DNA from: Henriciella sp.
GTDB lineage: Bacteria; Pseudomonadota; Alphaproteobacteria; Caulobacterales; Hyphomonadaceae
Assembly: GCF_029936995.1 (NCBI RefSeq)
Contig: NZ_JAPYRE010000002.1
Coordinates: 248,001-312,000 of the forward strand
Direction: 5' to 3'
DNA: 64,000 nucleotides
Shown here one piece after another: positions 1 to 64,000 of this stretch. The notes beneath the pieces were generated by a model. It was not told where the DNA came from and did not search any database. It saw nothing but the letters and a program-made list of their open reading frames with translations. How positions within the stretch are numbered: the stretch's first letter is position 1; every line of letters begins with the position of its first letter. Made by a program: the position numbers and the translations under genes.

Positions 1-801
1 GCCATCAAAACCGAGCGCGACATCCGCGCCATGCTCTTTCACGGCTTTCGCCATGGCGTGCAGCATTTCGGAATCTTCCGGGTTGGGATTGTATTTCGGG
101 AACGTGTTGTCGAGGTTGCAGTCCATCTCGATCACTTCTGCGCCCATCGCGCGCAAGGCGTCTGGAGCGAAGGCGCCTGCTGTGCCGTTTCCGCAGGCCG
201 CGACGACCCGCAACTTGCGCTTCAGGCTGATGCCGGCACTGAGCGAAGCGATATACTTGTCCCGGATTCCGTCGACGCGGAAGTTGCCGCCCCGCGCATG
301 GGGATGAAAATCGCCATTGAGGACGATTTCCTTGAGACGGCCCATCTCGTCAGGACCAAAGGTAAGCGGCTTGTCGGCCCCCATCTTGACGCCGGTCCAG
401 CCATTCTCATTGTGGCTGGCTGTCACCATCGCGCAGCAGTCGGCATCAAGCTCGAACTGCGCCCAGTAAACCATGGGTGACAGGGCAAGCCCGATGTCGA
501 GAACATCGCACCCGCCCTCGACGAGGCCGAGCTTCAGGGCATTCTTGATCGGCAGGGAGATCGACCTGTAGTCGTGGCCAACCACCACTTTTGGCTTCAC
601 GCCAAGTTCATGAAAAAGCGTGCCCATACCCAGCCCGAGTGCTTCGGCCCCCAGCAGGTTGAGCTCTGGCGTTTTTTCGCTGCCGGGGGTACCGAACCAC
701 CAGCGTGCATCATATTCACGAAAACCTGTCGGCTTGATAAGCGGCAGGGTCTCGTACTCAAGCGAGTTGGGGGCGATGTCGGCGCGCGGTTTTGGCATCA
801 T
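1..801 (-). CDS. phosphomannomutase/phosphoglucomutase, 3' end outside the window
   Basis: This is an alpha-D-phosphohexomutase, which interconverts hexose 6-phosphates and 1-phosphates for sugar-nucleotide synthesis. The open frame runs off the left edge after 267 codons. The catalytic serine lies in TASHN at residues 127-131, followed by NGWTGVK, as in the family. The visible part ends at GFDG (264-267), the start of the metal-binding loop, so domain 1, most of domain 2 and the beginning of the metal loop are present. Two adjacent ATG codons (801 and 798) are possible starts; AGGAG lies about 12 bases upstream. The substrate preference (mannose or glucose) cannot be told from this part. Confidence 0.93.
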   Translation of the reverse strand, partial: MMPKPRADIAPNSLEYETLPLIKPTGFREYDARWWFGTPGSEKTPELNLLGAEALGLGMGTLFHELGVKPKVVVGHDYRSISLPIKNALKLGLVEGGCDVLDIGLALSPMVYWAQFELDADCCAMVTASHNENGWTGVKMGADKPLTFGPDEMGRLKEIVLNGDFHPHARGGNFRVDGIRDKYIASLSAGISLKRKLRVVAACGNGTAGAFAPDALRAMGAEVIEMDCNLDNTFPKYNPNPEDSEMLHAMAKAVKEHGADVALGFDG

Positions 802-875
802 GGCCGATAACTCCTTGATCAGACTGTATCGAGTTCACACGGAAACATGACATATATCCAGTGCGGAGGCCCAAT

Positions 876-1601
876 TTATTTCGACCCGGCCTCAGCGGTC
901 AGAAAGTTGGCAAACCAGCGGCCAACCAGGTCATTGTCCACGGGTCTTTCCAGACTCGCGCATGCGTCATCCACACGTTCTTCGCTGAAAGCCGTGCCCC
1001 GCCGCACATTGTAGAGCGCGCAGCTGAAGCCGGCCGAGAACTCGGGGTGGCCCTGGAAGCTGATGGCGGGCACGTTGTCATATTCGAGAGCGGCATAGGG
1101 TGTGAAATCGGAGGCGGCCACGATCCGGGCCCCGTCGGGACGGGACAGGACCTGATCCTGGTGGCTCACGCCGAGCGAGAAAGTGTCTCCCTCAAGCCCT
1201 GTCAGCCAGTCTGGTTTGTAGCAGACGTCATAGACATGCCGGCCGATTCCCCAGCCCTTGCCGGACTTCTCGACACGGGCGCCAAAGGCAGCGGCAATGG
1301 CCTGATGGCCGAAACAGACCCCGATCTGCGGTACGCCCGCCTCGCCAGCAGAGCGAATGAAATCCATCAGGGGTGCCATCCACGGGTGATCCTCATACAC
1401 GCCTGCCGCAGAGCCCGTCACGAGCACGGCGTCAAGATTTCCCACATCCGGGAATGGCGCACCCTCGCTGACCGGAACGCTTTCGCAAATCAGTCCGGGT
1501 GCGTGGGGCGCAATCAGGCGCTCGAACATTTCCGGGTAGCGCGGCCAGTCCGCCCGGATCGCGCTGGGAGGCAGGCCGGTTTCAATAATTGTCAGTTTCA
1601 C
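876..1601 (-). CDS. class I glutamine amidotransferase (GMP synthase-like)
   Basis: A 241-residue stand-alone class I glutamine amidotransferase domain. The nucleophile Cys is in GVCFGHQ (about residue 96), and the catalytic His and Glu are in GHPEF (about 184 and 186). Proteins of this type hydrolyse glutamine or gamma-glutamyl compounds; the acceptor is unknown. I chose the GTG start at 1601 because it overlaps the stop of the upstream DUF885 gene in a GTGA arrangement and has GGTGAG upstream; the longer frame to 1655 would add an 18-residue tail without similarity to the family. It is translationally coupled to the DUF885 gene. Confidence 0.88.
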   Translation of the reverse strand: MKLTIIETGLPPSAIRADWPRYPEMFERLIAPHAPGLICESVPVSEGAPFPDVGNLDAVLVTGSAAGVYEDHPWMAPLMDFIRSAGEAGVPQIGVCFGHQAIAAAFGARVEKSGKGWGIGRHVYDVCYKPDWLTGLEGDTFSLGVSHQDQVLSRPDGARIVAASDFTPYAALEYDNVPAISFQGHPEFSAGFSCALYNVRRGTAFSEERVDDACASLERPVDNDLVGRWFANFLTAEAGSK

Positions 1602-3394
1602 GGAGCGCTCACCTCTGTTTGCGGCTCTTCGGGTTGCTGCCGGGCGGCAATCCATTCGTCGATTCTTGCTTCCAGCGCATCCAGCGGAAGTGATCCCGCT
1701 CCCAGGACGGTGTCGTGAAATGCGCGGATGTCGAAGCTGGCGCCAAGCGCGTCTTTCGCCCGTTCACGGAGCTCGAGAATCTTCAGCTCGCCGATCTTGT
1801 AGGCTGTCGCCTGGCCGGGCCACCCTATATAGCGGGTTACTTCCGTCTGGATATTGAGGGGGGCAAGCGCGGAGTTTTCCGTAAAGCAGGCCTCGGCCTT
1901 TTCCCGGCTCCACCCATACCAGTGCAGTCCTGTGTCCGCGACGAGACGGCAGGCGCGCCACATTTCCATCGACAGTGCGCCAAAGCGTTCATATGGCGTC
2001 TGATAGATGCCCGCTTCACCGGCCAGTTTTTCCGCATAAAGCCCCCAGCCTTCACCGAAGGCGGTTGCATAATATTCGCGGCGGAAGCGTGGAACGTCTT
2101 CCAGTTCCTGGGCCAGCGCAATCTGCAGGTGATGGCCTGGCACGGCCTCATGCGCTGACAGGGCCGGCAGTTCGTAGAGCGGTCGCTGGTCGAGAGCGTA
2201 TGTGTTGACGAGATATGTCCCGGCCACCCCTTCTTCAGGATCACCGCCTGCGTAGCGCCCCGTCGTGTAGCCTGGTGCGATCGAGGCCGGCACAGGTTCA
2301 ACACCATAGGTCAGGCGTGGCAGCTTGCCGAAATACTCTGGCAGCGTCGCATCGAGACGCTTGGAGATCAGGGCAGCCTTTTCCATCAGGTCTTCCGGCG
2401 TCTTGGCATAGAATTGCGGATCGTTCCGCAGGAAGTCGAGGAAATCTTTGAAGGAGCCGGGAAAGCCGATCTCCTCAATGATGCTTTCCATCTCGGAGCG
2501 GATGCGGGCCACTTCCTCCTCGCCAAGGGCATGAATTTCCTCGGGCGAGTAGCCGGCCCCCGCCGTATGATCGCGGATCATCGCGGCATAGTAGGTCTTT
2601 CCGTCGGGCAGGGAGACGATGCCGGGCTCGGGACGGGCTTCGGGTGCATATTCTGTTTCCAGGAAGGTGAGCAGCTCGGCATAGGCGTCTATGGCGCGCG
2701 CCACGGCCTTGTGACCGGCGGCTTCCAGCGCGGTCCGGGTCTGCGGCGTCATGCTCTCAGGCAGGGTTTCGAAGGGTTTCCAGAGAGGACTTTCTTCCGG
2801 GCGGTCGACGATCTGTTCGCGGACATGCGCGATGACCGTGTCCAGTGGATCACTGTGTGCCGTCCAGCCTGTCCTGATGCCGCGGCGCATGTTCTGGGCG
2901 TTCTCTCGGAAATAATGCGGCAGATCATTCAGGCGGGCAATCCACGCTCCGGCTTCCTGCTCATCACGCAGGCGAAGTTTTCCGGCGGCAAAGAAAGGTT
3001 CGGCATGAAAGCCCCAATCGCCGGTAAACGGGATGCGCGCCGTATCAAACTCGGCCTGTATCTGAAGGCCAACAAGCAAGTGATTGAGAATTTTCCATTC
3101 CGGAGAAGTCTTGTCTTCGGCGTCCTCCAGCTTTTGTGCCAGAAGGCTGGCGCGTTCGGCCAGGTTTGACACATGTGTCTGGGACACGTCCGCCCAGCGC
3201 CGGGGTGCCCTGTCTTCGGCGCGTGCCTGGGCGACCGGGTTCGCGGAAAGCGCAAGCGCTTCATAATCTTCAATCACTTCATGAAGTGGTGAAGGTTCCG
3301 GGGCCGGCGGTCCGGTGGTTTCTTGCGCCGTCTGCGCCGTCACTGGTGACGCAAGGGCAAGTGAGGCCAAAAGGGGGATGATCGCTGATTTCAT
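1598..3394 (-). CDS. DUF885 family exported protein, putative metallopeptidase
   Basis: A 598-residue protein with an N-terminal signal peptide (MKSAIIPLLASLALASPVTA) and the DUF885 signature HEAVPGHH near residue 415, which resembles a zinc-metallopeptidase HExxH helix. It is probably exported to the periplasm; the substrate is unknown. An upstream in-frame ATG at 3412 exists, but AAAGG between the two starts favours 3394. It overlaps the downstream amidotransferase by 4 bases and is divergent from sdhC, with only about 90 bases between them for both promoters. Confidence 0.85.
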   Translation of the reverse strand: MKSAIIPLLASLALASPVTAQTAQETTGPPAPEPSPLHEVIEDYEALALSANPVAQARAEDRAPRRWADVSQTHVSNLAERASLLAQKLEDAEDKTSPEWKILNHLLVGLQIQAEFDTARIPFTGDWGFHAEPFFAAGKLRLRDEQEAGAWIARLNDLPHYFRENAQNMRRGIRTGWTAHSDPLDTVIAHVREQIVDRPEESPLWKPFETLPESMTPQTRTALEAAGHKAVARAIDAYAELLTFLETEYAPEARPEPGIVSLPDGKTYYAAMIRDHTAGAGYSPEEIHALGEEEVARIRSEMESIIEEIGFPGSFKDFLDFLRNDPQFYAKTPEDLMEKAALISKRLDATLPEYFGKLPRLTYGVEPVPASIAPGYTTGRYAGGDPEEGVAGTYLVNTYALDQRPLYELPALSAHEAVPGHHLQIALAQELEDVPRFRREYYATAFGEGWGLYAEKLAGEAGIYQTPYERFGALSMEMWRACRLVADTGLHWYGWSREKAEACFTENSALAPLNIQTEVTRYIGWPGQATAYKIGELKILELRERAKDALGASFDIRAFHDTVLGAGSLPLDALEARIDEWIAARQQPEEPQTEVSAP

Positions 3395-3482
3395 GGCATG
3401 ATTGCCTTTCATGTCGCGTTGACACCACGCTGCACCATTCTAGAACCCGCATAACAAATCAAAAGGTTTCGGGAGATTCCCA

Positions 3483-3884
3483 ATGGCAGGTTCTGAATGG
3501 TCTGATCCCCGTCCTATGTCACCACATCTCCAGATTTGGAAGTGGCACTGGACCATGGCGGCCTCTATTTTTCATAGGGTCACGGGCGTAGGCAATTATC
3601 TTGGTGCATTGCTTATCAGTGTGTGGGTCGTGTCGCTGGCCGCCGGGCCGCAGGCTTACGGTGTTGTCCAGACGGTCATGCTCTCGGCTGTCGGGCAGAT
3701 CCTCCTCTTCTTCTGGCTGACATCGCTGCTGTTCCATTTTGCAAACGGGATACGCCACATGCTGTGGGACGGGCCCAAGGCCGGGTTCGATCCGAAGGTT
3801 GCGAGTGCCTGGTCGATCTTCAATTTCGCTTTCGCAATTGTCGCCGCGGCAACAATCTGGTCGCTTGCGACCAACCTGATCTAG
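3483..3884 (+). CDS. sdhC: succinate dehydrogenase cytochrome b556 subunit
   Basis: SdhC, 133 residues, is one of the two membrane anchors that bind haem b and ubiquinone in complex II. The N-terminal PMSPHLQIWKWHWTM and HRVTG motifs and the HFANGIRHMLWD motif carrying the likely haem-ligand His are family hallmarks. Three transmembrane helices are visible. It is the first gene of sdhCDAB and lies 9 bases upstream of sdhD. Confidence 0.96.
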   Translation: MAGSEWSDPRPMSPHLQIWKWHWTMAASIFHRVTGVGNYLGALLISVWVVSLAAGPQAYGVVQTVMLSAVGQILLFFWLTSLLFHFANGIRHMLWDGPKAGFDPKVASAWSIFNFAFAIVAAATIWSLATNLI

Positions 3885-3893
3885 GAGCGCGCG

Positions 3894-4286
3894 ATGAGCA
3901 CGAATTACGAAACTCCCACCGCTGCTGCCCGCGGCCTCGGCTCCGCAAAATCCGGCACGGCACACCATATCCGCCAGCGCGTCTCTGCCATCGCGCTTGT
4001 CTTTCTCGTGCCATGGTTCCTGTATGGCCTGATTACGGCAAGCCGGGCCGGGTTTGCAGGTGCCACAGCATGGATGGCTCAGCCCTGGAATGCGATCCTC
4101 CTGATCCTCGCCCTGGGTGCGGCATTCTATCATATGCGCCTTGGTATGCAGGTTATCGTCGAGGACTATATCCAGAAGGCGGGAATGAAGCAGGGGCTTC
4201 TCATCCTGAATACATTTGTCTGCGTCGGCCTGTTTGCAGCGACGGCGCTGTCGGTTCTCAAGATCTGGATTTCTGCCGGCGCCTAG
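3894..4286 (+). CDS. sdhD: succinate dehydrogenase hydrophobic membrane anchor
   Basis: SdhD, 130 residues, has three transmembrane segments. HHIRQRVSAI near residue 23 and YHMRLGMQVIVEDY near residue 80 match the quinone- and haem-binding regions of the family. Together with SdhC it anchors the flavoprotein and iron-sulfur subunits to the inner membrane. A gap of about 30 bases containing GGAAGGA leads into sdhA. Confidence 0.95.
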   Translation: MSTNYETPTAAARGLGSAKSGTAHHIRQRVSAIALVFLVPWFLYGLITASRAGFAGATAWMAQPWNAILLILALGAAFYHMRLGMQVIVEDYIQKAGMKQGLLILNTFVCVGLFAATALSVLKIWISAGA

Positions 4287-4316
4287 AGCGCGCCCGGCGA
4301 CCGGAAGGAAGTCAAT

Positions 4317-6107
4317 ATGTCTGACTACAAGTTCATCGATCACACCTACGATGTCGTCGTTGTCGGCGCGGGCGGCTCCGGCCTGCGCGCAGCCCTTGGC
4401 GCCGCACAGGCCGGTCTCAAGACCGCCTGTATCACCAAGGTTTTCCCGACCCGTTCCCACACGGTGGCGGCACAGGGCGGGATCGCCGCATCGCTGGGCA
4501 ATATGGGCCCGGACGACTGGCGCTGGCACATGTACGACACGGTAAAAGGGTCCGACTGGCTCGGCGATCAGGATGCGATCGAGTATCTCACGCGCGAAGC
4601 ACCCAAGGCGGTTTACGAGCTTGAGCACTGGGGTATGCCCTTTTCCCGCAACGAGCAGGGCAAGATTTACCAGCGTCCCTTCGGCGGCCACACGACTGAG
4701 TATGGTGAAGGCCCACCCGTGCAGCGCACCTGTGCGGCTGCCGACCGTACCGGCCACGCGATGCTGCACACGCTGTACGGCCAGTGCGTCAAGAACGACA
4801 CCGAGTTCTTCATCGAGTATTTCGCGCTCGACCTCATCATGGATGAGGAAGGTGCCTGCCGCGGTGTGACGGCCTGGAAACTTGACGATGGTACGGTTCA
4901 CCGCTTCCGCGCCCAGAAGACTATCCTGGCGACAGGCGGCTATGGCCGTGCCTTCTTCTCCTGCACATCGGCCCATACCTGCACCGGCGACGGCAATGCG
5001 ATGGTCCTGCGCGCGGGCCTGCCGCTTCAGGACATGGAGTTCATCCAGTTCCACCCGACCGGCATTTATGGGGCTGGCTGCCTGATTACCGAAGGCGCGC
5101 GCGGGGAGGGCGGCTATCTCACGAATTCCGAGGGTGAGCGCTTCATGGAGCGCTATGCGCCGCGCGTGAAGGATCTCGCATCGCGCGATGTCGTCTCGCG
5201 GGCCATGACGGTGGAGATCCGTGAAGGTCGCGGTGTCGGCGAAGGCAAGGACCACATCCACCTTCACCTCGAACACCTTCCGCCAGAGACACTGGCCGAG
5301 CGTCTGCCGGGCATTTCCGAGACGGCCAAGATTTTCTCCGGCGTTGACGTCACCAAGGAGCCGATCCCGGTCCTGCCGACGGTCCACTATAATATGGGCG
5401 GCATCCCGACGAATTATCACGGTGAGGTGCTGACCAAGAAAGGGGCCGATACCGATAGTGTCGTGCCTGGCCTCATGGCTGTGGGTGAAGCCGCCTGTGT
5501 CTCGGTTCATGGCGCCAACCGGCTCGGCTCCAACTCGCTCATCGACCTTGTTGTGTTCGGCCGTGCGGCGGGTCTTCGCTGTGGCGAGACCCTCGACCCC
5601 GGCGCGAGCCAGCCAGAGGTGCGCGACGCCCAGACCGATGCTCACCTGGCCCGGTTCGACCGGATCCGCAATGCCAGCGGCGACCAGCCGGTCGCAAAGC
5701 TCCGCCTTGAGATGCAGAAGTCGATGCAGGAAAACTGTGCCGTCTTCCGCACAGGCGAAGTGCTCGACGAGGGCGTTCAGAAGATTGCCAGCGTTTACGA
5801 CAAGAGTGCCGGGATTGACGTCAAGGACCGTGGCCTGATCTGGAACACGGACCTCGTTGAGGCCCTTGAGTTTGACAACCTGATCGGGCAGGCCGCCGTC
5901 ACGGTGAACGGCGCGGCCAACCGCCAGGAAAGCCGCGGGGCGCATGCCCGTGAGGACTATTCCGACCGCGATGACGGGACCTGGATGAAGCACACCCTCG
6001 CCTGGGTGGATGACGCCGGAAAGGTCACCATCGATTACCGCCCCGTGCACGAATACACCATGTCGAACGACATTGAGTATATCGAGCCCAAGGCCCGCGT
6101 TTACTAG
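4317..6107 (+). CDS. sdhA: succinate dehydrogenase flavoprotein subunit
   Basis: SdhA, 596 residues, the usual length, oxidises succinate to fumarate. The sequence shows the FAD dinucleotide fold ([14 protein letters not shown]), the flavinylation His in SHTVAAQGG, the substrate loop [25 protein letters not shown] with the catalytic-arginine region, and [14 protein letters not shown]. An antisense open frame of more than 900 codons covers this gene but has no support as a protein. The stop is 9 bases before sdhB. Confidence 0.98.
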
Positions 6108-6116
6108 GGAAACATC

Positions 6117-6899
6117 ATGGTTCAACTGACGCTTCCGAAAAACTCCAAGGTTGGCAAGGGCAAGGAATGGCCGAAGCCTGACGGCGCGACCAATACCCGT
6201 GCCTTCCGCATCTATCGTTACTCGCCTGAAGAGGATGGCCCGCCACGTTGGGACACCTACCATGTCGACATGGACCGTTGCGGCCCCATGGTTCTCGATG
6301 TCCTCATCTGGATCAAGAACAATGTCGATCCGACACTGGCCTTCCGTCGCTCCTGCCGAGAAGGTGTCTGCGGCTCATGCGCCATGACGATTGGCGGGCG
6401 CAACACCATCGCCTGCACCAAGGGCTGGGACGAGGTTGCCGGCAAGACGATCACGATTGCCCCGCTGCCGCACCTGCCCGTGGTCAAGGACCTGATCCCG
6501 GACCTCACCAATTTTTACGCCCAGCACGCTTATGTGCAGCCCTATCTCAAGACCGATACGCCGGAGCCCGAGAAGGAGTGGCGACAGTCCGAGGAACAGC
6601 GCAACGAGCTGAACGGGCTATATGAGTGCATCTTGTGCGCCTGCTGTTCGACATCGTGCCCGTCCTACTGGTGGAATGGCGACAAGTATCTCGGCCCCGC
6701 CGCGCTGCTGCAGGCCTATCGCTGGCTGATCGACTCGCGCGATGAGGCGACCGGTGAGCGGTTGGACGACCTGGAAGATCCGTTCAAGCTTTATCGCTGC
6801 CATACCATCATGAACTGTGCACAGGTCTGCCCCAAGGGGCTGAACCCGGCCAAGGCGATTGCCAAGGTCAAGCACATGATGGTCGAGCGGGTCGCCTGA
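6117..6899 (+). CDS. sdhB: succinate dehydrogenase iron-sulfur subunit
   Basis: SdhB, 260 residues, carries the electron path from FAD to quinone. The [2Fe-2S] ligands are in [12 protein letters not shown], the [4Fe-4S] set in [12 protein letters not shown] and the [3Fe-4S] set in [17 protein letters not shown]. All expected cysteines are present. It is the last gene of the sdh operon and converges on the asparagine synthase gene across a short gap with a strong dyad. Confidence 0.98.
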
Positions 6900-6933
6900 G
6901 CGCGCCGGTCACGCTTTTCTGTCTCGCTTGCGG

Positions 6934-6959
6934 CGGTCTGGCAGGGCCCTGTCAGACCG
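6934..6959. terminator. possible bidirectional terminator hairpin between sdhB and asnB
   Basis: CGGTCTG at 6934-6940 pairs with CAGACCG at 6953-6959, and the intervening bases (CAGGGCCCTG) are themselves self-complementary, giving a nearly continuous stem. It lies between two convergent genes and overlaps the asnB stop codon. No T-tract follows, so intrinsic termination is uncertain; it may instead protect the 3' ends. Confidence 0.4.
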
Positions 6960-8814
6960 GCCTGGAGTGAGTGCTGTCCTGAAGCGAAGCGACGTTCGCC
7001 AGCCACTTTTCGATAGCGTAGAGAATGAAGAGCTGGGACATCAGCGTGCCCTTCAGTTTCTGTTTCTCGATTGTTTTCTGAATGAATTTCTTCTCGATAA
7101 AGTCCGTGATCCGTGCTGGCTTCTCGAGAAGTTCGGCTTCGCACATCTGCGTCAGCCGGGCGCTGACCGGGGCCCAGAAGTCCCTGCCGAAGCCCCGCTT
7201 GGGCTGTTCGGTCAGGTAGCCGGGCAGGTACTTCTCGCCCAGCTTGTAGATCCAGGCTTTCGGCAGCCTTCCATGATTGCGCACACGGAACGGTGTTGGA
7301 AGCAGGCTGGCGATCAGGCCGTGTGCCAGCAGCGGGTTCCTGGCCTCCACACCATGGGCCATCGCAGCATAATCGGCGATCGGCGTGATGAGTTCGGGGA
7401 TGCGTACCTTGTATTCGAGGTTCAGGATCTTCCGGGCAAAGCCTTCTTCTCCCGGAATATCGATCTCGTTCATGTAGGCCTGCATGATGTCATAGGTCTC
7501 CCGCGCCGGTGTCGGGCCGCGCCAGAATTTTTCCTTCACGGGTTCCCGCATGAAGTGGCAGTGCCTGCGCGAGATTAGCTCACCCTTGTAAACGCACTGC
7601 CGGATGACCGCGTCTGGTGTATCCGGATCACTTTCAAATGTATTGAACTGGTCCAGCGCCTTGAAATAACTGCGATACGCGCCGAGTTCATCGCCACCGT
7701 CTCCAAGCAGAAGGACCTTTATGTCTTTCTCCGACAGGGTCCGGGCGAGGATCCAGACGAGGACCATGTGCGGGTAGATGACCGGACAATCCAGCAGCCA
7801 GGCGGACAGCTCGTGAAATGCCTCCATGTAGGCGTCCACAGTGACCGACTCGAGCAGCAGGTTGATGTCCAGATCTTGCGCGAACTGTGTGACGACATCC
7901 TTCTCGACGAACCTGGCCTCGCCATCCACGGCGTTGACATGAATTCCGTTAGTGGACCCGGGCGGCCGGGTGGCCTGCGACAGCGTGGCAATCAGGGAGG
8001 AGTCCAGACCCGCGCTGAGCGCGACGGCCAGACCGGCATCTGCGCGTGAACGCGTGATGACGCTGTCGCGCACGCCCTCATCTCCCCTTGCCAGTATGTC
8101 CTCGAATGTCGCCGCCTCCTGGGTATTGAGGACTTCGGCTATGTCCCAGTATGCCTGAATGGTCGCGGCTGGTTCTTGCTGGGCCATGTCCAGGACCAGC
8201 GTGTGCCCGGCTTCAAGCTTCCTGACTGCCTTGAAGAAGGACTGGCCGGGCTCCGGCGTGAGCATTGTAAGGTAGTGGTATAATGTATCGGTATTGACCT
8301 CGGGGGTCACAATGCCACTGCGTACAAGCGCCTTGACCTCTGAGGCGAAGGCTAAGCTGCCATCGTCCAGCCGGGTATAGAAAAGCGGCTTCTCGCCAAA
8401 CCGGTCCCGGGCGAGGATAAGCTCTTCCCGCGTCTGGTCGTAAAGGGCGAAGGCAAACATCCCGTCGAGATGGTTGACGAAGTCCCGGCCCCATTTGCGA
8501 TAGGCCATAAGGATCACTTCTGTATCCGACCGCTGTGTAACTGGTTCAAACTCCTCGCAGAGCTCCGCCCGCAGCTCTTCCCAGTTATAGATTTCCCCGT
8601 TGAACGTGATGCACAGTCCGGCGCGCGTATCGACCATGGGCTGGTTTGCCTCGGGGTTCAGGCCGATGATGGCAAGCCGGTTGTGTCCAAGGACAACGCG
8701 TTGCGATTCCCAGACCTGCCGGTGATCCGGGCCACGGTGTTCCGAGGCTTCCAGCGCCTGGCGGACAATTTCACTCCTGGCTGTATTGCCCGCTATACCT
8801 GCTATGGCGCACAT
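6952..8814 (-). CDS. asnB: asparagine synthase (glutamine-hydrolysing)
   Basis: A 620-residue class II glutamine amidotransferase. The mature nucleophile is Cys2 (MCAIAGIAG), with the N-terminal Ntn domain to about residue 200. The C-terminal synthase domain has the ATP PP-loop ALSAGLDSSL. It amidates aspartate or a related substrate using ATP. Some members of this length act on cell-surface or secondary-metabolite substrates, so asparagine itself is likely but not certain. It is transcribed alone, and GGGAA precedes the ATG. Confidence 0.88.
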   Translation of the reverse strand: MCAIAGIAGNTARSEIVRQALEASEHRGPDHRQVWESQRVVLGHNRLAIIGLNPEANQPMVDTRAGLCITFNGEIYNWEELRAELCEEFEPVTQRSDTEVILMAYRKWGRDFVNHLDGMFAFALYDQTREELILARDRFGEKPLFYTRLDDGSLAFASEVKALVRSGIVTPEVNTDTLYHYLTMLTPEPGQSFFKAVRKLEAGHTLVLDMAQQEPAATIQAYWDIAEVLNTQEAATFEDILARGDEGVRDSVITRSRADAGLAVALSAGLDSSLIATLSQATRPPGSTNGIHVNAVDGEARFVEKDVVTQFAQDLDINLLLESVTVDAYMEAFHELSAWLLDCPVIYPHMVLVWILARTLSEKDIKVLLLGDGGDELGAYRSYFKALDQFNTFESDPDTPDAVIRQCVYKGELISRRHCHFMREPVKEKFWRGPTPARETYDIMQAYMNEIDIPGEEGFARKILNLEYKVRIPELITPIADYAAMAHGVEARNPLLAHGLIASLLPTPFRVRNHGRLPKAWIYKLGEKYLPGYLTEQPKRGFGRDFWAPVSARLTQMCEAELLEKPARITDFIEKKFIQKTIEKQKLKGTLMSQLFILYAIEKWLANVASLQDSTHSRPV

Positions 8815-8993
8815 GGCGTTCCCGTTGTCTCAACTGCTTTTATCGGCGGTGCAGCTTCGTGCCTGTACCCCACCGCTGGGTCTGGCGCTGGCAGAATTCC
8901 GCAGGTCGCGCAAGCCACTCGCCGCCGCTCCTGCTCTTTCTGGAGCGGATTGCGCCGATGGGAAACCTGTAAAATCATCTTCGATGACCCGGT

Positions 8994-9707
8994 TCAGACA
9001 GGCGGCCCGCGCCGGATTTCCGAGGTGAGATGGGCAAGCGCATCCTTCAGCCAGGGCGGTGTGTGGGGTGAGCGATAGCCGGGCGGCCAGCCGGGGCGAA
9101 CGGGCGAGGTGCGCCCCCGTCCCAGCGGCGGCAGGGCGGCTTTCCGGAGAAGGAAGCGGGCATGACGCCGGGCGAGCTTCTCCGGGTTTTCGAGAATGGC
9201 CTGAAGCCCCCGCAGCCGCGCGATGAGCGGCGCGGCGGACGCGTCGTCTTCTGCTGTATCTGTGACAGGGGCCGCCGGGTAGGGCGCATCGAGGCAGAGG
9301 ATGCGCGGCCCGATGCCGGGCACGTAAACCGGGCGCGGCCTGCGCCGGCGCGTATAGAGTGTTTCGAAGAGCTGGAAATGTGTGGTGGTGGCGCCGTCAT
9401 CCCGGACACGCGAGGCGTGATCCGGGACCTGCTTCCGGGTGGCACTGGGTCCCGGCACGCCCTCCGGGCGGCCGGGATGACGGCCCACCTCCACCTCCCG
9501 CGCCATCAGGACGATGAGGCGGCGGGTCAGCGCTTCGGCAGGGCGCAGCAGGCGCAATATGTAGCGGCGCAGGGCATGCGGGATACGCTCCGGCCCGGCG
9601 CCGTCGACCACACCGGCAAGCAGCATCAGCCGGGCGAGCAGCGCGTCAAGCTGCGGCCGGATGCGCGCCAACGCGCCCTGAAGATGCCTGCGCAGACAGG
9701 TATCCAT
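8994..9707 (-). CDS. uncharacterised basic protein carrying an in-frame palindromic repeat
   Basis: A 237-residue, Arg/Leu/Pro-rich protein that I cannot assign to a family. Residues 1-72 look like amphipathic helices (for example RRYILRLLRPAEALTRRLI). Residues about 75-105 are encoded by the palindromic repeat at 9393-9484 and read like translated repeat DNA (RHPGRPEGVPGPS, PDHASRVRDDG). The remainder, from FQLFETLYTRRRRP onward, is again protein-like, with GIGPRILCLDAP. A competing plus-strand frame (9162-9824) has no recognisable features. If the repeat is an insertion, the ancestral protein was about 30 residues shorter. Confidence 0.6.
   Translation of the reverse strand: MDTCLRRHLQGALARIRPQLDALLARLMLLAGVVDGAGPERIPHALRRYILRLLRPAEALTRRLIVLMAREVEVGRHPGRPEGVPGPSATRKQVPDHASRVRDDGATTTHFQLFETLYTRRRRPRPVYVPGIGPRILCLDAPYPAAPVTDTAEDDASAAPLIARLRGLQAILENPEKLARRHARFLLRKAALPPLGRGRTSPVRPGWPPGYRSPHTPPWLKDALAHLTSEIRRGPPV
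9393..9484. repeat. palindromic repeat element with 13-bp terminal inverted repeats, inside a coding sequence
   Basis: The left end reads gccgtcatcccgg (9393-9405) and the right end ccgggatgacggc (9472-9484), a perfect 13-bp inverted repeat 92 bases apart. The interior (tgatccgggacc, tgggtcccgg) resembles the GTCATCCCGG/CCGGGATGAC dispersed repeats that I recall from alphaproteobacterial genomes. The element keeps the reading frame of the minus-strand gene open. Confidence 0.7.
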
Positions 9708-9738
9708 CGAGCAGCGAGTTCAGTGGTGCACCATGGGG

Positions 9739-9754
9739 CCCTGCCTTCGCAGGG
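9739..9754. repeat. short hairpin repeat, ccttcgc loop
   Basis: ccctgc and gcaggg flank a cttc loop. The ccttcgc core is shared with the dyad at 9871-9890, and together they look like degenerate copies of one dispersed repeat in the 195-base gap upstream of the uncharacterised gene. Confidence 0.5.
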
Positions 9755-9870
9755 ACTGGCGGAGAATTTGCGATTTAATCGGATTAATTGGTGTCTGATC
9801 GGTTTCAGTCACCTTGCAATGTAAAAGCCCGGCAGACCTATGCCTGCTGGACTTCTCGAAGCTGCCTGAG

Positions 9871-9890
9871 ATCCCGGCCTTCGCCGGGAT
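9871..9890. repeat. hairpin repeat, atcccggc-cttc-gccgggat
   Basis: An 8-bp perfect stem with a cttc loop, directly downstream of the quinone oxidoreductase stop codon. It matches the core of the dispersed ATCCCGGCCTTCGCCGGGAT repeat I associate with this bacterial group. It may also serve as a 3'-end stem for the oxidoreductase transcript. Confidence 0.6.
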
Positions 9891-9902
9891 GAGCGGTGTT
9901 GG

Positions 9903-10895
9903 TTACACCGTTACCACAACCTTCCCCTGGGCGCGGCGTTCCATCAGTTCGGTGATGGCGTCGGGGCCTTTGTCGAGGGGGTAGGTGTTGGAGATGTGAG
10001 GCTTGATCTTGCCCTGTTCGTAGAGCTCGAAAATCTCCTTGATGTTCTGCTCGTTGGCTTTCGGATCGCGGGCGACCGCGGCACCCCAGAAGACGCCGAC
10101 AATGTTGCAGGATTTGAGTAGGGTGAGGTTGAGCGGCATTTTCGGGATGCCGGCCGGGAAGCCGATGACGAGGAAGCGCCCGTCCCAGTTCATTGCGCGC
10201 AGCGCCGGTTCGGCATAGTCGCCGCCGACACCGTCATAGATGACGTCGACACCGCCGCCGCCAAGTTCCTTGATCTTGTCGCTGAGCGCTTTCTGGTCTG
10301 CCTTTTCCAGCGGCCCGCGCGGATAGACAAGGCCCTTGGAGGCGCCTTTCTGCTTGGCGAGCTCGACCTTTTCTTCCGAGGAAGCCGCGGCAATGACATC
10401 CATGCCCATGGCGGCGCCAAGCTCGACTGCGGCGAGGCCGACACCCCCGGCGGCACCGAGGACCAGCAGGCTCTCACCCTGCTTGCACTGGCCGCGATCC
10501 TTCAGGGCGTAATAGGAGGTGCCATAGGTCATCAGGAGGGCAGCGCCTTCCTCGAATGACATGGATTCCGGGAAGGGGCGCACGCGGGCCTCGTCGACGA
10601 CGACTTCCTCGGCCATGCCGCCCCAGCCGATGGAGCCCATGACGCGGTCGCCCTTCTTGACCTTGGTGACGCCGGATCCGACGGATTTGACGACACCGGA
10701 AATCTCCCCGCCCGGTGCGAAGGGACGCTCCGGTTTGAACTGGTACTGGTCCTGGATGATGAGGACGTCGGGATAGTTCACGCCGATGGCCTTTACGTCG
10801 ATGACAACCTCGCCCTCGCCTGCTTGCGGGTTCGGGACATCCTGGAGTTCGAGGGTTTCGGGGCCGCCGGCGGACTTGGACAGAAGGGCTTTCAT
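9903..10895 (-). CDS. NADPH:quinone oxidoreductase family protein (MDR superfamily)
   Basis: A 330-residue zinc-free medium-chain dehydrogenase/reductase. The N-terminal GroES-like domain contains GVNYPDVLIIQDQY, and the Rossmann fold has GAAGGVGLAAVELG near residue 145. Relatives reduce quinones or enals with NADPH in the cytosol. It stands alone and is divergent from the isoaspartyl peptidase gene with about 125 bases between them. Confidence 0.88.
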   Translation of the reverse strand: MKALLSKSAGGPETLELQDVPNPQAGEGEVVIDVKAIGVNYPDVLIIQDQYQFKPERPFAPGGEISGVVKSVGSGVTKVKKGDRVMGSIGWGGMAEEVVVDEARVRPFPESMSFEEGAALLMTYGTSYYALKDRGQCKQGESLLVLGAAGGVGLAAVELGAAMGMDVIAAASSEEKVELAKQKGASKGLVYPRGPLEKADQKALSDKIKELGGGGVDVIYDGVGGDYAEPALRAMNWDGRFLVIGFPAGIPKMPLNLTLLKSCNIVGVFWGAAVARDPKANEQNIKEIFELYEQGKIKPHISNTYPLDKGPDAITELMERRAQGKVVVTV

Positions 10896-11019
10896 GGGCG
10901 TGTTTCCTCTTGCACTTTATGCTGTGTGACTACATTGACGTCGCGAACCTATCCATGGCACCGCGCCCTGTGAAGCGTTACGCGGCGAAAATCATTCGCG
11001 TTTCGGGAGCAAGGATAAA

Positions 11020-11892
11020 ATGGCAAAGACCTGGTCGCTCGTCCTGCATGGCGGGGCGGGACCGTTGAGAGACCTCGACCATGCGCGCTCCGAGCGCCAC
11101 ATGGCGGGACTGTTGCGCGAGGGTGAAGCGCGGCTGGCGCGTGGCGAGGCGGCACTGGATGTCGTCCATGCGATGATTACAGCGCTCGAGGATTGCGGCT
11201 TTCATATTGCGGGCAGGGGGTCGTCTGCCAACGCCATCGGACAGTGGGAGCTGGATGCCGCCATCATGGACGGGCGCTCGCGCAATGCCGGGGCGGTTGC
11301 CGCACTTCGCGGTTACAAGAGCCCGGTCACGGCTGCCCGGCTGGTCATGGAAAAGACGCCGCATGTGCTGATCGTCGGCAAGGGCGCGGCGATGATTGCG
11401 CGCGAGCACAAGCTGGAGCGGGTGCACAGCCCGAAGAAATACTACACACCGGTGATTACCCGTCCGGTGAAGAAGGGCGAGCTGGCGCACGGCACGGTTG
11501 GCGCTGTGGCGCTCGACACAAACGGGCGGCTGGCGGCGGCGACCTCGACGGGCGGGCTTCTCGGCAAGACGCCGGGCCGGGTCGGCGATACGCCGGTCAT
11601 CGGCGCGGGTCTGTGGGCCGATGAGCGGGTCGCGGTGTGCTGTACAGGGCAGGGGGAGTATTTCCTGCGGACCAATGCCGCCGCCGATGTGTCTTCCCGG
11701 ATGCGTTATGGTCGCCAGAGCCTGAAGACGGCGGCGCATGGTGCGCTGGAGGATCTCAACCTGCTGGGCGGCGATGGCGGCATGATCGCGATTGACGTGC
11801 TCGGCCATGTCGAGATTCCGTTCAATGCAGAGACGATGAAGCGCGGTGTCGTCACCAGTGGCGGGCGCTTCGAGGTGGCAACGAAACCATGA
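11020..11892 (+). CDS. iaaA: isoaspartyl peptidase/L-asparaginase (Ntn hydrolase)
   Basis: A 290-residue plant-type (type 2) asparaginase. These enzymes self-cleave before the nucleophile Thr, here in HGTVGAVALD near residue 166, and hydrolyse isoaspartyl dipeptides and asparagine. STGGLLGKTPGRVGDTP and the following GAG loop match the substrate pocket. The start has AAGGA upstream. It opens a run of six co-directional genes with 4-base overlaps or tiny gaps ending at folK. Confidence 0.9.
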   Translation: MAKTWSLVLHGGAGPLRDLDHARSERHMAGLLREGEARLARGEAALDVVHAMITALEDCGFHIAGRGSSANAIGQWELDAAIMDGRSRNAGAVAALRGYKSPVTAARLVMEKTPHVLIVGKGAAMIAREHKLERVHSPKKYYTPVITRPVKKGELAHGTVGAVALDTNGRLAAATSTGGLLGKTPGRVGDTPVIGAGLWADERVAVCCTGQGEYFLRTNAAADVSSRMRYGRQSLKTAAHGALEDLNLLGGDGGMIAIDVLGHVEIPFNAETMKRGVVTSGGRFEVATKP

Positions 11893-12239
11893 GCGGGCAT
11901 GATCTCGGCTTCTTCATCGCGGGCCTGCTGGTGTTCTTCGCCTTCGCTCTGGCGGTGCAGATGCGGATCCTGGCCGGGATTGCCCTGAAACGGGCCGTGC
12001 GGGCAAAATTTACCGAGCTTGATGACGGTAAGGCGCGGTTTGCGGTGGCGAATGCGGTCAGCGGCAAGCGCGAGCTGGAAGAGGGTGATGCGGCAGGAGA
12101 CGCCGCGCAATGGCTGTCGGCTGAGTATCCGCGCGCCATCGGGCATGTGCGGCTGGCGCGACGGGCAACGTTTGCGATGGGCGCGGTGCTGCTTGCGGTG
12201 ATCGCATGCTGGCGGCTGACAGCCGGGGGAGAGGCGTAG
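11889..12239 (+). CDS. small membrane protein of unknown function
   Basis: 116 residues with one hydrophobic segment at 6-28 and another near 92-112, and a charged, Asp/Glu/Lys-rich stretch between them. The start overlaps the previous stop in ATGA, and the stop is one base before the next ATG, so it is co-translated with the isoaspartyl peptidase and RNA methyltransferase genes. I do not recognise a family. Confidence 0.75.
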   Translation: MSGHDLGFFIAGLLVFFAFALAVQMRILAGIALKRAVRAKFTELDDGKARFAVANAVSGKRELEEGDAAGDAAQWLSAEYPRAIGHVRLARRATFAMGAVLLAVIACWRLTAGGEA

Positions 12240-12240
12240 G

Positions 12241-12729
12241 ATGCGTGGATATTTCGCGATCGGGGCAGAGGGCATTTCCAAGCCGATGAACCTTGGCGCG
12301 CTGATGCGCACGGCCAATGCCTTCGGGTCGAGTTTCGTCTTCTCTGTCGGTGCCGCCGACCGGGTGAAGCTCGCCTACAAGGCCGATACGTCGAAGACAT
12401 TCGAGAGCGTGCCGTATTACCAGTGGGAGACGATTGGCGACATGGCGTTTCCCAAGGGCTGCCAGCTGGTCGGGATCGAGCTGACAGAGGATGCTGTCGA
12501 GCTGCCGGAGTTCCGCCATCCCAAGGCGGCGGCCTATGTGCTGGGACGCGAGCGCGGGGACCTGACGCCGGACATGCTGGCCAGGTGTGACCATGTCGTG
12601 AAGATCCCGACGCGGTTCTGTATCAATGTCAGTCTGGCAGGGGCACTGGTCATGTATGACAGGGTGCGCTCCATGGGCGGGTTTCGTGACCGGCCGGTGA
12701 TGCCGGGCGGGCCGGACAGGGAGGCTTGA
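12241..12729 (+). CDS. SpoU/TrmH-family RNA 2'-O-methyltransferase
   Basis: 162 residues forming a minimal SPOUT catalytic domain. Motif 1 is NLGALMRTANAFG, motif 2 LGRERGDLTPD and motif 3 INVSLAGALVMYDR, the knot region that binds S-adenosylmethionine. It methylates a ribose 2'-OH in tRNA or rRNA; the position cannot be inferred. Length resembles TrmL-type enzymes but the context gives no proof. Confidence 0.88.
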   Translation: MRGYFAIGAEGISKPMNLGALMRTANAFGSSFVFSVGAADRVKLAYKADTSKTFESVPYYQWETIGDMAFPKGCQLVGIELTEDAVELPEFRHPKAAAYVLGRERGDLTPDMLARCDHVVKIPTRFCINVSLAGALVMYDRVRSMGGFRDRPVMPGGPDREA

Positions 12730-12768
12730 GCCATCAGACGCGAGGACCGGGAAAGACTGCGCGATGAA

Positions 12769-13566
12769 GTGCTGGCCGAGGCCCGCAGGCGCACGCTGAT
12801 CATGGGAATCCTGAACGTCACGCCGGACAGCTTCTCCGATGGCGGTAAACATGATGGCTTCGAGGAGGCGCTCACCCATACCAGCCTGATGGTGAGTGAG
12901 GGGGCAGACATTGTCGATGTCGGCGGGGAGTCGACCCGGCCCGGCGCGACGCCTGTGAGCGAGGAAGACGAGCTGGCGCGCATACTGCCCGTGGTGAAGG
13001 CGATTGCATCGCCGGCCCGGCGCGCGGTCTCGATCGATACCTACAAGGCAAGCGTGGCGAAGGCGGCCTGCGATGCCGGCGCAGTGATCGTCAATGATGT
13101 GACGGGGATGTCGGATCCGGGCATTGCGGCGGCGGCGGCAGAGGCAGGCGCGGCCTATGTGCTGACCTATCATCGCGGCGAGAAGGATGCCGATATCAAT
13201 GTGGCGCGCGACATGCCAGCCTTTTTCGAGGACGCGATAAAGCGCTGCGAAGCCGACGGGCTGGCGCGTGAGCATATCATCCTCGATCCGGGGGTTGGCT
13301 TCGCGAAGACGTATGAGCAGAACTTTGCCGCGCTGGCCGGTGTGGACGAGCTGGTGGCGATGGACCTGCCTGTGCTGATCGGTGTGTCGCGCAAGTCTTT
13401 CATCGGCAAACTGTATGGAGCCGAGACCGATGAGCGGCTCACGGGGTCACTGGCGGCAGCCCTCGACAGTGTGCGCCGGGGCGCGCATATGCTGCGCGTG
13501 CATGATGTCGCCGCACACCGGCAGGCAGTGAAAATGTGGGAGACGATAGCGAATGCGGCGCATTGA
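12769..13566 (+). CDS. folP: dihydropteroate synthase
   Basis: FolP joins p-aminobenzoate to dihydropterin pyrophosphate and is the sulfonamide target. MGILNVTPDSFSDGG, VDVGGESTRPGA, DPGVGFAKT and GVSRKSF are all present. The start is uncertain. The first usable in-frame standard start is GTG at 12769 (265 residues), which has no close Shine-Dalgarno. The frame is open back to the previous stop, and an ATC at 12733 sits 8 bases after GGGAGG, suggesting a non-canonical start with 12 extra residues. The gene overlaps folB by 14 bases. Confidence 0.93.
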   Translation: MLAEARRRTLIMGILNVTPDSFSDGGKHDGFEEALTHTSLMVSEGADIVDVGGESTRPGATPVSEEDELARILPVVKAIASPARRAVSIDTYKASVAKAACDAGAVIVNDVTGMSDPGIAAAAAEAGAAYVLTYHRGEKDADINVARDMPAFFEDAIKRCEADGLAREHIILDPGVGFAKTYEQNFAALAGVDELVAMDLPVLIGVSRKSFIGKLYGAETDERLTGSLAAALDSVRRGAHMLRVHDVAAHRQAVKMWETIANAAH

Positions 13567-13924
13567 ACGGGTTTTTGTCGAGAATCTCGGGATACACGGC
13601 TTTCACGGGCTGATCCCGGCGGAGCAGACGCTGGGCCAGAAATTCTTCGCCGATATCGAGTGCCGCGTTGCGCGGGGCGAAGCGCCTTCGGACCGGATGG
13701 AGTATGCGGTCGATTATGGTCAGCTCTGCGATCTTGCCCATGAAGTGTCGGCCAGCGGGCCATTCAACCTGATCGAGACACTGGCCGAGCGGATCGCGCA
13801 GGCGGTGATCGATACGTTTCCGCTGGTCGAGATGGTGCGCGTGCGCGTGCGCAAGCCGAATGCGCCGATCCGGCATTTCATCGACCATGTCGGCGTCGAG
13901 ATCGAGCTGTCGCGGGATGGCTGA
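13553..13924 (+). CDS. folB: dihydroneopterin aldolase
   Basis: FolB, 123 residues, cleaves dihydroneopterin to hydroxymethyl-dihydropterin, the step before FolK. The ENLGIHGFHG start and VDYGQLCD and NLIETLAERIA segments match the family. It overlaps folP at its start and folK at its end, giving a tightly coupled folate cassette. Confidence 0.93.
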   Translation: MRRIERVFVENLGIHGFHGLIPAEQTLGQKFFADIECRVARGEAPSDRMEYAVDYGQLCDLAHEVSASGPFNLIETLAERIAQAVIDTFPLVEMVRVRVRKPNAPIRHFIDHVGVEIELSRDG

Positions 13925-14402
13925 CTCTGCGCTTGCTTTCGGGTCGAACCTCGGTGACAGCCGGGCGATGATCGAGGCGGCGCTTGAGCGGCTGGACTCA
14001 GCAGACGGGATCAGCGTGACCAAGGTCTCGTCCTTCTACCGCACACCGCCCTGGGGCGTCGAAGACCAGCCGGACTTCATCAATGCGTGCGCCCTTGTCG
14101 AGACGGACCTGTCACCGGAAGCGCTGCTTGCTGTGTGCAAGCAGCTCGAACAGGCGCTGGGGCGGGAGACAGCGGTCCGCTGGGGACCGCGTCTGATTGA
14201 TATTGATATGCTGTGGATGGAAGGGGAAACCCGCCAGAGCGAGACCCTGACATTGCCGCATCCGCGCATCTGTGAACGCGCTTTCGTACTGGTGCCGCTG
14301 GCCGAGATCGCCCCGGAGCTGGACGTTGGAGATCGCAAGGTGCGCGATCTCCTGTCTGCGCTTGATCCGGACAGTCTTGAGAGTATTCGCAAGGCCGATT
14401 GA
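13917..14402 (+). CDS. folK: 2-amino-4-hydroxy-6-hydroxymethyldihydropteridine pyrophosphokinase
   Basis: FolK, 161 residues, transfers pyrophosphate from ATP to hydroxymethyl-dihydropterin. FGSNLGDS at the N-terminus, FYRTPPWG, DQPDFINA, WGPRLIDIDML and LPHPRICERAFVL are diagnostic. I take the ATG at 13917, just before the folB stop, because upstream residues in this frame are the folB shadow. It is the last gene of the operon. Confidence 0.94.
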   Translation: MADSALAFGSNLGDSRAMIEAALERLDSADGISVTKVSSFYRTPPWGVEDQPDFINACALVETDLSPEALLAVCKQLEQALGRETAVRWGPRLIDIDMLWMEGETRQSETLTLPHPRICERAFVLVPLAEIAPELDVGDRKVRDLLSALDPDSLESIRKAD

Positions 14403-14412
14403 GGCGCCCACC

Positions 14413-14532
14413 TTACCCGCTATAGAGCGAGTCTGCCGGCGAAATGGCCATGTAGAATGTGACGGCTGCGATAAAGCCGAGCACGGCGAGGCTGAAGCCC
14501 TTGGCGATGAGCTGGGTAAAGTGGGTGTGCAT
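14413..14532 (-). CDS. 39-residue membrane microprotein
   Basis: A short frame opposite to folK with GGAAAA about 5 bases before its ATG. The peptide has a polar N-terminus (MHTHFTQLIAKGF), one hydrophobic helix (SLAVLGFIAAVTFYMAI) and a short polar tail. Good ribosome binding site, clean single-span topology and placement just past the folK stop support translation; no family is recognised. Confidence 0.5.
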   Translation of the reverse strand: MHTHFTQLIAKGFSLAVLGFIAAVTFYMAISPADSLYSG

Positions 14533-14699
14533 GGTCTTTTCCTGCTGTGTGCCGGGCATGTCGTCCGGCATTTTTGTCTGTCCCATGCCAGATATGTGCC
14601 ATTACCGGCATTTAACCTGGCCGCTTTGGAATAGGTTTCATGCAGGGCCGGAATTAGGCGAAGGGCAGGCACTTGCCGGGCCTTTTGTGGCGGAAATGT

Positions 14700-15467
14700 T
14701 CAGGGGGCCAGACCGGCGGCGCGAACAGCTTCCTGATGGGACCGCGAGACGGACACCTCGATATCCGACTTCAGGATGAGGATGATCCGCCCGCCTTCGC
14801 GCCGGGCATCCCTGACCGCCGCACGGCTGACCCACCAGGAGCGGTGCACGCGCAGGCCGTCTGCGCTTGCAAGCTCGCGGTCTGCATCCGACAGCCGCAT
14901 CAGGATGAGGTCACTGCCGAGACTGGTATGCACGCGGCAGTAGTGATCTTCCGAAGAAACAGCCCATAGCTCTGCCGTGCGGTATTTGACCGGCAGGCGT
15001 TCGAGGAAGGCCCTGGCTGCGCCATTGTCACTTGCCTGCTGGGCAAAGTCCGGCCCGGCGACATCGAAGGCCCGGCCAAGCGTATAGCCAAGCAGGGTCA
15101 TCGCGACGGCAATGACGAGAACATAGAAATAAAGGATGTGGGCCGGGACGTTTCCAACGACGATATACCCCCCGGACAGGAACTTCATGGCGTAGATGAC
15201 GAGGGTAACACCCGCCGCCGTCACCAGGGATGCAATGGCGATCATCAGCCAGACCGGGCCTTGCGGGCGCCATTTATAGAACGCCCAGACCGTGACCTCC
15301 CCGACCAGTGTGCCCGAGACGATCAGGGTCAGCCAGACAGTGAAGTTCAGGAGGAAAGGCGCGTTTCCGCTGCCGCCATAGGGCCGCACAAAGGCCAGGA
15401 ACAGGGAGATCCCGACAAGGATCAGCGCTTCCCGTCCACGTTTCTTCCAGTCAATCGCGATGCGCAA
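14700..15467 (-). CDS. membrane-anchored LytTR-type transcriptional regulator
   Basis: 255 residues. The N-terminal half has four transmembrane helices (for example ALILVGISLFLAFV and HILYFYVLVIAVAMTLLGYTL) and the C-terminal ~100 residues form a LytTR DNA-binding domain (SSEDHYCRVHTSLGSDLI, LRVHRSWWVSRAAV). It lacks a receiver domain, and no histidine kinase is encoded nearby, so sensing is probably through the membrane part. The target is unknown; the neighbouring genes are candidates. Confidence 0.85.
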   Translation of the reverse strand: MRIAIDWKKRGREALILVGISLFLAFVRPYGGSGNAPFLLNFTVWLTLIVSGTLVGEVTVWAFYKWRPQGPVWLMIAIASLVTAAGVTLVIYAMKFLSGGYIVVGNVPAHILYFYVLVIAVAMTLLGYTLGRAFDVAGPDFAQQASDNGAARAFLERLPVKYRTAELWAVSSEDHYCRVHTSLGSDLILMRLSDADRELASADGLRVHRSWWVSRAAVRDARREGGRIILILKSDIEVSVSRSHQEAVRAAGLAP

Positions 15468-15642
15468 GCTGTCCGCCCCTCTTCATTCGCGCTTCGCGAG
15501 TGACTTTGGCTGCATTTCGCGAAGGATTCCAGACCTGTGACGCATTCGGCCTCGCATGAGCGGGGCCTCCAGCCAGTCTTGGCATTGCGGGTGGCCGGTG
15601 AGCTGCCCGGCGCAACAACCCGAACTGGACTGGTGAAATACT

Positions 15643-16191
15643 ATGAACCTTGCACACGCCCCCGCCCGCCTTGCCGTCGTACGCCGTATTCGCCGCCTGT
15701 CCCGAACGGCCTGGACGCTGTTGATCGCCATTACGGTCTATACCGCGATCAGTGCATTGACCCTGATCGATATCGGACGGCTTCCGCGCTTCCGCTTTGA
15801 CCCTCAGCCATTGATCGAGTCCGGCATCGCCATCCAGATACATGTGGCAGCGGCTTTGGCGACGCTTGCAATTGGCATCTACCTGTTGTGTGCGCCGAAA
15901 GGCTTTCGCCTGCACAGGACATTTGGCTGGGCGTGGGTGATCTGCATGGCGATCACGGCAGGCTCATCCTTCTTCATCATGACGCTTTTCCAGTCCTTCT
16001 GGAGCCCGATCCATGCGCTGTCTGCCTGGACACTGCTCGGCCTGCCGATGGGGGTCGCAGCCGTCCGCCGCCGTGACATCAAGCGTCACCGAGGTGAGAT
16101 GACCAACATGTTCGTCGGCGGGATGATCGTGGCGGGGCTGTTCGCGCTGCTGCCCGGGCGGCTGATGTGGCACATTTTCTTTGCCGTCTGA
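15643..16191 (+). CDS. DUF2306 family membrane protein
   Basis: 182 residues with four predicted membrane helices. The signature region KGFRLHRTFGWAWV and a conserved His-containing segment (SPIHALSAWTLLG) match DUF2306. Function is unknown. It is divergent from the LytTR regulator with a 175-base shared gap, which makes it a candidate target of that regulator. Confidence 0.8.
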   Translation: MNLAHAPARLAVVRRIRRLSRTAWTLLIAITVYTAISALTLIDIGRLPRFRFDPQPLIESGIAIQIHVAAALATLAIGIYLLCAPKGFRLHRTFGWAWVICMAITAGSSFFIMTLFQSFWSPIHALSAWTLLGLPMGVAAVRRRDIKRHRGEMTNMFVGGMIVAGLFALLPGRLMWHIFFAV

Positions 16192-16267
16192 GCAGGATCG
16201 GCCCTTTCGTAAGCAGGCGACGCCCGGCATAAAGGAGCCGGGCGTTTGTCACTTCAGGAGGAATTAC

Positions 16268-17461
16268 ATGGCGGTCAGGACAGCCGGTCTAATCGCGGGC
16301 GCGCTTGTGCTTGCATCGTGCGTTACAGAGGATGGCAACCGGGCCTTGCCGCGCATCTTCGAGCCAGCCCCTGAAACCGCCGTTGAGGCGTTGAACCGCT
16401 ATTATGCCGACATTCCGGCATCCGAGCTGCCGCGGGCATCCGAAGGCGTACCGCTGCCGGAAAGTGATGCCGTGTTGAGCCGTATCCTGGTCGCCTCGTG
16501 CAATGACGAGGAACAGGAGAGCCCGACGCTTGCGCGTCTGGGCGAGGAAGAAGCCGACCTGTTCCTGATGATCGGGGACAATGTTTATGGCGACCGTGAT
16601 GGACGGGCCTATGCCAACAATCAGCCGGAACTGAGCGAGCTGCGCGAATCCTTCAGCGACCTTGCTGCGCGGCCGGAATTCCAGGCCGTACGCGAAAAGT
16701 TTCCCATGATGGTCGCATGGGACGATCACGACTATGGCGCCAATGATGCCGGTCGAGGGTTTCCCTTCAAGGAGCTGGCAGAGCGCATTCACGAGAATTT
16801 CTGGGGTCTCGCGGACCAGGATGTCGGCCAGTGGCCGGGCACATATTATGCGCGCAGCTTCGGCCCGGAAGGCCAGCGTGTGCAGGTCATCATGCTGGAT
16901 ACGCGCTTCTTCCGCAGCCCGCTGACGCCAACTGACGAGTATGGAGCGGAAGGCAAGGAACGCTACATTCCTGCGCCGGAAGGCAGCGAACAGGACATGC
17001 TGGGCGCTGAACAGTGGACCTGGCTGGAGAACCAGTTGCAGAAGCCGGCGGATATCCGGCTGGTCGTCTCGTCCATTCAGGTCATGCCGACCGCGCATGG
17101 CTGGGAAGCGTGGGCGACCATGCCTGCCGAACGTGAGCGCCTGTTCGATCTTGTCAGCTCGACTGGCGCGAATGGTGTGGTCTTCCTCACCGGCGACCGG
17201 CACACGGGCTTCATCTATGAAGAACGCGGTGTGCTGCCTTATGCGGCCAATGAACTGACAGCCTCGTCGCTGAATCTGTCCTTTGCCGACAAGAGCGATG
17301 AACGCGACCCGCGCCAGATCGGTGCAGCGTTTCCGCCGGAGAATTACGGGGCTGTGGAAATCGACTGGGAGGCGCGGATGCTGTCCCTTGTCCTGAAGGA
17401 CGGAAAAGGACAGACCGCGCGGCGGAACAATATTGCATTTTCCGATATCGGCGTTGATTAA
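16268..17461 (+). CDS. PhoD-like metallophosphatase lipoprotein
   Basis: 397 residues. A signal peptide ends in a lipobox (LVLASC), so the protein is likely a lipoprotein. The metal-binding blocks MIGDNVYGDRDG, VAWDDHDYGAND and LTGDRHTG are those of the alkaline phosphatase D/calcineurin-like family. I use the ATG at 16268, preceded by AGGAGG, rather than an upstream ATG at 16181 lying inside the previous gene. It probably hydrolyses phosphodiesters or phosphomonoesters in the envelope. Confidence 0.9.
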   Translation: MAVRTAGLIAGALVLASCVTEDGNRALPRIFEPAPETAVEALNRYYADIPASELPRASEGVPLPESDAVLSRILVASCNDEEQESPTLARLGEEEADLFLMIGDNVYGDRDGRAYANNQPELSELRESFSDLAARPEFQAVREKFPMMVAWDDHDYGANDAGRGFPFKELAERIHENFWGLADQDVGQWPGTYYARSFGPEGQRVQVIMLDTRFFRSPLTPTDEYGAEGKERYIPAPEGSEQDMLGAEQWTWLENQLQKPADIRLVVSSIQVMPTAHGWEAWATMPAERERLFDLVSSTGANGVVFLTGDRHTGFIYEERGVLPYAANELTASSLNLSFADKSDERDPRQIGAAFPPENYGAVEIDWEARMLSLVLKDGKGQTARRNNIAFSDIGVD

Positions 17462-17509
17462 GCGCTGAAGAGACGGGGCGATTCGCCAAGCCGGGAGACT
17501 CGCGACGCC

Positions 17510-18748
17510 ATGGCCGATTACCGTAATGTATGGGTGCTGATAGCCGCAGCGGCTTTCCTGCAGCTGGGCGGCGGGATTCTGGGCGTGGTCACGCCGCTCG
17601 GCCTGGAGGCGCTCGGCGTTGCGCCGGGTCTGATCGGGGCGGTGGCGGCGGCGCATGCCGTCGGCTTCATGGTTGGCGCGTGGACAGCATCGAATGCCAT
17701 CCTCCTGTTCGGCAATATCCGGGTTTTCTCTTCGGCAGCGGCTGTCTGCGCGGCGAGTGCGCTTTGCATGCAACTGTTGCTCGACCCGTGGAGCTGGACA
17801 GCAGCGCGCCTCGTGCAGGGGGCGGCGTTCGCGTGGATGTTCTCCAGCGTGGAATCCTGGCTGGGCGCGACCGTTTCGGCGCGGAGCCGGGGCAGCGTCA
17901 GCGGCTTCTATCACCTCATCGCGAAAGTGGCGCTCGTGGCAGGGCCGTTCCTTGTGGCGGGTCTCGCGCCGATAGATTTCAGGCCGTACATCTGGGCCGG
18001 TATATTCCTCAGCCTGTCCCTGCTGCCAATCTGCCTGACGCGCCGGGGCGAGCCGCCGCCTCCGGGTACGGAGTATTTCCCGCTGCGCCGCCTGTTCGAG
18101 ATTGCACCAGCTGCGGTGATCGCCGTCTTCATGGCCGGGCTGATCAATAGCGGCACGCTGGCGCTGCTGCCGATCTATGCCGGGGTGGCCCTGCCGGAAG
18201 TGCCGGGTGGGGCAACGGCCGCGGCAGCCCTGGCGGCGGCTGCGTGCTGGACGGGCGGGCTGGTAAGCCAGTGGCCGGCCGGGCGGGTATCGGACTATGT
18301 CGACCGGCGTGTCGTGATCGCGGTCATGGCGGCGATTTCCGGATTTGCCGCACTCGTGCTCGGCCTGTTTCCCGGCCTGCCGCGCAGCTACATCCTTATC
18401 GCGCTGGCTGTGTGGGGCGCAGGGTCCCTGTCCTTCTACGGCATCGGCGTCGCACATGCCATCGACCGGGCAGAGACCCATCAGATCGCGCGGGTCATGT
18501 CCGGCCTGCTGTTTGTCTGGGCGGTTGGCTCTGTGGTCGGCCCGCCGCTTTCAGGTGTCGCGTTCAACCTGCCCTATACCGAGGGCGGACTGTTCCTGCT
18601 GGCAGCGATCATGTCGGGATTTCTCACCTTTGCGATGCTGCTGCGCCGGGCAAGAAAGAAAGACGTTCCCGCCGATGCGCAGGAACCATGGAAAATTACA
18701 CTGCCAACCACGGCCACGGCGAGCGAGATGGACCCCCGCGTGGAGTGA
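17510..18748 (+). CDS. MFS transporter
   Basis: 412 residues with about twelve hydrophobic helices in two bundles. The segment RLVQGAAFAWMFSSVESWLG near residue 100 resembles the YcaD/TetR-like MFS group often annotated as sugar or drug transporter; the substrate is not inferable. It follows the phosphatase with a 48-base gap and could be co-transcribed. Confidence 0.85.
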   Translation: MADYRNVWVLIAAAAFLQLGGGILGVVTPLGLEALGVAPGLIGAVAAAHAVGFMVGAWTASNAILLFGNIRVFSSAAAVCAASALCMQLLLDPWSWTAARLVQGAAFAWMFSSVESWLGATVSARSRGSVSGFYHLIAKVALVAGPFLVAGLAPIDFRPYIWAGIFLSLSLLPICLTRRGEPPPPGTEYFPLRRLFEIAPAAVIAVFMAGLINSGTLALLPIYAGVALPEVPGGATAAAALAAAACWTGGLVSQWPAGRVSDYVDRRVVIAVMAAISGFAALVLGLFPGLPRSYILIALAVWGAGSLSFYGIGVAHAIDRAETHQIARVMSGLLFVWAVGSVVGPPLSGVAFNLPYTEGGLFLLAAIMSGFLTFAMLLRRARKKDVPADAQEPWKITLPTTATASEMDPRVE

Positions 18749-18874
18749 GTCCTGGCTCAGTCCACCATGCGGACCCATCCGGTTGCGCCAACAGTTTGCG
18801 GTGTTATAAGGCCAGCAGCTTTACGGGGTTTCCAGCCCCGCCCTGCCCATTGATGCAAGAGGCCATTCCCACCC

Positions 18875-20068
18875 ATGAACATTCACGAATATCAGGCCAA
18901 AGCCGTCCTGAAGTCCTATGGTGCACCCGTTGCTGACGGTGTGCCAGTGCTCTCCCTCGACGATGTCCAGAAAGCTGTCGATTCCCTGCCGGGACCGCTC
19001 TGGGTCGTCAAAAGCCAGATCCATGCTGGCGGACGCGGCAAGGGCAAGTTCGTGGAAGCCGAAGCCGGTGAGAAGGGTGGCGTACGCCTCGCCTTCAAGA
19101 AGGAAGAGGTGATGGAGCATGCCAAGCAGATGCTCGGCAACCACCTCGTCACCGCCCAGACCGGCGATGATGGCAAGCAGGTCAACCGCCTCTATATCGA
19201 AGACGGTGCCGATATCGATCGTGAGCTGTATCTCTCCGTCCTGATCGACCGCGCGACCGGCAAGCCGGCCTTTGTCGCCTCGACCGAGGGTGGCATGGAT
19301 ATCGAGCAGGTCGCCCACGATACGCCGGAAAAGATCCTCACCCTGCCGATCGACCCGATCGCGGGCGTCACCGACAAGGACAGCGAGCAGCTGTGCGACG
19401 CCCTGAAGCTGGAGGGCGAGGCCCGCACGGACGGGATGAAACTCTTCCCGACGCTCTACAAGGCCTTCACCGAGAAGGACATGTCGATGCTGGAGATCAA
19501 TCCGCTTATCGTCATGGAGAACGGCCACCTGCGTGTGCTGGACGCCAAGGTCAGCTTCGACAGCAACGCGATCTTCCGTCATCCGGACATTGCAGAGCTT
19601 CGCGACAAGACCGAGGAAGATGCCAAGGAAATCGAGGCCTCCGAATGGGACCTCGCCTATATCGCGCTCGACGGCACGATCGGCTGCATGGTCAATGGCG
19701 CGGGCCTGGCCATGGCGACCATGGACATCATTAAGCTCTATGGCGAAGAGCCGGCAAACTTCTGTGACGTTGGCGGCGGCGCCTCGGCGGAGAAAGTGGC
19801 CGCGGCCTTCAAGATCATCATGCAGGACCCGAACGTGAAGGGCATCCTGGTCAACATCTTCGGTGGCATCATGAAATGTGACGTCATTGCCGAGGGCGTG
19901 ATCGCGGCCGTGAAGGAAACCAATCTCGGCGTGCCGCTGGTTGTGCGTCTCGAAGGCACGAATGTCGACGAAGGCAAGGCGATCATCCGGGACTCCGGGC
20001 TGAACGTGATCCCGGCCGACGATCTCGACGATGCGGCCAAGAAGATCACCGACGCGATCAAGGGCTAG
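18875..20068 (+). CDS. sucC: succinyl-CoA synthetase (ADP-forming) beta subunit
   Basis: SucC, 397 residues, has the ATP-grasp fold that starts [12 protein letters not shown] and includes [12 protein letters not shown], and the C-terminal CoA-ligase part with [15 protein letters not shown]. It interconverts succinyl-CoA and succinate with nucleotide triphosphate. First gene of the suc operon. No mdh gene is upstream, unlike the common alphaproteobacterial order mdh-sucCDAB. Confidence 0.97.
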
Positions 20069-20086
20069 AGCTTTTCGCAGAATTCA

Positions 20087-20102
20087 CGCGCCTGCGGGCG
20101 CG
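20087..20102. other. intercistronic hairpin between sucC and sucD
   Basis: CGCGCC (20087-20092) and GGCGCG (20097-20102) form a perfect 6-bp stem with a TGCG tetraloop in the 57-base gap. No T-tract follows, so it is not a terminator. It could be an RNA-stability or processing element. Confidence 0.5.
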
Positions 20103-20125
20103 AAACACATCCAGGGACCATATTC

Positions 20126-21028
20126 ATGTCCATCCTTATCGACTCCAATACCAAAGTCATCGTGCAGGGTCTGACCGGCAATACCGGCTCATTCCATACC
20201 AACCAGGCGCTGGAATATTTCGGCACCAAGATGGTCGCGGGCACGCACCCCAAGAAAGCGGGCCAGAAATGGACCGCCGACAACGGCGCCGAACTGCCGA
20301 TCTATGCGAGCGCCGGCGAGGCGAAAGAGGCGACAGGCGCGAATGCATCTGTCATCTATGTCCCGCCAGCCGGTGCAGCCGCCGCCATCGAGGAAGCCAT
20401 CGATGCGGGCATCGAGCTCATCACCTGCATCACCGAAGGTGTGCCGGTCATGGACATGGTGCGCGTCAAGGCGAAGCTGGAAAAGTCCAATTCGCGCCTG
20501 ATCGGGCCGAACTGCCCCGGCGTCCTGACACCGGAAGCCTGCAAGATCGGCATCATGCCGGGCAAGATTTTCGAGAAGGGTTCTGTGGGCGTGGTGTCCC
20601 GTTCGGGCACGCTCACTTATGAAGCTGTCTACCAGACTTCCATGGCCGGCCTTGGCCAGACCACGGCGGTCGGCATTGGCGGCGACCCGGTCAACGGAAC
20701 GAACTTCATCGACGTGCTGGAGATGTTCCTCGCTGACGACGACACGAAGTCGATCATCATGATCGGTGAGATCGGCGGCTCTGCGGAAGAAGAGGCCGCG
20801 CAGTTCCTGAAGGACGAGGCCAAGAAGGGCCGCAAGAAACCGATGGTCGGCTTCATCGCGGGCCGTACCGCACCGCCAGGCCGCACCATGGGCCATGCCG
20901 GTGCCATCGTCTCTGGCGGCAAGGGCGACGCGCCGTCCAAGATTGCGGCCATGGAAGAAGCTGGAATCAAGGTGTCACCCAGCCCTGCGCGGCTCGGCGA
21001 TACCATGGTAGAGGTTCTTAAAGGATAA
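20126..21028 (+). CDS. sucD: succinyl-CoA synthetase alpha subunit
   Basis: SucD, 300 residues, binds CoA in its Rossmann domain ([15 protein letters not shown]) and carries the phosphorylated His in [14 protein letters not shown]. It forms the complex with SucC. It is separated from sucA by about 90 bases that contain an 18-bp perfect palindrome. Confidence 0.97.
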
Positions 21029-21030
21029 TC

Positions 21031-21048
21031 CCGGATCATATGATCCGG
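21031..21048. promoter_or_regulatory. 18-bp perfect palindrome between sucD and sucA
   Basis: CCGGATCATATGATCCGG starts three bases after the sucD stop and is a perfect inverted repeat without a loop. It could be an operator, a cruciform-type site or an RNA stem that separates sucD from sucA expression. No T-tract follows. Confidence 0.5.
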
Positions 21049-21117
21049 ATGGCGGTCAGACGAGGCCCTTGAAGACCCCGCCGGGCCGTCCAGATGAGGT
21101 TTGAGGACGGTGCAGAT

Positions 21118-24100
21118 ATGGCAGATGATGGATCCCCGGTAACGGGCAAGCGCGGCATGCGGAACAGCGCCATGCTGGATACCGCGTTTCTCTATGGCGG
21201 CAGCGCGGTCTGGATCGAGAAGATGCAGGCCGCCTATGCGCGCGACCCGAATTCCGTGCCCGAAAGCTGGCGGGATTTCTTCCGCGAGCTTGGCGATGGC
21301 GGAGAGGCAGCATCGCGTAATGCCGAAGGCGCAAGCTGGAAGCGTGAAAGCTGGCCAGTGCCGGCAGATGCCGACCAGGTTGCGGCATTCGATGGCAACT
21401 GGGCGCTGATCGAGCCGAAGCTCAAGGACAAGATCAAGTCCGACAAGCCGGCAGCGTCGGAGGCCGACCTTGAGGTTGCGGTGAAAGACTCGATCCGTGC
21501 CCTGATGATGATCCGTGCCTATCGGGTGCGGGGCCATCTGGCGGCCGATCTCGACCCGCTGTCCATGGACAGCAAGGAAGAGCATCCCGAGCTTGAGCCG
21601 GAAAGCTATGGCTTCAGCACGGACGACATGGACCGGGCGATCTTCATCGACGGCTATCTCGGCCTCGACTATGCGACCATTCCGGAAATGGTCGAGATCC
21701 TGAAGCGGACCTATTGCTCGACCATCGGGATCGAGTTCCAGCACATTTCGAATCCGGAAGAGAAGACCTGGCTGCAGGAGCGGATCGAGGGCCCTGACAA
21801 GGGCGTCGAGTTTACCGCACGCGGCAAGAAGGCAATCCTCGCCAAGCTGATCGAGGCTGAAACCTTCGAACGCTTCCTGCACCGGCGTTATCCGGGCACC
21901 AAGCGCTTCGGCCTGGATGGGGGTGAGGCGGCCGTGCCTGCACTGGAGCAGATCATCAAGCGCGGCGGCGCGCTCGGCGTCAACGAGATCGTCGTGGGCA
22001 TGCCCCACCGTGGACGCCTCAACATGCTGGCGGCCGTCATGGGCAAGCCGTATGAGAAGATCTTCCACGAATTCCAGGGCGGCTCGACACAGGGCGCGGA
22101 AGGCTTCGGCTCCGGGGATGTGAAGTATCACCTCGGCGCATCGTCGGACCGCAGCTTCGATGGCAATGATGTCCACCTGACCATGAACGCCAACCCGTCT
22201 CACCTGGAGGCGGTCAATCCGGTGGTGCTGGGCCGCACACGCGCCAAACAGGCGATGGAGGCGGAAGAGACAGGCCAGCTGGAACGTTCACGCAAGCTGC
22301 CGCTTCTGCTGCATGGCGATGCCTCATTTGCCGGGCAGGGCGTGGTGTCTGAATGTTTCGCGCTGTCGGGGCTGGCCGGCTATCGTACTGGCGGCACGGT
22401 CCATTTCATCGTCAACAACCAGATCGGCTTTACGACCAGCCCGATCTATTCGCGCTCATCGCCTTATCCCTCGGACGTTGCGCTGATGGTGCAGGCGCCG
22501 ATCTTCCATGTGAACGGGGACGACCCGGAAGCGGTGACCTATGTTGCCAAGGTGGCCATCGAGTACCGGCAGAAATTCGGCAAGGACGTCGTTATCGACA
22601 TGTTCTGCTATCGCCGGTTCGGCCACAATGAGGGTGACGAGCCGATGTTCACCCAGCCGGTCATGTACGACAAGATCAAGGGCCATGAGTCCACCCGCGA
22701 GATCTATGCCAAGCGGCTGGTCGAAGAGGGGCTCGTGACCGCCGATGAGGTCAAGCAGCAGGTCAAGGACTTCGAGGATTTCCTCGACAAGGCGTTCGAC
22801 GAGGGCAAGGACCTTGTGACCGAGAAGGCCGACTGGCTGGACGGTGAGTGGGCCGGGCTGGGCCTGCCGGAAGATGATGAACGCCGCGGCAAGACCGGTG
22901 TGAGTAAGAAGAAACTGACCGAGATCGGCGAGGCCATCACAACCATTCCCGAGGGCGTGAATGTGCACAAGACGCTGAAGCGCGTGATCGATGCCCGCCG
23001 TGACGCGATCACGTCCGGTAACGGGATCGACTGGGCAACGGCGGAACATCTTGCCTTCGCAACGCTCTTGGAGGAAGGCTTCCCGGTGCGTCTGTCAGGG
23101 CAGGATTCGGGCCGCGGGACATTCTCCCAGCGCCACAGTCATTTCATCGACCAGAAAAGCGGTGAACGCTATACGCCGCTGAACAATATCGGCGAAGGCC
23201 AGGCGCATTATGAGGTGATCGACTCGCTGCTCTCGGAAGAGGCTGTCGTCGGATATGAGTATGGCTACTCGCTGGCCGATCCGAATGCGCTCGTGCTCTG
23301 GGAAGCCCAGTTCGGTGATTTTTATAACGGCGCACAGGTCTACTTCGACCAGTTCATTTCGTCTGCCGAGCGCAAATGGCTGCGTATGTCGGGCCTCGTC
23401 TGCCTGCTGCCGCACGCCTATGAAGGCCAGGGGCCGGAACACTCTTCGGCGCGGCTGGAGCGTTTCCTCCAGATGTGCGCGGAAGACAATATGCAGGTCT
23501 GCAACCTGACGACGCCAGCCAACTACTTCCACGCGCTGCGCCGCCAGATTCACCGTGATTTCCGCAAGCCGCTGATCATCATGACGCCCAAGTCGCTTCT
23601 GCGGCACAAGCTGGCGACCTCGCCAATTGATGAGTTCAACACCAAGTCCTCTTTCCACCGCGTGCTCTGGGATGATGCGGAGACGCCGGGCCGGGAAGGC
23701 AAGGTGAAACTCGCCAAGGACAACAAGATCCGCCGCGTCGTTCTGTGCTCGGGCAAGGTCTATTACGATCTCTTCGAAGCGCGTGAGGAAAAGGGTGTCG
23801 ACGACATCTATCTCCTGCGGATCGAGCAGTTCTATCCGGTGCCGCGCAAATCGATCATGCAGGAGCTGAAGCGCTTCACGCAGGCCGAGATGGTCTGGTG
23901 CCAGGAAGAGCCACGCAATATGGGCGGCTGGACATTCATGCGCGACGAGATCGAGTGGGCCTGTAACCAGGTTGGTGCAGAGCATCCGCGCCCGAAATAT
24001 GCCGGTCGTCCGCCTTCTGCGGCCACGGCCACCGGCCTTCTGTCACAACACAAGAAAGAGCGGGATGCCCTGATCGCTGCCGCGCTGGGAGACCAGCCGG

Positions 24101-24126
24101 TAGAAGACAGCATCGTTTCCGCCTGA
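21118..24126 (+). CDS. sucA: 2-oxoglutarate dehydrogenase E1 component
   Basis: The 1002-residue thiamine diphosphate enzyme decarboxylates 2-oxoglutarate and passes the succinyl group to the E2 lipoyl domains. [37 protein letters not shown] and [12 protein letters not shown] are diagnostic. I prefer the ATG at 21118, with GAGGA upstream, over an ATG at 21094 that lacks a ribosome binding site. The N-terminal [16 protein letters not shown] matches the E2-binding arm of E1o proteins. Confidence 0.97.
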
Positions 24127-24154
24127 CCCGAACAACGAACGAAACGGACAAGAC

Positions 24155-25726
24155 ATGACTGACATTATCGTGCCCCAGCTTGGCGAGAGCGTCACCGAGG
24201 CGACCGTCGGCCAGTGGCTGAAGAAGGCGGGCGACGCGGTCTCGAAGGACGAAGTCCTTGTCGAGCTCGAGACCGACAAGGTGTCTGTAGAGGTTGCCGC
24301 AACGGCAGATGGCACACTGTCGGAGATTGTCGCCAATGAGGGTGACACGGTCGAGATTGGCGCCGTGCTTGGCCGCCTTGGCGAGGAAGGGGCTGCAGCT
24401 TCCGCCAAGGAGGAGGCAAAGTCTGACAAGCCGTCCGAGCCAAAGAAAGACGAGGCTCCGGAAAAGGAAGACAAGGCGCAAGCCGCCTCTGGAGGCGGTG
24501 AGAGTGTCGACGTGACCGTGCCGTCCATGGGTGAAAGCGTGACCGAGGGCACCATCGGCGAATTCCTGAAGAAGGCTGGCGACAGCGTTTCCAAGGATGA
24601 GACGATTGCCGAGATCGAAACCGACAAGGTGGCGCTTGAAGTGCCGGCCACGGCAGATGGTACGATTTCCGAATGGCTGGTCAGCGAGGGCGATACGGTC
24701 GAGCCGGGCATGGTGATCGCGCGGATCAGCGAAGGCGCTGGCGGTGGCAAGGCTTCGACCCCGTCCAAGCCGGACCTCACCGAAGACAAGCCTTCTGCAA
24801 AGAGCGAAGACAAGCCCGCAGCATCCACCGCGGAAGACCGCCCGGTGTCACCATCGGTGCGCCGCGTCGCGAGCGAGGGCGGTGTCGACCCGAAGGATAT
24901 TCCGGGCACGGGCCGGGACGGCCGCGCGACCAAGGCCGATGCACTGGACTACGTGAACAAGGCTGCTGAATCGGGCAAGGGCGCGGCCAGCCAGCCGGAG
25001 GCATCCACGCCGCAGCGTGAAATTGGTCCGCGCGAAGAGCGGGTCAAGATGACCCGCCTGCGCCAGACCATCGCCCGGCGCCTGAAAGAGGCCCAGGACA
25101 CGGCTGCCATGCTGACCACGTTCAACGATGTGGACATGTCGGCGGTGATGGACCTGCGGTCGCGCTACAAGGATGCCTTCCTCGACAAGCACGGCGTGAA
25201 ACTCGGCTTCATGGGCTTTTTCGTGAAAGCCTGCGTCAACGCGCTGAAGGAGCTGCCTGCGGTCAATGCGGAGATCGATGGCTCCGACATCATCTACAAG
25301 AACTATTACGATCTTGGCATCGCGGTCGGCACAGACCGTGGCCTTGTCGTGCCGGTCGTGCGCGACTGTGACGAGCTTTCCATTGCCGGAATCGAGAAGG
25401 GCATTGGCGACCTTGGCAAGAAGGCACGCGACGGCTCGCTGTCGATAGGTGACATGCAGGGCGGTACGTTCACGATCACGAATGGCGGGGTCTATGGCTC
25501 GCTGATGTCGACGCCGATCCTCAACCCTCCGCAATCGGGCGTGCTCGGCATGCACCGCATTGAACAGCGCCCCGTGGCCATCAATGGCGAGGTGAAAATC
25601 CGCCCGATGATGTACCTGGCACTGTCCTATGACCACCGCATTGTCGACGGCAAGGAAGCCGTCACCTTCCTCGTGCGCATCAAGGAAGCCCTGGAAGACC
25701 CAGAACGGATGATCCTGGACCTTTAA
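24155..25726 (+). CDS. odhB: 2-oxoglutarate dehydrogenase E2 with two lipoyl domains
   Basis: 523 residues, longer than the roughly 400 of single-lipoyl E2o. Two biotinyl/lipoyl domains are visible, at about 1-77 with lipoyl-Lys motif ETDKVSV and at about 119-195 with ETDKVAL, separated by an Ala/Lys/Glu/Pro linker. An E3/E1-binding domain ([14 protein letters not shown]) follows, then the acyltransferase core with SYDHRIVDG near the C-terminus. It ends the suc operon and is followed by an intrinsic terminator. No lipoamide dehydrogenase gene follows, so E3 comes from elsewhere. Confidence 0.95.
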
Positions 25727-25750
25727 GGCCAGTACTCAGATGATCGAATG

Positions 25751-25786
25751 AAGCCTCCCTGCACATATGTTGCGGGGAGGCTTTTT
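25751..25786 (+). terminator. rho-independent terminator of the suc operon
   Basis: AAGCCTCCC (25751-25759) pairs with GGGAGGCTT (25775-25783), with an extra GCA/TGC pairing inside the loop, followed by a T-run. It sits 25 bases after the odhB stop and between convergent odhB and pyk; the leading AA side offers little for the opposite direction. Confidence 0.9.
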
Positions 25787-25809
25787 CATATGTCCCGAGC
25801 GTTTGTCCT

Positions 25810-27216
25810 TCAGGGCCGCCTTATCCCCAGTTCCCAGGCGGCCTCGTCATTGTCGCCTTTCCAGGCGGCATAGGCGACGGCTCCATCAAGCCCGGCGGTC
25901 CGCAGCAGTGTGACGGGCCAGTCATCATGTTCGATATCCGCCACGTGAATGGGATGGACGCCCCAGAGCAGTTGTGCCGCGCGCAGGCGCGCTTCATCCG
26001 CAGAGCCATAAAGGATCAGGTGGCGTCCGCGATGCTTGGAAAACTGTGTGAGCCGCCGGGCCGAACCGGTCCGCAGGGCGAGGGCCGAGGCGTGTTCGGC
26101 ATAGGCGAGTGACTGGGCGGCGCGGGCAACGACATCAATCGTCAGCTCAAGGCTGCGATCGCCCATGAACTGTTTCAGGGAGTCGCGATAATCCTCGGCG
26201 GCCTCGGTGGCATGGATGATCCGGCCCATGATGGCGACGGCGGTTGCTGGATGCCGGCCGATCGCTGTTTCTGCCGACAGCATGACGGCGTCCACGCCCT
26301 GATAGATGGCGGTGGCGACATCGCCTGTTTCCGCCCGTGTCGGCGCGGCGTTGTCGATCATGGATTCCAGCATCTGGGTGGCGACGATGACGGGCCGGCC
26401 TTTTGCGCGCGCCGTGCGTACAATGCGGCGCTGGATGATGGGCACCTGCTCGGCCGGATATTCGACGCCAAGGTCTCCGCGCGCGACCATCACGCCGTCG
26501 GCAGCGTCAACGATGGCCGCGAGATTATTGATGGCGGCCGGTTTCTCGAGTTTGGCAATCAGCGGGGCCCGCCCGGCTATAAGGGCCTGAACCGTCTCGA
26601 CATCCTCGACCGATTGCACAAAGCTGAGGGCGATAAGGTCTGCGCCAAGTTCAAGCGCACAGGCGAGATCCTCACGGTCTTTCCCGGTGAGCGCGCTGAC
26701 GGGCAGTGCCTTGCCCTGCACGGTGAAGCCCTTCCTGTCAGACAGCTCGGCCGGGAAATCGGATTTTACTTTCGGTGTGGCGCCGGCTTGCGTCACAGTA
26801 AGGGCGATCATCCCGTCATTGCAGAGCACGCGGTCCCCGGTTTCGAGGGCCTCCAGGATTTCCGGGTGCGGAACAGGTATGTTGCGCGGCGCGTCAGTTT
26901 CTTCCCGTGCGATGAGGGTGTACTCGCCGTCGAAATCGAGTTTCAGCTTGCCGCCCGCAAATGTGCCGACACGCACCTTTGGTCCCTGAAGATCTGCAAG
27001 TACGGCCAGAGGACGGCCAAGTGCCTTTTCCGCCATGCGGACCGCCTCCAGCGAGCGGCGATGATCTTCATGGCTGCCGTGGCTGAAGTTCAGCCGGAAT
27101 ATGTCGGCACCGGCTTCGGCAAGCAGCTGGACCGTGCGCGGGGCCCGGCTGCCGGGGCCGAGTGTGGCGACAATCTTGGCATTGCGCCCGCGCAGGCGGG
27201 AAAGTCGTGACATCAC
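25810..27216 (-). CDS. pyk: pyruvate kinase
   Basis: 468 residues. KIVATLGPGSR at the N-terminus, DLQGPKVRVG, MVARGDLGVEYP with the catalytic Glu/Asp set and VIVATQMLESM are family motifs. It converts phosphoenolpyruvate and ADP to pyruvate and ATP. It lies alone, convergent with the suc operon and divergent from the ECF sigma gene. Confidence 0.96.
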   Translation of the reverse strand: MMSRLSRLRGRNAKIVATLGPGSRAPRTVQLLAEAGADIFRLNFSHGSHEDHRRSLEAVRMAEKALGRPLAVLADLQGPKVRVGTFAGGKLKLDFDGEYTLIAREETDAPRNIPVPHPEILEALETGDRVLCNDGMIALTVTQAGATPKVKSDFPAELSDRKGFTVQGKALPVSALTGKDREDLACALELGADLIALSFVQSVEDVETVQALIAGRAPLIAKLEKPAAINNLAAIVDAADGVMVARGDLGVEYPAEQVPIIQRRIVRTARAKGRPVIVATQMLESMIDNAAPTRAETGDVATAIYQGVDAVMLSAETAIGRHPATAVAIMGRIIHATEAAEDYRDSLKQFMGDRSLELTIDVVARAAQSLAYAEHASALALRTGSARRLTQFSKHRGRHLILYGSADEARLRAAQLLWGVHPIHVADIEHDDWPVTLLRTAGLDGAVAYAAWKGDNDEAAWELGIRRP

Positions 27217-27298
27217 CAGACACTCTCCTCGGCTATTAGCTTAATTTCTAGCGGAATTCACGGCAGACAAAAAGAGAGCGCTAACATTTTTCTTGATT

Positions 27299-27325
27299 GA
27301 ACCTTTTGCCGGTCTGGGGCGACTA
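27299..27325 (+). promoter_or_regulatory. candidate sigma-type promoter of the ECF sigma gene
   Basis: GAACC at 27299-27303, a 16-base spacer and CGACTA at 27320-27325 sit 27 bases before the sigma factor ATG. The GAAC core and CG start agree with the two stronger sites at 28278 and 28882, and ECF sigma genes often autoregulate. The match is weaker than the other two. Confidence 0.45.
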
Positions 27326-27352
27326 TCGTGATATTGTTGAGGAAAGGCCCGA

Positions 27353-27901
27353 ATGGCCATGACGAATGATCCGGGCCGCATTTATGACGAGCTGCTTGTC
27401 ACGCTGGTGCGAACTGGTGACCGCGCGGCTGCCGAACGTCTTGCGGCGAGATGGTACCCGCGCCTGCTGCGCACGGCCCGGCGTCTGCTCCGCGATGACG
27501 ACCAGGCGCGTGAAGCCGTTCAGGAGGCCTGGACCGGAATTTGCCGTGGCTGGGTAGGGCTCGCAGATGCCCGGAAGTTTCCGGCCTGGGCCTTCTCGAT
27601 CCTGCATCACAAGTGTGCAGACCGCATACGTCATGAACAGGGAGGGCGCGCCCGGCAAACAGACCTGAACGGCTGTGAAACGGACAGGGCGGCCGCAGAC
27701 TCCGAAGTGCGCATGGCAATCAGTCAGGCGCTGGACCGGCTCAGCCATGATCACCGCGTCGCTGCCATCCTGTTTTTCCACGAGGGTCTGACCCTGTCGG
27801 AAATAGCTATTGCGACCGGCGTTCCAACGGGAACAGCCAAGTCGCGTATCTTTCATGCCCGCCGCCAGCTGAAGGCGGCTCTACAAGGAGACGAGAAATG
27901 A
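27353..27901 (+). CDS. ECF-type RNA polymerase sigma factor
   Basis: 182 residues with sigma region 2 (ERLAARWYPRLLRTARRLL, DDDQAREAVQEAW) and a region 4 helix-turn-helix near the C-terminus (LTLSEIAIATGVPTGTAKSR). No region 1 or 3, which is typical of the extracytoplasmic function class. GAGGAAAGG precedes the start; the second ATG two codons later is also possible. Its stop overlaps the next gene's ATG in a 4-base ATGA, so the small membrane protein is likely its partner or anti-sigma factor. There is no neighbouring nepR or phyR, so it is probably not the general stress sigma factor EcfG. Confidence 0.88.
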   Translation: MAMTNDPGRIYDELLVTLVRTGDRAAAERLAARWYPRLLRTARRLLRDDDQAREAVQEAWTGICRGWVGLADARKFPAWAFSILHHKCADRIRHEQGGRARQTDLNGCETDRAAADSEVRMAISQALDRLSHDHRVAAILFFHEGLTLSEIAIATGVPTGTAKSRIFHARRQLKAALQGDEK

Positions 27902-28266
27902 CGGAGATGGAAAAAAGGCTGCACACTGGTCTGAGCGAAGAGGATGAGGCGTTTCTTGCGCGACTTGAGGATGAGCCCGGCCTGTTTGCGCAACTTGGCG
28001 CCACATTCACCGGCTCGATGAAGTTCTGGACGGCCTTTGCGGTTGCATTGAGCCTGATCTTCTTCTTCGGCTCGATCTGGGCGCTATGGCAGGCTTCGGT
28101 AAGTGCAAATGCGCAGGAAGCGGTCGTGTGGACGGGTGGAGCCCTGGGGGCCTGGTTTGCGGTCGGTATGATAAAGATCTGGTTCTGGCTGCGGATGAAT
28201 CATCTCGTAACTCTCAAGGAAATCAAGCGGTTAGAGCTAAAAGTGTCGCAACTGAACACGTTTTAA
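27898..28266 (+). CDS. small inner-membrane protein coupled to the ECF sigma gene (DUF6768-like)
   Basis: 122 residues: an acidic cytoplasmic N-terminus (SEEDEAFLARLEDEPGLFAQ), two transmembrane helices at about 42-62 and 75-97, and a short basic tail. The architecture and position suit an anti-sigma or signal-relay protein, but it lacks the zinc-binding anti-sigma motif. The DUF6768 label is from recall. It overlaps the sigma gene by 4 bases. Confidence 0.75.
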   Translation: MTEMEKRLHTGLSEEDEAFLARLEDEPGLFAQLGATFTGSMKFWTAFAVALSLIFFFGSIWALWQASVSANAQEAVVWTGGALGAWFAVGMIKIWFWLRMNHLVTLKEIKRLELKVSQLNTF

Positions 28267-28277
28267 TTCTGGTTTCA

Positions 28278-28303
28278 GGAACGGGTTCAGGAGAGCGGTC
28301 GTT
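28278..28303 (+). promoter_or_regulatory. GGAAC-N17-CGTT promoter of the first acidic exported protein
   Basis: GGAAC at 28278-28282 and CGTT at 28300-28303 with a 17-base spacer match the -35/-10 pattern recognised by alphaproteobacterial EcfG-type or related ECF sigma factors. It lies in the 69-base gap after the membrane protein gene and about 33 bases before the ATG. Confidence 0.75.
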
Positions 28304-28335
28304 TGTTTGTCCAGCAGACGCGAAAGGAGACTGCC

Positions 28336-28740
28336 ATGAAACGCACACTGCTTACCGCTACCGCAGCACTGGCCTTTGCCGCAACGCCTGCCGTCGCGCA
28401 GCTTGTCGATGGTGATGCCGGTGTGACCGCTGAAACTGAAGTCACCACGGATACTGCCGATACGGCCGCAGACGTAACGACAGAAGTCGAGACCGACGTT
28501 CAGAAGAGCGACGACGCACAGCTCGACAGCGATATCGATTCTGCCGCAAATTCTGAAGCAGGCATCGGTGGAAACTATCACGAGAGTGAAGAAGATGCGG
28601 CTGCCGATTCCGAACTCAACACCGGTTCTGACGTTGATGTTCAGATAGATACGCCGGACGCTGAAACTCCGGATACAGACGTTTCTGTTGAGGGTGAAAG
28701 CGACACAGATGTGAGCGTCGATACTGAAACGCCTCAATAA
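28336..28740 (+). CDS. exported acidic low-complexity protein, paralogue 1
   Basis: 134 residues with a Sec signal peptide (MKRTLLTATAALAFAATPAV followed by AQ). The mature part is about 31 percent Asp plus Glu, with a single Lys, no Arg and no Cys, and many Thr/Ser/Ala/Val; it is probably disordered. The central GNY is shared with the paralogue 28942-29574. I do not recognise a family. ATG at 28336 has AAGGAG upstream; a longer start at 28303 would destroy the signal peptide. A terminator follows, so it is an independent transcription unit. Confidence 0.8.
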   Translation: MKRTLLTATAALAFAATPAVAQLVDGDAGVTAETEVTTDTADTAADVTTEVETDVQKSDDAQLDSDIDSAANSEAGIGGNYHESEEDAAADSELNTGSDVDVQIDTPDAETPDTDVSVEGESDTDVSVDTETPQ

Positions 28741-28787
28741 TAATGAGTTGGACAAGGATCGGCCTACAGGCTGATCCCTCGTTCCGG

Positions 28788-28823
28788 AAGCCCCGCGCGG
28801 CCTTGGCGGCCCGCGGGGCTTTT
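28788..28823 (+). terminator. rho-independent terminator after acidic protein 1
   Basis: AAGCCCCGCG (28788-28797) pairs with CGCGGGGCTT (28812-28821), followed by TTT. A second hairpin, GATCGGCC/GGCTGATC, precedes it at 28757-28776. Confidence 0.88.
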
Positions 28824-28881
28824 CGTGTGCCTGGAGCGCGAAAGCGCGAGGGAAACGTCAGGCAAAGGTAACAGGCCCAAA

Positions 28882-28906
28882 GGAACACCCTGTGGCAGCA
28901 TCCGTT
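28882..28906 (+). promoter_or_regulatory. GGAAC-N16-CGTT promoter of the second acidic exported protein
   Basis: GGAAC at 28882-28886 and CGTT at 28903-28906 with a 16-base spacer, about 36 bases before the ATG at 28942. Same pattern and same leader length as the promoter of the first paralogue, which supports common control. Confidence 0.78.
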
Positions 28907-28941
28907 ATTAAAGGTAAGCAACACCTGGAAAGGAGATTGCA

Positions 28942-29574
28942 ATGAAACGCACACTTCTTACGGCCACGACAGCGATCGCATTCGCCGCAATGCCGGCCAC
29001 AGCCCAGCTTGTCGGCGGCGACGCAGGCGTTACGACTGATACAGACATCGCCACCGATATTGGTGAGACAGCTGCGGAAACCGGTACGCAGGTCCGTTCC
29101 GACATTCGTACGGGTGTCGAAAACAATGCGGACGCCGCTGCTGAGTGGGAGTCTGACGCCGATGTGAATGCTGGCGTTAATGCAAATGCCCGTGTCGACG
29201 GGAATTATGAGAACGAGCAGGATACCGCAGCAGGTGCCCGGCTTGATACGCGCACGGATGTAAATACCGGCGCGACCCTCAACCGGGGCGCAGATACTGG
29301 CGCATCTCTCGCCGGTGAAGCAAACACCGGCCTTGATGCCAGAGCTGTGCAACAAAGTGCTGAAGGTGGCGCATATACAGAAAGCCGTGCAGATGCCACG
29401 GCCCAGTATCGCGACCGGACCACGATGGCCAATGGCGACGTATCAGCCAGGGTGGATAGTCTCGACACTGAAGAGCTTAATGCCTATGCCGCCGGACAGG
29501 TCAGGAAAGCAACGGGCGATGCATCTGTCGGCGCATCCAGTTCGCTCGAAACCGAAGCGGAAACCCGTTATTAG
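28942..29574 (+). CDS. exported acidic low-complexity protein, paralogue 2
   Basis: 210 residues. The signal peptide MKRTLLTATTAIAFAAMPAT followed by AQLVGGDAGVT is nearly identical to that of the gene at 28336. The mature part is rich in Ala, Thr, Asp, Gly and Asn, with quasi-repeats such as TDTDIATDIGETAAET and GADTGASLAG, but contains several Arg, unlike paralogue 1. The GNY motif and surrounding Asp/Glu stretch align. GAAAGGAG precedes the ATG, as in paralogue 1. Function unknown; probably periplasmic or surface. A terminator follows. Confidence 0.82.
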   Translation: MKRTLLTATTAIAFAAMPATAQLVGGDAGVTTDTDIATDIGETAAETGTQVRSDIRTGVENNADAAAEWESDADVNAGVNANARVDGNYENEQDTAAGARLDTRTDVNTGATLNRGADTGASLAGEANTGLDARAVQQSAEGGAYTESRADATAQYRDRTTMANGDVSARVDSLDTEELNAYAAGQVRKATGDASVGASSSLETEAETRY

Positions 29575-29596
29575 AAACGCTTCTCATTGCGAGAAC

Positions 29597-29628
29597 AGCC
29601 CCGTAGCTCTTCAAGCTGCGGGGCTTTT
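29597..29628 (+). terminator. rho-independent terminator after acidic protein 2
   Basis: AGCCCCG and CGGGGCT enclose AGCT/AGCT pairing, followed by TTTT. It sits about 20 bases after the stop codon at 29572-29574. Confidence 0.88.
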
Positions 29629-29648
29629 CATGTTGGGGTACGGGCGGT

Positions 29649-30212
29649 TCAGGCTTCCAGCTCCACATCCCAGTAGAGGTAATCCATCCAGGTTTCATGC
29701 AGGTGGTTGGGCGGAAACCGCCGGCCGACCTGCTGAAGCTGGTGATTGGAAGGCCGTTCAGGTGTGCGGCTGAGAGACAGCCCGGATTCCTTGAGCAGGC
29801 GCCCGCCCTTCTTGAGGTTACAGGGCGAACAGGCTGTTGCAATGTTCGTCCAGCTCGTGCGCCCACCCTTCGAGCGCGGCACCACATGATCGAAGGTCAG
29901 TTCCTCGCGAGCGCCACAATAGACACACTGGAAGCCATCGCGCAGGAAGACGTTGAAACGGGTGAAGGCGGGCGACCGGTCCTGATGCACGAATTCGCGC
30001 AAGGCGATGACAGAAGGCAGCCGCATCTCGAAGCTCGGACTGCGCACAACGGTGTCGTATTCCGCGATGATGTCGACCCGGTCGAGGAAAACGGCCTTTA
30101 CGACATCCTGCCACGGCCAGAGTGAAAGTGGATAGTAGGAGAGCGGGCGAAAGTCCGCGTTCAAAACAAGTGCAGGCCGGCCCTGGGGAGGGCATGTCAG
30201 GACTTCAGGCAT
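29649..30212 (-). CDS. HNH endonuclease family protein
   Basis: 187 residues with a central HNH domain: CVYCGAREELTFDHVVP, where two CxxC pairs (VYC, CSPCN) bind zinc and the DH pair is catalytic, followed by GGRTSWTNIATACSPCN. Homologues are conserved single-copy genes in alphaproteobacteria, so it is probably housekeeping rather than mobile. I use the ATG at 30212 with GGAGG 8 bases upstream; a TTG at 30227 is inside that ribosome binding site. Cellular role is unknown. Confidence 0.85.
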   Translation of the reverse strand: MPEVLTCPPQGRPALVLNADFRPLSYYPLSLWPWQDVVKAVFLDRVDIIAEYDTVVRSPSFEMRLPSVIALREFVHQDRSPAFTRFNVFLRDGFQCVYCGAREELTFDHVVPRSKGGRTSWTNIATACSPCNLKKGGRLLKESGLSLSRTPERPSNHQLQQVGRRFPPNHLHETWMDYLYWDVELEA

Positions 30213-30279
30213 CGGTGCAGCCTCCAAGTGTCCTGCTCAATGGTTTTTGCGCCGAGTTAGTGAACACGCACCTCCATCG

Positions 30280-30309
30280 ATTCGGGGTTATCAATAATGA
30301 TTCCCGAAT
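30280..30309. promoter_or_regulatory. inverted repeat upstream of the HNH gene
   Basis: ATTCGGG (30280-30286) and CCCGAAT (30303-30309) are separated by 16 AT-rich bases that contain a second small dyad (atca-ataa-tgat). It is in the promoter region of the HNH gene and could be an operator; the sequence alone does not show which protein binds. Confidence 0.35.
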
Positions 30310-30383
30310 ACGAGTTTATGACAGTTTCGGGCTTTGGCTAGCCTTTGTCGTAACTTTCGTCGCGACATGCCGGCTTAGCCGGA

Positions 30384-31037
30384 TCAGGCGGAGCCGCCAC
30401 CGTCAGCGGCGTAGGCCTTGGCGCGCTCGGCATTGATCCAGGCCCAGAGCAGGTGCGCGGCGACACCGCGATAGGGCCGCCAGCTATCAGCAAGGGCCGT
30501 GAAATCCCTTGATTCGTGCCTGACCTCGGCGTCACTGAGCAGGCGGTAGGCCTCCATGAGCCCCACATCCCCTGCGGGAAAAGCATCAAGCCGGCCACAA
30601 TTGAGAAGGAACAGGTCAGCTGTCCACGGGCCGATGCCTTTCACGGCGACCAGTTCCTTGCGGGCGGCATCCATGTCGGCGGTGTGAACGCGGACAAGGT
30701 CCAGCGCGCCGGATTCCACGGCTTCGGCGATTGAGCGCAGGTGGCGGATCTTGGGACGCGAGAGCCCGCAGCCTCGCAGCGTCTCCTCGCTGGCTGCCAG
30801 GACAGATTGCGTAGAGACCGTGCCGAGTTCAGTTTCAACACGGCTCCAGATCGAGCGGGCGGCCTTGGTGGTGATCTGCTGGAAGGCGATCATCCGCGCG
30901 ATGACGGCATAATCCGGCGTGCCGGAACGCCAGTCAGGCACGCCATATGCCGTAAACGCCCGGGCCAGGGCGGCGTCTCTTTGGGACAGCCAGTTGCAGG
31001 CATCAAGAAGTTCGTCTGGACCGGGTGGTTGCGTCAT
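30384..31037 (-). CDS. DNA-3-methyladenine glycosylase II family (HhH-GPD)
   Basis: 217 residues with the helix-hairpin-helix GPD fold. KGIGPWTADLFLL is the hairpin and the catalytic Asp is in AFPAGDVGL. It lacks the iron-sulfur Cys cluster of MutY/Nth. It excises alkylated bases from DNA. It is shorter than E. coli AlkA because the N-terminal domain is absent. It is divergent from the HD-domain gene. Confidence 0.87.
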   Translation of the reverse strand: MTQPPGPDELLDACNWLSQRDAALARAFTAYGVPDWRSGTPDYAVIARMIAFQQITTKAARSIWSRVETELGTVSTQSVLAASEETLRGCGLSRPKIRHLRSIAEAVESGALDLVRVHTADMDAARKELVAVKGIGPWTADLFLLNCGRLDAFPAGDVGLMEAYRLLSDAEVRHESRDFTALADSWRPYRGVAAHLLWAWINAERAKAYAADGGGSA

Positions 31038-31183
31038 GCCTTGTCATCGCGCGTGGCGTGCGGGGCTTCAAGTCTTTCTTCGGGCGGGCGTTTCGAGGAG
31101 AAATCGCCGGACCGGACGCCGCCAGACATTGCACATAAAGGCCACAGGCGTATTCTAGGGGGAAGAACACAAGGGAGGATCAC

Positions 31184-31786
31184 ATGGCAGACGGATCAGT
31201 GGCGGGCGAACGCGCCCAGTTCCGCGAGATGATGGAAGGCACCCAGGAAGACTGGAACATTATCGCGGAACATTCGCGCATCTTCAACAAGGGCCTCGCC
31301 AAGCGCGTGCTTGACCATTTGCGGCTTCTGGACGGCGACTATGGCGGGTTCCCTGTCGACCGTCTTGAGCATTCTCTACAGACCGCGACGCGGGCCCACC
31401 GCGATGGGCGGGATGAGGAATATGTCGTCTGCGCGCTGTTGCACGATATAGGCGACACGCTGGGCAGCATGAACCATCCCGATGTCGCGGCAGCGATCCT
31501 CAAGCCTTTCGTATCCGAGGAAAACCTCTGGATGGTCGCCAATCACGGCGCTTTCCAAGGCTATTATTTCTTCGAGTATCTTGGCCTCGACAAGAATATG
31601 CGTGAAAAGTTCAAGGACAGCCCGCACTATCAGCGCTGCGCTGAGTTCTGTCACAAGTATGACCAGGCTGCCTTCGATCCGGACTATGAGAGTGAGCCGC
31701 TGGAATTCTTCGAGCCGATGGTCGAGCGTGTCTTCTCGAAACCGAAAAACTCGATGTATCTGCGCAAGAAAGACCCGTCAGCCTGA
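31184..31786 (+). CDS. HD-domain phosphohydrolase-like protein
   Basis: 200 residues. RLEHSLQTATRAH and ALLHDIGDTLG form the metal-binding HD signature (His, then HD). Substrate is unknown; relatives act on nucleotides or phosphonates. AGGGAGGA precedes the start. Its stop abuts that of the convergent acyltransferase gene with no intervening base. Confidence 0.83.
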   Translation: MADGSVAGERAQFREMMEGTQEDWNIIAEHSRIFNKGLAKRVLDHLRLLDGDYGGFPVDRLEHSLQTATRAHRDGRDEEYVVCALLHDIGDTLGSMNHPDVAAAILKPFVSEENLWMVANHGAFQGYYFFEYLGLDKNMREKFKDSPHYQRCAEFCHKYDQAAFDPDYESEPLEFFEPMVERVFSKPKNSMYLRKKDPSA

Positions 31787-32539
31787 TTATGCCGAAAGGT
31801 CGCTTCTGGTGCGGCCCTGCGCGGCGAGCCCCTCGTCGAGAAGGCGCGCGGAAGCTTCTTCCAGTTCTTCCTGAAGGCGCGCATTCATCTCCTTGCGCGC
31901 CAGCTGCCCCGGTATCGGGGGCAGCGCCTCGTAGACAACAAGGCCGGGGCGCCGCGTAATGCCGCGTGCTTTCCAGCACAGCCCGGAATTGGTCGCCAGG
32001 GGCAGGACCGGGACATCAATCGCGTTGTAAAGCGCAGATAGCCCTGCGGACTTGTAGTCGCCCGGGGCACCGGGTTGCGCGCGTGTGCCCTCGGGATAGA
32101 TCAGGATCTGGCGCCCGTTTGCGGCGCGCAGTCTTGCTTCATTGACCATGCGTTTCAGCGTGCGTGTCGTACCGGCCCGGTCAATTGGGATCATTTTGGT
32201 CTTCAGGGCATACCAGCCGAGCGCTGGATACCAGAGTAGTTCGCGCTTCATGATCACGGCGGGGTCGCGAAACAGGATGAAGGGGATGAACACGTCCAGC
32301 ATGGCCTGGTGCTTGCCTGCGATGATGAGCGGGCCATCGGGGATGTGCTCCTGCCCGCGCAGCTCGACCCGGATGCCGCAGATCACCCGAAGGCCCAGAC
32401 GGACATACTGGGCATAGAAGCCGATCGCGCCTATGGCGACACGCCGGGGCAGGAGCATCGTCGGTAGCGCGGCAACGCCGATGACCGCCATGCCGCCATA
32501 AAGCCAGACGATGAAAATGAAGGAGCGTATTGTGTTCAC
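31787..32539 (-). CDS. plsC: 1-acyl-sn-glycerol-3-phosphate acyltransferase
   Basis: 250 residues with an N-terminal membrane helix and the LPLAT motifs KHQAMLD (HX4D) and IYPEGTR. It makes phosphatidic acid from lysophosphatidic acid at the inner membrane. The gene is downstream of ftsX with a 4-base overlap, forming ftsE-ftsX-plsC. Confidence 0.9.
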   Translation of the reverse strand: MNTIRSFIFIVWLYGGMAVIGVAALPTMLLPRRVAIGAIGFYAQYVRLGLRVICGIRVELRGQEHIPDGPLIIAGKHQAMLDVFIPFILFRDPAVIMKRELLWYPALGWYALKTKMIPIDRAGTTRTLKRMVNEARLRAANGRQILIYPEGTRAQPGAPGDYKSAGLSALYNAIDVPVLPLATNSGLCWKARGITRRPGLVVYEALPPIPGQLARKEMNARLQEELEEASARLLDEGLAAQGRTRSDLSA

Positions 32540-33405
32540 AAGACAGCCTTCAGCGAGTGATTGACGGTGCCCCCTGCGGCGACACGGGCGGCCAGCCCGG
32601 CCGCGACAGGGGTGATGGCCAGGATGGCAAAATCCCAGAAATCGAGCGAGAGCTGCGGCAGGAGCTGGCTGCGCGCCCCGGCACTCTGGGCGGAGAAGAT
32701 GACCATCGCCGTGACCGCCAGGGCTGCGACCGAGCCGGCTGCGCCAGCCTTGAGCCCTAATGTCCAGAAGCGCCGCTCGAAAAGGCGGGCGATGAAGCTG
32801 TCCTCTGCGCCAGCAAGGTGGAGGACGTCGACGATATCCTTGCGGGCAAGCAGGGCGGCGTGTGTCGCAAATGCGATGACGGCAATGGCCGTGGCCGCAA
32901 GAAGCACGACAACGCCGATGGCGGCGATGCGAAGCGTACCGAGCGCGCGGCGGGCCTCAGCGGCGTAATCGGCGTGGGCTTCGGTGACGGCTGTAAAGCC
33001 TGCCTCTTCGAGCACTTTGTTGATATCGTCAGGTGTTGCAGGTGATTGCAGTGTCGTCTCCACGGCAATGAGCATCGGGAGGGGAACCCCGTCCGGTACG
33101 CCGCCCGGCCCGAAGCTCGGCGTGAGTAGCCGGTCCAGCTCTTCCTCACTCAGCACACTTGCAGACTTGATCCCCTCAAGATCGCGCACGGCTGTGGCGG
33201 CCTCTTCAGCGCCCCGGCGGTCCGTATTCTCCACGCGAACCGTCATCTGGCCCTCGACCTGGGCAGACCAGGCTTCGGCGGCAGTGTAGGTGCCGCGTGC
33301 CGTCAGCGTGGCCAGCACAGCGAGAAAGCAGAGCGCGGCGACCACGAAGAACAGGGCCGCCTCGCGGGCGTCGCTTTCCGGCAGGAGCGGTGTCGGCTTA
33401 CTCAT
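32536..33405 (-). CDS. ftsX: cell division protein FtsX
   Basis: 289 residues with an N-terminal membrane helix, a periplasmic domain (about 45-165) and three C-terminal helices, the FtsX topology. It couples FtsE ATP hydrolysis to a periplasmic peptidoglycan-hydrolase activator. The start overlaps the ftsE stop by 4 bases. A candidate EnvC-type partner is encoded at 39484-40710. Confidence 0.9.
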   Translation of the reverse strand: MSKPTPLLPESDAREAALFFVVAALCFLAVLATLTARGTYTAAEAWSAQVEGQMTVRVENTDRRGAEEAATAVRDLEGIKSASVLSEEELDRLLTPSFGPGGVPDGVPLPMLIAVETTLQSPATPDDINKVLEEAGFTAVTEAHADYAAEARRALGTLRIAAIGVVVLLAATAIAVIAFATHAALLARKDIVDVLHLAGAEDSFIARLFERRFWTLGLKAGAAGSVAALAVTAMVIFSAQSAGARSQLLPQLSLDFWDFAILAITPVAAGLAARVAAGGTVNHSLKAVL

Positions 33406-34118
33406 CTGGCGGCTTGCTCCTCATGGCCATGCACCATCAGGCCATTCTGCAGTTGCAGGACCGGCGCATCGAATTCGCGGATCAGTCCAAGGTCATGGGT
33501 GGCAATGATGATCGTGGTGTTAAGTCGCCGGTTGAGTTCGACAAACAGGCGGAAGATGCGCCGCCCCATTTCAGGGTCGACATTGCCGGTCGGTTCATCG
33601 GCGATCAGCAGATCGGGTTTATTGATCAGCGCGCGCGCAATGGAGAGGCGTTGCTGTTCCCCGCCGGACATGGCGGGCGGGAGGGCGTGAATGCGCTCGC
33701 CAAGGCCGACCCAGCGCAGAAGGTCGACCACCTCTTCGCGATAGGTCTCTTCCTTCTTGCCGGAGACCCGCAGTGGCAGGGCGACATTCTCGAAAGCGCT
33801 CAGGTGTTCCAGGAGGCGGAAATCCTGGAAAACCACGCCGATCCGGCGGCGCAGGGCGGAAAGCTGCTTGCGTGACAGCGTCATCGTCGGCAGGCCGAAA
33901 AGGCGCACCTCCCCCTGGCTCGGGGCGTGCGCCAGATAAAGCAGCTTCAGAAGCGAGGACTTGCCGGCCCCCGACGCGCCGGTCAGAAAGGTGAAGCTGC
34001 CAGGTTTCAGGCGGACATTGATGTCGGTGAGGATTTCATCGGAGGTGTCATAGTGTAATGAAACCCCGTTCAGTTCGACGGATGGCTCATCAGACATATC
34101 TGGCACGAAACGATTCAT
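33402..34118 (-). CDS. ftsE: cell division ATP-binding protein FtsE
   Basis: 238 residues with Walker A GASGAGKSSLL, signature MSGGEQQRLSIARAL and Walker B LLIADEPTGNVD. It powers FtsX at the divisome. The extended N-terminus (MNRFVPDMSDEPS) may be cut back to an internal ATG at 34097. It is divergent from the zinc-ribbon protein. Confidence 0.93.
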   Translation of the reverse strand: MNRFVPDMSDEPSVELNGVSLHYDTSDEILTDINVRLKPGSFTFLTGASGAGKSSLLKLLYLAHAPSQGEVRLFGLPTMTLSRKQLSALRRRIGVVFQDFRLLEHLSAFENVALPLRVSGKKEETYREEVVDLLRWVGLGERIHALPPAMSGGEQQRLSIARALINKPDLLIADEPTGNVDPEMGRRIFRLFVELNRRLNTTIIIATHDLGLIREFDAPVLQLQNGLMVHGHEEQAAR

Positions 34119-34184
34119 GAAGGTGCTTTCAATCCTGCAAGGACGTGATCGACTATTTCAGCGAATTGCGCGATTGTCCAAGAC

Positions 34185-34880
34185 ATGATCCTCACCTGTC
34201 CCAGTTGCGAGACACAATATTTCGCCGATGACGCCACTATCGGCGAATCGGGGCGTACGGTGAAGTGCGCGGCCTGCAGTCATGCCTGGTTTGTCAGCCC
34301 GAAAGGTGAAACAAATCATGCCTCTGCGCCACGGGCCGGCGCGCACGAGGCTTACAGGGACAAGGTTCGCGAACGCCGCCGCAAGGCCAGCCGGTCAGCG
34401 GCGGTCATGGCCTGGCTGATTGTCGGCACGATTTTCGGGGCCTCGGTTGCCGCAGGGGTCATTTTCCGTGACCGCGTGGTCGAGTACTGGCCGGAGTCGG
34501 CAGCCGCGTTCAGGGCTGCCGGGCTGGACGTGAACCGCTACGGGCTTGAGTTCGTCGACACCGAGGCCGAGCGGTATTTCGAGGGGACGACACCAGTCCT
34601 GGAAATTGAAGGGCAGGTGCAGAATATTTCCCGCCGGGAGCGTGCAGCGCCTTTCGTGCGTGTGATGCTGCTTGACGAGACTGGAGGATACATCGGAGCT
34701 TCATTTGCGCCGATTACGCCGGAGCGAATTCCGCCCGGCCGCACGGCCAGCTTCTCCACAAGGGTTGAGAATCCGCCCTTTGAGGCGTTCGAGCTCGAAC
34801 TGCAGTTCTCCAATGACCGGCAGTCCGGCCCGGCAGGGGATAAGGGCAGCGACATGGCGACCGGCGGAGAGACAGAATGA
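34185..34880 (+). CDS. zinc-ribbon (MJ0042) and DUF3426 membrane protein
   Basis: 231 residues: an N-terminal zinc ribbon with CPSC and CAAC pairs at about 5-8 and 28-31, one transmembrane helix at about 72-92, and a C-terminal DUF3426 domain (EIEGQVQNISRRE, FSTRVENPPFEA). Similar proteins in alphaproteobacteria may be envelope-linked. Function is unknown. It overlaps the hpt-like gene by 4 bases. Confidence 0.85.
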   Translation: MILTCPSCETQYFADDATIGESGRTVKCAACSHAWFVSPKGETNHASAPRAGAHEAYRDKVRERRRKASRSAAVMAWLIVGTIFGASVAAGVIFRDRVVEYWPESAAAFRAAGLDVNRYGLEFVDTEAERYFEGTTPVLEIEGQVQNISRRERAAPFVRVMLLDETGGYIGASFAPITPERIPPGRTASFSTRVENPPFEAFELELQFSNDRQSGPAGDKGSDMATGGETE

Positions 34881-35410
34881 GCCGTGAAAGCCAGGAATTC
34901 GATATCGTCCTCGATGAGGCGAGCCTCATGGCACGGGTCGAGGAGCTGGCGGACCGGCTGGCGCCGCGGCTCTCGGGAGAGTGGACCGCGATCAACATCC
35001 TGCTCGGGGCCACACCATTCACGAGCGATCTCATGAAGGCGCTTGCCCGGCGGGGTGTTCATCCTGTCCTCGATGCGCTCTGGCTGGAGAGTTACCGCGA
35101 CGCGCGCGAAAGTTCAGGCCGGGTGCTCGTGCGGGCCGATATTGTCCGCCCGGTCAAGGACCGTGGTGTGCTGCTGATAGATGATGTGTTCGATACCGGG
35201 CGCACACTGGATTTTGCCCGCTCGCACATGCTGACAAAGGGCGCGCGGGAGGTGATCACTGTTGCGTTGGCCCGCAAGCCCTGGGCGCCGACGGATGAGA
35301 CCGATGTCGATTTCCATGCCTTCGATGCGCCCGGACGGTTTCTCGTGGGCTATGGCATGGACGATGCCGGGAAGTATCGCGGGCTGCCCTATATCGGTGC
35401 GCTGGACTAG
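34877..35410 (+). CDS. hpt: hypoxanthine phosphoribosyltransferase family protein
   Basis: 177 residues with the PRPP loop VLLIDDVFDTGRTL and an N-terminal segment typical of type I phosphoribosyltransferases (NILLGATPF). It probably salvages hypoxanthine or guanine to the nucleotide. Base specificity rests on family similarity only. Confidence 0.85.
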   Translation: MSRESQEFDIVLDEASLMARVEELADRLAPRLSGEWTAINILLGATPFTSDLMKALARRGVHPVLDALWLESYRDARESSGRVLVRADIVRPVKDRGVLLIDDVFDTGRTLDFARSHMLTKGAREVITVALARKPWAPTDETDVDFHAFDAPGRFLVGYGMDDAGKYRGLPYIGALD

Positions 35411-35419
35411 GCCGCCCGG

Positions 35420-36196
35420 TCAGGCAGATACTGTCTTTGACAGCCAGTCGAGAATGTCCGCACTTACATCATTCGTGCCGGGCTCGTCGACGATCCAGTG
35501 GGCATGGCCGGGATATTCGCGATAGTCGCCGGGCACGCCGGCGTGGGCATATTTTTCGCCGAGCTTGCGCACAGCCTTCACCGGGGTGGCTCGGTCGCGC
35601 CTGGCCCCGATCGTGAGGGTTGGCACCTGGACGGATTTCTCATCAATGGGGTCCGGCTCGGCGAGATCGAGATAGACCTTGCCCGAATCATACCGGGCCA
35701 GCCTGTAGATCTCGTCATGGCGCTCCTTCGGCACTTCGTTCAGGACGCCCCATCCAAAACCGAACCGGCCAACCTTGAAGCGGCCTTCGGGGATCTTCTT
35801 CTGTCCTTTCTTGAGGATGGCCCAGAACGTGATCATCAGGCGCAGGTCCTGAACCTGACAGTCGGGGGTCTGGGCTGGGGTCAGGAAAATGGCGGCCTTC
35901 ACATCGCCGCGCGCGGCCAGGTGCTGTGCGATCAGCCCGCCCATGGAGTGGCCCATGACGACCGGTTTATCGCCATGTTCGGATGCCAGTTTCCGGGCCA
36001 TTTCCGACATGCGCTCGATATAGTCCGACAGGCGCAGGTCGCTTAAGGACTCAGGCGGGTCTTCAATGGTGCGTTGATCGGGGTAGAGGGTCGGCGCCTC
36101 GACGTGCCATCCGTTCTGCTCGAACGGCCTTCGCATATTGTTCCAGACCTCACCACCACAGCCGACGCCGTGGATCATGAGAATTGATTTCGCCAT
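35420..36196 (-). CDS. alpha/beta hydrolase
   Basis: 258 residues. IHGVGCGGE is the oxyanion-hole region and VVMGHSMGGL the nucleophile elbow with the catalytic Ser. The C-terminal His is in EYPGHAHWI. Substrate unknown. It is convergent with hpt and 9 bases from it. Confidence 0.85.
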   Translation of the reverse strand: MAKSILMIHGVGCGGEVWNNMRRPFEQNGWHVEAPTLYPDQRTIEDPPESLSDLRLSDYIERMSEMARKLASEHGDKPVVMGHSMGGLIAQHLAARGDVKAAIFLTPAQTPDCQVQDLRLMITFWAILKKGQKKIPEGRFKVGRFGFGWGVLNEVPKERHDEIYRLARYDSGKVYLDLAEPDPIDEKSVQVPTLTIGARRDRATPVKAVRKLGEKYAHAGVPGDYREYPGHAHWIVDEPGTNDVSADILDWLSKTVSA

Positions 36197-36235
36197 GTCT
36201 GCCTCCCCTCAGAATATCTGCCCGGTTTACACGTT

Positions 36236-36730
36236 TCAGGCCTTGTCCGACCATTTTGCAAAGCGCTGGGCAACTTCCGAATAGATTGGGCGCTTGAAGG
36301 GAACGATCAGGCCGGGCGCTTCAGACAGGCGGGCCCAGCGCCAGGCGTCAAATTCGGGTGTATGCTTGTCGAGCCTGATATCGCTGTCGGACCCCTTGAA
36401 GCGCAGGGCGAACCATTTCTGCCGCTGGCCGATAAAGGCGCCGGGCATGCGCCGTTTGACCTCAGCTGGAAAATCATAGTGCAACCAGTCTTCGGTTTCT
36501 TCCATGATCTCGACGAGTTTGGAAGACACGCCCACTTCTTCTTCCAGCTCACGCAGGGCCGCGGTTGCCGGTTCCTCGCCATCGTCAATTCCGCCCTGGG
36601 GCATCTGCCACTGGAAAGCGCCGCGCCCATTGATGCGACGGCCGAGAAAGACATGGCCCGCCCCTGAGAACAGGGCCAGGCCAACATTGGGGCGGTAAAG
36701 GCTCGGGTCACGTGTCGTCGTCGTACTCAC
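36236..36730 (-). CDS. rppH: RNA pyrophosphohydrolase
   Basis: 164 residues. The Nudix box is GGIDDGEEPATAALRELEEE and the N-terminal YRPNVGLALFSG matches RppH. It removes pyrophosphate from 5'-triphosphate RNA to start decay, or hydrolyses diadenosine polyphosphates. The GTG start at 36730 is chosen because upstream residues in this frame belong to the 3' end of the preceding gene; no strong Shine-Dalgarno is visible. It lies 17 bases after the deacetylase-like gene. Confidence 0.88.
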   Translation of the reverse strand: MSTTTTRDPSLYRPNVGLALFSGAGHVFLGRRINGRGAFQWQMPQGGIDDGEEPATAALRELEEEVGVSSKLVEIMEETEDWLHYDFPAEVKRRMPGAFIGQRQKWFALRFKGSDSDIRLDKHTPEFDAWRWARLSEAPGLIVPFKRPIYSEVAQRFAKWSDKA

Positions 36731-36747
36731 GCACCCAGACTTAGGGC

Positions 36748-38073
36748 TTATCCGCCGGTTTGCCCACCCTGCTCGGTGACAAGCTCTGCGGTATCCATGC
36801 TTTTTCCAGCCGGACGCGAGGATTGGGTCACGCTGGAAGCGGGGGCGAGGATAATGCCTTTCTCGTCGAGGCTCTGGGTCCATTCCTTGAGGATGTCGAT
36901 GGTGAGTGGATAGGCAAAGCCCGTTCCGAGAGAGCTGCCGGATTCCATCGCCAGGGCTTCAAGTTCGAGCAGTTTCGTCTCGATTTCCTCGCCCTCGGGA
37001 CGGGCATCGACCGGGGTGTTTGCCTTGCGGAATCTGAGCCCTGTATCCTGCGCGGCGGTGGTAAAGGCGGAGCGCGAAAGACTGCCATCCTCGACAAGGG
37101 CGAGGCCGCGACTGTGCAGTGTATCAGCGAGATGGGTGGTGGAGGCTTCATCCGTGGCGAATTTGCTGCCCTGATAGTTCGTCACACCGAAATAGCCGGT
37201 AGCGCGGGACAGGAGGTATTCAAGGCGTTCGCGGGTGCGCTCATCATCATGTTCGCCATAGAGGGTGTGGCTATGCGGGCTTTCGCGCCCGAACTCATAA
37301 GGCTCCATTGGCACTTCAAGCAGAACTTCATGTCCGGCTTTGCGGGCCTGGTCGATCCAGCCCTGGAGATTGCTGGCCGTCGGGGCGAAGGAAAGGGTGA
37401 TTTCGGGCGGTAGCTCCTCGATGGCCGAGGTTGTGTGACGCCAGTTGATCCCGAGCCCGCCGACCACAATCGCGACTTTCGGGCGGTTCTCGGGGTTGGC
37501 GAATGGTCGGGCATAGGCGCCTGCTGGCGTGCGCCCGTCGTCTGCGACCCTTGGCAGGGGGCCAACGGGCGCGGTTTCCGTGACGGCGCTGATCGGCGCC
37601 TCAGGCAGGGCCTTCAGCTTCGTGGTTTCTTTCCAGGAGCGCCCGGCCGAGACGGCAACACCGTTGATTCGTACAGTATCGACTTCATCGGGCATGGCTG
37701 ACGGGCGCGCCGCCCCGCCGCCGTCATCGCCTGCATAGCTGACGCCGAGGCTTGGTGCCTGCTCTTCTGTGGAATCGGCGACGGCAGAAGAAGGGCCTTC
37801 CGCGGTCGCCATCATGGAAACGACAGGGCGCGCTTTGCCATCTTCGGCCGCAAAGCGGGTCTTGAGGTTGGGACGGTCGCCGCCAGCAGGCTCGAAAAGG
37901 GCAATCTGCCGGGCCGGTCCTGCTTCGCTGGCGTCTCCGGTGAGATGAATGAGAGTGCCCGAAACCGCCATGAGAGCGGAGAAGGCAAGCAGGCTCAGCC
38001 CTGTGTGAACGAGGCCGCTGCGAACAGGCGACGGATCCCTTGTCACACGATACATCATCAGGCGCCTCTTCAC
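36748..38073 (-). CDS. divergent polysaccharide deacetylase family (YibQ-like)
   Basis: 441 residues with a membrane helix at about 25-47, a low-complexity linker and a C-terminal deacetylase-like domain (VAIVVGGLGINWRHTT, LSFAPTASNLQGW, LLEVPMEPYEF). Such proteins neighbour envC and ctpA in many Proteobacteria and probably act on peptidoglycan or glycans in the periplasm. Activity has not been inferred. Confidence 0.83.
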   Translation of the reverse strand: MKRRLMMYRVTRDPSPVRSGLVHTGLSLLAFSALMAVSGTLIHLTGDASEAGPARQIALFEPAGGDRPNLKTRFAAEDGKARPVVSMMATAEGPSSAVADSTEEQAPSLGVSYAGDDGGGAARPSAMPDEVDTVRINGVAVSAGRSWKETTKLKALPEAPISAVTETAPVGPLPRVADDGRTPAGAYARPFANPENRPKVAIVVGGLGINWRHTTSAIEELPPEITLSFAPTASNLQGWIDQARKAGHEVLLEVPMEPYEFGRESPHSHTLYGEHDDERTRERLEYLLSRATGYFGVTNYQGSKFATDEASTTHLADTLHSRGLALVEDGSLSRSAFTTAAQDTGLRFRKANTPVDARPEGEEIETKLLELEALAMESGSSLGTGFAYPLTIDILKEWTQSLDEKGIILAPASSVTQSSRPAGKSMDTAELVTEQGGQTGG

Positions 38074-38137
38074 TCCGCAGGTTGCAACTACAGCCCTTCA
38101 GAGTGGAGGCGATTGGTTAAGAACCGGCAAATATCTG

Positions 38138-39460
38138 TTAACCTGCGGTGGGATTTTCCCCGGCTGTAAGCTGTCCGCCGCGCAGATACTCCAGAGCCCG
38201 GTCGAGCTGGTAATCCTCGCCCTCATAATCTTCCGGCGGCTGGTCGTCCGGCATGTGTGGGATCTGGCGCTCCGTACCGTCCTCGTTCGACAGGGCATTG
38301 GGCAGATCGGCTTCCGAATAGCGCCGGATCTTTTCCAGCTCGTCCTCGGTTATACGCGTCTGGGCGACCTCCAGGTCCGGCACGATGCCTGTGGCCTGGA
38401 TGGAGCGGCCTGAGGGTGTGTAATAACGAGATGTCGTCAGACGGATAGCTCCCCGATCCGCGCCAAGCGGGATCACCGTCTGGACCGAGCCCTTGCCGAA
38501 ACTGGTCGTGCCAAGCACGGTGGCACGCTCACGGTCCTGCAGGGCTCCGGCAACAATTTCCGAGGCCGAGGCAGAGCCGTTATTGATCAGGACAACGAGC
38601 GGCACATTCTTGAAGACTTCGCCGCTACGGGCATTGTAACGGGCGACATCGCTTGGGCGCCGGCCAATCGTGGAGACGACCTCGCCGCCGGAAAGGAACT
38701 TGTCGGTGGTCGAGATTGCCTGATCCAGCAGGCCGCCGCCATTATTACGCAGGTCCAGGATGATTCCTTCCGGGCGCCCGTCAATCTCGCGGCTGGCTTC
38801 CGAAATCGCTTCGTCAAGCAGGTCGGTGGTGCGCTCATTGAAGGTGGAGATACGGATATAGGCGATACCCTCTTCCTTGATTTCCCAGTCTACCGACTTG
38901 GGCCGGATCACTTCACGCTCGAGGGTGACATCAAAGGCTTCCTCGCCTTCGCGCAGGACCGTCACGATCAGTTCGGTGCCCGGTTCGCCCCGCATGTCGC
39001 GCACGGCATCATCAATGTTGAGCCCGACAATCGGCTTGCCATTGATTGCCGTAAGAAGGTCACCGCTCTCAAGGCCGGCACGGCTTGCAGGTGTGTCATC
39101 CATGGGTGTGACGACTTTTACGAAGCCGTCTTCCATTGTGACTTCGATCCCGAGCCCCCCGTATTCGCCGGAAGTCTGCACCTGCATGGCCTCGAAGTCT
39201 TCGGCGGACATGTAGGAGGAGTGCGGATCGAGCGAGCCGAGCATGCCATTGATAGCGGCTTCCATGGCTTCAGCTTCGTCAATCTCGGTGACATAGTCAG
39301 CGCGGGCGCGGGCAAGGACTTCGGCGAAGAGATCAAGCTGGCGGTAGGTTTCCGCGCGGCTGTCGGCGGGCTTGGACTCCGGCCAAGCGAAGGCTGATAC
39401 ACCAACCGCAAGTCCGCCGAGAACCACCCCGATGGCCGCACCTGTGAGCATTGCCCGCAT
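38138..39460 (-). CDS. ctpA: C-terminal processing protease (S41 family)
   Basis: 440 residues. After the N-terminal helix, a PDZ domain (SRAGLESGDLLTAING) is followed by the catalytic core, with the nucleophile Ser in NNGSASASEIVAGAL and the general base Lys in TSFGKGSVQTV. It cleaves periplasmic proteins near their C-termini. It lies between envC-like and the deacetylase-like gene, with 64 and 23 base gaps. Confidence 0.92.
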   Translation of the reverse strand: MRAMLTGAAIGVVLGGLAVGVSAFAWPESKPADSRAETYRQLDLFAEVLARARADYVTEIDEAEAMEAAINGMLGSLDPHSSYMSAEDFEAMQVQTSGEYGGLGIEVTMEDGFVKVVTPMDDTPASRAGLESGDLLTAINGKPIVGLNIDDAVRDMRGEPGTELIVTVLREGEEAFDVTLEREVIRPKSVDWEIKEEGIAYIRISTFNERTTDLLDEAISEASREIDGRPEGIILDLRNNGGGLLDQAISTTDKFLSGGEVVSTIGRRPSDVARYNARSGEVFKNVPLVVLINNGSASASEIVAGALQDRERATVLGTTSFGKGSVQTVIPLGADRGAIRLTTSRYYTPSGRSIQATGIVPDLEVAQTRITEDELEKIRRYSEADLPNALSNEDGTERQIPHMPDDQPPEDYEGEDYQLDRALEYLRGGQLTAGENPTAG

Positions 39461-39483
39461 AGTCGTCTCTCCTTCCGGCGGAC

Positions 39484-40710
39484 CTAACCGCCTTTCATCC
39501 AGCGCGCTGGATTCATTGGTTCCCCCGCCTTCCTGACCTCTAGATAGAGTTCCGGAGGTGGAGTTTCACGGTCTGGCATGCGTCCGACGGGTTCGCCTGC
39601 TTTTACCGTCTGTCCGGGCGTGCCGTAGATGCGGCCCATCCCACTTAGCAGGATATGGTAGCCATCACTTGTCGAAATTATCAAGAGCTGACCGTAAGTG
39701 CGGAAAACGCCGGCATACTCGACGGTGCCATCCACGGGGGCGACAACATCGGCATCGGCGCGCGGCTGGATATAGATGCCCTTGGACGTTTCGCCGCCGG
39801 GCAGCGTATCGCCCCAGCTGCGGGCGAGCATGCCGCTTGCGGGACGCATCAGCCCGCCAAGGGCCCCCTGACCGAGGGGCTTGAGATTTGCCGTCGAGGC
39901 GCCCGGAGAAGGCGCGTCGGTGATCCGTTTCGACTGGCTCGGGCTTGCCGCGGCGAGCTGGATGCGGCCAGGCTTCATGCCTGGAGCGCTCGGTGCCGAG
40001 GTTTCCAGTGCGGCGAGAAGTTCGCGCAGTGTGCTGGCTTCTGACCCGATCTTGTCGACACGTTCACGCAGGGCCTCGGCCTCCGTGCTGACATTTTCGA
40101 ACTGCGCGCGCTTGGTGGCGACAAGCTGTTCGATTTCGGCTTTCTTCACATCGAGCCGGGCCTCGGTTGTTTCCAGGCGCGCCTGCTCACGGCGTAGCTG
40201 TGACTGGAGGGATTTGAGATGGTCGATCTCGTTGGCGAGCATCTCGGTGCGCTCGTTGAGGACCGGCGCGGTCGCCCCCATCACGATAGCGCTACGTATG
40301 GCGTTATTGGCTTCGCGCGGGGAGGCGATCAGGGCTGGCGGGCGGTGACGGCCCGAGACGGCAAGGCTGGCAATGAGGTCTTCAAGGTGGGCGTCGCTGG
40401 CCAGAAGGGATTCGCGCGCGGATGTGAGCCGGGTCTGCAGGTCAATCAATTTACGTTCGGAGGCTGCCGCCTGTTCTTCGCGGCGGCGGCTCTCCAGCGC
40501 AGCCGCGATCAACCGGCTTTCGAGATCGGAGACGCTTCGCACGGCAGTAGTCTCGGCCTCTTCAAGCGCTTTCAGCTGGCGCATCGCGGCATCGCGTTCC
40601 GCTTCAAGCGCCTTGAGTTCTTCGCGTGTGAATTCACTGGGCGTGGCTGCAATGAGCAGTCCGCCAAGAGAGATCAGGAGGAGGCGAATACAGAGGGACA
40701 TGTGTTTCAT
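39484..40710 (-). CDS. envC: EnvC-like murein hydrolase activator with degenerate LytM domain
   Basis: 408 residues: a signal peptide (LLLISLGGLLIAA), two long coiled-coil segments over about 25-225 (REELKALEAERDAAMRQLK), a linker, and a C-terminal LytM/M23 domain. The usual zinc ligands are not kept: the expected HxH near the end reads YLEVR, as in EnvC and NlpD activators. So it likely activates amidases and not a hydrolase itself. Paired with FtsEX in other bacteria. The ATG at 40710 is chosen over a frame reaching 40980 that overlaps another gene. Confidence 0.85.
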   Translation of the reverse strand: MKHMSLCIRLLLISLGGLLIAATPSEFTREELKALEAERDAAMRQLKALEEAETTAVRSVSDLESRLIAAALESRRREEQAAASERKLIDLQTRLTSARESLLASDAHLEDLIASLAVSGRHRPPALIASPREANNAIRSAIVMGATAPVLNERTEMLANEIDHLKSLQSQLRREQARLETTEARLDVKKAEIEQLVATKRAQFENVSTEAEALRERVDKIGSEASTLRELLAALETSAPSAPGMKPGRIQLAAASPSQSKRITDAPSPGASTANLKPLGQGALGGLMRPASGMLARSWGDTLPGGETSKGIYIQPRADADVVAPVDGTVEYAGVFRTYGQLLIISTSDGYHILLSGMGRIYGTPGQTVKAGEPVGRMPDRETPPPELYLEVRKAGEPMNPARWMKGG

Positions 40711-40742
40711 CTTGCACGCCGAGAGTGACTGCAAACTTAACC

Positions 40743-40772
40743 ATGCAGCCTGCAAATGCAGTCTGGCTGCAT
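40743..40772. promoter_or_regulatory. inverted repeat upstream of the EnvC-like gene
   Basis: ATGCAGCC (40743-40750) pairs with GGCTGCAT (40765-40772) across a 14-base loop. TTAACCAT, like one half of a CtrA binding site, overlaps at 40737-40744. The gap also marks the 3' end of the following gene on the same strand, so a terminator-like role is possible too. Confidence 0.35.
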
Positions 40773-40813
40773 ATGCCCGGAAAATCAGGAGTGGGTGGTG
40801 CGTGGACGAGAGA

Positions 40814-41425
40814 TCAATTTCCTGCGTCGCCTGCCTCTGAGGCCGTGGTCCGTTCGAAAACAATCGATGATATGAAGACGGCCCGCACGTCTTCCGGCAC
40901 CTCCGGCCGGATCGCCAGATAGTCATAGCCCGGGTCCTTACCGGTCTCGCGCGGGGGCGGTTCATAGATGAACGATACATCCTCGAACTGCCGGGTCATT
41001 GTGAAATCCTGCCATCCAGAGCCCTCACCCGTCCCGGCCCAGTAGTTCAGCCGAAGGCCAGAGGCGCCATACTTGTCGGCTGCGCGGGCATTGACGGTGA
41101 TCTTTACAGGCATGCCGGCAAAGGCGACTTCAAGGTCAGGGGCAAGGACAAGGTGCGGCCCCATGAGAGGGTCGCCAGCGAGGGCGTCATGAAGCGCGGC
41201 GATGCGCAGCACGTTGCGCCCATCGACTTTCACCAGCTCGATATCTGCATCCCCGCCGGCCACCAGGCGGTTGAGCTGTTCGCCGGTCACCTCGATCCGC
41301 CGGTAATCGGTGCCGCCACCGCTGATCGGCCCTGATGGCAGACTGTTGAGACCTGGCAGCAAGGCAACGCCCACCATGACAATGGCGGCCAGGAGGGCGG
41401 TTGCGAAGAAAGTCCTGTCAGACAT
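40814..41425 (-). CDS. uncharacterised membrane-anchored protein
   Basis: 203 residues: an N-terminal helix (FFATALLAAIVMVGVALLP) and an extracytoplasmic part with many beta-like segments (VKITVNARAADKYG, LRLNYWAGTG, DDVSFIYE-like region). I do not recognise a family. The ATG at 41425 opens the hydrophobic N-terminus; the frame upstream to 41554 looks like shadow. It is the first gene of the minus-strand run that includes envC and ctpA. Confidence 0.75.
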   Translation of the reverse strand: MSDRTFFATALLAAIVMVGVALLPGLNSLPSGPISGGGTDYRRIEVTGEQLNRLVAGGDADIELVKVDGRNVLRIAALHDALAGDPLMGPHLVLAPDLEVAFAGMPVKITVNARAADKYGASGLRLNYWAGTGEGSGWQDFTMTRQFEDVSFIYEPPPRETGKDPGYDYLAIRPEVPEDVRAVFISSIVFERTTASEAGDAGN

Positions 41426-41547
41426 GAGCGGCGGCGTATTCCCTGATAAAGGCCAGATATAGCGCTGGAAATCACGTTGGCGGCTTGATAGCAATGCTGG
41501 TGTCCGGAGGCGAGCCGAAAACCCACTTAAGACGAGGTCTGCCAGAC

Positions 41548-42687
41548 ATGACATCCTCTGCCCTTAACCGGCGCGCGCGTGAGGCCCGCGACTGGATGAC
41601 CGAAGCCTGCCTGCCGTTATGGGCGCGTGAAGGCATAGGGCCGCACGGCCTTTTCCGCGAAGCGCTGGACCTTTCCCACAAGGCGGTCGAGGCAGAGACG
41701 GCACGCGTCAGGGTGCAGGCCCGGCAGACGTATGTCTTCTGTCTCGGACGGGACATGGGCTGGGACCGCGACAGGGCAGAACACTTTGTCCAGATGGGAG
41801 TGCGTGCGCTGAAAGGCCCCTGCCTGCGCGCGGATGGCCTGGCCGGTCGCGTCCTGGATACGGACGGGTCGGGGCTCAGTGATGCACGGGCAGACCTGTA
41901 TGACACCGCCTTCACCCTGTTCGCACTGGCCCATGCTTCAAAAAGTGGGGAAGAGTCGGCACTTCCGGCGGCCCGCGGTATCCTGAAGGCGGTCGATACG
42001 ATGCTGGCAGACCCCGATCATGGCGGTTATGCCGAGATGCTTCCGCGCGGCAGCCGCCGGCAGCAGAACCCGCATATGCACCTGCTGGAAGCCTGCCATG
42101 CCCTGCATTCGGTGGACCCTGAAAGCGGCCATCTGGCGCGGGCGGAACGGATTGTCTCCCTGTTCACCGAGAAGATGCTCGATCCGTACACGTCGACCCT
42201 CGGGGAGCATTTCCGCCCAGACTGGTCGGAGGAAACGGGCGAGACACATGAGATTGTCGAGCCCGGCCATCAGTTCGAATGGGTCTGGTTGCTGAAATCG
42301 CATGCCGGACTGACCGGGGACGACCTTCATCCGGCCATTGCAGGGCTCTATGACTTCGGCTGCCGTACCCTCGACGAGGACGGACGGGTTTTCACCGCAG
42401 CGCAACGGAGCGGCACAGTGACAGATGCCTCACGGCGGACCTGGATGCAGACCGAAGCCCTTAAGGCGCACCTGGCGATGCATGAAATCGACCCGGACGA
42501 AGAGGCGCATGACCGGCGTGCCGTGCAGTGTTTTGATATTCTTATGGATGAATACCTCACCCCCGAAGGCGGCTGGATCGACCGGTTTGACGAGGACGGA
42601 CAGGTGGCCACTGAAAACATGCCGGCCTCGACGGGATATCATGTCGGGCTTGCTTTCGACGAGCTGATCCGTGTGACGGGCGTGTGA
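41548..42687 (+). CDS. AGE-family epimerase/isomerase
   Basis: 379 residues of N-acylglucosamine 2-epimerase or mannose/mannose-6-phosphate isomerase type, an alpha/alpha-barrel. Motifs include RVQARQTYVFCLG near residue 45, DLYDTAFTLFALA, QQNPHMHLLEA, GHQFEWVWLL and a C-terminal GGWIDRFDEDG. Conserved His residues match the isomerase active site. It probably interconverts mannose and fructose or their phosphates. Start chosen at 41548 rather than 41485. Confidence 0.83.
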   Translation: MTSSALNRRAREARDWMTEACLPLWAREGIGPHGLFREALDLSHKAVEAETARVRVQARQTYVFCLGRDMGWDRDRAEHFVQMGVRALKGPCLRADGLAGRVLDTDGSGLSDARADLYDTAFTLFALAHASKSGEESALPAARGILKAVDTMLADPDHGGYAEMLPRGSRRQQNPHMHLLEACHALHSVDPESGHLARAERIVSLFTEKMLDPYTSTLGEHFRPDWSEETGETHEIVEPGHQFEWVWLLKSHAGLTGDDLHPAIAGLYDFGCRTLDEDGRVFTAAQRSGTVTDASRRTWMQTEALKAHLAMHEIDPDEEAHDRRAVQCFDILMDEYLTPEGGWIDRFDEDGQVATENMPASTGYHVGLAFDELIRVTGV

Positions 42688-42747
42688 GTGGGTTGCGCAC
42701 GATCATTGCAGTCGTGACCGGTCATGCGCTTGGATTTGAAAGATTCA

Positions 42748-42761
42748 TGCCCTAAAGGGCA
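42748..42761. promoter_or_regulatory. short dyad upstream of gpmA
   Basis: TGCCCT and AGGGCA flank AA, forming a 14-base palindrome, 33 bases before the gpmA ATG. It may be an operator or the start of a leader hairpin. Confidence 0.3.
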
Positions 42762-42794
42762 GCTTATCGAAGAAATTTTGAGACGGGACTGACC

Positions 42795-43511
42795 ATGCCA
42801 ACCCTAGCGCTGATCCGACACGGCCAAAGCCAGTGGAACCTTGAGAACCGCTTTACAGGCTGGTGGGATGCCGACCTGACAGCAAATGGTGAAGCTGAAG
42901 CCAAGCGTGCAGGCGAGCTTCTGAGAGACAACGGCTTTGCTCCGCGCCAGGCTTTCTCGAGCGTCCAGACGCGGGCGATCCGGACGCTCTGGATCACGCT
43001 GACGGAAATGGGGCTTGTCTGGCTGCCGGTTGAAAAACACTGGCGCCTGAATGAGCGCCACTATGGCGGGCTGACCGGCCTCGACAAGAAGGAAACCGCC
43101 GAGAAGCACGGCAAGGAGCAGGTGCATGTCTGGCGCCGCTCCTACGATACGCCGCCGCCGGAACTGGAAGCGGGCGGAAAGTACGATCTGTCAGGCGATC
43201 CGCGCTATGCCGGTATCGACGTGCCGTCGACTGAAAGCCTGAAGCTGACGCTCGAACGTGTCCTGCCATACTGGCATGAAACGATCGCGCCCGTTCTCGA
43301 AGGTGGGACCGATACGGTCATCGCTGCGCATGGCAATTCCCTGCGCGCGCTGGTCAAGCACCTTTTCGATGTACCGGACGACACGATTACCGGCGTCGAA
43401 ATCCCGACGGGCAATCCGCTGCTGATCGAGCTGAATAATGAGCTGAAGCCGGTCACGGCCCGCTATCTCGATGGCTCGCGCGCAACCGATCTTCCAGCGG
43501 TCCCAGCCTAG
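42795..43511 (+). CDS. gpmA: 2,3-bisphosphoglycerate-dependent phosphoglycerate mutase
   Basis: 238 residues. The phospho-His is in LIRHGQSQWN, and FTGWWDADLT and AAHGNSLRALVKHL complete the histidine-phosphatase-fold active site. It interconverts 3- and 2-phosphoglycerate. The 3' end is followed by purU 8 bases later. Confidence 0.95.
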   Translation: MPTLALIRHGQSQWNLENRFTGWWDADLTANGEAEAKRAGELLRDNGFAPRQAFSSVQTRAIRTLWITLTEMGLVWLPVEKHWRLNERHYGGLTGLDKKETAEKHGKEQVHVWRRSYDTPPPELEAGGKYDLSGDPRYAGIDVPSTESLKLTLERVLPYWHETIAPVLEGGTDTVIAAHGNSLRALVKHLFDVPDDTITGVEIPTGNPLLIELNNELKPVTARYLDGSRATDLPAVPA

Positions 43512-43518
43512 ACGGAGG

Positions 43519-44373
43519 ATGGCAGGCGAGTCCTATATTCTCCGGGCGGCCGCGCCTGATGCCATCGGTATTCTGGCCGATGTTGCCGGCTATCTCGCAC
43601 GGGCCGGCCTGAACGTGATTGAAAGTCAGGATTTCGGGGATGCTGCCACACAGAAATTCTTCATCTGGGTGGAGTTCGAGGTGCCGGAGGCTTTCAGCGG
43701 GGACAGCTTTTCTGCCGGTTTTTCCGCACTCGCCGAGAAGCATGAAATGGAGTGGTCTCTCCGCCGGACATCCGACCAGCCGCGGGCACTCATTCTGGTC
43801 TCTCGCGGAGACCACTGCCTGAATGACCTTCTTTACCGGCACAGGCGGGGCCAGCTTGGAACCCATATCAGCGCCATTGTTTCAAACCATGAGGATGCAC
43901 GCTGGCTGGCAGAGCGTCATGACCTGCCGTTTCATCATGTTCCTGTAACGGCGGATACGAAGCAGGAGGCCGAGGACCGCCTGCGTGAAATCATGCAGGA
44001 CAGCCGCAGCGATTTCGTGGTCCTGGCGCGCTACATGCAGGTGCTATCGGACCAGCTTTGCCGCGAGCTGGAAGGCCGTTGCATCAACATCCATCATTCC
44101 TTCCTGCCAAGCTTCAAGGGGGCGAGACCCTATCATCAGGCCCACGCACGCGGGGTGAAGCTGATCGGGGCGTCGGCTCACTATGTTACGGCTGATCTCG
44201 ATGAGGGGCCGATCATCGCGCAGGACGTGTCGCCTGTTGATCATCGCATGACTCCGCAGCGTATGGCCCATATCGGGCGCGACATTGAAGCGCGTGTCCT
44301 TTCAAGGGCGGTTACGGCACATGCCGAGGGGCGGGTTTTTCTCAACGGTATCCGGACGGTGGTATTCGAATGA
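43519..44373 (+). CDS. purU: formyltetrahydrofolate deformylase
   Basis: 284 residues: an N-terminal ACT domain (YILRAAAPDAIGILADVAG) and a C-terminal formyltransferase-like catalytic domain with NIHHSFLPSFKGA and HYVTADLDEGPII. It releases formate from 10-formyltetrahydrofolate, supplying formate for PurT, encoded 5 kb downstream. The chosen ATG fits the family N-terminus, but GGAGG directly abuts it, so the exact start is moderately certain. Confidence 0.92.
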   Translation: MAGESYILRAAAPDAIGILADVAGYLARAGLNVIESQDFGDAATQKFFIWVEFEVPEAFSGDSFSAGFSALAEKHEMEWSLRRTSDQPRALILVSRGDHCLNDLLYRHRRGQLGTHISAIVSNHEDARWLAERHDLPFHHVPVTADTKQEAEDRLREIMQDSRSDFVVLARYMQVLSDQLCRELEGRCINIHHSFLPSFKGARPYHQAHARGVKLIGASAHYVTADLDEGPIIAQDVSPVDHRMTPQRMAHIGRDIEARVLSRAVTAHAEGRVFLNGIRTVVFE

Positions 44374-44813
44374 GCAATGAGCATGAGCATCACATGCGCC
44401 GGGCCCTGGAGCTGGCGCGGGCGCAATCAGGCCGGACAGGGGCCAATCCAGCTGTCGGCTGCGTGATTATCGGTCCGGACGGCAGACGTATTTCGGAAGG
44501 CGCGACAGCCGATGGTGGACGCCCGCATGCCGAGGAAATGGCACTCGGCGCGAAGGCAGCTGAAAGCGCGAACGGCGCAGTGGCCTATGTCACGCTGGAA
44601 CCCTGCCGGGAACGAACCAATGGTGAAGCAGCCTGTTCGACCCGGTTCATCGAGGCAGGTATTTCCAGAGTGGTTATCGCCGTGATGGACCAGCACCCGA
44701 AAGGCGCCGGCGGGGCTGCTGCGCTGGAGAAGGCCGGTATTGCGGTCGACAGGGGTGTCCTGGAAAGTGAGGTCGCGGCGCTTTACGAGGATTTCTTCGC
44801 GACGCTGGACTGA
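44370..44813 (+). CDS. stand-alone RibD-type cytidine deaminase-like domain
   Basis: 147 residues. Zinc ligands are HAEE (His53, Glu55 catalytic) and PC...C (Cys79, Cys89), with NPAVGCVI resembling the RibD deaminase. The reductase half of RibD is absent. It may deaminate a pyrimidine intermediate of riboflavin synthesis or another cytosine compound. It overlaps purU by 4 bases and the convergent glycosyltransferase by 31 bases. Confidence 0.82.
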   Translation: MSNEHEHHMRRALELARAQSGRTGANPAVGCVIIGPDGRRISEGATADGGRPHAEEMALGAKAAESANGAVAYVTLEPCRERTNGEAACSTRFIEAGISRVVIAVMDQHPKGAGGAAALEKAGIAVDRGVLESEVAALYEDFFATLD

Positions 44814-45562
44814 GCACCTGCCCGCGGGTCATTCCACTCCTGCGCGATGCCGGGCTGGCCACGCCTGACAAGCCAGAAGACTCCGAACAGGTCTGCTGCG
44901 CCGGCCCCGAGACGGCCGAGAAATCCGTACTTAGACTGGCCATGCCAGCGCCGCCGGTCATTGACGGGTTCTTCACGGACTTCCCAGCCCGCCCGTTTCA
45001 TCAGGGCCGGCAGGAAACGGTGCATGGAGGCGAAATAGGGAAGTTCCCGAAACGCATCGGTGCGCATGAGTTTCCAGCCACAGCCTGTATCGGTGGCATC
45101 ATCGCGCAGCATGAAACGCCGGATGCCATTGGCAATGCGTGACTGTAGCCATTTGAAGCCGGAATCATTGCGGCTCTTGCGTTTGCCCGCGATCAGGCCG
45201 AGCGGACCTGTGTTTCCCGGTGCGATCACAGCATCCCAGACCCGGCGTGTATCGGCGATATCGTTCTGGCCGTCCCCGTCGAGCAGCTGTGTCCAGGTGC
45301 CTGTAACGGCGCGCAGGCCAGTCATCAGGGCGGCAGACTTTCCGGCGCGTGCCACATGTGTGCGAACCGTAATGCGCTTAGGGGCCTTGCGCCGGGCTTC
45401 TTCAAGTTCACCGCCCGTAGCGTCATCCGAGCAGTCATTGACGCAGACGATTTCGTAATCGATCCCGGCGAGTGCGTCATGGATCTCGTCCAGCAACGGG
45501 GCGACGTTTCCTGCTTCATTGTAGAAGGGGATGAGAACGCTGAGCTGACGGGGCTGACTCAC
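44783..45562 (-). CDS. glycosyltransferase family 2 (dolichol-phosphate mannosyltransferase-like)
   Basis: 259 residues of GT-A fold. VLIPFYNEAGNV at the N-terminus, VCVNDCSDD and LLDGDGQND (DXD-like metal site) are characteristic. GKSAALMTGLRA matches the polyprenol-phosphate group. It likely transfers a sugar to a polyprenol phosphate at the membrane. The start overlaps the zapA stop by 4 bases. Confidence 0.85.
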   Translation of the reverse strand: MSQPRQLSVLIPFYNEAGNVAPLLDEIHDALAGIDYEIVCVNDCSDDATGGELEEARRKAPKRITVRTHVARAGKSAALMTGLRAVTGTWTQLLDGDGQNDIADTRRVWDAVIAPGNTGPLGLIAGKRKSRNDSGFKWLQSRIANGIRRFMLRDDATDTGCGWKLMRTDAFRELPYFASMHRFLPALMKRAGWEVREEPVNDRRRWHGQSKYGFLGRLGAGAADLFGVFWLVRRGQPGIAQEWNDPRAGAQSSVAKKSS

Positions 45563-45864
45563 TGGCCGGCCTCGATGCGTTCGGCAAGCGCCTCGATACG
45601 CGCGGCCGCATCCGACAGGGCTGAGGCGGCTTTCTGTGAGGAGAGCTCGGAAGGATGCCCGCGGCGGGCCTCGTCGAGCTCATCAAGCAGGGAAAGAGCC
45701 GCCACCAGAAGCAGGCGCGCATCGCCTAGGTCGCCCACCGCATCGGCAATCTGGTGAACCCGTTCGTCGAGATCGCGGGAGAGGTCGGTTAGACGTTGCT
45801 CCTGTCCAGGGGCGCAGGCCACGGCGTACTGGCGGCCACGAATGGTGATATCGGCCTTGGCCAT
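45559..45864 (-). CDS. zapA: cell division protein ZapA
   Basis: 101 residues. IRGRQYAVACAPGQEQRLTDL and the following coiled-coil helix match ZapA, which crosslinks FtsZ filaments. It starts in the stop of the DUF4164 gene (TGATG) and runs into the glycosyltransferase gene. Confidence 0.9.
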   Translation of the reverse strand: MAKADITIRGRQYAVACAPGQEQRLTDLSRDLDERVHQIADAVGDLGDARLLLVAALSLLDELDEARRGHPSELSSQKAASALSDAAARIEALAERIEAGQ

Positions 45865-46139
45865 CAGCTTGTCCCTTCACGGTTGAGGGCAGAGCGGACT
45901 TCCTCGATCGCTGCGCCAAGCGCTTCGGAGGCTTCATCGGCAAGCGTCTGGAGCTTGCGCTCCCGGGCCAGGGCTTCATCCAGTTCGTCGGCGAGCTTTG
46001 CCCGGTCGGCCACCATGGCCGCCAGCTCCCGGCGCACGACACCCGGATCGCCTGCTCTTTCGAACAGGCTGTCGAGCGAGCCTTCAAGGCGTGATAGTGC
46101 CTTGTCGAGGCGGTCTGCGGCGTTTGTCACTTTATCCAT
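45864..46139 (-). CDS. DUF4164-like coiled-coil protein upstream of zapA
   Basis: 91 residues, almost entirely heptad-like helix (LDKALSRLEGSLDSLFERA, DRAKLADELDEALARER). Proteins of this type commonly precede zapA in alphaproteobacteria and may belong to the same division network. The ATG at 46139 is chosen because the frame upstream is short and lacks a ribosome binding site. Confidence 0.75.
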   Translation of the reverse strand: MDKVTNAADRLDKALSRLEGSLDSLFERAGDPGVVRRELAAMVADRAKLADELDEALARERKLQTLADEASEALGAAIEEVRSALNREGTS

Positions 46140-46234
46140 CGTATTTCCCGATAGCAGGATGCAGGCCATCTCGCCAAGCAGGTTGACAGCAAACCCTCCC
46201 TCCGTCCAAAGCGAAGCAAGAAAAGGGGTTACTC

Positions 46235-48205
46235 ATGTCGGTAGAACACAAGGACATGGCGAATGCCATCCGTGCGCTTTCAATGGATGCTGTCGAGCAG
46301 GCGAAATCAGGCCATGTCGGCCTGCCGCTTGGCATGGCGGATGTCGCCACAATTCTCTGGACGCATTATCTGAAACATGACCCGGCCGACCCGCATTGGG
46401 CCGACCGTGACAGGTTTGTTCTATCGGCCGGACACGGCTCCATGCTGATCTACTCGCTGCTGCATCTGTGCGGGTATGAGAGCGTCAGCCGTGAAGAGAT
46501 CCGCAATTTCCGCCAGAACGGGTCGAAGACACCCGGACACCCGGAAAATTTTGTCACTGACGGTGTCGAGACAACCACCGGCCCGCTCGGGCAGGGGCTT
46601 GCCACATCCGTCGGTATGGCGATCGCCGAGCGGCATCTCAATGCGCGTTTCGGTGACGAACTTGTCGACCATCGCACCTGGGTCATCGCAGGCGATGGCT
46701 GCCTCATGGAAGGCATCAGCCAGGAAGCGATCACGCTAGCCGGTCACATGAATCTTTCGAAGCTGACAGTCCTGTTCGACGATAACGCCGTCACGATTGA
46801 TGGCTCCACAGAGCTTGCCGACTCTACCGACCAGTGCAAGCGGTTCGAGGCGTCAGGCTGGGCGACCAAGCGCATTGACGGGCACAACACCAAGGAAATC
46901 TACGAGGCGCTCGACTGGGCCCGCAAGCAGGACAAGCCCACCATGATCGCCTGCAAGACGATCATCGGCTATGGCGCGCCGAACATTGCCGGTACGGGCA
47001 AGGCGCATGGCGGCCCGTATGGCGAGGAAGAGATTGCGGGCATTCGCAAGAATATCGGCTGGGTGCATCCCCCCTTCGAGGTTCCGGAAGACATCGAGCA
47101 CGCATGGGCCCGCGAAGGCGCCCATGCCGCGCATCTGCATGCTGAATGGAAGCAGCGTCTGGAAGGTTCATCCGACAGGAAAGCGTTTGAGGCAGCCATT
47201 GCCGGTGAGCTGGGCGATGTCGAGGCCGTCGTGCGCGCACACAAGAAGTCTGTTGTCGAGGGCGGCAAGGATGATGCGACCCGCAAATGGTCCGGTGCCG
47301 TACTTGAAAAGCTGACGGAGTCGATCCCGGAAATGATCGGCGGTTCGGCCGACCTTTCGGGCTCGAACAATACCAAGACCAGCTCGACTGACCCGCTGAC
47401 CCCATCCAACTGGGGCGGACGCTATGTTCATTACGGTGTTCGGGAACATGGCATGGCCGCGGCGATGAACGGCATGGCGCTGCACAAGGGGATCATTCCC
47501 TATTCCGGCACATTCCTTGTCTTCTCCGACTATTCTCGTGGTGCGATCCGGCTGGGCGCCCTGATGGGTGCGAATGTCGTCCACGTCATGACGCATGATT
47601 CCATCGGCCTTGGTGAAGACGGCCCGACCCACCAGCCGGTCGAGCATGTCGCAAGCCTTCGTGCGATGCCGAACATGATGGTGTTCCGTCCGGCTGATGG
47701 TGTGGAGACGGCGGAATGCTGGGAGCTGGCGCTCAAGCACAAGGCAGGCCCCTCGACCATCGCGCTGACACGTCAGAAGGTCGCCAGCGTGCGCACCGAG
47801 CATGTCGAGGAGAACCTGTCGGCACGGGGCGGCTATGTCCTTTCACCCGCTAAGGCTGAAGAGAAGATTGTCCTCGTCGCGACGGGCTCGGAAGTCGAGA
47901 TCGCTGTTGCGGCACAAGCGGCCCTTGAAGAAAAAGGGATTGGTGCGCGCGTCGTTTCGATGCCGTGCATGGAGCTTTTCGAGGCCCAGGACGCAGCCTA
48001 TCAGAGCCGTACGCTGGGCGGAGACCTCCCGAAAATTGCTGTCGAGGCGGGTGTCCGTTTTGGCTGGGACCGCTGGATCGGGGCTCAGGGCGGCTTTGTC
48101 GGCATGGACGGCTTCGGTGCCAGTGCGCCCTATCAGGATCTCTACAAGCGTTTCGGCATCACCGCTGAAGCGGTAGTCGAGGCGGCGGAGGCGCAGACCA
48201 GGTAG
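46235..48205 (+). CDS. tkt: transketolase
   Basis: 656 residues, typical length. GHGSMLIYSLLHLCGY, GDGCLMEGISQEAI (thiamine diphosphate motif) and FSDYSRGAIRLGALM are diagnostic. It moves two-carbon units in the pentose phosphate pathway. It starts a block later containing gap, pgk and fba. GAAAAGG precedes the ATG. Confidence 0.96.
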   Translation: MSVEHKDMANAIRALSMDAVEQAKSGHVGLPLGMADVATILWTHYLKHDPADPHWADRDRFVLSAGHGSMLIYSLLHLCGYESVSREEIRNFRQNGSKTPGHPENFVTDGVETTTGPLGQGLATSVGMAIAERHLNARFGDELVDHRTWVIAGDGCLMEGISQEAITLAGHMNLSKLTVLFDDNAVTIDGSTELADSTDQCKRFEASGWATKRIDGHNTKEIYEALDWARKQDKPTMIACKTIIGYGAPNIAGTGKAHGGPYGEEEIAGIRKNIGWVHPPFEVPEDIEHAWAREGAHAAHLHAEWKQRLEGSSDRKAFEAAIAGELGDVEAVVRAHKKSVVEGGKDDATRKWSGAVLEKLTESIPEMIGGSADLSGSNNTKTSSTDPLTPSNWGGRYVHYGVREHGMAAAMNGMALHKGIIPYSGTFLVFSDYSRGAIRLGALMGANVVHVMTHDSIGLGEDGPTHQPVEHVASLRAMPNMMVFRPADGVETAECWELALKHKAGPSTIALTRQKVASVRTEHVEENLSARGGYVLSPAKAEEKIVLVATGSEVEIAVAAQAALEEKGIGARVVSMPCMELFEAQDAAYQSRTLGGDLPKIAVEAGVRFGWDRWIGAQGGFVGMDGFGASAPYQDLYKRFGITAEAVVEAAEAQTR

Positions 48206-48212
48206 GGCGGCT

Positions 48213-48629
48213 GTGTTGCGAGCACTCCATATTGCGCCGGCGGCCTTCCTGATTGCCGGGTGCGTGGCCGCCGCGCCCACGGGCGACCCGGACCCTCTAC
48301 AGGCTGACGAGGCCCGCGCGGTCGACTTTTTCGAGGCGTGTGGGCTGCGCGATGTCGCCTTTTATGGCTTCGGTCTGGAGGGGCTCGCCCGGCAGGTTGG
48401 TGAGCCCGGGGGTGAGGCGGCCATGGAGTCCATCACGCCTCTGGCGCGACAGGCCATAGCTGCGCAGGTCGCGCGGGAAGACTGGCTGCGCGATGACCCC
48501 GGCCAGCGCAAGCTCGCAGCGTTCTGCCAGCGGGCAGACGCCGATGATCTCGCCGCCTTCAAGTTTGCCATACTGACCACCCTGGCCACGACCCTCGAGC
48601 AGATCGAGGAAAACGACTTGCAGCAATAG
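48213..48629 (+). CDS. small lipoprotein of unknown function
   Basis: 138 residues from a GTG start. The N-terminus ends in the lipobox FLIAGC; the rest is helix-rich and acidic (ACGLRDVAFYGFGLEGLARQ). No family recognised. It follows tkt after seven bases and is likely co-transcribed with it. Confidence 0.72.
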   Translation: MLRALHIAPAAFLIAGCVAAAPTGDPDPLQADEARAVDFFEACGLRDVAFYGFGLEGLARQVGEPGGEAAMESITPLARQAIAAQVAREDWLRDDPGQRKLAAFCQRADADDLAAFKFAILTTLATTLEQIEENDLQQ

Positions 48630-48669
48630 GCGAGGCGTGTAGGCATGCGCTCAATCTGAGGAGGGGCAG

Positions 48670-49140
48670 ATGAGCTACGAGATCGTTTTCATGCTGGTCA
48701 ACGCCGTGGTGATCCCGGCCTGGCTGTTACTGGTTCTGGCGCCGGGATGGCGCACGACGCGGCTAGTGGTGCATTCCGGCCTCTATCCGATCGCGCTCGG
48801 GGCCGTCTACACAGTGTGCCTCATTGCCTCGATCTTCTTCGGGCAGTCGGCCGAAGGCACCGGATTTGATTCCATTGGCGCGGTCTCTGCCCTCTTCGAC
48901 CATCCGAACGGCGTCATTGTCGGCTGGACGCATTATCTCGTCTTTGACCTTTTCGTGGGCGCGTGGATGGGACGGGATGCAAGGCGCCTCGGCCTGCCGC
49001 ACCTTTCTGTCGTGCCATGCCTCATTGCGACATTCCTGTTCGGGCCTGCCGGCCTGCTCGCCTATTTCCTCGTGCGCATCGTACAGGGTCATGGGATCAG
49101 TCTCTTCGATCCCGGCAAGACAGGGACAGAACAGGTATGA
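48670..49140 (+). CDS. ABA4-like (DUF4281) membrane protein
   Basis: 156 residues with four membrane helices. [22 protein letters not shown] is the conserved core of the ABA4-like family, whose plant members convert violaxanthin to neoxanthin. The bacterial role is unknown. It overlaps purT by 4 bases. Confidence 0.75.
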
Positions 49141-50321
49141 CTTCTATCGGAACGCCACTTTCCCCACGGGGCACGCGGGTGATGTTTCTGGGCTCGGGCG
49201 AGCTCGGCAAGGAGGTGGCAATCGAGCTTCAGCGCTTCGGCGCGGAAGTGATCGCAGTCGACAGGTATGACAATGCGCCGGCGATGCAGGTCGCCCATCG
49301 TGCGCACGTCATAGACATGACAGATGCGGCGGCCCTGCGCGCGATTGTCGAACAGGAGCGTCCGCACCTGATCGTGCCCGAGATCGAAGCCATCGCCACA
49401 GATGAACTTGAGAAGATCGAGGCCGAGGAGCTCGCCACAGTCATTCCTACGGCGCGTGCCACACGTCTGACCATGAACCGGGAGGGCATCCGCACGCTGG
49501 CGTCTGAAGAACTGGGCTTGCCGACCAGCCCTTACGCTTTCGCGGCGAGCGGAGAGGAGCTTGCCGAGGCGGCCGAGAAGATCGGCTATCCTGTTTTCGT
49601 CAAGCCGGTCATGTCGTCATCGGGCAAGGGCCAGTCGCATGTCAGGTCTGAAGCCCAGATCGACCATGCATGGATCTATGCGCTTGAAGCCGGGCGCAAG
49701 CGGGAAATGCGCGTGATCGTTGAAGGCGAAATCGACTTCGATTTCGAGATCACGCTGCTGACGGTGCGTGCGGCGAACGGGACGTCATTCTGCGAGCCGG
49801 TCGGCCATCGTCAGGAAAACGGCGATTACGTCGAGAGTTGGCAGCCGCAGCCGATGACCGCGCTGGCGCTCGAACGTGCGCAGGATATGGCGCGCAAGGT
49901 CACGGATGCGCTGGGCGGCTATGGCCTGTTTGGCGTGGAGATGTTCGTGAAGGGCGACACGGTCTGGTTTTCAGAGGTCAGCCCGCGTCCGCATGATACG
50001 GGGCTCGTCACCCTTGCCACGCAGGTGCAAAGCGAATTCGCGCTGCATGCCCGTGCCATTCTTGGCCTGCCTGTCGATGCGACGCTCTCCGGGCCGGGCG
50101 CAAGTGCCGTCATCTATGGCGGTGTAGACGCTGACGGGGTGGTCTTCGAAGGACTGGACAAGGCGCTTGGCGTACCGGGGTCACAGGTGCGCCTGTTCGG
50201 AAAGCCTGTCAGCTATGCCCGCCGGCGAATGGGGGTGGCAGTTGCGACCGGCCAGACCATTGACGAAGCGCGCGAGCGTGCCCGCACATCAGCCGCAGCC
50301 ATACGTGTAAAAAAGCCCTAA
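49137..50321 (+). CDS. purT: formate-dependent phosphoribosylglycinamide formyltransferase
   Basis: 394 residues of ATP-grasp fold. [15 protein letters not shown] at the N-terminus and [14 protein letters not shown] in the ATP lid match PurT. It makes formyl-GAR from formate and ATP, without folate, and complements purU. The start is the ATGA overlap with the preceding gene. The stop overlaps that of luxR on the opposite strand. Confidence 0.93.
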
Positions 50322-51094
50322 CGGCGGGAGCCACCCTTTCCGGGCCGGCCCTGCTGTCGGCGAAGCATGGCATCGGATATGCGCATATCCGATGCAACGA
50401 TAATGCCGCGGGCGACAGCAGCGGCGACGGCTGCTCCGCGCTCGGAGACGTCAAGCTTGGCATAGATGCGGCGGAAATAGGTGTCGACCGTATCCTTTGA
50501 AACGCCAAGATCGCGAGCAATGGTAATTTTCGATTTTCCCTGCGCGATCCGGTTGAGCACGTCGAGTTCCCGTTCCGACAGTGCCGGGAGGGATTCGATT
50601 TCGGTCTCGATAAGCTGGCAATAGCGCAGGAATGAGATCTGAGCTGTAACCTGGAGGCGGGCAGTGTCGGGATACTCCCCTATTTCACGGGTCTTGGGAA
50701 AGCCGACTCCCACAAAGCCAACCCTGGCCGATGGCCCAAAGGCAACCATTCCGACGCCGGCCTCCATATCCCACTCTGACAGGCTTTCGAGATAGGCAGC
50801 CCCCTTGGCCGGGAGCTGTGTGCCGGCTGGCAAACGGTTCCAGATAACCGGGCGCGCCAGAGAGAGGGCAAGGCCGGGGATAGGGTCAGCTTCATCCAGC
50901 CCGGCGCGATACTGAGCTTCCCAGTCCTCGGGAAACCCCTGATTGGTCATGAGCTGGCCAGCGCCGCCGCCAAGGCTCAGCGGGGCGATATAATAGGCCG
51001 CCCTGAAGCCGATGTCGGAGAAAGCTTCAGCTGTGCGTGTCCGTAGTTCGAACACGTCATTGGCGTCATAAAGGGCCAGCAGATTATCGTTCAT
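50318..51094 (-). CDS. LuxR-family transcriptional regulator with autoinducer-binding domain
   Basis: 258 residues. The N-terminal domain keeps the acyl-homoserine-lactone pocket residues at the spacing of TraR: W-x3-Y in DWEAQY, DP in ADPIPG and the second Trp fifteen residues after that Asp. The C-terminal part is a GerE helix-turn-helix ([31 protein letters not shown]). No luxI synthase is in the window. It is divergent from gap-pgk-fba. Confidence 0.9.
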
Positions 51095-51182
51095 GGGTGA
51101 AGGCCTCTGAAGGCACTTTACACTGGCTCCTGAGGGAAAGCATCAGAAATCGCCCGGGGCGAAAACCATAAGGGGAGACCGG

Positions 51183-51229
51183 CAACCTTTGGGTGCATGG
51201 CGGGCCTGTCCGGCGGGTGCATGAGGTTG
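51183..51229. promoter_or_regulatory. dyad and direct repeat in the luxR-gap divergent promoter region
   Basis: CAACCT (51183-51188) and AGGTTG (51224-51229) form inverted outer arms, and GGGTGCATG occurs twice in direct orientation at 51191-51199 and 51215-51223. The spacing between the repeats (24 bases start to start) is about two helical turns. It looks like a dimeric-regulator operator. Confidence 0.5.
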
Positions 51230-51329
51230 ATTGCACGGCTAACGCTGGACGTTGGCCCAAGAGGCGTCTAAACCCCCGGCGAAAGTCCCGATTCCGGGAC
51301 GGTCTGATAGTGCGGAATGGAGAATGAAC

Positions 51330-52337
51330 ATGGCAGTTCGCGTAGCCATTAACGGGTTTGGCCGCATCGGCCGGAATGTATTGCGCTCGATCCTCGAGCA
51401 TGGGCGCAAGGACATCGAGGTCGTGGCGATTAACGACCTGGGTCCTGTCGAGACGAATGCGCATCTGCTGAAATATGACTCCGTGCACGGCACGCTGCCG
51501 ATGGATGTTTCGGTCGAGGGCGACACGATCAAGGTCGGCGGCCAGTCCTTCAAGGTCACGGCCATACGTGACCCGAAAGACCTTCCGCACAAGGAGAACG
51601 ATGTCGACATCGCCATGGAGTGCACCGGTATCTTCGCCTCGAAGGAGAAGGCGGCCGCGCACCTCGAAGCAGGCGCAAAGCGGGTGCTCGTTTCCGCGCC
51701 AGCTGGCGGGGCCGACAAGACCATCGTCTATGGCGTCAACCATGAGACGCTGACCAAGGAAGACCTGGTTGTCTCCAACGCCTCGTGCACCACGAACTGC
51801 CTGTCGCCGGTCGCGAAAGTTCTGAATGACGTTATCGGCATCGAGCGGGGAATGATGACGACCATTCACTCCTTCACAGGCGACCAGCCGACACTCGATA
51901 CGATGCACAAGGATCTTTACCGCGGCCGGGCTGCCGGCATGTCCATGATCCCGACCTCCACCGGTGCTGCCAAGGCTGTCGGCCTCGCCCTGCCAGAACT
52001 CAATGGCAAGCTGGACGGCTTCGCCATGCGCGTTCCAACGCCGAATGTCTCCGTTGTCGACCTCAAATTCGTTGCCAAGCGCGAGACGACGGTCGAGGAG
52101 GTCAACAAGGCCATCCGCGACGCAGCAGACGGTGCGCTTAAAGGCGTGCTCGGCTACACAGATGCGCCGAACGTCTCCATCGATTTCAATCACGATCCGC
52201 ACTCGTCCATTTTCCACATGGACCAGACCAAGGTCATGGATGGCACGCTTGTCTCCGTGCTGACCTGGTATGACAATGAGTGGGGTTTCTCCACGCGCAT
52301 GAGCGATACCGCGATTGCGATGGCGAAACTCATCTAG
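51330..52337 (+). CDS. gap: type I glyceraldehyde-3-phosphate dehydrogenase
   Basis: 335 residues. [12 protein letters not shown] binds NAD and the catalytic Cys is in [16 protein letters not shown]. It oxidises glyceraldehyde 3-phosphate. The ATG at 51330, with GGAGA upstream, is preferred to a frame start at 51252. First gene of gap-pgk-fba. Confidence 0.96.
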
Positions 52338-52361
52338 GCCAGACCTGCCGGAGCGCCCTTC

Positions 52362-53558
52362 ATGTCCCAATTCAAACGCATAGAGGACGCGGACAACCTG
52401 GCCGGCAAGACGGCGCTGGTTCGCGTCGATTTCAATGTGCCGGTCGCCAACGGGCGCGTCACTGACGATACGCGGTTGCGTGCCGCGCTCGATACGGTGA
52501 ATTCGCTATCCGGAAAGGGCGCGAAAGTTGCCCTTCTGGCGCATTTCGGACGGCCCAAGGGTGAGGTGAAACCAGACCTCAGTCTGCGGCCTGTGGCTGA
52601 CGCCTTTGCGAAGGTTGTCGGGGCGCCAGTGGCTTTCGCCGAAGACTGTGTTGGCGAGGTGGCGGAGAACGCTATCGCGCAAATCCAGGGTGGCGGTGTC
52701 ATCCTGCTGGAAAATACGCGGTTTCATCCGGGCGAGGAGAAGAACGATCCGGAGCTTGCCCGTGAGATGGCGAAACTTGGCGATATCTACGTCAATGACG
52801 CTTTCTCTGCGGCTCATCGGGCCCATGCCTCGACAGAAGGGATCGCACACCATCTTCCAGCCTATGCGGGCCGCGCCATGGAGCGCGAGCTCGACGCACT
52901 CGAAGCGGCTCTCGGCAATCCGAAACGGCCTGTCCTGGCTGTTGTTGGCGGGGCGAAAGTCTCCACTAAGATTGACCTCCTAAAAAACCTGGTCAGCCGG
53001 GTTGATGCGCTCGCGATTGGCGGCGGCATGGCGAACACATTCCTGGCGGCAGGCGGCCATCCGGTCGGCAAGTCGCTCTGTGAGCATGACCTGGCCGACA
53101 CGTGCCGCGAGATCGAGGCGCGGGCCAGTGACTCCGGCTGCGATATCCTGCTGCCGCAGGACGTTGTTGTCGCGAAAGAGTTTGCTGCCAATGCCGAGCA
53201 CCGGACGTGCAGCACGGGTGAAGTCGGCGATGACGAGATGATCCTTGATGCGGGGCCGCAGACGGTGGGCCTGCTGGCGATCGCGATGGATGCTGCCAAG
53301 ACGCTGGTCTGGAACGGCCCGCTCGGGGCTTTCGAGACCGAGCCGTTCGACAAGGCGACGGTTTCGGCGGCGCGCGGTGCCGCTGAACGTGTAAAGGCCG
53401 GAAAGCTGACAGGTGTGGCCGGCGGTGGCGATACCGTTGCGGCCCTCAACCATGCCGGTGTGGCAGATGATTTCAGCTTCGTGTCCACTGCAGGCGGGGC
53501 CTTCCTTGAATGGATGGAAGGCAAGACACTGCCGGGCGTAGAGGTCCTGAAAGGCTAA
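52362..53558 (+). CDS. pgk: phosphoglycerate kinase
   Basis: 398 residues. [19 protein letters not shown] is the N-terminal substrate-binding segment and the C-terminal GGGDTVAAL is part of the ADP site. It makes ATP from 1,3-bisphosphoglycerate. It lies 24 bases after gap. Confidence 0.96.
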
Positions 53559-53741
53559 CGCATGAACTTTCCCAACTGCCGTTTCGGATTCCCCTGGAAA
53601 CCGAACGGGAGCGGAAAAGCAAAGTTAGCGATAACACTCAATCAACATAGGCAAGGCCCACGCTTGCGTTGCCGGGATCGGTCCGGTGGTGGTGCAGGTG
53701 TGCGTGGGTAATCAATCAATTTGTTTGCAGGGAAAATAGAG

Positions 53742-54635
53742 ATGTCCAACGCAGAAATGACGAAGCAGATGGCCAGCAAGGACGGGTTCATCGCGGCGCT
53801 CGACCAGTCCGGCGGTTCCACGCCAAAGGCGCTTCGCCTGTATGGCGTCGGAGAAGATGCCTATGCCAATGACGAGGAAATGTTCCGCCTCGTTCACGAC
53901 ATGCGGGCGCGTATCATCAAGTCGCCCGCCTTCAATGGTGACAAGGTGATCGGGGCCATCCTTTTCGAGAGGACGATGGACGGCGACATCGACGGAAAAC
54001 CCACCGCAGAGTTCCTCTGGGAAGATTGTGGCGTGGTGCCGTTCCTGAAGGTCGACAAGGGCCTTGCCGACCCAGAGAACGGCGTGAAGGTCATGAAGCC
54101 GATGCCGGACCTTGATGCCCTGCTTGAACGGGCTGCGGCCAAGGGAATTTTCGGCACAAAGATGCGCTCTGTGATCGATGCCGCCAATGCTGAAGGCATC
54201 GCGGCAGTGGTGCATCAGCAGTTCGATATCGGCCGCCAGATCCTGCAGCATGGCCTGGTCCCGATCATCGAGCCGGAAGTCACCATCACGATTGATGACA
54301 AGGCCGAAGCCGAGGACATCCTTCTGGCTGAAATCACGAAGCAGCTGGATGCGCTTGGGGCCGACCAGCAGGTGATGCTGAAGCTGACGCTTCCGGAAAA
54401 GACCAATCTCTACAAGTCTCTGGTCGACCATCCGCGCGTCATGCGCGTTGTCGCCCTGTCCGGTGGCTATTCACGCGAAGAGGCGTGTAACCGCCTGTCG
54501 AGGAATACCGGCATGATTGCGAGCTTCTCCCGTGCGCTGACCGAAGGGCTATCGGCCCAGCAGGACGAAAGCGCGTTCAACGAGATGCTGGCCGGGTCCA
54601 TCGACAATATCTGTGAGGCTTCCAAGGCAGGCTAG
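53742..54635 (+). CDS. fba: fructose-bisphosphate aldolase class I
   Basis: 297 residues of the Schiff-base class I type, near FALDQSGGSTPKAL and QQFDIGRQIL. It splits fructose 1,6-bisphosphate. The ATG at 53742 is preferred over a frame beginning at 53721. A 183-base gap after pgk has a weak inverted repeat (53579-53607) but no clear terminator, so fba may have its own promoter. Confidence 0.92.
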   Translation: MSNAEMTKQMASKDGFIAALDQSGGSTPKALRLYGVGEDAYANDEEMFRLVHDMRARIIKSPAFNGDKVIGAILFERTMDGDIDGKPTAEFLWEDCGVVPFLKVDKGLADPENGVKVMKPMPDLDALLERAAAKGIFGTKMRSVIDAANAEGIAAVVHQQFDIGRQILQHGLVPIIEPEVTITIDDKAEAEDILLAEITKQLDALGADQQVMLKLTLPEKTNLYKSLVDHPRVMRVVALSGGYSREEACNRLSRNTGMIASFSRALTEGLSAQQDESAFNEMLAGSIDNICEASKAG

Positions 54636-54662
54636 ACCTGTCTTCGCATCATGATCTGGTAG

Positions 54663-54694
54663 AAGGGCGCTCGATCGGGCGCCCTTTTCTTTTT
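54663..54694 (+). terminator. rho-independent terminator after fba
   Basis: AAGGGCGC (54663-54670) pairs with GCGCCCTT (54679-54686), with an 8-base loop, followed by a T-rich run. It sits 28 bases after the fba stop. Confidence 0.9.
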
Positions 54695-54718
54695 GAGCGC
54701 AGGGACTAGCCTGACGGA

Positions 54719-54958
54719 ATGCTCGAAATGCGCCCTTCCTGCGAGAGCTGCGACCGGGACCTGCCTCCAGACGAGGCGGGAGCCGTCATCTGCTCGTTTG
54801 AATGCACATTCTGCCAGGCCTGCGCCAGCGGTGTTCACGAGGGCGTTTGCCCCAATTGCGGGGGTGGGTTCTGCGAGCGCCCGAGGCGAAAAGGGCCTGC
54901 GCTGAAAAGGTTTCCGGCCAGTGCCAGGCGTATCTACAAGGGCAGGCCGCAAGATTGA
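54719..54958 (+). CDS. DUF1272 domain zinc-finger protein
   Basis: 79 residues. Four Cys pairs (CESC, CSFECTFCQAC, CPNC) form the DUF1272 zinc site. Function unknown, probably a small nucleic-acid or protein adaptor. It overlaps the downstream DUF2798 gene at its stop. Confidence 0.85.
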   Translation: MLEMRPSCESCDRDLPPDEAGAVICSFECTFCQACASGVHEGVCPNCGGGFCERPRRKGPALKRFPASARRIYKGRPQD

Positions 54959-55182
54959 TACGATGGCGTCTCGTATACAGCGGACTCCTGTCTGCGGGCA
55001 TGAGCGGCCTGGTGGCGCTGATTGTGACGATACTGAATACAGGGATTGATGCCGGTCTTGTCCTGAGGTGGCTGGCGGCATGGGCCATCGCTTTTCCGGT
55101 GGCCTGGTTTGCAGCCCTTTTCTGGGGACCGTTCGCGCGCCGTCTCGCACTAAGAATCACGCAGCCGCCCGCCGGGGAGTAA
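54955..55182 (+). CDS. DUF2798 family small membrane protein, TTG start
   Basis: 75 residues with two hydrophobic helices, at about 10-30 and 38-60, in the DUF2798 pattern (SGLLSAGMSGLVALIVTIL, LAAWAIAFPVAWF). I start it at TTG 54955, overlapping the DUF1272 stop in a TTGA arrangement with GGGCAGG upstream. Starting at the first internal ATG would cut the first helix. Confidence 0.7.
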   Translation: MIRWRLVYSGLLSAGMSGLVALIVTILNTGIDAGLVLRWLAAWAIAFPVAWFAALFWGPFARRLALRITQPPAGE

Positions 55183-55260
55183 GGGCCAGAACCGTGAATT
55201 GAGGCTTGCTTTCCCCTAAGCAAGCGGGCGTGGTGTTGCTCGAAGCCAAGGGACACCGCC

Positions 55261-56046
55261 ATGCTTATTCTCTATGAACACCCGCTTTCGCCCTATGCGC
55301 AGAAGGTCAAGATATCGCTGCGTGAGAAGGGCATTGATTTCGAGGCCCGCCTACCTGCCGGCATCGGGAGCGGCGATACGCCGGACGATTTCATGGCCGG
55401 CAATCCGCGCGGCGAGGTGCCATTCCTGCGCGATGGGCAGGCGGCTATCTTCGATTCGACGATCATTCTGGAATACATAGAAGACAAGTGGCCGACGCCG
55501 CCCATGCTTCCCGAAACGCCTGAAAACCGCGCCCGTGCTAGGCTGGTCGAGGATGTCATGGATTGCCATTTCGAGCCAATCACATGGGGGCTGGGTGAAC
55601 TGAACCATTTCAAGCGGGCCAGTGGCGAGATGAAAGACAGGATCGAGGCGCGGGCGGGCAGGCAGATCACCGGTCTGCACAAGTGGCTGGAACGTGAACT
55701 AGCCGGGCGCGACTGGTTCAACGGCGACAGGTTCGGCTGGGGTGACCTGTCGGTCATCCCTTATGTGAATGGTGCGGCCGGGTTCGGATTTGCGCCTGCG
55801 CCGGGCAGTGCCTTGGCCGCCTGGCATAAGCGGGTCATGTCGCGCGACAGCGTGGCGGCCACGGCACATGAGGCCGTCGAGTCCGTGAAAGGCATGCAAG
55901 GTGTGAGCGATGCGGTTAAATCCGGGCTGTTCAAGCGCGAGTACCGAGACCACCGGCTGGAATGGATGATCAAGTCCGGCGGGGTAGATGTGGTCCTGAA
56001 GGGCCTGGAGAAGGACAATATCCGTTTCACACCCGATTTCAGCTGA
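55261..56046 (+). CDS. glutathione S-transferase family protein
   Basis: 261 residues. The thioredoxin-fold N-terminus begins LYEHPLSPYAQKVKISLREK and the C-terminal domain is all-helical (NGAAGFGFAPAPGSALAAW). It conjugates or reduces with glutathione; the substrate is not inferable. AAGGG precedes the start. Confidence 0.88.
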   Translation: MLILYEHPLSPYAQKVKISLREKGIDFEARLPAGIGSGDTPDDFMAGNPRGEVPFLRDGQAAIFDSTIILEYIEDKWPTPPMLPETPENRARARLVEDVMDCHFEPITWGLGELNHFKRASGEMKDRIEARAGRQITGLHKWLERELAGRDWFNGDRFGWGDLSVIPYVNGAAGFGFAPAPGSALAAWHKRVMSRDSVAATAHEAVESVKGMQGVSDAVKSGLFKREYRDHRLEWMIKSGGVDVVLKGLEKDNIRFTPDFS

Positions 56047-56088
56047 CCGGGCTTCCCCCGGAGCGGCCGGACGGCTAGTCAGGGCGGC

Positions 56089-56754
56089 ATGACCGAGCCG
56101 ACACGCCAACGCACGCGCCTTTACCTGATCACGCCGCCGGATATCGCCGATGTGACCGGGTTCGTGAAGCTGTTTGAATCTGCGCTGGCGGGCGGGGATG
56201 TTGCCTGCCTGCAGGTGCGTATCAAACCCGATGGCCTGATTGATGAGGAAAAGACCAAAGCGGTCGCGGAAGCGCTGCTGCCTGCGTGCCGCGCTGCGGA
56301 TGTGGCGCTGATTATCAATGACAGTGTCGATGTCTGCGAAGCTGTGGGGGCAGACGGGGTTCACCTTGGCGCACTGGACATGCGGGTCAAGCAGGCACGC
56401 CAGCGTCTCGGCAAGCAGCCTGTCATCGGCGCGACAGCGAAAAACAGCCGTCATGTTGCGATGGATGCAGGCGAGCAGGGCGCAGATTATGTGGCCTTCG
56501 GTGCCTTCTATCCCAGCACGACCAAGGCCGACACGGTGCCGGCCGACCCGGAACTCCTGTCCTGGTGGCAGGGGGTCATGGAGCTTCCCTGTGTGGCGAT
56601 TGGTGGGATCACGCCTGAATACACGAAAGAAATATCGCTCGCCGGTGCAGACTTCGTGGCCGTGAGTTCGGCCGTGTGGTCACACCCTGATGGCCCGCAG
56701 GCTGCGGTCGCGGCATTCAACGCAGCGCTGGAGGAAGCTGAAGCGGCGTTCTAG
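56089..56754 (+). CDS. thiE: thiamine-phosphate synthase
   Basis: 221 residues of a (beta/alpha)8 barrel. IINDSVDVCEAVGADGVHLG and FGAFYPSTTK are characteristic, the latter with the pyrophosphate-binding loop. It couples the pyrimidine and thiazole moieties of thiamine. The stop shares CTAG with the convergent downstream gene. Confidence 0.88.
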   Translation: MTEPTRQRTRLYLITPPDIADVTGFVKLFESALAGGDVACLQVRIKPDGLIDEEKTKAVAEALLPACRAADVALIINDSVDVCEAVGADGVHLGALDMRVKQARQRLGKQPVIGATAKNSRHVAMDAGEQGADYVAFGAFYPSTTKADTVPADPELLSWWQGVMELPCVAIGGITPEYTKEISLAGADFVAVSSAVWSHPDGPQAAVAAFNAALEEAEAAF

Positions 56755-57017
56755 GCCTTCGGCTTATCCAGCCTGAGGATCGCGACGACGACTTCTGCCA
56801 GGACACGCAGTACCAGTAGCTTCAGGATCACGATGAACGGGGTCTTGATCACGCCCCACAGGGCAGTGTCCCAATCATCGTCGAGCAAGGCGATGTAGTG
56901 AAGCAGGCTTCGCAGGCCCCAGAACAAAATAAGGAAAATACCGACATAGAAGAGCACCTTGGTCAGCATTTCGCCAAGTGGCTTTTCGAAGCTCAGATAG
57001 TTCGAGATGAAGTTCAT
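56751..57017 (-). CDS. small membrane protein, DUF4282-like
   Basis: 88 residues with two hydrophobic helices (LFYVGIFLILFWGLRSLL and PFIVILKLLVLRVLAEVVV). DUF4282 is a plausible family from memory. Stop overlaps that of thiE; divergent from efp. Confidence 0.7.
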   Translation of the reverse strand: MNFISNYLSFEKPLGEMLTKVLFYVGIFLILFWGLRSLLHYIALLDDDWDTALWGVIKTPFIVILKLLVLRVLAEVVVAILRLDKPKA

Positions 57018-57164
57018 GTGCGCCCCCTCTTCGAGCCCGTCTCGCAGCTTGGAGCAAACCCGAATTTCCCGGCCTTGTCCATATCAGCAGCCAACGACTG
57101 CTTGACCCTGCACGGCCTCGCGGCTACCTCGCGCCAAAAGGATTGAGCAGGAGCCTTTCTCACC

Positions 57165-57731
57165 ATGGCCAAGATCAATGGCAATGAAATCAAGCCCGGC
57201 AACGTCATCGAGCATGATGGCGGCGTCTGGCGCGCGATGAAAACGAATGCGGTCAAGCCCGGCAAAGGGGGCGCGTTCAACCAGGTCGAGCTGCGTAACC
57301 TGATCAACGGGTCGAAGCTCAACCACCGTTTCCGCGCAAGTGAGACGGTGGAGAAGGTCCGCCTTGAGCAGCGCGAGTTCCAGTTCCTGTATGACACCGG
57401 CGATGCCTACGCCTTCATGGACCAGGAGAATTTCGAGCAGATCGAACTCCAGAAGGACTTCATCGGCGATCAGGGCCAGTTCCTTCAGGATGGCATGACG
57501 GTCGAGGTCGAGTTCTACGAGGAGACACCGATCGGGGTTTCCGTGCCTGACCAGGTCATCCTGACGATTGATGAGACAGAGCCGGTCGTCAAAGGCCAGA
57601 CAGCGGCCAACAGCTTCAAGCCGGCGGTTTGCGACAATGGCATTCGCGTCATGGTCCCGCCCTTCTGCGGTACTGGCGAACGTATCGTCGTGCAGACCTC
57701 CGACACGACCTATCTCAAGCGCGCCGATTAG
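57165..57731 (+). CDS. efp: translation elongation factor P
   Basis: 188 residues, the usual length. It relieves ribosome stalling at proline runs. The modification-site Lys34 is in [15 protein letters not shown]. The three-domain fold continues through [12 protein letters not shown]. Upstream is divergent with the DUF4282-like gene. Confidence 0.96.
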
Positions 57732-57741
57732 GGCTTAACTC

Positions 57742-58554
57742 ATGTCGAAACCGTCTCCCGTCGGAACTGTGATGATCAAGGCTGCCCGTGATGCCGGGCG
57801 GTTGCTGGGGCGCGACTTTGGCGAGGTCGAGAACCTTCAGGTCTCGAAAAAGGGGCCGGCTGATTTCGTCTCCAACGCCGATCACCGGGCTGAAGAGATC
57901 ATCTATGAAAGCCTCACAAAGGCCCGTCCGGGCTATGGCTTTGTCATGGAGGAACGCGGCATTGTCGAAGGGACAGACAAATCCAACCGGTTCATTGTCG
58001 ACCCTCTCGACGGCACGCTGAACTTCCTGCACGGCCAGCCGCATTATGCGGTTTCCATTGCGCTTGAGCGCGAAGGCAAGCTGTTCAGCGGCGTTGTGTA
58101 TGATGTCGCCAAGAACGAAATTTTCTGGGCCGAGACAGGCCGTGGCGCATGGCTGGACCAGCGCAAGCTGATCGTTGCCGGGCGCAAACGGCTCGAAGAG
58201 GCTGTTATTGCGACAGGCACGCCCTGGGTCGGCAAGGCTGACTCCTCGCACCGCCAGTTTGCCAACGAGATCGCGGCGATGACCCCGGTTTGCGCCGGTA
58301 TCCGCCGCTACGGCTCAGCGGCCCTGGATCTCGCCTATGTTGCGGCGGGCCGGTTTGACGGCTTCTGGGAGCGCGGCCTGAAGCCGTGGGATATTGCGGC
58401 CGGTATTGTGCTTGTGCGTGAAGCCGGCGGCTATGTCGAAGAGCTTGACGGCGGCGATGTTCAGACCACGGGCAGCATCCTCGCCGCCAATGAGCTGCTC
58501 ATGCCTAAGCTCCAGAAGCAGCTACGCCGGTCGAAATCCTTCGGCGCCGATTGA
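57742..58554 (+). CDS. inositol monophosphatase family protein (SuhB-like)
   Basis: 270 residues. The metal sites are VDPLDGTLNFLH and KPWDIAAGIVLVREAGG, with the GSAALDLAYVAAGRFDGFWE signature. It dephosphorylates inositol phosphate or related compounds; SuhB homologues may also act in ribosomal RNA processing. It follows efp by 11 bases. Confidence 0.93.
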   Translation: MSKPSPVGTVMIKAARDAGRLLGRDFGEVENLQVSKKGPADFVSNADHRAEEIIYESLTKARPGYGFVMEERGIVEGTDKSNRFIVDPLDGTLNFLHGQPHYAVSIALEREGKLFSGVVYDVAKNEIFWAETGRGAWLDQRKLIVAGRKRLEEAVIATGTPWVGKADSSHRQFANEIAAMTPVCAGIRRYGSAALDLAYVAAGRFDGFWERGLKPWDIAAGIVLVREAGGYVEELDGGDVQTTGSILAANELLMPKLQKQLRRSKSFGAD

Positions 58555-58610
58555 CGTCTCTACCCGCTTTCCGCCTTATTGTAGGCGGTGGATTGAAGGG
58601 GAGGCGCAGG

Positions 58611-58708
58611 ATGATCCGAAAACTTGGTGTGGCCATGATGGCTGCCAGCCTGATTGCCGGCTGAACCGCACAGAGGTGGGCGGCAAAAAGCCGGAGGAGA
58701 AGGAATGA
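58611..58708 (+). pseudogene. frame-disrupted small lipoprotein gene (entericidin-like)
   Basis: The ATG at 58611 has AAGGGGAGG upstream and encodes MIRKLGVAMMAASLIAG, a lipoprotein signal peptide, but stops at TGA (58662-58664) exactly where the lipobox Cys is expected. Shifting by one base restores NRTEVGGKKPEEKE and a stop at 58706-58708, which overlaps the next ATG in ATGA. A single lost base in a TGC codon would explain this. Sequencing error is possible. Confidence 0.55.
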
Positions 58709-58845
58709 ACTGGCTTAGACTGAAAGGCTGGCGCGAAAAGGGTGCTATCCTAGTCGCACTCCTGCTCATCAGCGCTGTAGTGATGTTCTTTCACGTGTTT
58801 GTAGTTGGCGTCGAAAATGTGAATTTCTGGTCAAACCTCAAATGA
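58705..58845 (+). CDS. 46-residue single-span membrane protein
   Basis: Below the usual length cut-off but with a strong ribosome binding site (GGAGGAGAAGG), a basic N-terminus (MNWLRLKGWREKG) and one helix (ILVALLLISAVVMFFHVFVV). Its stop immediately precedes that of the convergent ABC transporter. Its start overlaps the small lipoprotein frame, suggesting an operon pair. Confidence 0.6.
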   Translation: MNWLRLKGWREKGAILVALLLISAVVMFFHVFVVGVENVNFWSNLK

Positions 58846-60684
58846 CTATTCAGCCGCCTGCGCGGTGAACTGCATCTCGGCCAGCCGGGCATAAAGCCCG
58901 CCCTTGGTGACAAGGGCGTCATGTGTGCCCTGTTCGACGATCGCACCATCTTCCATGACGACTATTCTGTCGGCACTGCGTATGGTCGAGAGACGATGGG
59001 CGATGACCAGCGTGGTGCGCCCCTTTGCGACTGTGGCAATGGCTTTCTGGACCAGCTGTTCGCTTTCGCTGTCGAGCGCAGATGTCGCTTCGTCGAGTAG
59101 CAGGACGGGCGCTTCGCGTACAAGGGCACGGGCGAGCGCGATACGCTGGCGCTGGCCGCCTGAAAGGCTGCGGCCTTTCTGCCCGATTTCCGCGTCCAGC
59201 CCGCCCCGGTCTTTCAGGAAGCTCCAGGCTTCTGCCATTTCTGCCGCCCGGATGAGCTCTTCATCGCTCACGGTGCGGGTCGTGCCGAAGGCGATATTGT
59301 CCCGCGCCGTGCCGGTGAAGAGGGCGGCCTCCTGGGGGGCATAGGCAAACAGGCTGCGCCATAGGGCGGGCGCTGTGTCCTTCATGCCGAGACCGTCAAC
59401 GTGCACATCGCCTGCTTGCGGGTCGAAGAGGCGAAGGGCCAGCCGGAAGACGGTAGACTTACCCGCGCCCGAAGGTCCGACAAGGGCGACGAACTCGCCG
59501 GGCTGCACGTCCAGCGAAAAGGATTTGAGTGCTGGCAGCTCGGCATTGTCGTAGGCAAAATCCACGCCATCGAAGACAAGATGGCCGCTCGCCGGTGAGG
59601 GCAGGTCGGACGGTTGCTCAGGGGCACGGATATCCGGTGTCTCGCCGAGGATGTGGCTTGCCCGGTCGGAGGCGCCAGCTGCGCGCATCACTTCGCCCCA
59701 GACCTCTGCTAGCATGCCGAACCCGGAGCCGGCATAGAAGGCGTAGAGGATCATCTGGGTCAGTTCACCGGGTGTCATGGCGCCCGTGGCGACCGAGCGG
59801 GCACCGAGCCAGAGAATGCCGACCATGCCGCCGAGCAACATGATGGAGACGGCGAGGATCATCACGGCGCGTGCGGAGATACGCTTCAGTGCAGCCTGGA
59901 AAACCGCCTCTGCGGCGTCCGTGAAGGACTGCCTGCGGCGTTCCTCCTGGCCATAGGCCTGAACCAGCTCGATTGCATCGAGCGCTTCGGATGCGTCCGC
60001 ACCCGCATCGGCAAGCCGGGACTGAGCGCGGTTCGATGCGCCGCGGATAATGCGCCCGAGAAACACGACAGGCAGCATCGCGACCGGGATCATCAGGAGC
60101 AGCGTCCCGCCCAGCTGCCAGTTTGTAACCAGCATCATGATGATTGCGCCGGTAGTCGACAGGATGGTTCGTGTGGCCATCGAGGCGGTCGAGCCAAGGA
60201 AATTCTCGATCAGGGAAACGTCAGCTGTCAGCCGTGAGACGGCCTCGCCGGAGCGTATGCTCGCGTGAAAGCGCGGGGAGAGGCTGAGCAGCTTGTCATA
60301 CAGGTCGGTGCGCAGGTCTGCAGCGACACGTTCGCCAAACCGGGACACGAAATAGAATCGCAGTGCGCTCAGAATGCCCATCAGGATGGCGGCGATCAGC
60401 ACATAGAGGAAATACTGGTCGATTGTGTCCAGGAGGGCTGCGCCATCGGCTCCGCCCTGTCCTGCATCGACGGCCCGGCCGAAAAGCAGCGGGATGGAGA
60501 GGGCCGCCAGTGTGCTGACGACAAGGAAGATACACGCAATGATGACCAGGCCGAGATGGCGCCGCACATAGGGGGCAAGCAGGGCCAGCGGCTTGATGCT
60601 GCGGGCCTTGGGCCGGTTCTTGCCCGCCTCATCCGGCAGCGTTTCGCGGCGGTCATCGGTCACGGCGTCTGTTGTTTCGTTCAC
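58846..60684 (-). CDS. ABC exporter, MsbA/LmrA-type fused permease-ATPase
   Basis: 612 residues: six membrane helices in the N-terminal ABC membrane domain (about 30-330), then the nucleotide-binding domain with [27 protein letters not shown] and [11 protein letters not shown]. It may flip lipids or export drugs or glycolipids. It is monocistronic and divergent from rpmE. Confidence 0.92.
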
Positions 60685-60822
60685 TTGTATTACACCTTGT
60701 TTGCCGCCGCCCCCTTGCGGCAGCGGCTGCTTTCAACTATGACGCCGCTTTCCGAATTTCACAGAGGCCAATCCGCGCAGTCCCGCGCTTTTGAGGCCCC
60801 TGACGCGAAGGATGTAAAGACG

Positions 60823-61041
60823 ATGAAAGCCGAAGGCCATCCCGATTACCACTTCATCACCGTCGTGATGACAGATGGATCCGAATACCAGACCCGCTCG
60901 ACCTACGGCAAGGAAGGCGACAAGCTGCACCTGGACATTGATCCGCGCACGCACCCGGCCTGGACCGGCGGCTCGCAACAGCTTGACCGTGGCGGCCGTG
61001 TCTCGCGCTTCAAGGACAAGTTCAAGGGCTTTGGCGTCTAG
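60823..61041 (+). CDS. rpmE: 50S ribosomal protein L31 (Cys-free form)
   Basis: 72 residues. [20 protein letters not shown] and [13 protein letters not shown] are unmistakable L31. It lacks the four zinc-binding Cys, as usual in alphaproteobacteria. The ATG at 60823 with AAGGA upstream is correct; a longer frame to 60265 is open by chance. Terminator follows. Confidence 0.95.
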
Positions 61042-61070
61042 AACAGGCTGCGCCTTTCGCGAAAGATTCA

Positions 61071-61103
61071 AAAACCCCTGCCCGTCCGTGGCAGGGGTTT
61101 TTT
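61071..61103 (+). terminator. rho-independent terminator after rpmE
   Basis: AACCCCTGCC (61073-61082) pairs with GGCAGGGGTT (61090-61099), followed by TTTT. The preceding A-run means it can also serve zapE from the other strand. Confidence 0.92.
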
Positions 61104-61119
61104 GCATTGTGCGTACGGG

Positions 61120-62265
61120 TTACTTCGCCGGACGCTCCAGCTCTTCGGCACGCGGCGGTACGCGATGCTCAAGCGCAAGATATTCCTCAGACCGCATCTC
61201 GTGCAGGCGGCTGGCGGTGCGCTGGAATTCAAAGCTGCCATCGCCTGACGGGTAGAGGTCATCCGGTTCAGCGGCCGCCGTGGCCACCAGTTTGACGCGC
61301 GCTTCGTACAGCGCATCGATGAGGGCGACGAAGCGGGCGGCTTCATTGCGCTTGTCGGGTGTCAGGACAGGCACGCCGCCAAGCAGGACGGTGTGAAAGT
61401 TTGCTGCGATTGCAAGATAATCACGCGGCCCGAGCGGTTTTTCGCAAAGTTCGGCGAAGGTGAAGCGCGCCACTCCGGCGGCCTCTTTCGGGACGAGAAG
61501 TTTGCGGCCTTTCACGCTCAGGAAACACTGGTTTGCGTGCGCCCCGAGTGTCAGCCGGTCAAAGGCCGTGTCGAGCCGGGCTTCGCCTTCCGCGCCCTGC
61601 AGGACATGCCAGACGGGCGCTTCGGTGAGCCGTTCGAGGCGGTAGTCACGCTCTGAAGCGAGTTCAAAGACTTCGCACTGTTCTTTCAGGATTTCGATGA
61701 AGGGCAGGAAAAGCTGCCGGTTGAGCCCGTCCTTGTAGAGGTCGTCCGGGTGGCGGTTAGACGTGGCGACCACCACCACACGATGCTCGAACAGGTTCTC
61801 GAACAACCGGCCGAGAATCATGGCGTCAGCAATCTGGGTGACCTGGAACTCGTCAAAGCAGAGCAGTTTCGCCTCAGAGGCGATCAATTTCGCCACAGGC
61901 GGGATCGGGTCATTGCCGGCGCTCTTGACGCGGTGGGCCGCCCGGCGGCGTTCACTGTCATCCATGTCGCGCCACGCATTCATCTCGTCATGCACCCGGC
62001 CCATAAACTCATGGAAGTGGACACGCTTTGACGGGACCGGCGACAGGTCGTGGAACAAGTCCATCAGCATGGATTTTCCGCGCCCGACACCGCCCCACAT
62101 ATAAAGTCCGCGGATATGGGGCTCTTTCCGGAAAAGCCCGCCTGGCCGGGCCGTTGCAATGCGGTGCAGGACAGAGTCGAGACGCTTCGCCGCCTCGAGC
62201 TGGGCTGGATCGGGGCTGAGTTGCCCGGATTCTATGCGTGCCTGGTAGGCGGTCTCGACGCTCAT
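61120..62265 (-). CDS. zapE: cell division protein ZapE (AFG1-type ATPase)
   Basis: 381 residues. Walker A is GGVGRGKSMLMD and Walker B LLCFDEFQVTQIADA. ZapE is an ATPase that acts at the Z ring. The downstream rhomboid gene is separated by 3 bases on the same strand, upstream of zapE. Confidence 0.92.
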   Translation of the reverse strand: MSVETAYQARIESGQLSPDPAQLEAAKRLDSVLHRIATARPGGLFRKEPHIRGLYMWGGVGRGKSMLMDLFHDLSPVPSKRVHFHEFMGRVHDEMNAWRDMDDSERRRAAHRVKSAGNDPIPPVAKLIASEAKLLCFDEFQVTQIADAMILGRLFENLFEHRVVVVATSNRHPDDLYKDGLNRQLFLPFIEILKEQCEVFELASERDYRLERLTEAPVWHVLQGAEGEARLDTAFDRLTLGAHANQCFLSVKGRKLLVPKEAAGVARFTFAELCEKPLGPRDYLAIAANFHTVLLGGVPVLTPDKRNEAARFVALIDALYEARVKLVATAAAEPDDLYPSGDGSFEFQRTASRLHEMRSEEYLALEHRVPPRAEELERPAK

Positions 62266-62268
62266 GGA

Positions 62269-62886
62269 TCAGCTGCCTCCCAGATAGGCTGATACCTGCG
62301 CACCAAACTCAGACAGCGCGCGCGGTGCAATGATAATCGTCGCAAGCAATCCTGCAATTGCTCCGCCGATATGAGCTTCATGACCGATTACCTTGTCCTC
62401 TCGCTGGGCCAGGAAGGCGCTGATGGCAATGAACAGGATGGCGAACACCACAGCCGGCATCGGGATGAAGAAAACGAAAAGCATCAGGAATGGCTGGAAC
62501 AGGCAGAAGGACAGGACGATACCCGATGTCGCCCCGGATGCGCCCAGCGCGCGATAGTCCGGCGTACGGAAATTTTCCATGAGTGCCCAGACATTGCCCC
62601 CGAGCAATGCTGCAAAATAGACGAATACAAAGCCTGGCGTGCCGAGAACCTGTTCGATGAACCAGCCGAACTGGAACAGGACGAACATATTTATGAGCAG
62701 GTGAAAAACACCGCCATGCAGGAAACCTGCGGTGATCAGGCGGTGCCACTCCCTGTCTTCACGGATCGCGGCGACATGGAAGAGATTGCCCATCAGGAAT
62801 GTGGGTTTCAGCCAGCCATACAGGCTGACCAGCACATTGGCCGCGATCAGGGTGAGTGTGGCGGGGAACTGGGAAAATGATTCCAT
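62269..62886 (-). CDS. rhomboid-family intramembrane serine protease
   Basis: 205 residues with six helices. The nucleophile Ser is in GASGATSG (about residue 117) and the general-base His in GHEAHIGGA (about 172). The N-terminal HGGVFHLLINM matches the oxyanion region. ATG at 62886 is preferred; a GTG two codons upstream is possible. It ends 3 bases from the zapE start. Confidence 0.9.
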   Translation of the reverse strand: MESFSQFPATLTLIAANVLVSLYGWLKPTFLMGNLFHVAAIREDREWHRLITAGFLHGGVFHLLINMFVLFQFGWFIEQVLGTPGFVFVYFAALLGGNVWALMENFRTPDYRALGASGATSGIVLSFCLFQPFLMLFVFFIPMPAVVFAILFIAISAFLAQREDKVIGHEAHIGGAIAGLLATIIIAPRALSEFGAQVSAYLGGS

Positions 62887-62934
62887 GTGCACGCCCTACC
62901 TCAAGCAGGGCCGTGGTGCATGGGTTTTTTCCGC

Positions 62935-63372
62935 TCAGGCAGCTGCGCTGCGTGGTGTCCGCTGCGTTTCATCCATCATGGCAATCAGGAAATCGAGCAT
63001 TGCCTCCGGGCGCTGGATGAAACGGTTATAAGGCAGGTCGGCCTTGAAAACGGGAGAGGCGGCAATGTTGCAGCCGCAGCGTAGCGCCGTGGCAACGATC
63101 TGGTCCCGGTCAGGGTGTGCGCTTGAGACAGCGAGCCTGTGGCTGCCCATATTGGCCAGACGGGCAATCGTCATGTCGCCATCATAACTGTCCGGCAGTG
63201 TAAGCTCGGTAACAACCAGGTCAAACCGTTCGAGCCGCAGGCGGCGTTCAGCCTCCATCAGGGTGCCTGCCAGGACAAGGTCGATCTGCACGCGGGCGCG
63301 CGCCGCCTTGTCCGAGGCGATTGTCAGCATGTCACGTGCTGGCTCCTGATCCTCAATCCATAGAACTTTCAT
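62935..63372 (-). CDS. stand-alone receiver-domain protein with Glu at the phospho-acceptor position
   Basis: 145 residues of a single receiver fold. The acidic pocket is EDQEP (Glu7-Asp8), the conserved Ser is in AVSSAHP and the Lys in SPVFKADL. The expected phospho-Asp is Glu56 (VVTELTLPD), so phosphorylation in the ordinary way is unlikely. The C-terminal tail is short. ATG at 63372 is chosen because MKVLWIEDQ is the receiver start. Confidence 0.85.
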   Translation of the reverse strand: MKVLWIEDQEPARDMLTIASDKAARARVQIDLVLAGTLMEAERRLRLERFDLVVTELTLPDSYDGDMTIARLANMGSHRLAVSSAHPDRDQIVATALRCGCNIAASPVFKADLPYNRFIQRPEAMLDFLIAMMDETQRTPRSAAA

Positions 63373-63599
63373 GAACTCTACCTGTCTTACTTCCAGATCC
63401 GGAGCGTCCTGCTCACCCCTCTCAACATATGCCACCTTGGCAGCTTCCCCTTACAGCTTGGTAAAGCGAAACTTTCTGAAACGTTGACAATTCAAAGTCT
63501 TGATCATGGTCAGCCAGACGCGTGCAGGGCCGGGAATCCGTGATAGGATAAGGGATTCAGCGCGATAAGGCGCTTTTGACACGCGTAGATTGGCGGGCA

Positions 63600-64000
63600 A
63601 TGACGGAAGAGATTGTTAAGAAAAACCCGACCGGGTCTGCATTTTTTGACGGCCTTGAAGAGCCGGACAAGCATATCGTCGACACGCTGATCCAGGAGCG
63701 CTGCCCGAGTTTTGCCGGCCACTGGACGTGGCCTGTCATGCGTCCGCTTCTTTATAGTGTCCTCGGCTATCGCAAGGCGCGCGGTATGGCCGATCACCTT
63801 TCCGGTCTGAACGGGCGTGAGTCCTTCAACTATCTTTCCAGGGAATTGAACGTGAATCTCGACCTGCGCCATCTGGACCGGCTGCCGGAGAAGGGGCGTG
63901 TCGTTATCGCTGCCAACCATCCGACAGGGCTTGCCGATGGCGTGGCCGTCTGGGACGCCATCATTCGCAAGCGCGAGGATGTGGTGTTTTTCGCCAATGC
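63600..64000 (+). CDS. lysophospholipid acyltransferase family protein, 3' end outside the window
   Basis: The frame is open from ATG at 63600 to the right edge (133 codons). NHPTGLADGVAVWDA near residue 110 is the acyltransferase active-site motif of the glycerophospholipid/ornithine-lipid type. The 5' part (GSAFFDGLEEPDKH) matches no other family I know. Only the N-terminal third is visible, so the substrate cannot be told. It is divergent from the receiver gene with a 227-base gap. Confidence 0.72.
   Translation, partial: MTEEIVKKNPTGSAFFDGLEEPDKHIVDTLIQERCPSFAGHWTWPVMRPLLYSVLGYRKARGMADHLSGLNGRESFNYLSRELNVNLDLRHLDRLPEKGRVVIAANHPTGLADGVAVWDAIIRKREDVVFFAN

Follow-up and report, generated by a model that had tools for sequence, protein, structure and literature searches.

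The cassette described here lies within a 64-kb window (the whole stretch of DNA that was analysed) from a 3.4-Mb Henriciella genome (G000). It is most probably under divided control, with a probability of about 0.82: the local ECF sigma factor would serve its own operon, and the sigma factor EcfG would serve the two genes for acidic proteins that follow. As read from the sequence, the sigma gene and the overlapping DUF6768 gene would form an operon transcribed by its own sigma factor from TGAACCTTTT-N12-CGACTA, and the DUF6768 protein would most likely keep this sigma factor at the membrane until some signal. Each acidic gene would possess its own EcfG promoter, GGAAC-N16/17-CGTT, as a member of the PhyR-NepR-EcfG general stress regulon, having no need of the local sigma factor; at most, read-through from the sigma operon would add to acidic gene 1.

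Organization of the cassette

The cassette is flanked by what we take to be a pyruvate-kinase-like gene on one side and an HNH-type gene on the other, and is composed of the following features:

27298..27325, + strand: putative promoter of the sigma gene, class 1 (TGAACC at 27298-27303, CGACTA at 27320-27325, 16-base spacing)
27359..27901, + strand: ECF sigma factor gene (Pfam Sigma70_r2 9e-12 and r4_2 1.6e-8, above cut-off)
27898..28266, + strand: DUF6768 gene (PF20556, 2.8e-31), overlapping the sigma gene by 4 bases
28278..28303, + strand: predicted EcfG-type promoter of acidic gene 1 (GGAAC-N17-CGTT)
28336..28740, + strand: acidic protein 1 (134 aa, D+E 26%, K+R 2%)
28799..28820, + strand: terminator-like hairpin with a T run, 3' of acidic gene 1
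28882..28906, + strand: predicted EcfG-type promoter of acidic gene 2 (GGAAC-N16-CGTT)
28942..29574, + strand: acidic protein 2 (210 aa, D+E 17%, K+R 8%)
29597..29625, + strand: terminator-like hairpin of 12 pairs, 3' of acidic gene 2

The start of the sigma gene at ATG 27359 agrees with the starts of several relatives, ATG 27353 being the alternative, and TTTT opens the spacer of its promoter in the window sequence. Both acidic proteins have a signal-peptide-like start, noted by inspection for protein 1, and the family alignment identifies protein 2 as a paralogue of protein 1. The three boxes of the original prediction are all present in the window sequence, and its placement of them 25-40 bases before the start codons agrees with the distances of 27 (or 33 with the second ATG), 32 and 35 bases found here.

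The stop codon of the DUF6768 gene and the ATG of acidic gene 1 are separated by 69 bases. Read-through into acidic gene 1 is possible, because a search for a terminator-like site between these two genes found none; the region as a whole holds four such sites against a shuffle mean of 2.4, which is weak evidence alone. This uninterrupted gap also favours a partial co-transcription of acidic gene 1 with the sigma-DUF6768 operon, where the gene would be fed by both sigma factors wherever both are present. Such an arrangement is compatible with divided control, but it is rather unlikely, considering that a promoter-like box stands before each acidic copy and that a terminator-like site precedes acidic gene 2.

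Two promoter classes

Compared between genomes, the box of the sigma gene and those of the acidic genes fall into two classes, each conserved on its own. The idea that all three boxes possess the same core did not hold, as they have few letters in common. Exact GGAAC-N15..18-CGTT was found in none of 21 sigma upstream windows, and the 120 bases 5' of 17 acidic genes score 7-9 for the sigma motif, compared to 6-10 for shuffles. A single shared promoter class was thus ruled out, since neither class matches the motif of the other. Looking for the boxes in related genomes, as had been proposed, recovered the sigma box in 19 of 21 loci and the acidic box before 17 of 17 copies.

The sigma-gene box

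For the sigma gene, the comparison covered 21 DUF6768 loci, 15 from the genus and six others from the order, a sigma ORF being located directly 5' of the DUF6768 gene in every one. Each was scored by the best TGAACC/CGACTA match within a 240-base region around the start of the sigma gene, with a maximum of 12. The full score was reached in 15 loci, 11 in four, 10 in one and 9 in one; thus, 19 of the 21 score 11-12, and 420 letter-shuffled windows top out at 10. The spacing is 16 bases in 19/21 loci, and among the genus members the spacer starts with TTTT in 14 of 15 and with TATT in the remaining one. Outside the genus, four of the six loci score above the shuffles, and the boxes of the other two (L031 and L034) are no better than these. 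In addition, 25 named loci show the sigma pattern in 20, a shortened GAACC..CGAC in three, none in one and a cut by the contig end in one, although many of them are the same contigs as in the 21-locus set and are not independent of it.

The box is also highly specific to this place. A search of the 29 genus genomes for TGAACCTTTT-N12-CGACTA, tolerating up to two mismatches, gave 17 perfect sites, 16 of them at the sigma-DUF6768 place, lying about 600 bases 5' of the DUF6768 gene or, in G002, of its remnant. Besides this remnant, the sigma ORF was read in 13 of the 16, and G041 and G042 were assigned by their distance to DUF6768. The own genome carries the sigma site and two further sites with two mismatches each. 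With looser letters the signal is lost, as bare TGAACC-N14..18-CGACT is not enriched against a reversed control across 41 genomes. Since the box is conserved, it looks like an autoregulated promoter of the putative ECF sigma-DUF6768 operon. A literature search for TGAACC together with an ECF sigma factor found no paper.

The 17th perfect site, in G015, precedes a 171-aa ORF (L214 1739), and this ORF may be another target of the ECF-DUF6768 unit. One-mismatch sites in G001, G003, G014 and G022 were considered as signs of a wider sigma regulon and rejected, as they fall inside a coding region, presumably that of an RND-type membrane-fusion protein. Moreover, ECF-DUF6768 loci with the same box occur on two contigs labelled as Acidobacteria MAGs (L234 and L237).

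The acidic-gene boxes

GGAAC-N16/17-CGTT stands 5' of all 17 acidic-gene copies in 14 genomes. In 16 of 16 copies the box starts 58-64 bases 5' of the ATG, and the 17th copy, in G009, begins 60 bases behind the start of its box. The spacer letters vary between species; the box letters themselves are fixed by the search pattern, so that the result is that every copy has a box, at one distance. When 120-base upstream regions were resampled by a Markov model, the box appeared in 32 of 32,000 trials.

The pattern by number is uninformative. The 64-kb window has two occurrences of GGAAC-N16..18-CGTT, compared to a shuffle mean of 1.16, and 33 of 100 shuffles reach two. Genome-wide there is no excess, with 49 sites for GGAAC-N16/17-CGTT and 71 for its reversed pattern; being below this control, the count was rejected as proof, and position was used instead. 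A box was counted when it lay 44-72 bases 5' of an ATG or GTG with a purine-rich, ribosome-site-like sequence and an ORF of at least 60 aa, the range having been chosen after inspecting 30 of the sites. Of the 49 boxes of the own genome, 21 are so placed, those of both acidic genes included, and 28 fail, compared to 0/30 reversed-pattern sites (30 of the 71 were examined) and 3/49 on the opposite strand; the difference from the reversed sites gives a Fisher p of 9e-6. The EcfG-type class is thus positioned as promoters in the own genome.

Other features of these leaders were observed. Of 16 leaders of acidic genes (L103-L115), 12 have a short hairpin-like AGC-N5..7-GCT stretch immediately 5' of the ribosome site; 47 other leaders with an EcfG-type box in the own genome all lack it, as do the two leaders of the window itself (28304-28335 and 28907-28941). 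Three further loci of the own genome (L001, L169 and L170, on contigs C1 and C11) encode proteins with the near-identical starts MEMKTSYWRF or MKMKTSYWRF, and an EcfG-type box precedes each of these genes by 66-69 bases.

The acidic family is fast-evolving and confined to part of Henriciella. Among 200 genomes of the order, homologues outside the genus are mostly short, weak matches at the signal-peptide end. Candidates of 133 aa in G123 and G091 and of 170 aa in G150 have no box. Within the genus, G004 and G016 gave two further weak matches (E 9.8e-4) that cover just profile positions 1-26 and were discarded as due to the signal peptide. G150, from the same order, also encodes a different secreted-looking protein of 210 aa, with an EcfG-type box 64 bases 5' of it (L256 1074, reverse-strand count).

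The general stress sigma factor as candidate regulator

The published EcfG promoter consensus, as given in a passage of PMC7083833, is GGAAC-N16-CGTT. The own genome encodes PhyR (PhyR_sigma-like 2e-17) and NepR (1.4e-14), and its EcfG was identified by gene place and sigma domains. No exact box was found before the own nepR-ecfG genes, the nearest being GGAAC-N15-GGTT. Five exact EcfG-type boxes lie no more than about 4.5 kb from the phyR-nepR-ecfG locus (L100 1937-11754), and two of these boxes pass the positional test. The own genome has 14 sigma-region-4 matches, among them EcfG, PhyR and the local sigma factor, and some other ECF factor could read GGAAC-CGTT. A literature search for EcfG together with Hyphomonadaceae found no paper.

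Across the genus, NepR is matched at E ≤1.5e-12 in 14/14 genomes with the acidic genes and in 0/15 others, a threshold chosen after the table was seen; the best NepR match among these 15 has an E of 2.4e-10, and six have none. This coincidence follows one clade boundary, being supportive and not proof. Overall, the sequence evidence supports EcfG as the predicted regulator of the acidic genes. It had also been proposed that one sigma factor, either the local one or EcfG, drives all three genes; from this, EcfG stands for the acidic genes, and neither the local sigma factor for the acidic genes nor EcfG for the sigma gene was sustained.

The latter would be a cascade, where EcfG drives the sigma gene as well as both acidic genes. 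There is precedent in Caulobacter, where a passage of PMC8103513 gives sigU under SigT as a sigma gene under EcfG control, and the sigma box does have GAAC and CG in common with the EcfG type. However, this cascade is very improbable here: the sigma box has the form TGAACC-CGACTA, with GGAAC-CGTT missing from every sigma window, and this form is kept in genus members that have no strong NepR match. A cascade acting through some other box is conceivable.

Gene loss across Henriciella

The two halves of the cassette part in both directions, which does not agree with the compact module that was originally envisaged. As seen by a profile search that took in all 29 genus genomes, the acidic family is present in 14, adjoining the HNH-type gene in each. 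Eight of these 14 (G002, G005, G009, G011, G018, G019, G021 and G043) have no DUF6768 match, and no intact sigma gene was seen at this place in them; the acidic genes and their EcfG-type boxes nevertheless persist. In G002, what is left of the sigma-DUF6768 pair is the former sigma box with pieces of both genes, and the acidic gene next to them is intact and still has its own box. Conversely, DUF6768 is found in 11 of the 15 genus genomes that lack the acidic family. An ABC-transporter-type ATP-binding motif lies near it in the nine such loci looked at (for eight of them in the short loci, for G022 in the longer locus L241), and therefore DUF6768 occupies a different genomic place in these genomes.

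The locus comparison included 26 loci besides the window, with G023 (weak match) and G042 (contig edge) left out. The locus pieces of G010 and G020 are short. G020 has the sigma pair at one contig end and the acidic gene at another, their adjacency being assumed, and in G009 no pyruvate-kinase gene is listed in between. In a tree built from 27 HNH-type protein sequences (G023 and G042 not among them; 3 of 23 inner branches well supported), the sigma-bearing G000 groups with the sigma-less G018 and G019, apart from the other five sigma-bearing genomes; therefore, at least two changes of sigma presence are indicated.

A self-contained module, with the local ECF factor transcribing both acidic genes as well as its own, is the least probable alternative. 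In its favour are the adjacency of the genes, the GAAC/CG letters common to the three boxes and the fact that ECF factors often regulate neighbouring genes; against it stand the acidic genes and boxes of those eight genomes, the deletion remnant in G002, two classes that fail each other's motif and the 11 genomes having DUF6768 and no acidic family.

The DUF6768 protein

Under the divided control favoured here, DUF6768 is a candidate membrane anti-sigma factor, on the basis of gene pairing and topology. The protein has two hydrophobic segments, of which one is clear and the other marginal; its N-terminal part is acidic, with a net charge of -5 over 43 residues, and its C-terminal tail is basic (+3). 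Together, these features suggest that both ends lie inside. W78, K93, E113 and L114 are invariant in 18 DUF6768 sequences. In the literature searched, the name DUF6768 occurs in one paper, on a snail genome. Its AlphaFold2 model (mean pLDDT 82.7) has two long helices, 42-68 and 72-121, preceded by N-terminal helices at 3-10, 14-24 and 29-36 of lower confidence, the mean pLDDT of residues 1-40, taken in tens, being 51, 62, 70 and 81. A Foldseek search of the model against the PDB gave 139 matches, none with E ≤0.001; the best 50 of them are helical (encapsulated ferritins and ExbB/TolQ, for example), with no anti-sigma factor and no CnrY among these 50.

A joint and more tentative reading takes DUF6768 as the minimal anti-sigma factor of a self-restricted ECF group and the acidic proteins as lineage-specific EcfG stress effectors. 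DUF6768 would then consist of two membrane helices that carry a short helical segment at the N-terminus; the ECF group would have TGAACCTTTT-N12-CGACTA as its own promoter code; and the effectors would be secreted, probably disordered and fast-evolving, with a fixed EcfG promoter. Its probability was lowered slightly because the fold search gave no anti-sigma match.

Comparison with known systems

If these assignments are right, natural gene loss can serve to distinguish ECF promoters that look alike, the ECF-DUF6768 pair gains a testable promoter code and the alphaproteobacterial general stress response probably has an orphan family of secreted acidic proteins among its products. The acidic genes resemble the EcfG (ECF15) general stress regulon of Alphaproteobacteria, having the same promoter as that given in a passage of PMC7083833 and PhyR, NepR and EcfG in the own genome. 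They differ from it in that the targets are a fast-evolving acidic family of part of Henriciella and that their boxes use both N16 and N17 spacing.

The sigma-DUF6768 pair, in turn, is similar to autoregulated operons of an ECF factor and a membrane anti-sigma factor, which likewise have a sigma gene followed by a gene for a small membrane-type protein, with a conserved box. Compared to these, DUF6768, with about 120 aa, consists mostly of two long helices with no identified anti-sigma domain, and its predicted regulon comprises nearly only itself. According to a passage of PMC7406223, anti-sigma stretches shorter than 50 residues may be class II, as in CnrY, which wraps CnrH with two helices. 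DUF6768 also has a short N-terminal segment. The likeness to this class is a lead only, as its model shows three short low-confidence helices instead of the two of CnrY. Taken together, the cassette is well supported as a known promoter logic that has been reassigned, and not as a new kind of system.
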